Origin: Chitinophaga pinensis | GTDB taxonomy: Bacteria; Bacteroidota; Bacteroidia; Chitinophagales; CAMDFR01 | Length of the DNA stretch: 36,298 nt | Direction: 5' to 3' | Assembly: GCA_945860705.1 (NCBI GenBank) | Contig: CAMART010000032.1 | Span: 1 to 36,298, forward strand | In this document: piece after piece, positions 1 through 36,298 of the stretch | How the letters are laid out: each line of letters begins with the position of its first letter | How positions within the stretch are numbered: position 1 is the first letter of the stretch | Translations under genes and position numbers: made by a program | Notes under the pieces: generated by a model | Database searches by the model: none | Told to the model about the DNA's origin: nothing | The model's input: the letters and a program-made list of their open reading frames with translations, nothing else

Positions 1-355
1 AAAAATCAAAAAATATAGCAATGTGAAATGTGTAATACGAGAAACTATACAAAATAAACAAGGTGCTATTACTGGAGCTATAGAATACTACAAAGTAGGA
101 TTTAATACTAGTACAAAAGCAAATTCATATCAGCTTTTGCAGGCTATGCCATATAACGAAAATCTAGTATTTACAAATATATTTGCTACAGCACAGGGAG
201 ACCAAAGAGCACTGACTGAAGATAGTAGAAGAAAAATAGGTGGAAGACCACTACCATTTCCTAGCAATATACAAATGGTAATGGATGCAAGTAATATACT
301 AAAAGGAAGATTGAGTGAAGCAGTGAGAATAAATCAAAATATGGTATTAAACTAA
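1..355 (+). CDS. Unidentified protein, C-terminal part only
   Basis: The reading frame is open to the left edge of the window, so this is the last ~118 residues of a longer protein; the GTG at 23 need not be the true start. The segment has no signal peptide, membrane segment or repeat. It contains a basic stretch (SRRKIGG) followed by a proline-rich turn (RPLPFPS), and ends in a likely helix. I do not recognise a family. It converges on the TerB-like gene with a gap of four bases and no room for a terminator. The AT-rich codon use matches the neighbouring genes. Confidence 0.6.
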   Translation, partial: KIKKYSNVKCVIRETIQNKQGAITGAIEYYKVGFNTSTKANSYQLLQAMPYNENLVFTNIFATAQGDQRALTEDSRRKIGGRPLPFPSNIQMVMDASNILKGRLSEAVRINQNMVLN

Positions 356-359
356 AAAA

Positions 360-719
360 TTAGTCATTTCCATTTCCCCATTTTTCAAACAATTCATTTA
401 AGAATTTATTTTCTTCTGGAGTAATAACTCTGTCTGATTTTGCAAGTTTCATGGCAAAAGAAATCAATTCATTTCTTTCTTTTTCATCACTATCTGAATA
501 AAAATCATTCATAGCATTTTGATAATTGCTCATAAAATCTTCAGGTTTTATAGTAGAAAGAAGTGCTAATTCATTGTCTAAATCAGTTGTAAATGGAAAC
601 TGCTCTACTAACCAATCTCTGATTACTAAATCTTCTTCTACATGAAATCTATTATCTACAGCAGATAAAATCATTAACAAATGATATCCAGCTAACGGTT
701 TATTTAATTTACGACTCAT
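360..719 (-). CDS. TerB-like small helical protein
   Basis: A 119-residue, probably all-helical cytoplasmic protein with no signal peptide. The opening (AGYHLLMILSAVDNRFHVEED) and closing (FAMKLAKSDRVITPEENKFLNEL) segments are the two acidic helix-turn repeats seen in TerB/DjlA-N-type domains, each placing Asp/Glu residues where metal could bind. Members are named after tellurite resistance, but in many bacteria single-domain TerB proteins have no proven role. No other ter genes are nearby, so resistance should not be assumed. The family assignment is by pattern and fairly likely; the function is unknown. An exact -7 box lies on the minus strand at 756-763, giving a leader of about 30 nt. Confidence 0.65.
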   Translation of the reverse strand: MSRKLNKPLAGYHLLMILSAVDNRFHVEEDLVIRDWLVEQFPFTTDLDNELALLSTIKPEDFMSNYQNAMNDFYSDSDEKERNELISFAMKLAKSDRVITPEENKFLNELFEKWGNGND

Positions 720-745
720 AATATTATTTATACGCTAATTTATTA

Positions 746-777
746 TTTGATAATACAAATATATATTTTTACTTTTG
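746..777 (+). promoter_or_regulatory. Bacteroidota-type promoter overlapping the start of the cysteine-rich gene
   Basis: TTTG at 746-749, a 20-base spacer, then TACTTTTG at 770-777 match the Bacteroidota primary sigma pattern (TTTG, N17-23, TAnnTTTG) in full. The expected transcription start is about 6-7 bases downstream, at or just inside the ATG at 781, so the transcript would be nearly leaderless. Confidence 0.6.
756..763 (-). promoter_or_regulatory. Minus-strand -7 box for the TerB-like gene
   Basis: Read on the minus strand this is TATATTTG, an exact TAnnTTTG. It would start a transcript near 750 with a ~30-nt leader to the ATG at 719. I see no clear -33 TTTG. It lies within the plus-strand promoter spacer, so the two genes share a compact divergent promoter. 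Confidence 0.4.
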
Positions 778-780
778 TAT

Positions 781-1215
781 ATGTTTATTTTTTGCAGAAA
801 AATAAAAAATCTTTCAGTTGTACTATCACTACTAGTGATGGTAATATCTTGTGGTGCGTCTATACAGATGCATACATGTAATAGTGAAGGTATAAGTGTA
901 GTTAGCATTAATAAGATAACTTCTGAATCTTCTTGTGGAGATTGTTGTGATAAACATGACATTAAACTTTCATTTAAAAAAGATAATTGCTGTGAAGATA
1001 AATTTGTAAGTGCTTTTTTCAAAGCAAATAGCAATCATAGTATTGAAAATTTTGTATTTAAAAAACATTTTTTTACTCAAAATATTTTCAAATCATTTTC
1101 AATAAATACTATCCGTATTTTAGATACTAAATATACATTCGATTCTTACATATCCTTTATCCCCATAAGGTATAGCAATACACTACTGATTTCAAAGTGT
1201 GTATTCAATATTTGA
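781..1215 (+). CDS. HYC_CC_PP-type cysteine-rich secreted protein
   Basis: A 144-residue exported protein counted from the ATG at 781. Residues 11-24 form a hydrophobic export segment. The mature part carries His-Thr-Cys at 31-33, Cys52, a CC pair at 55-56 and a second CC pair at 70-71, the layout that gives the Bacteroidota HYC_CC_PP family its name. Tyr is replaced by Thr in the first motif and I see no Pro-Pro. Cys/His clusters suggest soft-metal (copper-like) binding, but the family's function is not established. It lies 60 bases upstream of a TonB-dependent receptor and is probably co-transcribed with it. A TTG at 775 in the same frame is an alternative start but overlaps the promoter box, so 781 is preferred. 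Confidence 0.7.
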   Translation: MFIFCRKIKNLSVVLSLLVMVISCGASIQMHTCNSEGISVVSINKITSESSCGDCCDKHDIKLSFKKDNCCEDKFVSAFFKANSNHSIENFVFKKHFFTQNIFKSFSINTIRILDTKYTFDSYISFIPIRYSNTLLISKCVFNI

Positions 1216-1275
1216 TTAATAAATAAATATTGCAGAAATGCGAAATTTGTTATTTAATTAAATCTAAAAAATAAA

Positions 1276-3492
1276 ATGAAAATATACATAATCATACTTT
1301 TAAGTATGTGGTCTATTATTATTCATGCACAAAAAAATATAAGCGGAATAGTACTAGACTATAGTCAAAAAAACAAATCACCAATAGAAGGTGCTACAAT
1401 ATATAGTATAGAAGAACCTTCTAAATACACTCAAACTGGTGCGGATGGAAAATTCATACTAAATATCAGTGATGAAACAAAACGAATAGTAACTACTTTG
1501 ATTAACTACTATAGCGATACTCTAATAGTAAAAAATGAAGCAAACTACTATGAAATAGGGCTTACACAAAAATCGCTCAAAGAAATAACTATCAGCGGAG
1601 GTAGTTCTGCGCGAAATATGGAACAAACTATGAATATGGAAACCATAGGACTAAAAGAAATACGAAGTGCTGCTTGTTGCAATCTGAGTGAGGCATTTGA
1701 AAAAAATGCGAGTGTAGATGTAGTATATAGCGATGCAGTATCTGGAGCAAAAGAAATAAAAATGCTTGGTTTAGATGGATATTACACACAAGTACTTGTA
1801 GGAAATCAAACATCTATTCGTGGGCTCAACAATACATTTGGTCTACAATACATACCAGGTCAGTGGATGAAAGGAATCTCTGTGACAAAAGGAATCGGTT
1901 CTGTAGTAAATGGATATGAAAGCATAACTGGTCAGATAAATGTAGAAAATAAAAAACCTTGGAACAGCGATATATTTAGTCTTAATTTCTTTGGAACGCA
2001 CCAAGGATATCTTGAACTAAATGCAGATTTTTCTTATAGACTGAGTGATAAATTAAGCACTATAGCTCTTGTGCACGGTGAAGCTCATCCTGTACTCAAT
2101 GATTTCAATAAAGATAATTTTAGTGATCATCCAAGATATTGGCAGACCAATATTGCTAATGTATGGAAGTACAATAGTGAAAATTTTGAAGCGGATTTCG
2201 GCGCACAAGTAATCGTAGAAAATAGAGATGCTGGACAGCTAGCATATTTAAAAAATCAAGACAAACTAAATCCTGCATATGGAATAGCCATAGACAACAG
2301 AAGGTATGAGGTATTTGCAAAAACAGGATTTATATTTGACCATGACAAAAGCTTAGGTATTCAGTATAAATTTTTCAGACATGAGCAAAATGCATTTTTT
2401 GGCTTCAATGAATATAAAGGTGTACAACACTTTGCTAATATCAATATGATTTATCAAACAGAAATTATAGACCATAACAATATTTTGAGAATTGGTGCCT
2501 CTTATACTTTTGATGACTACAACGAAAAATATAATGAGCTCAGTAGAAAAAGAAGAGAACATGTACCAGGACTTTTTGCTGAATACTCCTATAAATATTT
2601 ACGAAAAATAGATTTGATTGCGGGTTTGAGAGTAGACTACAACTCGTTTTTTGGCACATTTGTATCACCAAGAATACACCTTAAATATAGTCCTAGGGAG
2701 AGTATTGGCATACGAATAAGTGCTGGCAAAGGCTATAGAAGCGCTAATATTTTTGCAGAAAATATGGGTATTTTTACAAGCAGTAGAAGCTTGGAAATAG
2801 CTTCAAATCTAAATTATGAAAGCGCATGGAATTATGGACTTTCAGTATCTAAAAAGTTTCTCGTAAAAGGCAAAAAGGAATTGGTCTTTAGTGTAGACTT
2901 ATATAGAACAGATTTTCAAAAACAAATAATAGCAGACAGAGAAGATGTAGATAAAATTCGTTTTTATAATCTAGATGGAAAATCGTATGCCAATAGCCTA
3001 CAAATAGAAGCTACTTATGAAATACTTCCGGGTTTTACTTCTAAAATTGCTTGGAAATACGATGATGTATGGGTACAATATAAAGATGGATTGAAAAGAA
3101 AACCATTATTGCCTATTTTTAAACTATTAGGAAATCTGAACTATACTACTAAGAACAAAAAGTGGATGTTTAATCTCACTTGCCAATATTTTAGCAAAAC
3201 TAGGATACCTAGTACAGAAAAAAATAGCGAAGCTTATAGGTTACCTGCTTATTCAAAAGGTTTTATAAATTTACTAAGTCAAATAAATTATTTCATCAAT
3301 AAAAGATTTGAAGTATACTTGGGAAGTGAAAACATGTTGAACTATATGCAACCTAATGCCATTATTGATGCACAAAATCCTTTTGGCAATAATTTTGATG
3401 CTTCTTTGATATATGGCCCAGTAGATGGTATAAGAATATACGCTGGATTTAGATATAACCTTCCGTATGCTAAAGGAGATAGGAAAAAATAG
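1276..3492 (+). CDS. TonB-dependent outer-membrane receptor with Cys-Cys plug
   Basis: A 738-residue receptor. Residues 1-18 form a signal peptide ending HAQ. Residues ~20-95 form a carboxypeptidase-regulatory-like (CarboxypepD_reg) domain (ISGIVLDYSQ...PIEGATIYS). The plug spans ~100-230, and the rest is a 22-strand barrel with a terminal aromatic-rich strand (IYAGFRYNLPY). The plug has an uncommon Cys134-Cys135 pair in AACCNLSEAFEKN. This version of the receptor is, to my knowledge, commonly found with HYC_CC_PP and HMA proteins in Bacteroidota. Size and domain order are normal for the family. Copper or a related soft metal is the inferred substrate, from the cysteines and neighbours only. 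No TonB/ExbBD genes are in the window. Confidence 0.85.
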   Translation: MKIYIIILLSMWSIIIHAQKNISGIVLDYSQKNKSPIEGATIYSIEEPSKYTQTGADGKFILNISDETKRIVTTLINYYSDTLIVKNEANYYEIGLTQKSLKEITISGGSSARNMEQTMNMETIGLKEIRSAACCNLSEAFEKNASVDVVYSDAVSGAKEIKMLGLDGYYTQVLVGNQTSIRGLNNTFGLQYIPGQWMKGISVTKGIGSVVNGYESITGQINVENKKPWNSDIFSLNFFGTHQGYLELNADFSYRLSDKLSTIALVHGEAHPVLNDFNKDNFSDHPRYWQTNIANVWKYNSENFEADFGAQVIVENRDAGQLAYLKNQDKLNPAYGIAIDNRRYEVFAKTGFIFDHDKSLGIQYKFFRHEQNAFFGFNEYKGVQHFANINMIYQTEIIDHNNILRIGASYTFDDYNEKYNELSRKRREHVPGLFAEYSYKYLRKIDLIAGLRVDYNSFFGTFVSPRIHLKYSPRESIGIRISAGKGYRSANIFAENMGIFTSSRSLEIASNLNYESAWNYGLSVSKKFLVKGKKELVFSVDLYRTDFQKQIIADREDVDKIRFYNLDGKSYANSLQIEATYEILPGFTSKIAWKYDDVWVQYKDGLKRKPLLPIFKLLGNLNYTTKNKKWMFNLTCQYFSKTRIPSTEKNSEAYRLPAYSKGFINLLSQINYFINKRFEVYLGSENMLNYMQPNAIIDAQNPFGNNFDASLIYGPVDGIRIYAGFRYNLPYAKGDRKK

Positions 3493-3497
3493 TTTTG

Positions 3498-3513
3498 TCA
3501 CGCCTTGGCGTGA
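3498..3513. repeat. Short palindrome after the receptor gene
   Basis: TCACGCC and GGCGTGA flank a two-base centre, giving a 7-bp inverted repeat six bases after the receptor stop codon. It is GC-rich in an AT-rich gap. No T-run follows on the plus strand, so it is not a standard intrinsic terminator. It could be an mRNA 3'-end stabiliser or a short repeat. Confidence 0.5.
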
Positions 3514-3551
3514 TTGAGTTCTGAATTAAAAATTAAGAAATCTCTAACTTG

Positions 3552-3559
3552 TAATTTTG
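3552..3559 (+). promoter_or_regulatory. -7 box ahead of the HMA gene
   Basis: TAATTTTG is an exact TAnnTTTG. It would start transcription near 3566, leaving a ~47-nt leader before the ATG at 3613. No convincing -33 TTTG lies 17-23 bases upstream, so this is a partial match. It suggests the HMA and LOG genes may be expressed separately from the receptor. Confidence 0.35.
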
Positions 3560-3612
3560 CTATAAGAAATAACAATCACAACAAACATTAATTAATTAAA
3601 AAATAAAAAACA

Positions 3613-3966
3613 ATGAAAAATTTAAAATCAATCAGTATCGCAATCATTTTAGTAATGATATCATTTGTAAGTTTTGCTGGAAAAACCAGTAAAATAATGA
3701 TAAAAACATCTGGACAATGTGGCATGTGTAAAACAAAAATTGAATCTAGTGTAAAAGCACTTAATGGCACTTCATCTGCTTACTACAATGAAGCCAATTC
3801 AAAAGTATTGGTAAAATACGATGCAGCAAAAACCAACCCTGATGCTATAAGACAAGCAATATCAAAAGCTGGATATGATGCTGATAATGTGATGGCAGTG
3901 AAAGCAGCACATGATGCATTGCCAAAATGTTGTCAAAAAGGTCAAGTTTGTACAGATGGTAAATAA
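3613..3966 (+). CDS. Secreted heavy-metal-associated (HMA) domain protein
   Basis: A 117-residue exported metallochaperone-like protein. Residues 1-22 form a signal peptide (ends SFAG). Residues ~27-95 form an HMA fold with the Cu(I)-type motif GQCGMCKTK (Cys36, Cys39) and the usual ending AGYDAD. A short tail adds LPKCCQKGQVC (Cys106, Cys107, Cys113), a second possible thiol site outside the core domain. Cytoplasmic CopZ proteins lack a signal peptide, so this one would act in the periplasm. It follows the receptor by 120 bases and abuts the LOG gene. Metal identity (Cu(I), Hg or Zn) cannot be read from the motif alone; copper is most likely. Confidence 0.85.
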   Translation: MKNLKSISIAIILVMISFVSFAGKTSKIMIKTSGQCGMCKTKIESSVKALNGTSSAYYNEANSKVLVKYDAAKTNPDAIRQAISKAGYDADNVMAVKAAHDALPKCCQKGQVCTDGK

Positions 3967-4557
3967 ATGAGAACAATCTGTATATTTTGTGCTTCAGGAA
4001 AAGAATATATAGCTCCTTTTGCATCTAAAACGGATGAACTAGTTAGCTATTGTTCGGCAAACAACATTAGCATCATATATGGTGGTGCAAAAGTAGGACT
4101 CATGGGCTATGTAGCAGATTCATGCCATAAAATGAATGTACCAATAACAGGTATAATCACGGAACAAATCGTAGCGCATGAATTGCAACATGAAAACGTA
4201 TCACCTATGCACATAACAAATGATATGCACTCTAGAAAAAAAATGATGTACGACCTGAGTGATGCATTTATTGTATTGCCAGGCTCGATTGGCACTTTAG
4301 ATGAATTTTTTGAAGTATTATGTTGGTCAAAAATACATATACATGAAAAAGCAATTGGGGTGCTCAACATAGATGGTTATTATGATAAGCTTATAGAGTT
4401 TATAGAAGAAAAAGTAGCTCAAAAACTTATGGATGCAGACATATTAAATTACTTTGAGATAGATTCTGATGTATTGAATTTGTTAAATAAAATGAGGCAA
4501 TGGGAGCGACCTACACACTCTAACCTTACTACAGAAAGAGAAAAACTAAAAAAATAA
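3967..4557 (+). CDS. LOG-family cytokinin riboside 5'-monophosphate phosphoribohydrolase-like protein
   Basis: A 196-residue cytoplasmic Rossmann-fold protein of the TIGR00730/LOG family, whose characterised members cleave the N-glycosidic bond of nucleoside 5'-monophosphates. Visible signatures are IIYGGAKVGLMG (~36-47), Arg90-Lys91 in MHSRKKMM, and PGSIGTLDE at 105-113. The usual motif is PGGxGTxxE, so Ser107 replaces the second glycine; the catalytic Glu113 is kept. The ATG follows the HMA stop codon with no gap, so translation is probably coupled. No functional link to metal handling is known. Length is normal for the family. Confidence 0.8.
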   Translation: MRTICIFCASGKEYIAPFASKTDELVSYCSANNISIIYGGAKVGLMGYVADSCHKMNVPITGIITEQIVAHELQHENVSPMHITNDMHSRKKMMYDLSDAFIVLPGSIGTLDEFFEVLCWSKIHIHEKAIGVLNIDGYYDKLIEFIEEKVAQKLMDADILNYFEIDSDVLNLLNKMRQWERPTHSNLTTEREKLKK

Positions 4558-4565
4558 TTATTTTC

Positions 4566-4597
4566 TTGTGTGTTTTAGGGAGATTTTTGTATATTTG
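4566..4597 (+). promoter_or_regulatory. Promoter of the rpsP-rimM-trmD operon
   Basis: TTG at 4566-4568 and TATATTTG at 4590-4597 are separated by 21 bases, fitting the Bacteroidota promoter pattern. Transcription would start near 4603, giving a ~39-nt leader to the rpsP ATG at 4642. The -33 element lies just downstream of the LOG stop codon. Confidence 0.55.
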
Positions 4598-4641
4598 CAG
4601 TGAAATATTTCAATAAACCATTTAACAATTAATTTGTAAAA

Positions 4642-5184
4642 ATGCCAGTAAGATTAAGACTTCAGAGACACGGTCGTTCAAAAAGACCATTTTATTTTAT
4701 CGTAGCAGCAGATTCGCGTTCACCTAGAGATGGTGCGTATATCGAAAGAGTAGGTGATTACAATCCACTAACAGTACCAGCTACAATCAACATTGACACA
4801 GACAAAGCATTTGACTGGATCATGAAAGGTGCAGAACCTACTAACACTGTAAAAAAGATTTTGACATACAAAGGTATTTTGTATAAAAAACACTTATATA
4901 GAGGTGTAAGAAAAGATGCATTTACACAAGAAGAAGCAGACAAAAAATTTGCTGATTGGGTAGAAAGCAAAAAAGGTAGTATCTCTGATAGAATAGATGC
5001 ATTGAATGCAGCTAAAAAAGAAGCTAGAGATTTACGTATTGCAGCTGAAAATGCTAAAAGAACTGCAAGAACTGCAGCTAAAGTAGCAGAAGCAACTCCT
5101 GCAGAAGAAACATCTACAGAAGAAAATGTAGCACCTACAGAAACTGAAGGAACTACAGAAGAAGGTACTGCAGCAGCAGAATAA
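4642..5184 (+). CDS. rpsP: 30S ribosomal protein S16
   Basis: The first ~85 residues are the conserved S16 core (MPVRLRLQRHGRSKRPFYFI, DSRSPRDGAYIERVGDYNP), which binds 16S rRNA during early 30S assembly. The protein is 180 residues, about twice the size of the E. coli protein. The extra C-terminal half is a Lys/Arg/Ala-rich likely helix (~110-150) followed by an acidic Glu/Thr/Ala tail. Long tails are usual for S16 in Bacteroidota. It is the first gene of an operon with rimM and trmD; rplS, which closes the E. coli version of this operon, is absent here. Confidence 0.97.
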   Translation: MPVRLRLQRHGRSKRPFYFIVAADSRSPRDGAYIERVGDYNPLTVPATINIDTDKAFDWIMKGAEPTNTVKKILTYKGILYKKHLYRGVRKDAFTQEEADKKFADWVESKKGSISDRIDALNAAKKEARDLRIAAENAKRTARTAAKVAEATPAEETSTEENVAPTETEGTTEEGTAAAE

Positions 5185-5212
5185 TATTCAACTAACATTA
5201 GCTAAATAGGCA

Positions 5213-5725
5213 ATGACTAAACATGAGGCTTACCAACTGGTTTTACACAGAGGTAAGCCTCATGGCTTTAAAGGGCAAATAAAATTTCAATTTGCTCATG
5301 AACTTCAAGAAGAATTTATAGATATAGAACATTTGTACGTTTTGCAAAATGGAGAGTATATCCCCTATTTTGTTGAAGAGCTTTCATATCAGAATGAAAA
5401 ATATTGCATCATAAAACTAGAAGACATAAATGATGACAAGAATAAAATTCAAAACTTATACATCTCTTCAACTGATATAGAAAATTACATAATAGAAGAA
5501 GAGGAAGATTATTACGCAGGATTTGAAGCTAGTGATATCAATCATGGAATACTTGGATCTATATTACGTATAGAAGAACTTCCAGCACAAGAACTAGCAG
5601 TAGTATTATATAATAACAAAGAAATGATGATACCTATGGTAGATGAATATATAGTATCTATTGATGAAACTAAAAAAACTATATTATTTAATCTTCCAGA
5701 TGGATATTTAGAAATATACAAATAA
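5213..5725 (+). CDS. rimM: Ribosome maturation factor RimM
   Basis: A 170-residue 16S rRNA-processing factor that binds S19 and helps mature the 30S head. The N-terminal barrel shows the conserved GKPHGFKGQIKFQF (~14-27), and the C-terminal PRC-barrel-like half ends in VDEYIVSIDETKKTILFNLPDGYLEIY. Length is normal. It starts 28 bases after rpsP and ends 8 bases before trmD. The first 18 codons contain a perfect 13-bp inverted repeat (5222-5264) that could lower translation of this gene relative to rpsP. Confidence 0.95.
   Translation: MTKHEAYQLVLHRGKPHGFKGQIKFQFAHELQEEFIDIEHLYVLQNGEYIPYFVEELSYQNEKYCIIKLEDINDDKNKIQNLYISSTDIENYIIEEEEDYYAGFEASDINHGILGSILRIEELPAQELAVVLYNNKEMMIPMVDEYIVSIDETKKTILFNLPDGYLEIYK
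5222..5264 (+). promoter_or_regulatory. Perfect 13-bp hairpin in the 5' coding region of rimM
   Basis: CATGAGGCTTACC (5222-5234) and GGTAAGCCTCATG (5252-5264) are exact reverse complements around a 17-nt loop. The stem begins six bases after the rimM start codon, where it could hinder ribosome entry or transit. Two codons in the arms, GAG (Glu) and AAG (Lys), are the less-used synonyms in this AT-rich genome, as expected if pairing is selected. The regulatory role is inferred. Confidence 0.6.
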
Positions 5726-5733
5726 CAATCTCA

Positions 5734-6411
5734 ATGCTTCACATAGATATCATCACAGCAGTTCCAGCGCTACTCGAGAGTCCATTTGCACATTCTATTC
5801 TCAAAAGAGCAAAAGATAAAAATTTATTAAATGTAAACATTATAAATCTTAGAGATTTTGGATTGGGAAAACATCAACAAATAGACGACTACCAATATGG
5901 TGGAGGTGCTGGCATGGTGATGATGTGTGAACCATTATCTAAATGTATAGAGAGCCTCAAAGCAAACATAATATATGATGAAATCATATACATGACTCCA
6001 GATGGCGCTACTTACAATCAAAAGACAGCTAACACCCTATCATTAAAAAATAATATATTAATCATTTGTGGTCACTATAAAGGCATAGACCAAAGAATAA
6101 GAGATATGTACGTGACTATGGAAATATCTATAGGCGACTATGTATTGAGTGGTGGTGAATTAGGCGCTGCAATATTAGTAGATTCTATTGGTAGACTTAT
6201 ACCTGGAGTATTAAGTGATGAAACATCTGCACTGACCGATTCATTTCAAGATAACTTGCTAGCCCCACCTGTATATACAAGACCCGAAGAATTTAATGGA
6301 TTGAAAGTGCCTGAGGTATTACTAAATGGACACTTTAAAATGATAGACGAATGGAGACAAGATGAATCATTTAAAAGAACTCAAGAAAGACGGCCAGATT
6401 TATTAGATTAA
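5734..6411 (+). CDS. trmD: tRNA (guanine-N1-)-methyltransferase TrmD
   Basis: A 225-residue SPOUT-class enzyme that makes m1G37 in tRNAs reading CNN/GNN-type codons and prevents +1 frameshifting. Visible signatures are the DYQYGGGAGMVMMCEP loop (~51-66), IICGHYKGIDQRIRD (~110-124) and the deep-knot segment SIGDYVLSGGELGA (~131-144). The C-terminal helical domain ends ERRPDLL as usual. It acts as a homodimer on S-adenosylmethionine. It is the last gene of the rpsP operon. Its stop codon overlaps that of the convergent histidine kinase gene by four bases. Confidence 0.97.
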   Translation: MLHIDIITAVPALLESPFAHSILKRAKDKNLLNVNIINLRDFGLGKHQQIDDYQYGGGAGMVMMCEPLSKCIESLKANIIYDEIIYMTPDGATYNQKTANTLSLKNNILIICGHYKGIDQRIRDMYVTMEISIGDYVLSGGELGAAILVDSIGRLIPGVLSDETSALTDSFQDNLLAPPVYTRPEEFNGLKVPEVLLNGHFKMIDEWRQDESFKRTQERRPDLLD

Positions 6412-7907
6412 GCTCTTTGAAGTGGCAGATTGATATAAAAAGTAGTGCCCTCTCCTACTTGAGATTCATGCCATATTTTACCCTTATGTGCTTCGACAAT
6501 TTTCTTACAAACCGCAAGACCCATTCCTACACTTTCAGAATCATTATCTGTCTTCAATCTTTTAAAAATTTCATAGACTTTAGTATTATATTCCTTTGAT
6601 ATGCCTATACCATTATCTGCTATACTTATTACATAATTATTATCTATCTGAGTACAATCCAATACTATTTTTGGGTTCTTCTTATCGTTATATTTTATTC
6701 CATTAGCGATTAGATTTTGTAGTAATCTAGACATATGTATTTTATGGCCTATGAAATTTGTGGGTAATGTTTTAAGTTCAATAGTAGTGTTTTTCGACAT
6801 TAAATATTGTTCAAGATTACCTATAACAGTTTGAGCTACATCATTTAAATTGACAATCTCTAAGTCATTTTCTCCTAAGTCTAATTGAGCATAATCTAAT
6901 AACTCTTTAATAATACCCATCAACTTTTTACATCCATCTACAGAATAATCTATAAGTTGTAATGAATCAGTATCTAGTGCTGTTTTATTCTTAAGTTTTA
7001 ATATTTGGATATTATTAGAGATAGTTCTAAGTGGCTCTTTCAAGTCATGAGTGGTGATATAGGCAAAATGCTTGATGTCTTCATTAGATTTTTCTAGCCT
7101 ATTGGCATACAACTTTAAATCTTCCTGTATTGTTTTGAGCTTATCAATGTCTGAATGTGTACCAACAAATCTGACTGGATTACCTGAATTGTCGTTTTCA
7201 ACAATCATGCCTCTAGCATTTATCCATTTATAATCACCATTTTTACATATCATTCTAAACTCTACATCATATGTATTTTGAAATGGATGTTTTATATATT
7301 CATCTATTTTTGAAAGAACTATATCTATATCATCTGGGTGAACTAGTCCTCTCCAAGTGTCAAAATTATTTGCTAATTCATGTTCCTCAAACCCCAACAT
7401 TAACTTCCAACTTTTAGAAAAATATGTATTATTAGTAGGAATATGCCAATCCCAAAGACCATCCCCATTGCCTTCTATAGCAAATTTTAGCCTTTGATGA
7501 TATAACGTATTTTCTTTTTGAATTCTTTTTAAATCTGAAATATCTGTGATTTTATATATCACATAATTAACATTATCTATAATAAGAATATTTGCTCTCA
7601 TGAGACCCCAAAATTCTTTCCCTTTAGTAGTTACAAATTCTACTTCTTCTCTATATTGACTTCCATCTTTTACAAAGTCCATTATCGACTCAATTTTTTC
7701 ATTGGTCAATGCTATTTTTCTAAAATTTGGAATTGTTTTACCTACTAATTCTTCCTCACTTTTTATCTCAAACATTTCTAGAGCAACCTTATTGGCATAC
7801 TCTACAATTCTATTATTGGCATTTACAATAGATACAAAATCATCAAAATGCTCAAATATGAAAGCGTATTGACTAATTGATTGTTTTAGTGTAGATTTTG
7901 TTTTCAA
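6408..7907 (-). CDS. PAS-domain sensor histidine kinase (soluble)
   Basis: A 499-residue two-component kinase. A first PAS domain lies at ~12-128 and a second PAS/PAC at ~140-258 (GDYKWINARG). The HisKA domain has His287 in THDLKEPLRTI, and the ATPase domain shows an N-box (NLIANGIKYND), ISIADNGIGI and VGMGLAVCKKIVEAH. There is no signal peptide or membrane segment, so it should sense a cytoplasmic cue. No response regulator is adjacent, making it an orphan kinase. The start is TTG at 7907: the frame is closed by a stop about 30 bases upstream, no ATG lies between, and the next internal ATG (~residue 45) would cut into the first PAS domain. Confidence 0.88.
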   Translation of the reverse strand: MKTKSTLKQSISQYAFIFEHFDDFVSIVNANNRIVEYANKVALEMFEIKSEEELVGKTIPNFRKIALTNEKIESIMDFVKDGSQYREEVEFVTTKGKEFWGLMRANILIIDNVNYVIYKITDISDLKRIQKENTLYHQRLKFAIEGNGDGLWDWHIPTNNTYFSKSWKLMLGFEEHELANNFDTWRGLVHPDDIDIVLSKIDEYIKHPFQNTYDVEFRMICKNGDYKWINARGMIVENDNSGNPVRFVGTHSDIDKLKTIQEDLKLYANRLEKSNEDIKHFAYITTHDLKEPLRTISNNIQILKLKNKTALDTDSLQLIDYSVDGCKKLMGIIKELLDYAQLDLGENDLEIVNLNDVAQTVIGNLEQYLMSKNTTIELKTLPTNFIGHKIHMSRLLQNLIANGIKYNDKKNPKIVLDCTQIDNNYVISIADNGIGISKEYNTKVYEIFKRLKTDNDSESVGMGLAVCKKIVEAHKGKIWHESQVGEGTTFYINLPLQRA

Positions 7908-8048
7908 TTTCTTTATTAGATTTATTTTATTACGTATTTATTAATAAAATGTTACACTAACCTATAAAATTATGACACAAAAAACAAAAAAAATGATGTT
8001 ATGAGCAATAAAATGACTCATACATGACAAATATTCAGTAAAAATCGC

Positions 8049-8066
8049 TTGGCATAGAAAGTGATA
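8049..8066 (+). promoter_or_regulatory. Possible sigma-54-like promoter of groES
   Basis: TTGGCA (8049-8054) followed by GTGATA places GG and GA ten bases apart, close to the RpoN pattern GG-N10-GC with one mismatch in the -12 element. It would start transcription near 8076, about 39 bases before groES. No TAnnTTTG box and no CIRCE inverted repeat was found in the 207-bp gap 7908-8114. This is a weak call. Confidence 0.3.
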
Positions 8067-8114
8067 AGTATTGATTATACAATAATAATTATTAACCTAT
8101 AAATAAAAAAGAAC

Positions 8115-8393
8115 ATGGCAAAAGTGAACATCAAACCGCTAGCAGATAGAGTAATTGTAAAAGCTGACGCTGCAGAAGAAATGACAAAAAGTGGCTTATA
8201 CATACCTGATACTGCAAAAGAAAAACCACAAAAAGGTACTGTTATGGCAGTAGGTCCTGGAAAAAAAGATGAACCAACAAGTGTAAAAGAAGGCGATATA
8301 GTACTTTATGGCAAATATGCTGGAACTGAAATCAATGTAGATGGGGAAGAGCTTCTCATCATGAGAGAAAGCGATATTTTCGCAATAGTTTAA
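8115..8393 (+). CDS. groS: Co-chaperonin GroES
   Basis: A 92-residue, full-length Hsp10, the heptameric lid of the chaperonin chamber. It shows the start [37 protein letters not shown]-type core, with the mobile loop that contacts GroEL (~17-33), and the closing [16 protein letters not shown]. It is followed by groEL after a 97-base gap that contains a repeated TAGATACTAGA phrase, so the two genes are probably one transcript. Confidence 0.98.
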
Positions 8394-8396
8394 AAA

Positions 8397-8434
8397 TTAG
8401 ATACTAGACGTTAGATACTAGATACTAGACTAAA
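8397..8434 (+). repeat. TAGATACTAGA word repeat between groES and groEL
   Basis: Three imperfect copies of the 11-base phrase TAGATACTAGA/C lie within 38 bases just after the groES stop codon. The same phrase recurs between ftsA and ftsZ (29757-29790). Each copy is nearly self-complementary around CTAG, but no long hairpin or T-run forms, so terminator function is unlikely. Confidence 0.6.
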
Positions 8435-8484
8435 AACCAGCAAATTTGAACTAAGAACAATAAACTTTAAAATAAAAAATATAA

Positions 8485-10122
<1,638 letters not shown>

Positions 10123-10127
10123 TAAAA

Positions 10128-10191
10128 TAGAAAATCTGTGATTTTCGTAATTTTACAACACTGTAAGGGTCTTTAGAAAATCTATGATTTT
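10128..10191 (+). repeat. Paired 18-bp direct repeats, each a small hairpin, after groEL
   Basis: TAGAAAATCTGTGATTTT (10128-10145) and TAGAAAATCTATGATTTT (10174-10191) differ at one base. Each contains the arms AAAATC/GATTTT around a 3-base loop. They lie between the groEL stop codon and the main terminator, and look like a small duplicated 3'-UTR element. Confidence 0.6.
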
Positions 10192-10200
10192 TTAAATATA

Positions 10201-10233
10201 AAAAAAGCTTTCTCAATGAGAAAGCTTTTTTTG
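10201..10233 (+). terminator. Intrinsic terminator of the groESL operon
   Basis: AAAAAAGCTTTCTC (10201-10214) pairs perfectly with GAGAAAGCTTTTTT (10218-10231) around an AAT loop, and the 3' arm runs into a T-rich tract. It is strong in the plus direction; the A-tract on the 5' side would also let it work from the minus strand. Confidence 0.85.
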
Positions 10234-10248
10234 TTTTTACCAACCCGT

Positions 10249-10283
10249 CTCGTCTACGACGAGCCACCCCTCCAATGGAGGGG
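10249..10283. repeat. Two adjacent GC-rich palindromes upstream of yifB
   Basis: CTCGTC-TAC-GACGAG (10249-10263) is followed by CCCCTCCA-A-TGGAGGGG (10267-10283). They are among the most GC-rich non-coding bases in the window. Neither is followed by a T-run on the plus strand. They resemble small palindromic intergenic repeats; an mRNA-structural role is also possible. Confidence 0.5.
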
Positions 10284-10352
10284 AAGAAAAAAAATACATA
10301 AAATAAACCTAGCCTTATTATCTTTACTTTTAGTAATCAATAAAACAATCTT

Positions 10353-11897
10353 ATGCTGGTAAAAACTTATGGTAGTGCCGTATTTGGAGTAGACTCTACT
10401 ACCATAACTGTAGAAGTAGATGTGAGCTCTGGCGTGAAATACTATATGGTAGGTTTGCCAGATAATGCGGTGAAAGAAAGTTGGCAACGTATAGAAACTG
10501 CCCTCAAACAAATAGGCTACAAAATGCCTAATAAAAAAATAGTTATCAACCTCGCTCCTGCTGATATTCGCAAAGAAGGAAGTGCCTACGATTTGCCTAT
10601 GGCTGTAGGAATACTTGCTGCATCTGAACAGCTCATTTGTGAAAATATAGAAGAATATGTAATCATGGGCGAACTATCGCTCGATGGTGGTATACAACCT
10701 ATAAAAGGGGCATTGCCTATAGCTATTCAGGCTCGTAAAGAAAAATTTAAAAACCTAATCATACCAAAAGTAAATGCTCGTGAAGCTGCTATAGTCAACG
10801 ATATCAATGTATATGGTGTAGAAAATTTGCAAGAGGTGATAGAAATACTTGAAAAACGCTCTACTATAGAACCTGTATTTGTAGATACTCGAACTGAGTT
10901 TTATGAAAATATGAGCAATCTTCCGTTTGATTTCGCAGATGTGAAAGGTCAAGAAAATATCAAACGCTCATTGGAAATAGCTGCTGCAGGAGGACATAAT
11001 GTGATTTTGATTGGTCCACCGGGAGCCGGTAAAACCATGCTTGCCAAACGTATACCTACTATACTCCCACCACTTACTTTATTTGAAGCTTTAGAAACCA
11101 CAAAAATACATTCTGTAGCTGGAGCGTTACAAGCCAATGGTACGCTTTTATACCAAAGACCTTTTCGCTCGCCACACCATACTGTAAGTGATGTAGCACT
11201 TGTAGGTGGAGGCAACAATCCTCAGCCTGGCGAAATATCTCTAGCTCATAATGGAGTATTGTTTTTAGATGAATTACCAGAATTTAAACGTACAGTTCTT
11301 GAAGTACTTCGTCAGCCACTTGAAGATAGAAATGTGACTATCAGTAGAGCGAAATTTTCTGTGACCTATCCGAGTAGTTTTATGCTGATAGCTAGTATGA
11401 ATCCTTGTCCTTGTGGCTACTACAATCATCCCGACAAAGAATGCGTATGTGCTCCGGGTGTGGTGCAAAAATACTTAAATAAAATATCTGGACCTCTACT
11501 CGATAGAATAGACCTGCACGTAGAAGTGACTCCAGTATCCATAGATAAACTCAGTGATGATAACAATACAGCAGAACGAAGCGAATCCATTCGTGAACGT
11601 GTTATAAGAGCGCGTGAGATACAAATAGAAAGATACAAACAAGCTGAAGATTCTATACACTGCAATGCACAAATGAGCTCTCAACATCTGCGTACATACT
11701 GTCAGATAAATACTGCAGCAAAAACACTATTAAACAAAGCAATGGAACGACTCAACCTTTCTGCTAGAGCATACGACAGAATTATAAAAGTAGCAAGAAC
11801 TATTGCAGACTTGGCTGGTTCAGAAGAAATAAAAATAGATCATCTTGCAGAAGCCATTCATTTTAGAAGCTTGGATAGAGAGAATTGGGCAGGATAG
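10353..11897 (+). CDS. YifB/ComM-family Mg-chelatase-like AAA+ ATPase
   Basis: A 514-residue protein of the YifB/ComM family. ComM in Vibrio is a hexameric helicase that aids branch migration during natural transformation; in non-competent bacteria the role is unclear. Domains in order are an N-terminal Lon-protease-like (ChlI) domain (~1-175), AAA+ with Walker A GPPGAGKT at 221-228, Walker [12 protein letters not shown] (~300), a cysteine-containing insert ([19 protein letters not shown], ~352-370), and a C-terminal helical domain with [18 protein letters not shown]. Length is normal. No competence genes are nearby. It lies 230 bases beyond groEL and stands alone. Confidence 0.92.
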
Positions 11898-12020
11898 AAT
11901 TAGTGTTGAATTATGAGTTTTGAATGTTGAATTTTAAATGCTTAATGTTGAATTTAAATGCTAAATGTTAAATGCTAAATGTTAAATGTTGAATGCTTAA
12001 TTTTGAATTTTGAATAATTG
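11898..12020 (+). repeat. Word-like AT-rich degenerate repeat after yifB
   Basis: About 120 bases built from shuffled short phrases: GTTGAATTTTAAATG, CTTAATGTTGAATTT, AAATGCTAAATGTTA and TTTTGAATTTTGAAT. The copies vary in order and by single-base edits rather than forming a fixed-period tandem array. No open frame, tRNA or clear hairpin is present. The remaining gap to 12130 is plain AT-rich sequence with no exact -7 box. Confidence 0.6.
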
Positions 12021-12130
12021 TAAAACATATATAATTATAAAAAAATTAGTTGAATATTTTAAATTAAGTTTTAAATATCAAATAATAAATTTTGAATAAT
12101 TTCGTTGTAAGTAATCAAAACCAAATAATC

Positions 12131-12802
12131 ATGAAAAAAATCTTTTATTCTATCATTCTAATTTTATCTATTACTCATTTATCTGCTCAAAAAGACACTA
12201 GCTCTACATGGAAAAATATGATACGATTATCTATTGGAACTAAATTTAATACACTTAATCCATTTTTAGGTGGTGCATATAGTCTTGATGTATACAACTT
12301 AGTAAAATTTGGATTGCCAACTATTAGTTATATTCGTAAAACAAGAAACAACGATTTTCATGAAGCAAATATTAATAATATTTACTTTTCTATTAATAAA
12401 AATAGAAACAATTTTAATTATTATGAATTTAGCCTAGGAGCATCCTATTTATACAATATTTCTTTTATTAGAAAAAAACAAACATTGATACAGCCATTTA
12501 TAGGCTTTGGTTCTAATATTACTTATAGTAAAAATAATAATATAAGCTACATTGATCTTAATTATATTAATTCTAATAATATTATACAACTTCAACTAAT
12601 GTGTGCACCCAGAGTGCAAATAAACATTAAGAAACATTTAAACATAGAATTAAGTATCCCTTTTGATTTTTTTGGATATTCATCTATTATATCTAGCAGT
12701 AAAGAAATAAATAATAACACTAGTTACTACAGACATCAATCTACTCCATACTTTGGACCTATGGATATCAATATCAATCTGGGTATAGGATACAAATTTT
12801 AA
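12131..12802 (+). CDS. Predicted outer-membrane beta-barrel protein
   Basis: A 223-residue exported protein counted from the ATG at 12131, which begins a classical signal peptide (MKKIFYSIILILSITHLSAQ). A TTG 39 bases earlier is in frame but would bury the signal peptide. The mature part alternates polar and aromatic residues (FYEFSLGASYLYN, IQPFIGFGSNITYS) and ends ININLGIGYKF, with a terminal aromatic as in barrel proteins. No specific family is recognised. It is very rich in Asn, as in other exported proteins here. It converges on the hydrolase gene with a six-base gap. Confidence 0.6.
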   Translation: MKKIFYSIILILSITHLSAQKDTSSTWKNMIRLSIGTKFNTLNPFLGGAYSLDVYNLVKFGLPTISYIRKTRNNDFHEANINNIYFSINKNRNNFNYYEFSLGASYLYNISFIRKKQTLIQPFIGFGSNITYSKNNNISYIDLNYINSNNIIQLQLMCAPRVQINIKKHLNIELSIPFDFFGYSSIISSSKEINNNTSYYRHQSTPYFGPMDININLGIGYKF

Positions 12803-12808
12803 GGTATT

Positions 12809-15649
12809 TTATTTTTGAATAACTATTTTTTTATACACTTTTTGATTTTCAGATTCTAAAATTAGAGTATAATATCCATTGCTAATATTTGATGGAAGAT
12901 TTATTAATTGATATTGAATTTTATCCTTAAAAATCAATTCACCAATGGAAGAATATAAAGAAATATTACTTTGGTTTTTAATACCAGATATGAATATATA
13001 ATCCTTTGCTGGATTTGGAAATATATTTATTTTATCATTATTAATATTAAACACTCCAGTATTATCTATATTCATATCATCAATAATTATAGTCGAACAG
13101 AGAGTATCTAAGCAAACAAAACCTCTGCTAGTTCTAGATTCAGTATACAAACAGACTTCATAATTTCCAGGTCCAGAATAATTATATATAGGATTCATTA
13201 GTATAGAACTGTCTATTGCATTAATTGCCGTATCGCCAAAATTCCATAAATAGGAAACAATATCACTAGAATTAGATATTGATTGATTTGTAAAAGTAAT
13301 TTCATAAATATTGCTAGAATCCGAAATGAAATTTGCATCAAGTATACTGCATTGATCAGGGATATTTATACTACTACAAAATGTATCATAACAATATGTA
13401 CCATTTGTCTGTAAAGCACTAATATATATACAAGTTTGATAGTTGCCTATATCAGTATATAGATGATTAGGATTTTGTAATGAGGAAATATTATTAATAC
13501 CAGAAGCGGTATCTCCAAAATTCCATTGCCAGCTGACGGTTTGAGTAGGATGATTAGAAGAAATATCTGTAAAATTTATTAAATACGCATTGCTAGAATC
13601 TAAACTATAAGATGCGTTTACATATGGACACAAATCTTGAATATTAATATTTTTGCATATAGTGTCTTTACAATTTGCACCATTATTTCTTAACACTTCT
13701 AAATACATACAAACATTATAGTTCCCATCATCTGAAAAAATATGATTTGGATTTTCTATAGAAGAACTATTTGCTATACCTGATAAAGGATCTCCAAAAT
13801 TCCATTGCCAGTTTATACTGTCAAGATTATTTATAATAGAAGTATCTCTAAAATTTACTAGATAAGCTCCAGAGGTATCATATACGAAATTTGCAATAAT
13901 ATTTTCACATGGAGCATCTGCAACTCCTGCAAAGCTTAAATCGCTTATCAAAATTGCTCCTGCACTAGATTGATTAAATAGAAATTTAACGTTTTTTATC
14001 CTAGTCAAGTCTACACCAATAAAATCTATCAATGGTATACGTATAGTATTAAATAATATTTTTGGCAAAACTCCTGAAGCAGTACCTCTTGGTAAATACA
14101 TTGATTTTGTATAGTTACTTATTGGTACGCTCGCTGATATTCCAAATGAATCTGTAAGTACTATAGTATAATTTAGATTAACATTAATTGTATATTCAGC
14201 ATAGTTTACTGCAGCTCGATAAATTAAACAACCATATTTAGAAATATTTTGACGTAGAAGTGGAATATTATTTTGATAATAATCAGTAGCATTATTCCAT
14301 TTCATATTCATTTGTGCAAGGCCTTTGATAGTAGTTGATCCTTTGTGTGGTTCTTTAGCAGTAAATGAACTGATACCACAGGTAGGCATAGTTAGTCCAC
14401 CACCACAAATAGTAGCAATAAGCAATCCATTTTGTATTACAGAATCTGATAATGAATTGATGCTGGTTCGTATACTAGTATCTATTCTATTTAAATCCAA
14501 TCTATTGGTAACTGGTGGATGATAAGATACAAAAACTGCATCCGTGTCGAGCCTAGAAGAAATAGGAGGAATAATATCTTTTACTTGTAAAATAGGTCTA
14601 AACAAAGTATCACGTCCTAAATATTCTCTAAAAAACGCTGCCGCATATGTGTTTAATGCTGCTAATTGTTCTGCAGGGATTAGTCTTCTAGAAGATGTTG
14701 AAGTCGAACCACAAAAACTTGCATTGCTACCATAGTTATCATCCCAATCATCAGATGTACCAGCTATATATGAACCAGGAGTCCAAACAGTATTATAAAA
14801 ATTATGATTTGCACCAATCATTAATACAGAGTATTTTGGAGTACTATCTGTTGGTATATTATATCTAGCATCATCATAGTATCTTACACCAGAAAGACCA
14901 GTCACATCACCATCGCAATATGGAGCAATATTTAATAATGGAATATCATTAAGCACTTGCCTGTAGAAATCTACAGGTGCGAGAGTAATTACTGCTTTTA
15001 TCCCATAAGGACTTCCAAGTGAACGATTATATAAGGCATTATACACAACTCCTTCACCACCTCTAGAATGACCCATAGTACCAATATTATTCATATTTAA
15101 TTTCCCTATAAAACGAGTACCAAAAGGTGCAGAACCAGTAGTATTATATGTATTCCACAAATCCATATGATGTTGCAATAATTCGCCACGAGCCTGCATA
15201 CCTCTATCTGGAGTACTATTATCAGTAGCATTTATTCCATTACATGAAATAGAAATAACAATATAGCCATGACTAGCCATTAATCTTGCTAAAGTATCAT
15301 AACCCTCATAACTAGTAATAGATTGATAGCCTATAGCGGGCGGCCAACTTAAGCTAGTATTTGAAGGATTAGATGTTTGATATGTAGTCGTATGTCTGCC
15401 ATGCATTAAGAAAATGACTGGATATGGTCCACTACTTAATAAAGTTGGGTAATGTACCGAACCAATTACTTCAACTGCTACAGGAAATGTAGGTGGTGAA
15501 AAAGCCAAATTTCCTAAATTATAATAATCTTTAGAAACAGACAAAGTACCATATATTCCAGGATCTGGGGTGCTATGAGCAATAGAATTTGTAGAATTTA
15601 ATATGAACAAATAGCAATATATACTAAATATTATGTAGATGATTTTCAT
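12809..15649 (-). CDS. Secreted alpha/beta hydrolase with three PKD repeats and T9SS sorting domain
   Basis: A 946-residue exported enzyme. Residues 1-24 form a signal peptide. Residues ~30-345 form an alpha/beta hydrolase: HGRH oxyanion-hole region, nucleophile in GHSRGGEG, candidate acid Asp in YCDGDVTG, candidate His in GANHNFYN. Residues ~380-605 are beta-rich, ending in a segment like a galactose-binding fold (IRIPLIDFIGVDLTRIKNV). Three PKD-like repeats follow (~610-865), each with W-x-WNFGD or YLWNFGD. A T9SS type A sorting domain closes the protein (~870-946: INIFPNPAKDYIFI, then KKIVIQK). The GHSRGGEG subfamily resembles chlorophyllase/cutinase-like lipases. The substrate is unknown; ester hydrolysis at the cell surface is inferred. 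Confidence 0.85.
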   Translation of the reverse strand: MKIIYIIFSIYCYLFILNSTNSIAHSTPDPGIYGTLSVSKDYYNLGNLAFSPPTFPVAVEVIGSVHYPTLLSSGPYPVIFLMHGRHTTTYQTSNPSNTSLSWPPAIGYQSITSYEGYDTLARLMASHGYIVISISCNGINATDNSTPDRGMQARGELLQHHMDLWNTYNTTGSAPFGTRFIGKLNMNNIGTMGHSRGGEGVVYNALYNRSLGSPYGIKAVITLAPVDFYRQVLNDIPLLNIAPYCDGDVTGLSGVRYYDDARYNIPTDSTPKYSVLMIGANHNFYNTVWTPGSYIAGTSDDWDDNYGSNASFCGSTSTSSRRLIPAEQLAALNTYAAAFFREYLGRDTLFRPILQVKDIIPPISSRLDTDAVFVSYHPPVTNRLDLNRIDTSIRTSINSLSDSVIQNGLLIATICGGGLTMPTCGISSFTAKEPHKGSTTIKGLAQMNMKWNNATDYYQNNIPLLRQNISKYGCLIYRAAVNYAEYTINVNLNYTIVLTDSFGISASVPISNYTKSMYLPRGTASGVLPKILFNTIRIPLIDFIGVDLTRIKNVKFLFNQSSAGAILISDLSFAGVADAPCENIIANFVYDTSGAYLVNFRDTSIINNLDSINWQWNFGDPLSGIANSSSIENPNHIFSDDGNYNVCMYLEVLRNNGANCKDTICKNINIQDLCPYVNASYSLDSSNAYLINFTDISSNHPTQTVSWQWNFGDTASGINNISSLQNPNHLYTDIGNYQTCIYISALQTNGTYCYDTFCSSINIPDQCSILDANFISDSSNIYEITFTNQSISNSSDIVSYLWNFGDTAINAIDSSILMNPIYNYSGPGNYEVCLYTESRTSRGFVCLDTLCSTIIIDDMNIDNTGVFNINNDKINIFPNPAKDYIFISGIKNQSNISLYSSIGELIFKDKIQYQLINLPSNISNGYYTLILESENQKVYKKIVIQK

Positions 15650-15671
15650 TATTATCGATTAATTTAACTTA

Positions 15672-16091
15672 CTATTTCAATTTTTTCTTATTCAAAATTC
15701 CTACTGACCAGCAGTTAAAGGGATTTTCAACTAATAGGGTTTCGAATTGTTGATTAGATGCGTCAGGCTCAACAAGTTCTCCATAAGTCATCCAAATAGA
15801 AGATTTATCTTTAATTAAATTAAATATAGCTTCTGTAATATAAAAAGTAATAAATCCTTTTTTACCAAAATTATGTTGCTTGTTTAATTCTATTTTATAT
15901 TGATTAATATACAAAATATGTGCATTTGAGCCTATATAAAAGGCTTTGGGGGAGCTAATAGTCAACTCAATAGTTTGTCCATTTTTTTTAATTTCAAATA
16001 CTTTAGCTTTTTGTTTCTCTTGAGCATTTGTAGTATTAACTATCAAAATTAATATCAATGCAAATGAAATATTTAGAAATAATTGTTTCAT
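15672..16091 (-). CDS. Small secreted protein of unknown function
   Basis: A 139-residue exported protein. Residues 1-23 form a signal peptide ending TNAQ. The mature part is mostly predicted beta strand (QTIELTISSPKAFYIGSNAHILYINQYKIEL) with a single Cys in NPFNCWSVG. I do not recognise a family. It lies 22 bases upstream of the hydrolase gene on the same strand and is probably transcribed with it, so a role alongside the hydrolase is possible but unproven. Confidence 0.65.
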   Translation of the reverse strand: MKQLFLNISFALILILIVNTTNAQEKQKAKVFEIKKNGQTIELTISSPKAFYIGSNAHILYINQYKIELNKQHNFGKKGFITFYITEAIFNLIKDKSSIWMTYGELVEPDASNQQFETLLVENPFNCWSVGILNKKKLK

Positions 16092-16169
16092 AATAAAAAT
16101 AAAAGTTTAATATATACAAAATAAATATACAAAATATAAATACCAATGTGTTTATCAATAATATCTTTT

Positions 16170-16177
16170 TATATTTG
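16170..16177 (+). promoter_or_regulatory. -7 box ahead of gcvH
   Basis: TATATTTG is an exact TAnnTTTG and would start transcription near 16183, giving a ~27-nt leader to the gcvH ATG. The -33 region (GTGTTTA, ~16148-16154) is only a loose match. Confidence 0.45.
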
Positions 16178-16209
16178 CTTATTAATTTAAAAACATAAAA
16201 TCGTTTAAA

Positions 16210-16590
16210 ATGAATTTTCCATCAGACTTAAAATATACTAAAGACCACGAATGGGTAAGAATTGAAGGCAATACTGCAACTGTAGGCGTTACAGATTTTG
16301 CTCAAAAAGAATTGGGTGATATCGTATACGTAGATATTTCTACTGTAGGCGAAACTGTAAATGAAGGCGATGTATTTGGTACAGTAGAAGCTGTAAAAAC
16401 TGTTTCTGACCTTTATATGCCTATATCAGGTAAAGTAACTGCTACCAACCCAGAGCTAGATAGCAACCCAGAAGCAGTGAACAAAGATGCATATGGTACT
16501 GGATGGATGATAAAAATGGAAATAAGTGACGGTGCTGACATGAGTCACTTGATGGATGCAGATGCTTATAAAGCAAGTATCGGCGCATAG
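16210..16590 (+). CDS. gcvH: Glycine cleavage system H protein
   Basis: A 126-residue lipoyl carrier that shuttles the aminomethyl group between the P, T and L proteins of the glycine cleavage system. The lipoylated lysine is Lys63 in [20 protein letters not shown]. The N-terminal [13 protein letters not shown] and the [10 protein letters not shown] segment are typical. Length is normal. The P and T protein genes are not in the window. A VanZ-like gene follows after nine bases, probably in the same transcript. Confidence 0.97.
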
Positions 16591-16599
16591 AGAATAAGC

Positions 16600-16962
16600 A
16601 TGTTTCATTTTTCTAAAAAAACATATACAATGCTCACATTTTTGTGGGCATTTTTTATATTGATACTTTGTATCATACCTGGCAGAGATTTGCCACAATC
16701 TAGCATACTTCAAATCGATAAAATATTTCATTTTCTATTTTATTTTATCCTAGCATTTCTATATCTATCTATATTTGATAAACCTAATTTTAAAAACATT
16801 GCTTTAGTTATTTTCATTTGTATCGCATATGGTTTTGTGATAGAGTGTATACAAGAATTATTTTTAGCAGATCGATTTTTCGATAAATTTGATGTACTTG
16901 CCAATAGCACAGGAGCTATAGTGTATGGAATTCTACATTTTTTTATTCCTAAAAAATTATAA
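16600..16962 (+). CDS. VanZ-like small membrane protein
   Basis: A 120-residue protein with four predicted membrane segments (LTFLWAFFILILCIIPG, IFHFLFYFILAFLYLSI, IALVIFICIAYGFVIECIQ, STGAIVYGILHFFI). It shows the VanZ-family pattern: DKIFHFLFYFILAFLY, then a conserved Glu in FVIECIQELF and the following D(V)LANSTGAIVG-type motif (FDVLANSTGAIVYG). VanZ itself contributes low-level teicoplanin resistance in enterococci; most chromosomal homologues have no known role. It is co-directional with gcvH nine bases upstream. Confidence 0.8.
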   Translation: MFHFSKKTYTMLTFLWAFFILILCIIPGRDLPQSSILQIDKIFHFLFYFILAFLYLSIFDKPNFKNIALVIFICIAYGFVIECIQELFLADRFFDKFDVLANSTGAIVYGILHFFIPKKL

Positions 16963-17025
16963 AATTCAATTACATTTAATCTTAATACTTTTTACTTATT
17001 ACTTTTTAGCTAATTTTATATCCTA

Positions 17026-18846
17026 TTGAAAAAACTAATTTTCATATTATCTATTTGTTTTTGCTCACTCCTCTCAAATGCACAAGAAGAGCGAGATAGA
17101 GCACTTGCATATCAATATTTTAGAAATGGAGATTTTGACAAGGCTGTAGATTTATTTGAAAAGCTCTATAATGACAATCCAAATCTTGAATATTATCAAA
17201 ATCTTTTTGCTACATACAAAGAACTAAAAGATTATACCTCTATGGAAAAACTTGCCAATAAGCAAGCAAAAAAAGATAGGCGTGATGCCCGTTATTTGAT
17301 AGATCTTGGTTATGCTTACAAGCTTCAAGAAAAAACCAAGAAAGCAACAGAACTCTATGATGACATAGTCAAAAACTTATTGCCTGAGGAAGCATTTATC
17401 ACCAATACAGCTCATAGTTTTGAAAGTTATAGAGAAATAGATTATGCACTTCAGACCTACGAAAAAGGCAATAAACTTTTGCGCGACCCACTGCATTATT
17501 CATTTGATATAGCCAGCTTATATTTTGCACAAAATAAAAATGAAGAAGCCATAAATAGTTTGCTTGATTTTATAAAAGCAAACAACTATGAATTTGATAA
17601 AGTGTATAGCTATATACAAACTGAACAAAACAAACCTGAAGTATATACAGAACTTGAATCACAGCTATATAGTCGTATTCAAAAAAATCCTGGTGAAGAT
17701 ATTTATCCAGAAGTATTGATATGGCTCAAGTTGCAGAAAAAAGATTTTGCTGGCGCATTCATACAAGCTCGTGCACTTGATAAAAGAAAAAACGAAGATG
17801 GGGAACGAATACTAAACATAGCTCAACAAGCCAGTGACGAAGGTGCATACGATGATGCTATCAAAGCTTTTGAATATTTAATACAGAAAGGAAATCAAAA
17901 TAGATTGTTTATCACAGCCAAAATGCTTTTGCTCAATACTCGAAAAACAAAAATCACGAAAGGATATAATTATACTAAAGAGGATGTTTTGGTACTGAAA
18001 AACGAATATCTTGGTTTTTTAAAAGAGTTTGGCAAGAGTCCTGCTACTGCACAAACCATGTGTGACTTAGCCAATCTAGAAGCACTTTATATCAATGATT
18101 TGGATAGTGCTATTGTATTACTCACCGAGGTAGTGAGCATGCCCGGCATCAATAGAGATATTAAAAATAGAGCGAAACTTGAATTAGGTGACTACTATGT
18201 GATGAATGATGAATACTGGGAAAGCACGCTTTTATATTCTCAAGTAGATAAAGAAGATAAGGACGGTATCATAGGCGAAGAAGCCCGTTTTAAAAATGCT
18301 AAACTTTCCTACTATAAAGGAGAATTTGAATGGGCACAAGCACAGCTAGATGTACTCAAAGGTTCTACTTCTGAACTGATAGCCAATGATGCTTTGCAAC
18401 TTTCTGTTTTTATAATAGACAATACTGGTATGGATACTATTTTCACTCCAATGGAAATGTTTGCAACTGCAGACTTATTGATTTTTCAAAATAAATTTGA
18501 ACGAGCAATAGCTATTATGGATAGCATACCTCGCTTGTTTAGTAAGCATAGTTTGACGGATGATATCTATATGGCTAAAGCAAAAATTTGCATCAAAAAA
18601 CTAGACTATACTGGAGCTGTAACGTGGCTCAACTACATAGCAAAAAGTGATGAATACAAAACGGATATTCTAGGAGATGATGCCATGTATATATTGGCGA
18701 ATATTTATGAAAAAAACTTGAATGATACACCTAAAGCTATGGAGTACTACAAAGATATCATGCTCCACTACAAAGACAGTGTATACCTTACAGAGGCTCG
18801 TAAAAAATTTAGAATGTTGAGAGGTGATAAACTGCAAGAAGAATAG
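17026..18846 (+). CDS. Exported tetratricopeptide-repeat protein
   Basis: A 606-residue protein with a signal peptide (MKKLIFILSICFCSLLSNAQ) followed by many TPR-like helix pairs (YFRNGDFDKAVDLFEKLYNDNP near the start, DYTGAVTWLNYIAKSDE and NDTPKAMEYYKDIMLHYKDS near the end). TPR arrays hold protein partners; here they would sit in the periplasm or at the outer membrane. No catalytic domain is seen. The start is TTG at 17026, which begins the signal peptide exactly; no ATG lies suitably upstream. It resembles conserved Bacteroidota TPR proteins of similar size whose function is not established. Confidence 0.8.
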   Translation: MKKLIFILSICFCSLLSNAQEERDRALAYQYFRNGDFDKAVDLFEKLYNDNPNLEYYQNLFATYKELKDYTSMEKLANKQAKKDRRDARYLIDLGYAYKLQEKTKKATELYDDIVKNLLPEEAFITNTAHSFESYREIDYALQTYEKGNKLLRDPLHYSFDIASLYFAQNKNEEAINSLLDFIKANNYEFDKVYSYIQTEQNKPEVYTELESQLYSRIQKNPGEDIYPEVLIWLKLQKKDFAGAFIQARALDKRKNEDGERILNIAQQASDEGAYDDAIKAFEYLIQKGNQNRLFITAKMLLLNTRKTKITKGYNYTKEDVLVLKNEYLGFLKEFGKSPATAQTMCDLANLEALYINDLDSAIVLLTEVVSMPGINRDIKNRAKLELGDYYVMNDEYWESTLLYSQVDKEDKDGIIGEEARFKNAKLSYYKGEFEWAQAQLDVLKGSTSELIANDALQLSVFIIDNTGMDTIFTPMEMFATADLLIFQNKFERAIAIMDSIPRLFSKHSLTDDIYMAKAKICIKKLDYTGAVTWLNYIAKSDEYKTDILGDDAMYILANIYEKNLNDTPKAMEYYKDIMLHYKDSVYLTEARKKFRMLRGDKLQEE

Positions 18847-18850
18847 TTTT

Positions 18851-18890
18851 TTATAGTTAATAGTTCAAAGTTAATTGTTCAAAGTTTTTT
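18851..18890 (+). repeat. TTCAAAGTT word repeat after the TPR gene
   Basis: TAGTTCAAAGTTAATTGTTCAAAGTT-type phrasing gives two copies of GTTCAAAGTT within 30 bases. The same phrase occurs in the ftsA-ftsZ gap and, in the other orientation, at 25961-26017. It ends just before a -7 box. Confidence 0.5.
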
Positions 18891-18894
18891 AAAC

Positions 18895-18902
18895 TAAATT
18901 TG
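18895..18902 (+). promoter_or_regulatory. -7 box of the 70-residue membrane protein gene
   Basis: TAAATTTG is an exact TAnnTTTG. A TTG at 18875-18877 lies 17 bases upstream and could serve as the -33 element. Transcription would start near 18908, leaving only a few leader bases before the ATG at 18915. Confidence 0.4.
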
Positions 18903-18914
18903 ATGATTATTTAA

Positions 18915-19127
18915 ATGAATTTTTTTAGTAAAATATATGATAAATTTTTATCTAGTTTACCACATAATAAACCTGGATATAAAAAACCTGTAAAAACTGA
19001 TTGGAGCAAATATGATTTTGATTTATCAGGTCTGGAAATGATATACTGGATATTTCTTTTTATGATTATTGTAGGAAAATTTCTCTGGAAATATATTTAT
19101 ATGGCTTTTGAATATTTATTCAATTAA
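18915..19127 (+). CDS. Small single-span membrane protein, unknown function
   Basis: A 70-residue protein with a basic, Pro/Lys-rich N-terminal half (LPHNKPGYKKPVKTDW) and one clear membrane segment (MIYWIFLFMIIVGKFLW, ~48-64). There is no signal peptidase site, so the N-terminus is probably cytoplasmic. No family is recognised. It has its own candidate -7 box immediately upstream. It is flanked on both sides by AT-rich repeat phrases. Codon use fits a real gene, but its size keeps confidence moderate. Confidence 0.5.
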   Translation: MNFFSKIYDKFLSSLPHNKPGYKKPVKTDWSKYDFDLSGLEMIYWIFLFMIIVGKFLWKYIYMAFEYLFN

Positions 19128-19174
19128 ATAATATTTGTTTTACATTTAACTTTAGAATTTAGTAATTGATTATT

Positions 19175-19217
19175 GGAAATTGAAAATTGAAAATTGAAAA
19201 TTGAAAATTGAAAAATT
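19175..19217 (+). repeat. Tandem heptamer repeat (ATTGAAA)n
   Basis: About five to six perfect head-to-tail copies of the 7-base unit ATTGAAA lie in the 125-bp gap between two small genes. A run of identical heptamers is slippage-prone. It ends about 35 bases before the DUF4286 start codon, so length changes could alter promoter spacing. Confidence 0.75.
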
Positions 19218-19252
19218 AAAAATTTAGCATTAAAATTTATAATTAAAAAAAT

Positions 19253-19555
19253 ATGATACTATATAACGTAACCGTAAAAGTTGATTTTGAGATACATGAC
19301 GAATGGATAAAATGGATGAAAGAAGTGCATATACCAGAAGTATTGGCAACTGGATATTTTGTAGAAAATAAAGTATACCGACTCATGGAAGAAATCAGTA
19401 ATGATGGCATCACATACGCCATACAATATACTTGCAAAAATATGAGCGACTACCTCACTTACCAAGAAAAACATGCGCCAGCTCTACAAAAAGACCACTA
19501 CGATAGATATAAAGATAAATTTGTAGCCTTTAGAACTTTGTTGAAAGAAGCGTAA
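19253..19555 (+). CDS. DUF4286 family protein
   Basis: A 100-residue soluble cytoplasmic protein matching the DUF4286 pattern: MILYNVTVKVDFEIHDEWIKWMKEVHIPEVLATGYF at the N-terminus, then a central YAIQYTCKNMSDYLTYQEKHAPAL and a closing YKDKFVAFRTLL. The likely fold is a ferredoxin-like alpha/beta barrel half, by analogy with dimeric alpha-beta barrel proteins; this is inference. The family is widespread in Bacteroidota with no known function. Confidence 0.8.
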   Translation: MILYNVTVKVDFEIHDEWIKWMKEVHIPEVLATGYFVENKVYRLMEEISNDGITYAIQYTCKNMSDYLTYQEKHAPALQKDHYDRYKDKFVAFRTLLKEA

Positions 19556-19570
19556 TTAATTTGAAAATGA

Positions 19571-19596
19571 GAGAATTTGAAAATTTGAAAATTTTG
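19571..19596 (+). repeat. TTTGAAAA octamer repeat
   Basis: Two to three copies of the 8-base unit TTTGAAAA follow the DUF4286 gene. The same octamer array recurs at 25831-25855 after the pseudouridine synthase gene. Confidence 0.55.
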
Positions 19597-19600
19597 TTTA

Positions 19601-20254
19601 ATGTATAACACAACCATGAATTATATTTTCTACAATACGATTATTATCATATTTACTCTATTAATTTCATCTTGTAAATACAAAAGCAAGGAAAATAAAA
19701 TAGCTCAAAATTCAATACTCAATGCTGATTCAATAAGATTATATGAATTTGAATTCAGTAAAATAAACAAAGAAGAATATATTGATAGTTCTGTATCAAA
19801 AGATATAAGTGTATTAAATCAATATAAAGACACCCTTACTATTAAATACAAAACTCAAAATACTTTTAATTATATAAAAGATAAACCTCCTTCTGGTAGA
19901 AGCTATGGATTAAAAGTAAGCAAAGATTACTATATACTACACCATTCGTGTGGTAATCCATGCAGTAGGTATCTTATATTATCTAAGAATAATCAATTAT
20001 ATAAAAAAGAGTTTTTATTTGTTGTGGGAATCAATATAAGAGAAAATATCATAGCATACTTAGAAGAGATCAACAACAAATCTAGCATACTAGTAATAAC
20101 TAACTATGAAAACAATAAGGTTAAAAAAACGAAAATGAAATATAATTATTTTAAAGAAGGAGTAATCATACCTTCAAATTTTTCTGATGGGAAAATAACT
20201 TTTGAGTTAAGTAATTCAATTTACACTTCATATTCATATTTAGAGTTAAAATAA
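19601..20254 (+). CDS. Predicted lipoprotein of unknown function
   Basis: A 217-residue protein with a hydrophobic N-terminus ending in a lipobox (LLISSC, Cys25 from the first ATG). A second in-frame ATG at 19616 would put the Cys at residue 20, a more usual lipoprotein spacing, and is a good alternative start. The mature part is Lys/Asn/Ser-rich and mostly predicted beta strand. Two Cys lie in a HHSCGNPCSRY motif (~residues 114-124), which could bind metal or form a disulfide. No family is recognised. A strong terminator follows immediately after the stop codon. Confidence 0.65.
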   Translation: MYNTTMNYIFYNTIIIIFTLLISSCKYKSKENKIAQNSILNADSIRLYEFEFSKINKEEYIDSSVSKDISVLNQYKDTLTIKYKTQNTFNYIKDKPPSGRSYGLKVSKDYYILHHSCGNPCSRYLILSKNNQLYKKEFLFVVGINIRENIIAYLEEINNKSSILVITNYENNKVKKTKMKYNYFKEGVIIPSNFSDGKITFELSNSIYTSYSYLELK

Positions 20255-20283
20255 AATCAGACCGAGCTTCACTCGGTCTGATT
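20255..20283. terminator. Bidirectional intrinsic terminator
   Basis: AATCAGACCGAG (20255-20266) pairs perfectly with CTCGGTCTGATT (20272-20283) around a 5-base loop. The 12-bp GC-rich stem begins right after the lipoprotein stop codon and lies 34 bases beyond the stop codon of the convergent receptor gene. It probably serves both strands, although the flanking T/A tracts are short. Confidence 0.8.
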
Positions 20284-20317
20284 TGTAATATATTCTAAAA
20301 TAAGATTAAGTAAAATC

Positions 20318-22531
20318 TTACCAATGTACTCTCACAGCTCCAAATATATTTACACCAGCTCCATTGATACCGCTAGAGAAAGTTCTGTACTGAGTATCAA
20401 ACATATTTTCTACTCCTGCTTGCAAGCTGATAAATTCATTGATATTAAACGAGATTTTTGCATTCATAGTAAACCATGCAGGCATACCATCTTTGGTAGC
20501 ATACTGTTGATTGTCTTCTCCATTTGGATTGTATCTTTTGATACGTTTCCATCCATTGTAGATAGAGTATACATCTGCTTGAATTTTTTTGCTGGTATAT
20601 CTCACACCTATTCTACCAAATGCTGGAGAAATATGATCTAGTGGCACTGGATTGTTGCCTTTATTAATAATATTTCCTGCTGAATAGTTGATACTTCCAT
20701 ACACATTTACATACTTACCACATTGAACATTGAGCAATGAAGTAAAACCTAAAATCATCGCTTTGCCTTTATTCTGATTTGTCAATACCTGACTAATTCT
20801 ACCATCATAAAGAATACTATCTTCCCCATTATATTGAGCATTGCTTGTAACTATTGCATCTATTATATATGTGCCGTATACCGTGTTTTCCCATTTCACT
20901 ATGCCACCAAATACTTTTGATAAACTCAAATCTAAATTCAACGTTTTTTCTGGTTTTAGATTATTGTTTGGTAAAATAACTGATGAAGAATTGGTTTCAA
21001 ACACTTTGCTTAAATCGTCTACGTTTGGAGTTCTGAAACCAGTAGAAAACATTGCGCTCAATTTTGTTTTGTCATTATGAGTATAAACCGCACCTATATT
21101 TCCACTTATCAAAAAATTATTTTGTTTGATTTCATTCACAGGAAATTTATAAAACACAGTATCATCAAAAGTAGAACGAAGTATCGAATACCCAATTCTG
21201 AGTCCTCTACTTAATATAAATTTGTCTGACACTTTATGTATATGTGATATATAAAGTGCTGGAGTAAACATATGATTTTTGCCTTTTGGATATCTAGTCG
21301 ACTGCTCTTCAAATGTACTGTCTACTACACTTTGTCTGTTAGCTCTAGACCTTACAGTACTATATTGAATATCTATGCCATATCTAAATTCATGCTTTCT
21401 TATTTTCTTCTCAAAGTCTAGTTGTAGACCACCTACATTTACAAACTCATATCTATTGTTTTGGAATTTACTACCAAATCCTCTATTGTGTCTGCTCTCT
21501 TGCACATATTGATAGTTCAATGCAAAATTTACTTTATCAAATGCTTTTGAATTGGAGGTGCCACTTAAGTTATAAGCTACCATACCTCTAGTTTGTGGTC
21601 CATAGTACCATACTGCATTTGATGCTATACCATTACTTTTTGTTTCAGTAAGTCTATCGTATCGGGGTACATTATTGGTATTTGAAAATTGAAAATTAAT
21701 TTGATGTGTTATTTTTTCTCCCGTTTTAAATACAAATTTTTGCATCACATCATATTGCAAGTAACCACTTTGTTTTTGTATCAAAGGATTTGAATTTGTA
21801 AGCATAGAATCTTTTCCGTTGATTCTCTCTACATAAAAATTTCTCTCACCAAATTTATCATAGAATGGATTTTTTGTACTGCCCATTCTTAAATCTTGAA
21901 AATTATTAAAAGAGATAGAAGTCAAGGATGCGAATTTTTGTCCACCAAAACACACATCTGCATGTATTGCGCTTTCTTTTGTAGCTGAAGACATTCTTAT
22001 AAGTGCATTTCCACTTACTAGAGTTTTACGAGGTGTAGTAGAAAACTTTGGTTTGATGGTATACATACTTATGACACCGCCGAGTGCATCACTACCGTAT
22101 AGTGTAGATGACGGACCACTCAATATCTCTACTCTATCAAGCATATTATTATCTACAGAGATTACATTCTGTAAGTGGCCACCTCTAAAGATTAGATTAT
22201 TCATACGTACTCCATCTATTACTAGCAATATTTTATTTGCTTCAAACCCTCTAATAACAGGACTTCCACCACCACCTTGGCTTTTTTGCACAAAAGCAAT
22301 ACCACTATTCTCTATCACGTGAGCCATAGATTGATTGTTTTGTAATATTAAATCTTGTCTCTTGATTACTTGTATTTGTTGTGCAATATTTTTTTTATTT
22401 TCAGCAAATTTATTTGCTGATATCACCACTTCATTGAGTGATATATTTTTAGTAGAGTCGACTATATTTTGTGCAAAGGAAGACATACTAAAACAAATAG
22501 CTAAGGCTATGATTGAATATATTTTTTTCAT
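20318..22531 (-). CDS. TonB-dependent outer-membrane receptor, heme-receptor-like
   Basis: A 737-residue receptor with a signal peptide (1-20, ending SFAQ) and no CarboxypepD_reg domain. The plug spans ~30-160: LNEVVISANKFAENKKNIAQ acts as the TonB-box region, followed by GGGGSPVIRGFEANKILLVIDGVRMNN and VEILSGPSSTLYGSDALGGVI. The barrel includes GFRTPNVDDL followed by NNNLKPEKTLNLDLSL, reminiscent of the FRAP...NPNL signature of heme receptors, and ends FGAVRVHW with the terminal aromatic. The substrate could be heme, a siderophore or a cobalamin-like ligand; the motif favours heme only weakly. Its gap to the upstream gene holds three inverted repeats. Confidence 0.85.
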   Translation of the reverse strand: MKKIYSIIALAICFSMSSFAQNIVDSTKNISLNEVVISANKFAENKKNIAQQIQVIKRQDLILQNNQSMAHVIENSGIAFVQKSQGGGGSPVIRGFEANKILLVIDGVRMNNLIFRGGHLQNVISVDNNMLDRVEILSGPSSTLYGSDALGGVISMYTIKPKFSTTPRKTLVSGNALIRMSSATKESAIHADVCFGGQKFASLTSISFNNFQDLRMGSTKNPFYDKFGERNFYVERINGKDSMLTNSNPLIQKQSGYLQYDVMQKFVFKTGEKITHQINFQFSNTNNVPRYDRLTETKSNGIASNAVWYYGPQTRGMVAYNLSGTSNSKAFDKVNFALNYQYVQESRHNRGFGSKFQNNRYEFVNVGGLQLDFEKKIRKHEFRYGIDIQYSTVRSRANRQSVVDSTFEEQSTRYPKGKNHMFTPALYISHIHKVSDKFILSRGLRIGYSILRSTFDDTVFYKFPVNEIKQNNFLISGNIGAVYTHNDKTKLSAMFSTGFRTPNVDDLSKVFETNSSSVILPNNNLKPEKTLNLDLSLSKVFGGIVKWENTVYGTYIIDAIVTSNAQYNGEDSILYDGRISQVLTNQNKGKAMILGFTSLLNVQCGKYVNVYGSINYSAGNIINKGNNPVPLDHISPAFGRIGVRYTSKKIQADVYSIYNGWKRIKRYNPNGEDNQQYATKDGMPAWFTMNAKISFNINEFISLQAGVENMFDTQYRTFSSGINGAGVNIFGAVRVHW

Positions 22532-22569
22532 ATAATTTTTAAAAATTAATTTTATAAATAAACAAATGC

Positions 22570-22736
22570 CAATCGAAATATTCGATTGTACGTTAAAAAA
22601 GGTGTTCGTAAAATATTTTGTTTATGAAATAATACCAATCTTATTTTGGTTTAGACCAAAATCTAGAGTGGTATATACCGTCATTACAGCTGTTCAGACC
22701 AATTTATTGAACTGTTAAAGATGTATGAACGGTATA
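22570..22736 (-). promoter_or_regulatory. Three inverted repeats upstream of the second TonB receptor
   Basis: In the 183-bp gap there are CAATCGAA/TTCGATTG (22570-22588) and ATTTTGGT/ACCAAAAT (22643-22662). A longer interrupted pair, TATACCGT/ACGGTATA (22674-22681 with 22729-22736), has an inner GTTCA/TGAAC pair and spans the stop codon of the upstream gene. They could be operators, an RNA leader or processing hairpins. No B12-box or other known riboswitch core was recognised, and there is no T-run. Confidence 0.45.
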
Positions 22737-23200
22737 AAATCTGGCGGTGGAGACAATACACCAATAAAAGTAGAAGACTGTATTTGCTCGTGACTTGTAG
22801 TGTGATCAATACTTGTATAATGTTGAGTAAAGTCAAACGAATGTATATCTGTATTAACTACTAAGCTTAAAAAACTTAAAAGTAAAATTTCAGAATTGCT
22901 ATTTTTATTTTTTTTTAATAAGCTCAACAACTCTGTTTCTCGGCTATCTTTATAAGCAGTTGCTATTGTTTTATTTCCTATTTTCTCTAGTTTTATGATA
23001 TCATACATTTGTCCATCAATAGAAATTTCATGACCATGTATTGATTGCACTTGAGATTCGCTTAGTGAAATTTGCTCTAGATTTCCACTGTGATTTGCTT
23101 CATATTTTGCTATTAGCATAGAGCCAAAAAAATATACATTGCAAAAAATCACACTTAATGCAAATAAAGAAATGGATAATATGCCAATGTATTTTTTCAA
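22715..23200 (-). CDS. Membrane-anchored periplasmic small protein upstream of a TonB receptor
   Basis: A 161-residue protein with one N-terminal hydrophobic segment (~4-30) and a soluble part carrying GHEISIDGQMYDIIKLEKIGNKTIATAYKDSRETELLSLL. This is a pattern I associate with conserved Bacteroidota proteins encoded beside TonB receptors, with no assigned role. The tail is His-rich (HSFDFTQHY, DHTTSHE) and ends LSPPPDFIPF. It has no cysteine pairs, unlike the HYC_CC_PP protein at 781. The start is TTG at 23200; the frame upstream has no ATG before a stop at about 23225. It lies one base after the nitronate monooxygenase gene, but also has its own -7 box. Confidence 0.65.
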   Translation of the reverse strand: MKKYIGILSISLFALSVIFCNVYFFGSMLIAKYEANHSGNLEQISLSESQVQSIHGHEISIDGQMYDIIKLEKIGNKTIATAYKDSRETELLSLLKKNKNSNSEILLLSFLSLVVNTDIHSFDFTQHYTSIDHTTSHEQIQSSTFIGVLSPPPDFIPFIHL

Positions 23201-23201
23201 A

Positions 23202-24146
23202 CTATAACAAAGATAATGATTTTTTCACATCAAGAAATTCCTCCCAAATTTCTTTCACTATTTCTCCTGCTCCTTTCACTTCATCTATATAGGCACTTAC
23301 TTGACCTATTTCTAGTTCACCATCTGTCATATCTCCTTCAAACATACCTTTTTTTGCTCTAGCTCTTCCCAATATTTTTTCGAGTTCCTCTTTACTAGCG
23401 CATTGTTCGTAGGCATTTTGCAGTTGTTTGTAAAAATCATTTTTGAGCAATCGTACTGGTGTCAATTCTTTCAAAGTAAGTTGAGTATCGCCTTCATTGG
23501 CTTGTATTATTGCATTTTTAAAATTTTCATGTGCGCTAGATTCCTTACTGGTAACAAATCTACTACCTACCTGTACCGCATCGGCACCCAATGCAAAACA
23601 CGCCAACATAGCCCTACCACTTGCTATACCTCCTGCAGCAATGAGTGGAATATTTATTGCATTGCGCACAGCTGGAATCAAACACAGCGTTGTAGTCTCC
23701 TCTCTCCCATTATGTCCACCTGCCTCAAAACCCTCAGCTACTATAGCGTCTACACCTGCATCTTGGCATTTTAATGCAAACTTCACACTGCTCACAACAT
23801 GTACTACTTTTATATTTTCTTTCTGAAGGATGGAGGTCCATGTCTTAGGATTTCCAGCAGATGTGAAAACTATAGGCACTTGATGTTTGATGATGGTTTC
23901 TATGTGTTTGTCAATATCTGGATACAAAAGTGGCAAATTGACTGCAAAATTTTTATTAGTAGCGTTTTTGCATTTGATAATATGTTCGTCCAATACTTGT
24001 GGGTACATACTACCCGCACCAATGATACCAAGTCCTCCAGCATTGCTGACAGCACTAGCAAGCTCCCATCCACTACACCAAATCATGCCCGCTTGTATGA
24101 TAGGATATTGTATTTGAAATAAATCAGTGATTCTATTCTTAAACAT
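23202..24146 (-). CDS. Nitronate monooxygenase (2-nitropropane dioxygenase-like), FMN enzyme
   Basis: A 314-residue TIM-barrel flavoenzyme of the NMO/FabK family. Signatures are PIIQAGMIWCSGWELASAVSNAGGLGIIGAG at the N-terminus, EGFEAGGHNGREE (~140) and the FMN-phosphate site IPLIAAGGIASGRAMLACFALGADAVQVGSRF (~175-206). Family members oxidise toxic nitronates or act as enoyl-ACP reductases; this sequence cannot separate the two with certainty. The start is placed at the ATG at 24146, which begins FKNRITDLFQIQYP as in homologues; the longer open frame upstream runs through the divergent promoter and the pseudouridine synthase start. Confidence 0.88.
   Translation of the reverse strand: MFKNRITDLFQIQYPIIQAGMIWCSGWELASAVSNAGGLGIIGAGSMYPQVLDEHIIKCKNATNKNFAVNLPLLYPDIDKHIETIIKHQVPIVFTSAGNPKTWTSILQKENIKVVHVVSSVKFALKCQDAGVDAIVAEGFEAGGHNGREETTTLCLIPAVRNAINIPLIAAGGIASGRAMLACFALGADAVQVGSRFVTSKESSAHENFKNAIIQANEGDTQLTLKELTPVRLLKNDFYKQLQNAYEQCASKEELEKILGRARAKKGMFEGDMTDGELEIGQVSAYIDEVKGAGEIVKEIWEEFLDVKKSLSLL
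23208..23215 (-). promoter_or_regulatory. -7 box abutting the TTG start of the 161-residue gene
   Basis: On the minus strand this reads TATCTTTG, an exact TAnnTTTG. The expected start of transcription (about 23202) is almost at the TTG start codon at 23200. No convincing -33 TTTG was found, and the box lies inside the 3' end of the preceding gene. Confidence 0.35.
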
Positions 24147-24165
24147 GTTTTTGTGTTTTAATATA

Positions 24166-24173
24166 CAAATGTA
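24166..24173 (-). promoter_or_regulatory. -7 box of the nitronate monooxygenase gene
   Basis: TACATTTG on the minus strand is an exact TAnnTTTG, 20 bases upstream of the ATG at 24146. No TTTG was found at -33. It forms one half of a divergent promoter pair with the box at 24194-24201. Confidence 0.45.
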
Positions 24174-24193
24174 AATTATTATCTTTATTGGTC

Positions 24194-24201
24194 TACCTTT
24201 G
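24194..24201 (+). promoter_or_regulatory. -7 box of the pseudouridine synthase gene
   Basis: TACCTTTG on the plus strand is an exact TAnnTTTG. Transcription would begin near 24207, giving a short leader of about 13 bases before the ATG at 24220. No TTTG was found at -33. The 73-bp region between the two divergent genes therefore carries two back-to-back -7 boxes. Confidence 0.45.
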
Positions 24202-24219
24202 TAATGAAAATCTTTTGAT

Positions 24220-25671
24220 ATGATGAAAAAAAATAATAATTCTAAAAATAGTAGCTCTCCTAAAAAAACGCCTAAAAAAACAGTGTCGAAAGATAATACA
24301 CGTAGTGATTTTAGTGTGCGCAAAAGCAAACCTAGCGAAGCTAGCTATAAAGAAAGAAGATTTGCTGCTAGTAGCAAACCAAAAGATGGCACTAGGAAAT
24401 TTGACACAGACAAACCCGAAAGAAAAAGTAAAAGTTTTGATGATAAAAAATCAGGGACTTTTGGTTCAAGAGATAAAGCTGATTTTGCAAAAGACAAACC
24501 AAGCTTCTCAAAAGATAAAAAAGTATATACAAAAGATAAACCTAGTTTTTCAAAAGATAGCACTAAGAAATTTGCACCTGCTGGAAGACAAAAAAGAAAT
24601 TCTGATATAGATAAAAGTACTCCTAGAAATTCTAACTTTAAAAAAGATGACTTTAAGTCGAAAAAAGAATTTGCACCAAAAGGAGCTAGTGACAAAGTAT
24701 ATGATGTAGAAGCAAATAAAAAAAGCTACGACAATATTGGCAAAAGAAATAGAACTGCAACACCAAAAAGTTTTAATCCAAACTATAGAGATAAAAACGC
24801 CGCACCTCAAACTTTTAAAAAAAAAGAACTAGAAGCAAGTAGTAGTGTAGAAAAAAAACAAAGTACTACAACTACTAAAAAATCTGTTGTAAAAAGCGAG
24901 GAACTCACTGACCCAAATATCATGCGACTCAATAGATACTTGGCTCATAGCGGTGTAGCCAGTAGACGAAAAGCAGACGAACTGATAGAAGCAGGCAAAG
25001 TAAAAGTAAATGGAAAAGTAGTAATAGAGCCTGGAACAAAATGGAACAAAGGCGACAAAGTGACTTTTGAAGGGAAGCTTGTTGAACCACAACAACTCGT
25101 ATATATACTGCTGAACAAACCGAAAAATACTATAGCAACAAATAGCGATGAGAAAGGCAGAAAAACTGTTTTTGAACACATAGATGATAAACTTGCAAAG
25201 CTAGGAATGGTAGATTTGCGATTATTTACTGTGGGTAGACTCGATAGAAATAGTTTGGGGGTTCTACTCATTACCAATGATGGTGATTTAGCTCAAGACC
25301 TTACACATCCGAGTAAAGAAGTAGAAAAAATATATCAAGTACAACTCGATAAAAATGTGACACCTGAAGATATGGAAGCACTCGCAACGGGTATCACGCT
25401 CGAAGATGGTTTTATACACTGCGATAAAATAGCTTATGTACACGAACTAGCAAAAGATGAAGTGGGTGTAGAAATACATAGTGGTAAAAATAGAATCGTT
25501 CGTAGGATGTTTGAGCACTTAGGATACAATGTGATAAAACTAGATAGAGTTTCGTTTGCTGGGCTTACAAAAAAAGATTTGCCTAGAGGTAAGTGGCGTT
25601 TTCTAAAAGAGAATGAAATAAGACAACTAAAACATTTTAATAATAAACCGAAGAAAAGTAGTCAGAAGTAA
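24220..25671 (+). CDS. RluB/RsuA-family pseudouridine synthase with long basic N-terminal extension
   Basis: A 483-residue protein. Residues ~1-230 are a low-complexity Lys/Ser/Asp/Phe-rich extension with a repeated KDKPSFSKD phrase. An S4 RNA-binding domain follows at ~235-290 (MRLNRYLAHSGVASRRKADELIEAGKVKVNG). The catalytic domain has Asp342 in GRLDRNSLGVLLITNDGD, then a closing GKNRIVRRMFEHLGY...LDRVSFAGL. Such enzymes convert a specific uridine of 23S or 16S rRNA to pseudouridine; RluB (23S) is the nearest guess. The enzyme core is normal in size. Basic disordered tails are common in Bacteroidota relatives and probably aid rRNA contact. ATG codons at 24220 and 24223 are both possible. Confidence 0.9.
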   Translation: MMKKNNNSKNSSSPKKTPKKTVSKDNTRSDFSVRKSKPSEASYKERRFAASSKPKDGTRKFDTDKPERKSKSFDDKKSGTFGSRDKADFAKDKPSFSKDKKVYTKDKPSFSKDSTKKFAPAGRQKRNSDIDKSTPRNSNFKKDDFKSKKEFAPKGASDKVYDVEANKKSYDNIGKRNRTATPKSFNPNYRDKNAAPQTFKKKELEASSSVEKKQSTTTTKKSVVKSEELTDPNIMRLNRYLAHSGVASRRKADELIEAGKVKVNGKVVIEPGTKWNKGDKVTFEGKLVEPQQLVYILLNKPKNTIATNSDEKGRKTVFEHIDDKLAKLGMVDLRLFTVGRLDRNSLGVLLITNDGDLAQDLTHPSKEVEKIYQVQLDKNVTPEDMEALATGITLEDGFIHCDKIAYVHELAKDEVGVEIHSGKNRIVRRMFEHLGYNVIKLDRVSFAGLTKKDLPRGKWRFLKENEIRQLKHFNNKPKKSSQK

Positions 25672-25860
25672 GAGCCAAGAAGCTAGATTCAAGATATAAG
25701 AGCCAAGAAGCAAGAGCCAAGATATAAGAGCCAAGAAACAAGAGTCAAGAGTCAAGTATCAAGAAACAAGAGCCAAGAAACAAGAAGCTAGATTCAAGAT
25801 ATAAGAGCCAAGAAACAAGATGAAAGTGAATTTGAAAATTTGAAAATTTGAAAATTAATT
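25672..25860 (+). repeat. AGCCAAGA word-like repeat with an exact 34-bp duplication
   Basis: The first half of the 356-bp gap after the pseudouridine synthase consists of purine-rich phrases (AAGAGCCAAGAAGC, AAGATATAAGAGCC, AAGAAACAAGAGTC) shuffled with small edits. A 34-base segment at 25676-25709 recurs exactly at 25781-25814, 105 bases later. An octamer array (TTTGAAAA) follows at 25831-25855. There is no fixed repeat-spacer rhythm, no open frame and no RNA gene. Confidence 0.7.
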
Positions 25861-25904
25861 AATAAAATTAAACATTATACCAAAAAAATAACGATAGCAT
25901 TCCC

Positions 25905-26022
25905 CTCTTGATAGGTGTTAGGGGTATGTTAAACTATAACCTGACATCAGGTAGGCAAGCTCTAAACTTTGAACCTGACTGACGTCAAGCAGGCTTTGAA
26001 CTTGAAACTTTGAACTTTTTAA
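25905..26022. repeat. Degenerate palindromic units and CTTTGAAC phrases upstream of the methyltransferase
   Basis: The second half of the same gap holds CCCCTCTTGATAGGTGTTAG-type GC-rich sequence (~25911-25935). Two related 16-base units follow, CTGACATCAGGTAGGC (25941-25956) and CTGACGTCAAGCAGGC (25979-25994), which differ only by three transitions and are partly palindromic. Interleaved are AAACTTTGAAC phrases up to 26017. It looks like decayed copies of a small intergenic repeat. Confidence 0.5.
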
Positions 26023-26027
26023 AATAG

Positions 26028-27185
26028 ATGGAACTAAAAAAATTTATAGAGGAATTAAAAAGTGCGCTAGCGCAAAATCAATTTATAAAAGCTACTCTTG
26101 CTAATAAAATTGATAAAAATAGCATCCTTAAAAATGTATTTATCAAACCTGTTTTATTGAAAAATAAGCTTCAATTAAATTTTGTTTATAGAAACAATAC
26201 CAATGATATTACTAAGAATTTTGAAATAGAATCTGGACTTGACGAAATAGAAAATCTATTGAAAACTACTTTTAGAAACGCGGACGCTTTTACTACTACA
26301 CATGAATTGCATTTGATGATTTCTAAAAACAACAAAGCAACTCTTATAAAAAAAGCAACAAAAAACGCTACTGAAATCAATCTATCTCACGACCATATAA
26401 AACATAGATTGGTGCAAACTACCGCAAATAGTTATCTGCATGCGCTTGGCATCAGCAATGCAGATGGGCATATAAAAACAGCCATGCAAGCCAAATACAA
26501 ACAGATCAATAGATACATAGAAATAGTAGCTGATATACTCAAAGATATTCCTGAACAAAACGAATGGCATATTACTGATATGGGCTCTGGCAAAGGGTAT
26601 TTGACTTTTGCATTGTATGATTATTTACGTTCTCAAAAAAATACGCAAGCAAATATCACTGGCGTAGAAATGCGAAGTGAACTAGTAAAAAAATGCAATA
26701 ATATAGCTCAAGAAAATAAATTTGACACACTACACTTTGTAGAAGGTACGATACAAAACACAGCACTAAAAAAAGTAGATATGCTCATAGCACTTCATGC
26801 CTGCGATACTGCCACTGATGATGCTATAGCAAAAGGGATAGAAGCTGATGCAGCTTTGATAATCTGTGCTCCATGTTGTCATAAGCAAGTGCGTAAAGAC
26901 ATGCATACAGATGGCGTACTAAAAAGCATCACTAAGCATGGAATACTACTCGAGCGACAAGCAGAAATACTCACCGATACGATACGAGCCTTATTGCTAG
27001 AAAGTAAAGGATACAAAACAAGAGTGTTTGATTTTATAGACTGGGAACATACCCCAAAAAACGTATTGATAGTAGCACAGAAATCTACTATAGACAAAGC
27101 AACAAAAGCTAAATGCATAACTAAAATACATGAACTCAAAAAACTATTCGGTCTAGAAAAACATTATTTGGAGGGAGTGATTTAG
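26028..27185 (+). CDS. SAM-dependent methyltransferase (METTL25/GSTCD-like)
   Basis: A 385-residue cytoplasmic protein. The N-terminal ~170 residues have no known motif. A Rossmann methyltransferase domain follows with motif I DMGSGKGYLTFALYDYL (~182-198), acidic motif II (GVEMRSELV), LIALHACDTATDDAIAKGI (~252-270) and a conserved ICAPCCHKQ (~280-288). The ACDTA...PCCHK combination is shared with the eukaryotic METTL25 and GSTCD methyltransferase-like families. The substrate is unknown; RNA or protein are both possible, and the RNA-modifying neighbour is weak support for RNA. No ribosome-binding site is visible. Confidence 0.75.
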   Translation: MELKKFIEELKSALAQNQFIKATLANKIDKNSILKNVFIKPVLLKNKLQLNFVYRNNTNDITKNFEIESGLDEIENLLKTTFRNADAFTTTHELHLMISKNNKATLIKKATKNATEINLSHDHIKHRLVQTTANSYLHALGISNADGHIKTAMQAKYKQINRYIEIVADILKDIPEQNEWHITDMGSGKGYLTFALYDYLRSQKNTQANITGVEMRSELVKKCNNIAQENKFDTLHFVEGTIQNTALKKVDMLIALHACDTATDDAIAKGIEADAALIICAPCCHKQVRKDMHTDGVLKSITKHGILLERQAEILTDTIRALLLESKGYKTRVFDFIDWEHTPKNVLIVAQKSTIDKATKAKCITKIHELKKLFGLEKHYLEGVI

Positions 27186-27276
27186 AAAGATACTTTTACA
27201 TATCCTAACAAATCTATTCCTAAATAAACTTACCATTCCCTATTATTTTATTTTCTTCAACTAATATACGAAAAAA

Positions 27277-27305
27277 AATCCATCTAATCAAAGACTAGAT
27301 GGATT
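27277..27305 (-). terminator. Intrinsic terminator of the scramblase-related gene
   Basis: Arms at 27277-27286 (AATCCATCTA) and 27296-27305 (TAGATGGATT) pair perfectly over 10 bp with a 9-base loop. On the minus strand the stem is followed by eight T residues (the A-run at 27271-27278), so it ends minus-strand transcription about 27 bases past the stop codon at 27332. Confidence 0.8.
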
Positions 27306-27331
27306 GGGTATCATTGAGTTTTGGGAAGAGA

Positions 27332-27928
27332 CTATCTTTCTTTCAATACCATATCTATACAGATAACTGTAGCCATCATCATGATACGGATTGGGTCATC
27401 TTGTTTTACTGATTCGCTGAAATTACACGCATAGTTATCTGCTGTAGTAAATAACTCTTTACCAATTCCTGCCCATTTTTTAGTAACAGTAGCTAATACA
27501 TTACCATCATTATCTTTAAGTTTGAAATCCCATCCTGTGAAATCTCCTTCTAAAGTTCCAATTTTATTGTTATTGATATCTAAGATTTCAAATGTTGCTT
27601 TGAAAAACTTAAATATTTTTCTAAGTGTTCCTACTTGTACATCGTTTTCATCATGCACAGTCACCACAGATCTAAACCAAGTAACGGGTCTTTTTACTGA
27701 AAGCACTCTTGCACCTGAACCTGTCTGAGACATGATTACATCAAATGGAGTCATTGCTTTATATTTTGTAAAACGAAACATCTTTGTAAAAAAGCCAAGA
27801 TTTGGTTCTCTACATTCTATTAAAGATTCTTTTGTCTCAAGGTCAAAGATATCATATTGGTTGGCTGCTTTAAAAATCCCCGTATGTTCTTTTACGAAGT
27901 AATTGTTTTTGTTTAATATTGGATTCAT
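27332..27928 (-). CDS. Phospholipid scramblase-related / LURP-one-like protein
   Basis: A 198-residue protein with the scramblase/LOR beta-barrel layout. Strands near the start (FKAANQYDIFDLETKESLIECREP) are followed by RPVTWFRSVVTVHDENDVQVGTLRKIFKFFKATFEILDINNNKIGTLEGDFTGWDF-type paired strands and a closing hydrophobic helix (RIMMMATVICIDMVL). The bacterial members have no proven lipid-flipping activity, so the name marks a fold rather than a function. It lies downstream of ftsZ but has its own -7 box, a terminator separating it from ftsZ, and its own terminator. Confidence 0.75.
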   Translation of the reverse strand: MNPILNKNNYFVKEHTGIFKAANQYDIFDLETKESLIECREPNLGFFTKMFRFTKYKAMTPFDVIMSQTGSGARVLSVKRPVTWFRSVVTVHDENDVQVGTLRKIFKFFKATFEILDINNNKIGTLEGDFTGWDFKLKDNDGNVLATVTKKWAGIGKELFTTADNYACNFSESVKQDDPIRIMMMATVICIDMVLKER

Positions 27929-27958
27929 TATCGATTTTAGGTTTATTAAATAATATCA

Positions 27959-27966
27959 CAAAGTTA
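27959..27966 (-). promoter_or_regulatory. -7 box of the scramblase-related gene
   Basis: TAACTTTG on the minus strand is an exact TAnnTTTG. Transcription would start near 27952, giving a ~24-nt leader. It lies just past the ftsZ terminator, consistent with a separate transcription unit. No -33 TTTG is evident. Confidence 0.4.
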
Positions 27967-27985
27967 CGTAATATGAGGGAATAAA

Positions 27986-28013
27986 AAAAGCCTCCGATGA
28001 ATCGAAGGCTTTT
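27986..28013 (-). terminator. Intrinsic terminator of the dcw cluster after ftsZ
   Basis: AAAAGCCTCCGAT and ATCGAAGGCTTTT form a 12-bp stem with one C-A mismatch and a two-base centre. On the minus strand it is followed by a run of T residues (A-run from 27983). It lies ~40 bases past the ftsZ stop codon and closes the division operon. Confidence 0.8.
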
Positions 28014-28051
28014 GAGAATTGAATCTCTTACTTAACTAAAACCACTCTATA

Positions 28052-29668
28052 TTAGTCTACCGTATCGTGTAGAAACGGATTATTTCTTTTTATCTCTGGT
28101 CTATTTTCGCCATTGAATGACACATTATTACTTACAGTATATTTAGAAACGCTCGATTCGTTAGATGGAGTAACTTCTTCTAGTTGTTTGTTTCTTCTTA
28201 GATATGCTGGTTCATTTTCCAACTCTTGAAGACTACTAGAATTATTGAATTTCAAACTCATATCTTTCAATCTGTTTTTACGCTCATTTCTGATTTGTTC
28301 GTTTGCATCAAAATTGATAGGCTCAGAAGTAGAAGAAGCTATAACTGTAATTTCATTTGAAGGAGCTACTGGTGCTACAGACTCAATAGTCTCTTCTGGT
28401 TTTTTCAATTCAAAATTGAGCATATCATCTTTTTTTACTTCCATCACAGACTCATTATTTTCAACTGGAACATCCCACATGAAATCTATTACTTCATTTT
28501 TTGGAGCTTCATTTACTACTTCATTATTCTCTTGTGCTATTACTACTTCATTGTTTGAAATCAACACATATTGATCTTGAGTAGGTACCACTTCATTTAA
28601 TGTAGGCACCGGAATCTCTAATGCCAATTGAGCTGGAGCTAAGTCTTTTGATTCTTGACTTAGTGTAAATACTTTATTTGACTTATCGATATATGCGCTA
28701 TTGCCTGTAGTAAAACCAGTAGCAATAAGTGTCACGCAAATTTTTTCTCCAAGGTTCATATCATCTACAGTACCAAGTATCACATCTACATCACTAGATG
28801 CGCTTTCTCTGATATAATCTGTGATAGTATCCATCTCATCTATACTCATCTCTTCTGTACCAGAAGAAATATTGATCAAGATTTTTTTAGCACCTTTGAT
28901 ATCATTGTCATTCAATAATGGAGAATTCAATGCAGACTGAACTGCTCTCAAAGCTCTATCTTCACCTTCTGCTAGACCGATACCCATAATTGCTACACCA
29001 CTATTTTTCATTACGTGGCTCACATCGGCAAAATCGACATTCATCTCACCTGGTACAGTGATGATCTCTGAAATACTTTTTGCAGCGGTAGCTAAAATAT
29101 TATTTGCAATAGCAAATGCTTCGCTTCTTTTTAGTGATGCGTACATTTCTCTAAGCTTATCATTTGAGATAACAAGAATAGTATCTACATATTCTTTCAT
29201 GGCTACTATACCTTCTTCTGCTTGATTTATTTTTCTGCTTCCTTCATATGAAAACGGAGTAGTAACGATACCAACTGTAAGTATACCCATCTCTCTAGCT
29301 ATACGAGCTACTACTGGCGCAGCACCTGTACCAGTACCTCCACCCATACCTGCAGTGATGAAAAGCATCTTTGTATTTTTACTTAAAATATCTTTCAATT
29401 CTTCTTCACTCTCTTCGCAAGAAAGTTTTCCAACTTCTGGATTTGAACCTGCACCAAGGCCTGAAGTACGCTCTGGTCCTAATTGAATTTTGTTGGGCAC
29501 TGGACTATACTCGAGTGCTTGTGCATCTGTATTACATACAATAAAGTTTACTCCTACGATACCTTGTTTGTACATATGATTTACAGCATTGCTTCCACCA
29601 CCACCTACTCCTATCACTTTGATAATGGATGATTGGTCTTTTGGCAAATTAAAATGTAATTCTGTCAT
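28052..29668 (-). CDS. ftsZ: Cell division protein FtsZ
   Basis: A 538-residue tubulin homologue that polymerises with GTP to form the Z ring. Visible are the G1 loop VGGGGSNAVNHM (~21-32), the tubulin signature GGGTGTGAAPV (109-119) and the T7 loop MNVDFADV (~210). After the ~330-residue core comes a long disordered Glu/Asn/Val linker (~350-480), PAYLRRNK, and a conserved-looking terminal RNNPFLHDTVD, the Bacteroidota type of C-terminal peptide that would bind FtsA. The linker is much longer than in E. coli FtsZ (383 residues in total), as is common in this phylum. Confidence 0.97.
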   Translation of the reverse strand: MTELHFNLPKDQSSIIKVIGVGGGGSNAVNHMYKQGIVGVNFIVCNTDAQALEYSPVPNKIQLGPERTSGLGAGSNPEVGKLSCEESEEELKDILSKNTKMLFITAGMGGGTGTGAAPVVARIAREMGILTVGIVTTPFSYEGSRKINQAEEGIVAMKEYVDTILVISNDKLREMYASLKRSEAFAIANNILATAAKSISEIITVPGEMNVDFADVSHVMKNSGVAIMGIGLAEGEDRALRAVQSALNSPLLNDNDIKGAKKILINISSGTEEMSIDEMDTITDYIRESASSDVDVILGTVDDMNLGEKICVTLIATGFTTGNSAYIDKSNKVFTLSQESKDLAPAQLALEIPVPTLNEVVPTQDQYVLISNNEVVIAQENNEVVNEAPKNEVIDFMWDVPVENNESVMEVKKDDMLNFELKKPEETIESVAPVAPSNEITVIASSTSEPINFDANEQIRNERKNRLKDMSLKFNNSSSLQELENEPAYLRRNKQLEEVTPSNESSVSKYTVSNNVSFNGENRPEIKRNNPFLHDTVD

Positions 29669-29696
29669 TATATAATTGTTTTGTTGTTGTTATTTT

Positions 29697-29790
29697 AATA
29701 GTTAATGTTCAAAGTTTCAAGTTATTAGTTCAAAGTTCATTGTTAAATGTTTATAATCTAGTATCTAATATCTAGAATCTAGTATCTCAT
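29697..29790 (-). repeat. Word-like repeats between ftsA and ftsZ
   Basis: The 126-bp gap inside the division operon is almost filled with two phrase families. GTTCAAAGTT-type phrases lie at 29706-29746, as at 18851-18890 and 25961-26017. CTAGTATCTA-type phrases lie at 29757-29787, as between groES and groEL. Read along the coding strand, the GATACTAGA phrases have the same orientation here and at groES-groEL. No -7 box is present. Confidence 0.6.
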
Positions 29791-29794
29791 TTTA

Positions 29795-31165
29795 TTATTC
29801 TTCAAAGTCTTCAGCATCTATTCTAAACCAGTTTTTAATTGGATCTAACCATGATCTTTTATTTTTTGTAGTCACGTGCTCTCTCTCTTGATGTGCATGA
29901 TATACAGACTCTTGGTGTGTAGCATTTGCTTGCATTTCATCTGCCATTGGAGGAGCTTGCTGTATCACTTCTTCCTCTTCTTCGTACTCTTCGATATAAT
30001 TTTTTCTTACATCTTCAAATCCAAGTAATACCAATCCAAGTGATGTAGCATACATAGGAGAACGCATAGCTGCATTTGCGTTTTTATCTAAATGCTCTAT
30101 TGGATATCCTATTCTAGTATCCATACCTGTGATGTATTCTACATGCTGTTTTAGATGTTTCAATTGTGAGCCACCACCTGTGATAACAATACCACCTATC
30201 AACTGATTTGCAAAACCTGAAGATTTTATTTCAAAAGAAACTTGTTCGAAAATTTCTTCTACTCTTGCTTCAATAATATTAGCCAAATTTTTTACACTCA
30301 CTTCTTTTGCATCTCTACCTTTTAGACCTGGTATTCTGATGATATCATTGTTGCTTGTTTCGATAGCTAAAGCAGAACCATATTCAGTTTTTAATTTCTC
30401 TGCTTGTTTTTTCATCACACCTAAACCATGTTTGATATCTTCAGTGATGATATTTCCACCAAATGGAATCACTGCTGTATGTCTTACTTTCATATCATGG
30501 TATATCACTATATCAGTAGTACCACCACCAATATCTACTAAAGCTACTCCAGCTTCCAACTCTTCATCTCCAAGCACTGATGCTGCAGATGCTAGTGGCT
30601 CTAAAATCAAACCTGTCATCGTAAGACCTGCTTTTATTACCGATCTTTCTATATTTAATGCTGCAGAAACTTGACCTGTGATGATATGAAAATTTCCTTC
30701 CAATCTATTTCCACACATACCTACAGGCTCTTGTATACCATGCTCTGCATCTACTGTATACTCTTGAGGTATTACATGTATAATTCGCTCACCTGGATTG
30801 GTAGCCATCTTGAACATATCTAATCTTAGACGTTCTACTTCATCAGAAGTAATAACATCATGGCTTCCACTTCTAGTAAGTATGGCTCTATTTTGCATGC
30901 TTTGGATATGCTTACCAGCAATACCTACATACACATTATTTATTTTATGACCGCTTTGTGTTTCAGCTTGGTCTACTGCCAAACGAATAGCTTCAGTAGT
31001 TTTATCTATATTGAAAACTTCTCCTCTCAATACACCATGGCTCTCTGACCTACCAAAACCAATGATATCAAGCTTGTTGTTTTCATTCATTTTAGCTACG
31101 AATACACAGATCTTAGTGGTACCAATATCGAGTCCTACTACTATTTGTTCTTTAATTTTTTTCAT
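29795..31165 (-). CDS. ftsA: Cell division protein FtsA
   Basis: A 456-residue actin-fold protein that anchors FtsZ to the membrane and recruits late divisome proteins. Signatures are VVGLDIGTTKICVFVA (phosphate-1 loop, ~9-24), the SHS2/1C region (~80-160), ALVDIGGGTTDIVIYHD (phosphate-2, ~205-221) and IVITGGGSQLKHLKQHVE (~320). A variable acidic/His-rich linker is followed by the C-terminal WLDPIKNWFR, a likely amphipathic membrane-targeting helix. It is somewhat longer than the E. coli protein because of the linker. It lies 35 bases after ftsQ and 126 bases before ftsZ. Confidence 0.97.
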   Translation of the reverse strand: MKKIKEQIVVGLDIGTTKICVFVAKMNENNKLDIIGFGRSESHGVLRGEVFNIDKTTEAIRLAVDQAETQSGHKINNVYVGIAGKHIQSMQNRAILTRSGSHDVITSDEVERLRLDMFKMATNPGERIIHVIPQEYTVDAEHGIQEPVGMCGNRLEGNFHIITGQVSAALNIERSVIKAGLTMTGLILEPLASAASVLGDEELEAGVALVDIGGGTTDIVIYHDMKVRHTAVIPFGGNIITEDIKHGLGVMKKQAEKLKTEYGSALAIETSNNDIIRIPGLKGRDAKEVSVKNLANIIEARVEEIFEQVSFEIKSSGFANQLIGGIVITGGGSQLKHLKQHVEYITGMDTRIGYPIEHLDKNANAAMRSPMYATSLGLVLLGFEDVRKNYIEEYEEEEEVIQQAPPMADEMQANATHQESVYHAHQEREHVTTKNKRSWLDPIKNWFRIDAEDFEE

Positions 31166-31200
31166 ACCTTTTTTGAGTGTTTTTAATTATGTTTTAGTGT

Positions 31201-31947
31201 CTATATTTTACTACAAACTACTTGTCCTTTATATTTTAAATTAATTGTTTTATATTGTTCAAAGCCTACCTTTGGAAGCACTTCTGTATATATCGCTTTT
31301 AATTTTTTAAATTTATTTTCCAAATCTTCATCAATTTTTCCAATCACCACATTTTGATTTCCGAGCTTGGTATATATTTCATAATCCGCATTTGAACCTA
31401 TCAAAACCTGCTCTACAGAGGCTTTCCAGAACTCATCTCCTTCTATAAATTTGCATAATTTCAAAATATTTGCAATTTCATTTGAAGAAATATTCCCTTG
31501 TACTACCAATACTCTACTAGTAAATTTACTAGACAAAGGAATAGTATCACCAATATCTGTCAAATAATAACTAACACCTGCATTGTTAATTATACGCACA
31601 ACAGCATTTTTTTGAACAACATCTACCACCAACTCATTTGATAAATTTGAATAAATCTGCACATCTTTTACATACTTATTTTTCGAAATTTCTTTTTCTA
31701 TCTCTTGAGTTTTTATAGTTTTTATTTTTTCACCTATCAAATTATTGCTGTATTTCTCATTAATAATTTTTCCTATTTCATCTTCTGCTATAAAGTTATT
31801 GCCACTCTCGTAATTCACTTTTATCAATAGCTTCAAGCATTTCTTATTTTCATCTTTGACGATAGCAAGCACCACCACCACAATCAATAATACTATTGAT
31901 GCTACGATACCAATCCATTTAATAATATGTTTTAATTTTTCTTTCAA
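31201..31947 (-). CDS. ftsQ: Cell division protein FtsQ/DivIB
   Basis: A 248-residue single-span divisome protein. It has a short cytoplasmic N-terminus (KEKLKHIIKW) and a membrane segment at ~12-30 (IGIVASIVLLIVVVVLAIV). A periplasmic POTRA-like part follows (IKVNYESGNNFIAEDEIGKIINEKYSNNLIGEKIKTI), then the FtsQ beta domain (VQIYSNLSNELVVDVVQKNAVVRIIN, YLTDIGDTIPLSSKF). FtsQ links FtsB/FtsL to the early ring. Sequence conservation is weak, as is usual; gene position between murC and ftsA supports the call strongly. Confidence 0.9.
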   Translation of the reverse strand: MKEKLKHIIKWIGIVASIVLLIVVVVLAIVKDENKKCLKLLIKVNYESGNNFIAEDEIGKIINEKYSNNLIGEKIKTIKTQEIEKEISKNKYVKDVQIYSNLSNELVVDVVQKNAVVRIINNAGVSYYLTDIGDTIPLSSKFTSRVLVVQGNISSNEIANILKLCKFIEGDEFWKASVEQVLIGSNADYEIYTKLGNQNVVIGKIDEDLENKFKKLKAIYTEVLPKVGFEQYKTINLKYKGQVVCSKI

Positions 31948-31953
31948 AACTAT

Positions 31954-33321
31954 TTATCGCTTTTGCTCTTCCAATATTTTTTTAATCTTTACAATCATAG
32001 TATCTATATCGCCTGCTCCTATAGTTACTATTATTTCATCTTTACTATTTGTTATTTTTTCTAATACTTCTTCTTTAGACAAAATCGCTTTGTTTGCTAT
32101 CGTCACTTTATCTAAAATTAAATTAGAGGTAACTCCTTCCATTGGTTTTTCTCTAGCAGGATAAATATCTAATAAATACAGATTATCTATCTGGCTCAAA
32201 CTTTTTGCAAAGTCTACACACAAATCATTAGTTCTACTAAAAAGATGCGGCTGAAAAATAGCAGTTATTTTTTTTGATGGATACATCTCTTTCATAGAAC
32301 CTAAAAACACATCTATCTCTTGTGGGTGATGTGCGTAGTCATCTACATATATGCAAGTAGGAGATTTGTAAATATATTCAAATCTTCTTTTGATACCTTT
32401 GAAAGTGGCTAGTGCATTAGCTATTTTATCAAATGAAATATCTAATAATTGCGCTACAGAAATAGCCGCTAATGCATTTTCTATATTATGGTATCCTGCT
32501 ATGTTTAATACGAATTTTTGATCTGTGCCATGTATGTCTTTAATATTTATATTGTATGCTCCATCAAGAATTTCATAATTCTTTACAAAACAAGTTGATG
32601 TAGTGTTCGATAAATGATAGGTAAGTTTTTCTGTACTTATCTGGTCTAATATCTGTACATCATTATTTGCAACTACTTTGCCATGTTCTTTTATTTTTTG
32701 AGTGAAGATGACAAATGCTTCTTCTATTTTTTCTTTAGTACCATATATATCTAAGTGGTCGGTATCAACAGCTGTAATCACTGCTATATCTGGACTCAAT
32801 CTATGAAATGAACGATCGTACTCATCTGCTTCTACTACTACTACATTATTTTTTCCACTTGTATAATTTGAGTTTAGATTGACACTTATGCCTCCGAGAA
32901 AAGCAGAACAATCGTAACCGCTATCTTTTAAAATATGTGTAATCATACTACTCACGGTGGTTTTACCATGTGAGCCAGACACTGCTATACAAAAATAATC
33001 TTTACTGATTAATCCCAAAACTTCACTTCTTTTCATCAATGGGACTTGTGAGTTTTGATACATTTTTAATTCAGTATGTTCTTTGGGAATCGCTGGAGTA
33101 TACACTACTAAATCTGCATCCAGTGGAGCTTTTTCAATATTATCATCAAAATGAACTTGAATCCCTTCTTGTTCTAGAATATTAGTAAGGGCCGTAGGAG
33201 TTTTGTCATAGCCACTTACAGACACTCCGCGCTGATTGAAAAATCTAGCAATAGCACTCATACCTATACCACCAATTCCAATGAAGTAAACTTTTTTTAT
33301 GTCGTTTAATTGAAGCATCAT
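31954..33321 (-). CDS. murC: UDP-N-acetylmuramate--L-alanine ligase MurC
   Basis: A 455-residue ATP-dependent ligase adding L-Ala to UDP-MurNAc, the first step in building the peptidoglycan stem peptide. Signatures are the UDP-binding GIGGIGMSAIARFFNQRG (~15-32), the ATP loop SGSHGKTTVSSMI (~114-126), VVVEADEYDRSF (~165) and DYAHHPQEI (~325). Length is normal. The start ATG overlaps the murG stop as ATGATGA (4-base overlap), so the two are translationally coupled; the second ATG (33318) is an equally good start. Confidence 0.97.
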   Translation of the reverse strand: MMLQLNDIKKVYFIGIGGIGMSAIARFFNQRGVSVSGYDKTPTALTNILEQEGIQVHFDDNIEKAPLDADLVVYTPAIPKEHTELKMYQNSQVPLMKRSEVLGLISKDYFCIAVSGSHGKTTVSSMITHILKDSGYDCSAFLGGISVNLNSNYTSGKNNVVVVEADEYDRSFHRLSPDIAVITAVDTDHLDIYGTKEKIEEAFVIFTQKIKEHGKVVANNDVQILDQISTEKLTYHLSNTTSTCFVKNYEILDGAYNINIKDIHGTDQKFVLNIAGYHNIENALAAISVAQLLDISFDKIANALATFKGIKRRFEYIYKSPTCIYVDDYAHHPQEIDVFLGSMKEMYPSKKITAIFQPHLFSRTNDLCVDFAKSLSQIDNLYLLDIYPAREKPMEGVTSNLILDKVTIANKAILSKEEVLEKITNSKDEIIVTIGAGDIDTMIVKIKKILEEQKR

Positions 33322-34427
33322 TTTTTATCTATCAATTTTAAAATTTGTTGAGCAATATCATTTGCAGCATTTGGTCTTGCTAGTTTCAAAATATTTTCTG
33401 AAAGAGATTTTTGTTTAGACATATTATTTAATAAATCTATTATTGTATCTACTAATTTATTTTTTGCCTCTGTGTCTTTTACTAAAATAGCCGCATCTTT
33501 TTCTACTAGTGCCATTACATTTTTTGTTTGGTGGTCTTCAGCTACATTTGGCGATGGCAAAAGAATAGAAGGCTTTGCTAAAATAGCCAACTCTGAAATA
33601 GTGCCACCTGCTCTAGATACTACTATATCTGCTGCACTATAGGCTATATCCATATTCGGTATAAAATCCATCACACGAATATTATTAGGATATTGAGTTT
33701 CATATTTCTTAAATTCTTGCAAATATATTTTCCCTGTTTGCCAGATTACTTGTATATCTGCATCCACTAATTTTTGAATTTGAATAGCTATAGCATCATT
33801 GATAGCTCTTGCGCCTAATGAGCCACCTGTGATAAAAACAGTTTTCTTATTCGACACAAAATTAAATTCTGCAACAGCTTTATCTCTTACTATAATATTT
33901 GATACTATATTTTCTCTGATAGGATTTCCTGTGAGCACAATTTTCTGAGCATCAAAATATTTATCCATATTTTCAAATGCAACACATACAATACTTGCTT
34001 TTTTCCCTAGCAATTGATTGGTAACTCCTGGCAATGAATTTTGCTCTTGCAATACTGTAGGAACGCCTTGCCAATTGGCTACTTTCAATGTAGGACCACT
34101 CGCATATCCCCCTACGCCTATAGCAACATCTGGTTTAAAATTTTTGACAATACTATATGCATTCCAAAGACTAGAAATTAATTTGAAAGGGAAACTCAAA
34201 TTTTGCAAAGTAAGTCTTCTTTGAAATCCAGCAATATTTAATCCTACAATTTTAAAACCTGCTTGAGGTACTTTTTCCATTTCCATTTTACCATTTGCCC
34301 CTACAAATAGTATCTCAATATTTTCATTAATTTTTTTCAAAGCTTTAGCAATAGCAATAGCAGGGAAGATATGTCCTCCTGTGCCACCACCACTGATAAT
34401 TACTTTTATATTTTTATTTGTATTCAC
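33318..34427 (-). CDS. murG: Undecaprenyldiphospho-muramoylpentapeptide beta-N-acetylglucosaminyltransferase MurG
   Basis: A 369-residue GT-B glycosyltransferase that makes lipid II from lipid I on the cytoplasmic face of the inner membrane. Signatures are SGGGTGGHIFPAIAIAKAL (~12-30), VGVGGYASGPTLKVA (~102-116), FITGGSLGARAIND (~197-210) and VVSRAGGTISELAILAKPSILLP...EDHQTKNV (~272-304). Length is normal. It lies five bases after ftsW and overlaps murC by four bases. Confidence 0.97.
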   Translation of the reverse strand: MNTNKNIKVIISGGGTGGHIFPAIAIAKALKKINENIEILFVGANGKMEMEKVPQAGFKIVGLNIAGFQRRLTLQNLSFPFKLISSLWNAYSIVKNFKPDVAIGVGGYASGPTLKVANWQGVPTVLQEQNSLPGVTNQLLGKKASIVCVAFENMDKYFDAQKIVLTGNPIRENIVSNIIVRDKAVAEFNFVSNKKTVFITGGSLGARAINDAIAIQIQKLVDADIQVIWQTGKIYLQEFKKYETQYPNNIRVMDFIPNMDIAYSAADIVVSRAGGTISELAILAKPSILLPSPNVAEDHQTKNVMALVEKDAAILVKDTEAKNKLVDTIIDLLNNMSKQKSLSENILKLARPNAANDIAQQILKLIDKK

Positions 34428-34432
34428 TTTTG

Positions 34433-35620
34433 TTATGTTGTTTCTACTACATTTGGAATAAATGCATCATCTACTTCTTCGCTTTTCATTTCTTCTATAT
34501 ACCTACTCACACTTAGTATAATACCGAGTGCCATACTATTGAACCAAATGCTACTTCCTCCCATACTAATAAATGGTAAAGTAACTCCAGTAACTGGCAA
34601 TAAATTTACAGCTACACCCATATTGATCATAGCTTGCAGTGTAAGACTCAGACCTAGTCCTACTGCTAGAAATGCGCCAAATGCTTTTGGAGATTTTATA
34701 ACTATACTGATGCATCTATATAAAAAAATAATATAGATAATCATAATCACTACTCCTCCTAATATTCCATATTCCTCCAATATAATAGCATAAATAAAAT
34801 CTGAAAATGGCTCTGGTAAATAATTTCTTTGTACACTATTACCTGGGCCAACTCCAAGTGGCCAACCTTTTGCAATAGCTATGTTTGCTTGTTTTACTTG
34901 ATACTGCACTTCGTGTTTATCATCAGAAGAAAAAGATTCTATTCTGTTTTTCCAAGTTTGCATACGACCCAACATTTTATCTTCTGGAAGTATAAATAAT
35001 AATCCAACAAAAAACACTAGAATAATAGCAGCCGTTCCTACTAATGCACCTAAATGTAAAAAGCTTACCCTACCAATAAACAATAACAACATACATGTAG
35101 TAAACAAAATCAATGCGGTAGATAAGTTCATTGGTGCAATCAATATTGTGACTAATACAACTGGCAAAATCAATGGTACAAATGCATCTTTAAAACTTTT
35201 AATTGCATCTTGCTTTTTAGACATAACTCTAGCGAGATACATCACTATACCTAGTTTTGCTAAATCTGATGATTGAAACGTAAGATTGATTCCTGGTATT
35301 TTTACCCAACGAGATGCGCCATTTATATTTGCACCTGCAAACATGGTATATATCAATAAGGGTATACTTATCAAAAATAATATTTGCGCTATCCTACTAT
35401 AATATCTATAATCTATCAAATGAAAAACATACATAATTACCCAACCTAATAAAAGTATTCCTGTATGTTTCAATACAAAATTGAATGTATAAGAACCTCC
35501 TTTGACCTGTGCAATAGTACCTGTAGCACTATATACAGCTAATAGCGATATGATTGATAGGAATAAAACCATCACCCATATTACTTTGTCGCCTTTTAAT
35601 AAATCAAAAAAAGTTTTCAT
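34433..35620 (-). CDS. ftsW: SEDS-family peptidoglycan glycosyltransferase FtsW
   Basis: A 395-residue polytopic SEDS protein with about ten membrane segments, which polymerises lipid II at the septum with a partner PBP. Visible are an N-terminal LLAVYSATGT, GASRWVKIPGINLTFQSSDLAKLGIVMYLA (the loop with the conserved Pro/Asp-type contacts), KGWPLGVGPGNSVQRNYLPEPFSDFIYAIILEEYGILGG, and a closing GVTLPFISMGGSSIWFNSMALGIILS. Position between murD and murG marks it as FtsW rather than RodA. Length is normal. Confidence 0.95.
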   Translation of the reverse strand: MKTFFDLLKGDKVIWVMVLFLSIISLLAVYSATGTIAQVKGGSYTFNFVLKHTGILLLGWVIMYVFHLIDYRYYSRIAQILFLISIPLLIYTMFAGANINGASRWVKIPGINLTFQSSDLAKLGIVMYLARVMSKKQDAIKSFKDAFVPLILPVVLVTILIAPMNLSTALILFTTCMLLLFIGRVSFLHLGALVGTAAIILVFFVGLLFILPEDKMLGRMQTWKNRIESFSSDDKHEVQYQVKQANIAIAKGWPLGVGPGNSVQRNYLPEPFSDFIYAIILEEYGILGGVVIMIIYIIFLYRCISIVIKSPKAFGAFLAVGLGLSLTLQAMINMGVAVNLLPVTGVTLPFISMGGSSIWFNSMALGIILSVSRYIEEMKSEEVDDAFIPNVVETT

Positions 35621-35641
35621 AAGAATAATTATAAAATGAAC

Positions 35642-36298
35642 TTATAGATTTCTAACAGCTGATTTGAATTTTTTACCTCTGTCTTCATAGTTTTCAAACA
35701 AATCAAAACTTGCACAAGCAGGAGATAACAATACTACATCACCTGGACTTGCAAGTCTGTGTGCTATTGTTACTGCCTCTATCATATCTGTAGTGTTAAC
35801 TAGCATATCTACATGTTTTGAAAATGCTTTATGCAATGGTGCATTATCTACTCCAAGACATACTAAAGCTTTTACATTTTTTTTGATTAGAGGAAGCAAC
35901 ACTTCATAATCATTTCCTTTGTCTACACCTCCTGCTATCCAGATGATTGGTTTATTCATACTCTCTAATGCAAACCAAGTAGAGTTGACGTTTGTAGCTT
36001 TAGAATCATTGACAAATTCAATGCCTCCTATTTTTCCTACACGTTCCATACGGTGCTCCAGTGCACTAAAGTCACTCATGCTTTCACGCATATCTTCTTT
36101 TCTGAGTTCATAAAGTTTTCCTACAATACCTGCTGCCATAGTATTGTATACATTGTGTTTTCCGGTAATTCCTAATTGATCGATTGACATAGTAAATTGG
36201 GTTTTATTGATGTTAATTATTATTGTATTATCTTTTACATATGCACCTTCTTCAAATTCTTTATCATATGAAAAAGGAATGCATTTTGCTTTTATTTT
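35642..36298 (-). CDS. murD: UDP-N-acetylmuramoylalanine--D-glutamate ligase MurD, C-terminal part
   Basis: The frame is open to the right edge, so only the last ~218 residues are present; the ATG at 36190 is internal. Visible are GITGKHNVYNTMAA (the central/C-terminal domain junction), LEHRMERVGKIGGIEFVNDSKATNVNSTWFAL, IIWIAGGVDKGNDYEVL and the closing LLSPACASFDLFENYEDRGKKF, all characteristic of MurD, which adds D-Glu to UDP-MurNAc-L-Ala. It is upstream of ftsW by 21 bases and is the first gene of the cluster visible here; mraY/murE would be expected beyond the edge. Confidence 0.95.
   Translation of the reverse strand, partial: KIKAKCIPFSYDKEFEEGAYVKDNTIIININKTQFTMSIDQLGITGKHNVYNTMAAGIVGKLYELRKEDMRESMSDFSALEHRMERVGKIGGIEFVNDSKATNVNSTWFALESMNKPIIWIAGGVDKGNDYEVLLPLIKKNVKALVCLGVDNAPLHKAFSKHVDMLVNTTDMIEAVTIAHRLASPGDVVLLSPACASFDLFENYEDRGKKFKSAVRNL

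Follow-up and report, generated by a model that had tools for sequence, protein, structure and literature searches.

In Escherichia coli the low translation of rimM and trmD is attributed to mRNA structure, a view that PMC5318159 credits to Wikstrom et al. 1992 and supports with DMS data. The likeness to the locus described here lies in operon position, in the placement of low-demand genes behind rpsP and in RNA structure as the proposed limiter. A sequence-only reading of our locus had invoked this precedent, which is genuine, but E. coli rimM was rejected as a structural match because its start has no comparable local hairpin (z 0.0), whereas our locus carries a perfect local 13-bp stem and its relatives carry terminator-like stems. 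In the ABC importer operons of cellulolytic Clostridia internal intrinsic terminators set operon stoichiometry (PMC9045158). There, as proposed here, a leaky stem-loop behind the gene of the abundant product lowers the downstream genes, although those stems are intergenic, whereas in Bacteroidia with short gaps the stem is found in the downstream coding sequence. Methanococcus has internal-operon termination sites, ribosomal-protein operons included (PMC10450193), that give the same step-down between a ribosomal-protein gene and non-ribosomal genes, but these are archaeal, intergenic and dependent on another termination mechanism. Termination within coding regions is also indicated by the ORF-internal 3' ends of E. 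coli (PMC7815308), which are not reported as a class-wide slot specific for a gene pair, unlike the situation in Bacteroidia. The S16 leader proposed for Flavobacteria (PMC7247131) is located upstream of rpsP and is a different element from the rimM stem. The open-access literature searched contained no description of terminators embedded in the coding sequence of rimM or pth.

The window, the whole 36,298-nt stretch of DNA that was analyzed, contains the genes in the order rpsP, rimM and trmD. E. coli requires less of the rimM, trmD and pth products than of its ribosomal proteins, and the same was assumed for these genomes. The features are given below with gene starts called by simple rules; L002, L003 and L004 are the rimM loci of the three congeners.

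4642-5184, plus strand: rpsP (bS16), the upstream high-demand gene of the operon (Pfam PF00886, 79.7 bits)
5185-5212, plus strand: the rpsP-rimM gap of 28 nt, too short to hold a terminator
5213-5725, plus strand: rimM (Pfam PF01782 and PF24986)
5222-5234, plus strand: 5' arm of the stem, codons 4-8 (HEAYQ), kept in L002-L004
5235-5251, plus strand: loop of 17 nt, which diverges more than the arms within the genus
5252-5264, plus strand: 3' arm of the stem, codons 14-18 (GKPHG), with an A-U pair changed to G-U in L003 and L004 and the pairing kept
5265-5272, plus strand: GCTTTAAA, directly 3' of the stem, 3 T in 8 nt and no canonical U-tract
5734-6411, plus strand: trmD, a further low-demand gene downstream (Pfam PF01746, 189.4 bits)

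A TrmD search from the window's genome gave Chitinophagales and other Bacteroidota as the closest named matches. In most of the named loci from the TrmD scan (L101-L180, many of them Chitinophagaceae) trmD had no adjoining detectable rimM; thus, not all of these relatives have the three genes in the order rpsP-rimM-trmD.

An inverted-repeat search returned the arms CATGAGGCTTACC (5222-5234) and GGTAAGCCTCATG (5252-5264), which are 13 nt each, 100% complementary and separated by a 17-nt spacer. The rimM AUG occupies 5213-5215 and is followed by six bases before the stem begins at +10, exactly the arrangement that the sequence-only reading had given. The hairpin alone has a calculated energy of -25.0 kcal/mol and dominates the local fold: the energy of the 111-nt region is -38 kcal/mol (z -7.4), with 0 of 200 dinucleotide shuffles being as stable. 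Within 436 kb of this genome (410 ORFs) only six in-ORF stems are as strong, that of rimM included. When 1.23 Mb, taken as slightly overlapping pieces, was scanned over the initial 200 nt of each of 1074 ORFs, eight stems scored at least 30, two of which (L192 and L195) probably reflect wrongly called ORF starts. From -20 to +55 the rimM fold energy is -30.4, the second lowest of 373 genes (mean -6.4, sd 3.7), and from -30 to +90 it is the lowest of the 373. The segment from -4 to +37 alone is unremarkable (-3.5, rank 87 of 373 genes) because only part of the stem falls inside it. Rfam gave no matches above the gathering score in the window.

Codon tests showed that the stem is not a product of chance. 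Upon permutation of the synonymous codons of the window rimM gene the native stem score of 33 compared with 16.8 ± 3.5, and 0 of 200 permutations scored as high. A codon-usage null gave 0.00045, and with amino acids and codon usage taken as given all 13 bp would match perfectly with a probability of 0.0002. GAG, AAG and TAC are minority codons in this genome (20, 12 and 21% of their families, respectively), and the first two had been correctly singled out as rarer synonyms. Pairing, not codon preference, is under selection, as had been proposed. The 3' arm does encode GKPHG, and the 5' arm is matched to those codons while specifying HEAYQ, a peptide peculiar to the window's genus among the RimM sequences compared.

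Dependence of the stem on its genetic setting was seen in a survey of 167 rimM loci of the class Bacteroidia, some of which share families. The loci fell into those with an rpsP gap of 60 nt or less (n = 96), those with a gap of more than 60 nt (n = 36), this threshold having been set after the data were seen, and those in which rpsP was not found upstream (n = 35). A T-run required 5 or more T among the 8 nt following the stem. Short-gap loci had a strong stem inside rimM in 59 of 96 cases, 46 of them with a T-run, and 31 of the 96 rimM genes lacked a strong stem. When the gap exceeded 60 nt the strong stem was in the gap itself (33 of 36 loci, 31 with a T-run), and when rpsP was not found upstream only 2 of 35 rimM genes contained a stem, neither having a T-run. 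Synonymous-codon permutation with the protein sequence held fixed gave a mean z of 2.93 for the 96 short-gap loci (48 above 3), -0.11 for the 36 long-gap loci (none above 3) and 0.17 for the 35 loci where rpsP was not upstream (none above 3), with the control regions, rpsP and the rimM 3' end, near 0. Counting one locus per genome, 44 of 90 versus 0 of 63 were significant (Fisher 2e-13), and counting by family the values were 25 of 48 versus 0 of 35 (5e-8). The signal was limited to about the first 190 nt of rimM, the significant stems of the short-gap loci lying in the first 180. The window gene belongs to the embedded group, as it beats its synonymous shuffles in the first 190 nt and has a short gap, but lacks the T-run that is usual though not universal there (46 of 59). 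In other families the embedded stem lies at about +31 to +160, and the window stem is the earliest of all 59. The earlier proposal of a brake inside the rpsP operon was partly supported, in that the stem depends on rpsP just upstream, but in most relatives the slot, whether in the gap or in the rimM codons, is occupied by a terminator-like stem plus T-run.

The codons covered by the stem also vary: over KPHG, over HGxKGE, over EGFxxIEAFF or before LVPFF. Given these several positions and the differing sequences between families, the stems do not descend as a single inherited sequence. For the PFF class, those preceding LVPFF, 24 sequences were aligned, which had been picked with the stems already in view, by codon position and 5' codons, and double changes were found at 8 of 13 pairs. 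Covariation amounted to 39 cells versus 11.2 ± 3.1 upon shuffling, a value that none of the 500 shuffles and none of the slid controls reached.

The hairpin, which the sequence-only reading held should be found in close relatives, is kept in all three congeners. L002 has 10 perfect pairs plus one outer mismatch, L003 and L004 have 15 pairs, and synonymous permutation gave 0 of 200 in each of the window, L002, L003 and L004. The stem codons are identical at 7 of 7 positions within the genus versus about 0.6 usually seen elsewhere (p about 0.03 to 0.05 per species pair). Compensatory changes, which the same reading had suggested seeking among related genomes, are present in the PFF class but not in the genus, where only three distinct sequences are available and these gave no double change and one broken pair. 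The 8 nt following the stem contain 3 T in the window, 2 in L003 and L004, and 5 in L002, where they are offset. L003 and L004 also have an in-frame ATG 15 nt upstream that may be the true start, which makes their start codon ambiguous; if so, their stem would be at +23 and the start-proximal argument would be weakened. The rpsP-rimM region of the genus contains no other terminator-like hairpin of comparable strength. In the closest outside relative by Pth similarity (G053, locus L028) no rpsP was found upstream and there is no stem.

The intragenic terminator-like stem with a T-run at L193:16495-16525, within pth (L193:16396-16953), was the basis for testing a second gene pair, rplY-pth. In the window's genome the pth gene lies 22 nt behind rplY (bL25) and has the embedded stem plus T-run, as is found in the genus (L193, L262 and L263). 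Permutation z values exceeded 3 in 16 of 23 pth genes with a gap of 60 nt or less, 1 of 17 with a longer gap and 0 of 15 in which no bL25 was found upstream, and the 16 short-gap stems span about ten families. The gap rule of rpsP-rimM is therefore replicated in rplY-pth.

When a T-run follows the stem an intrinsic terminator is the obvious device. The window rimM stem is GC-rich but has no U-tract directly after it, and a plus-strand terminator scan called no terminator at GCTTTAAA and no terminator-like site from rpsP to trmD. As a yardstick, the strong stem plus T-run 3' of groEL (10193-10239) is canonically terminator-like, and of the strong stems between genes in this genome most are followed by U-tracts of 6-8 T. 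Lacking such a tract, the rimM stem is no typical member of the terminator set.

Judging from these sequence comparisons we regard the hairpin as a probable step-down element, which would reduce the expression of rimM, and probably that of trmD, below that of the abundant ribosomal protein whose gene lies just upstream. In Bacteroidia the slot would normally hold an intrinsic terminator, located in the rpsP-rimM gap if room exists. If not, the terminator would be encoded within the first 10-50 rimM codons by means of synonymous changes and of amino-acid changes that the protein tolerates. The window's genus has kept the stem without a U-tract, 6 nt after the AUG where, if formed in the RNA within the cell, its likeliest effect would be to hinder the loading of ribosomes on rimM or their early elongation. 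There may well be a single Bacteroidia slot filled by interchangeable RNA devices: gap terminators, coding-embedded terminators and, here, a U-less start-proximal translational stem.

As the stem lacks a U-tract and begins 6 nt after the AUG, a purely translational brake is the likeliest local mechanism in the genus, ahead of weak termination and 3'-end protection, and we regard it as a serious possibility. The stem at +10 would slow 30S loading or early elongation and leave transcription unaffected. Its start would fall within the footprint of an initiating ribosome, its position is the earliest of the 59, the genus has no U-tract bar the offset T stretch of L002, the -20 to +55 folding is nearly the strongest of the genes compared and, according to PMC5318159, it is mRNA structure that limits rimM in E. 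coli. These points are countered by the other families, whose stems in this slot resemble terminators and lie at about +31 to +160, where initiation would not be blocked, by the fact that the stem largely excludes the AUG and the bases upstream of it, and by the ambiguous start codon of L003 and L004. It seems unlikely that the stem is instead a weak intrinsic terminator or pause site, at which some RNA polymerases would stop in early rimM such that rpsP mRNA exceeds rimM-trmD mRNA. Terminators occupy the same slot class-wide, pth of the genus has its embedded stem and T-run, and weak termination could occur at the rimM stem since U-poor intergenic stem-loops of Clostridium still terminate partially (PMC9045158). 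However, only 2 or 3 T follow the stem in the window, L003 and L004 versus the 6-8 of most intergenic stems, and the conserved GFKG codons after the stem leave no room for a U-run. By analogy with selective RNA processing and stabilization, and with slightly less likelihood, the stem could stop exonucleases and so mark where a stable rpsP mRNA, monocistronic as a result of cleavage or of termination farther downstream, comes to its end. A GC-rich perfect stem having no U-tract just behind rpsP would suit this candidate role, and PMC4423207 and PMC10311766 describe operon stoichiometry set by stem-loops in Clostridium cellulolyticum. A DNA operator or other protein site, or a binding site for S16 or RimM, is very improbable. 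A 13-bp inverted repeat with a 17-bp spacer could bind a dimer and an S16 leader has been proposed upstream of rpsP in Flavobacteria (PMC7247131), but pairing persists between families while sequence and position differ, the PFF class has compensatory changes and the rule also holds at pth. That chance or protein-level constraint alone made the stem is scarcely credible despite the conserved motif encoded by the 3' arm, given the permutation result, the codon-usage null and the rpsP-dependence across the class.

A translational brake in the window's genus would then be one form of a wider practice. Bacteroidia appear repeatedly to encode stems, usually terminator-like, in the first codons of low-demand genes close behind ribosomal-protein genes. 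This suggests that unequal output can be obtained from operons of ribosomal-protein and low-demand genes having no intergenic space, with the coding sequence serving at once as a terminator or a brake. Many families show this pattern, as does a second gene pair, and it could account for the choice of codons and amino acids in rimM and pth. A further implication is that expression of the operon may change when such genes are recoded or expressed.

A third gene pair was considered. The vanZ-like gene of the window (16600-16962) begins 9 nt behind gcvH (16210-16590) and contains a stem, AATGCTCACA/TGTGGGCATT, at 16629-16652 followed by TTTTATATTG; a similar stem with a T-run is found in all three congeners (L364-L366). 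We rejected gcvH-vanZ as a further case of the rule because the stem and T-run are clear mainly in the window's genus and not order-wide. Stems with T-rich tails are also present at the candidate starts of other ORFs of the same genome (L329:18013-18642, L344:1200-1985 and L197:17698-18114).
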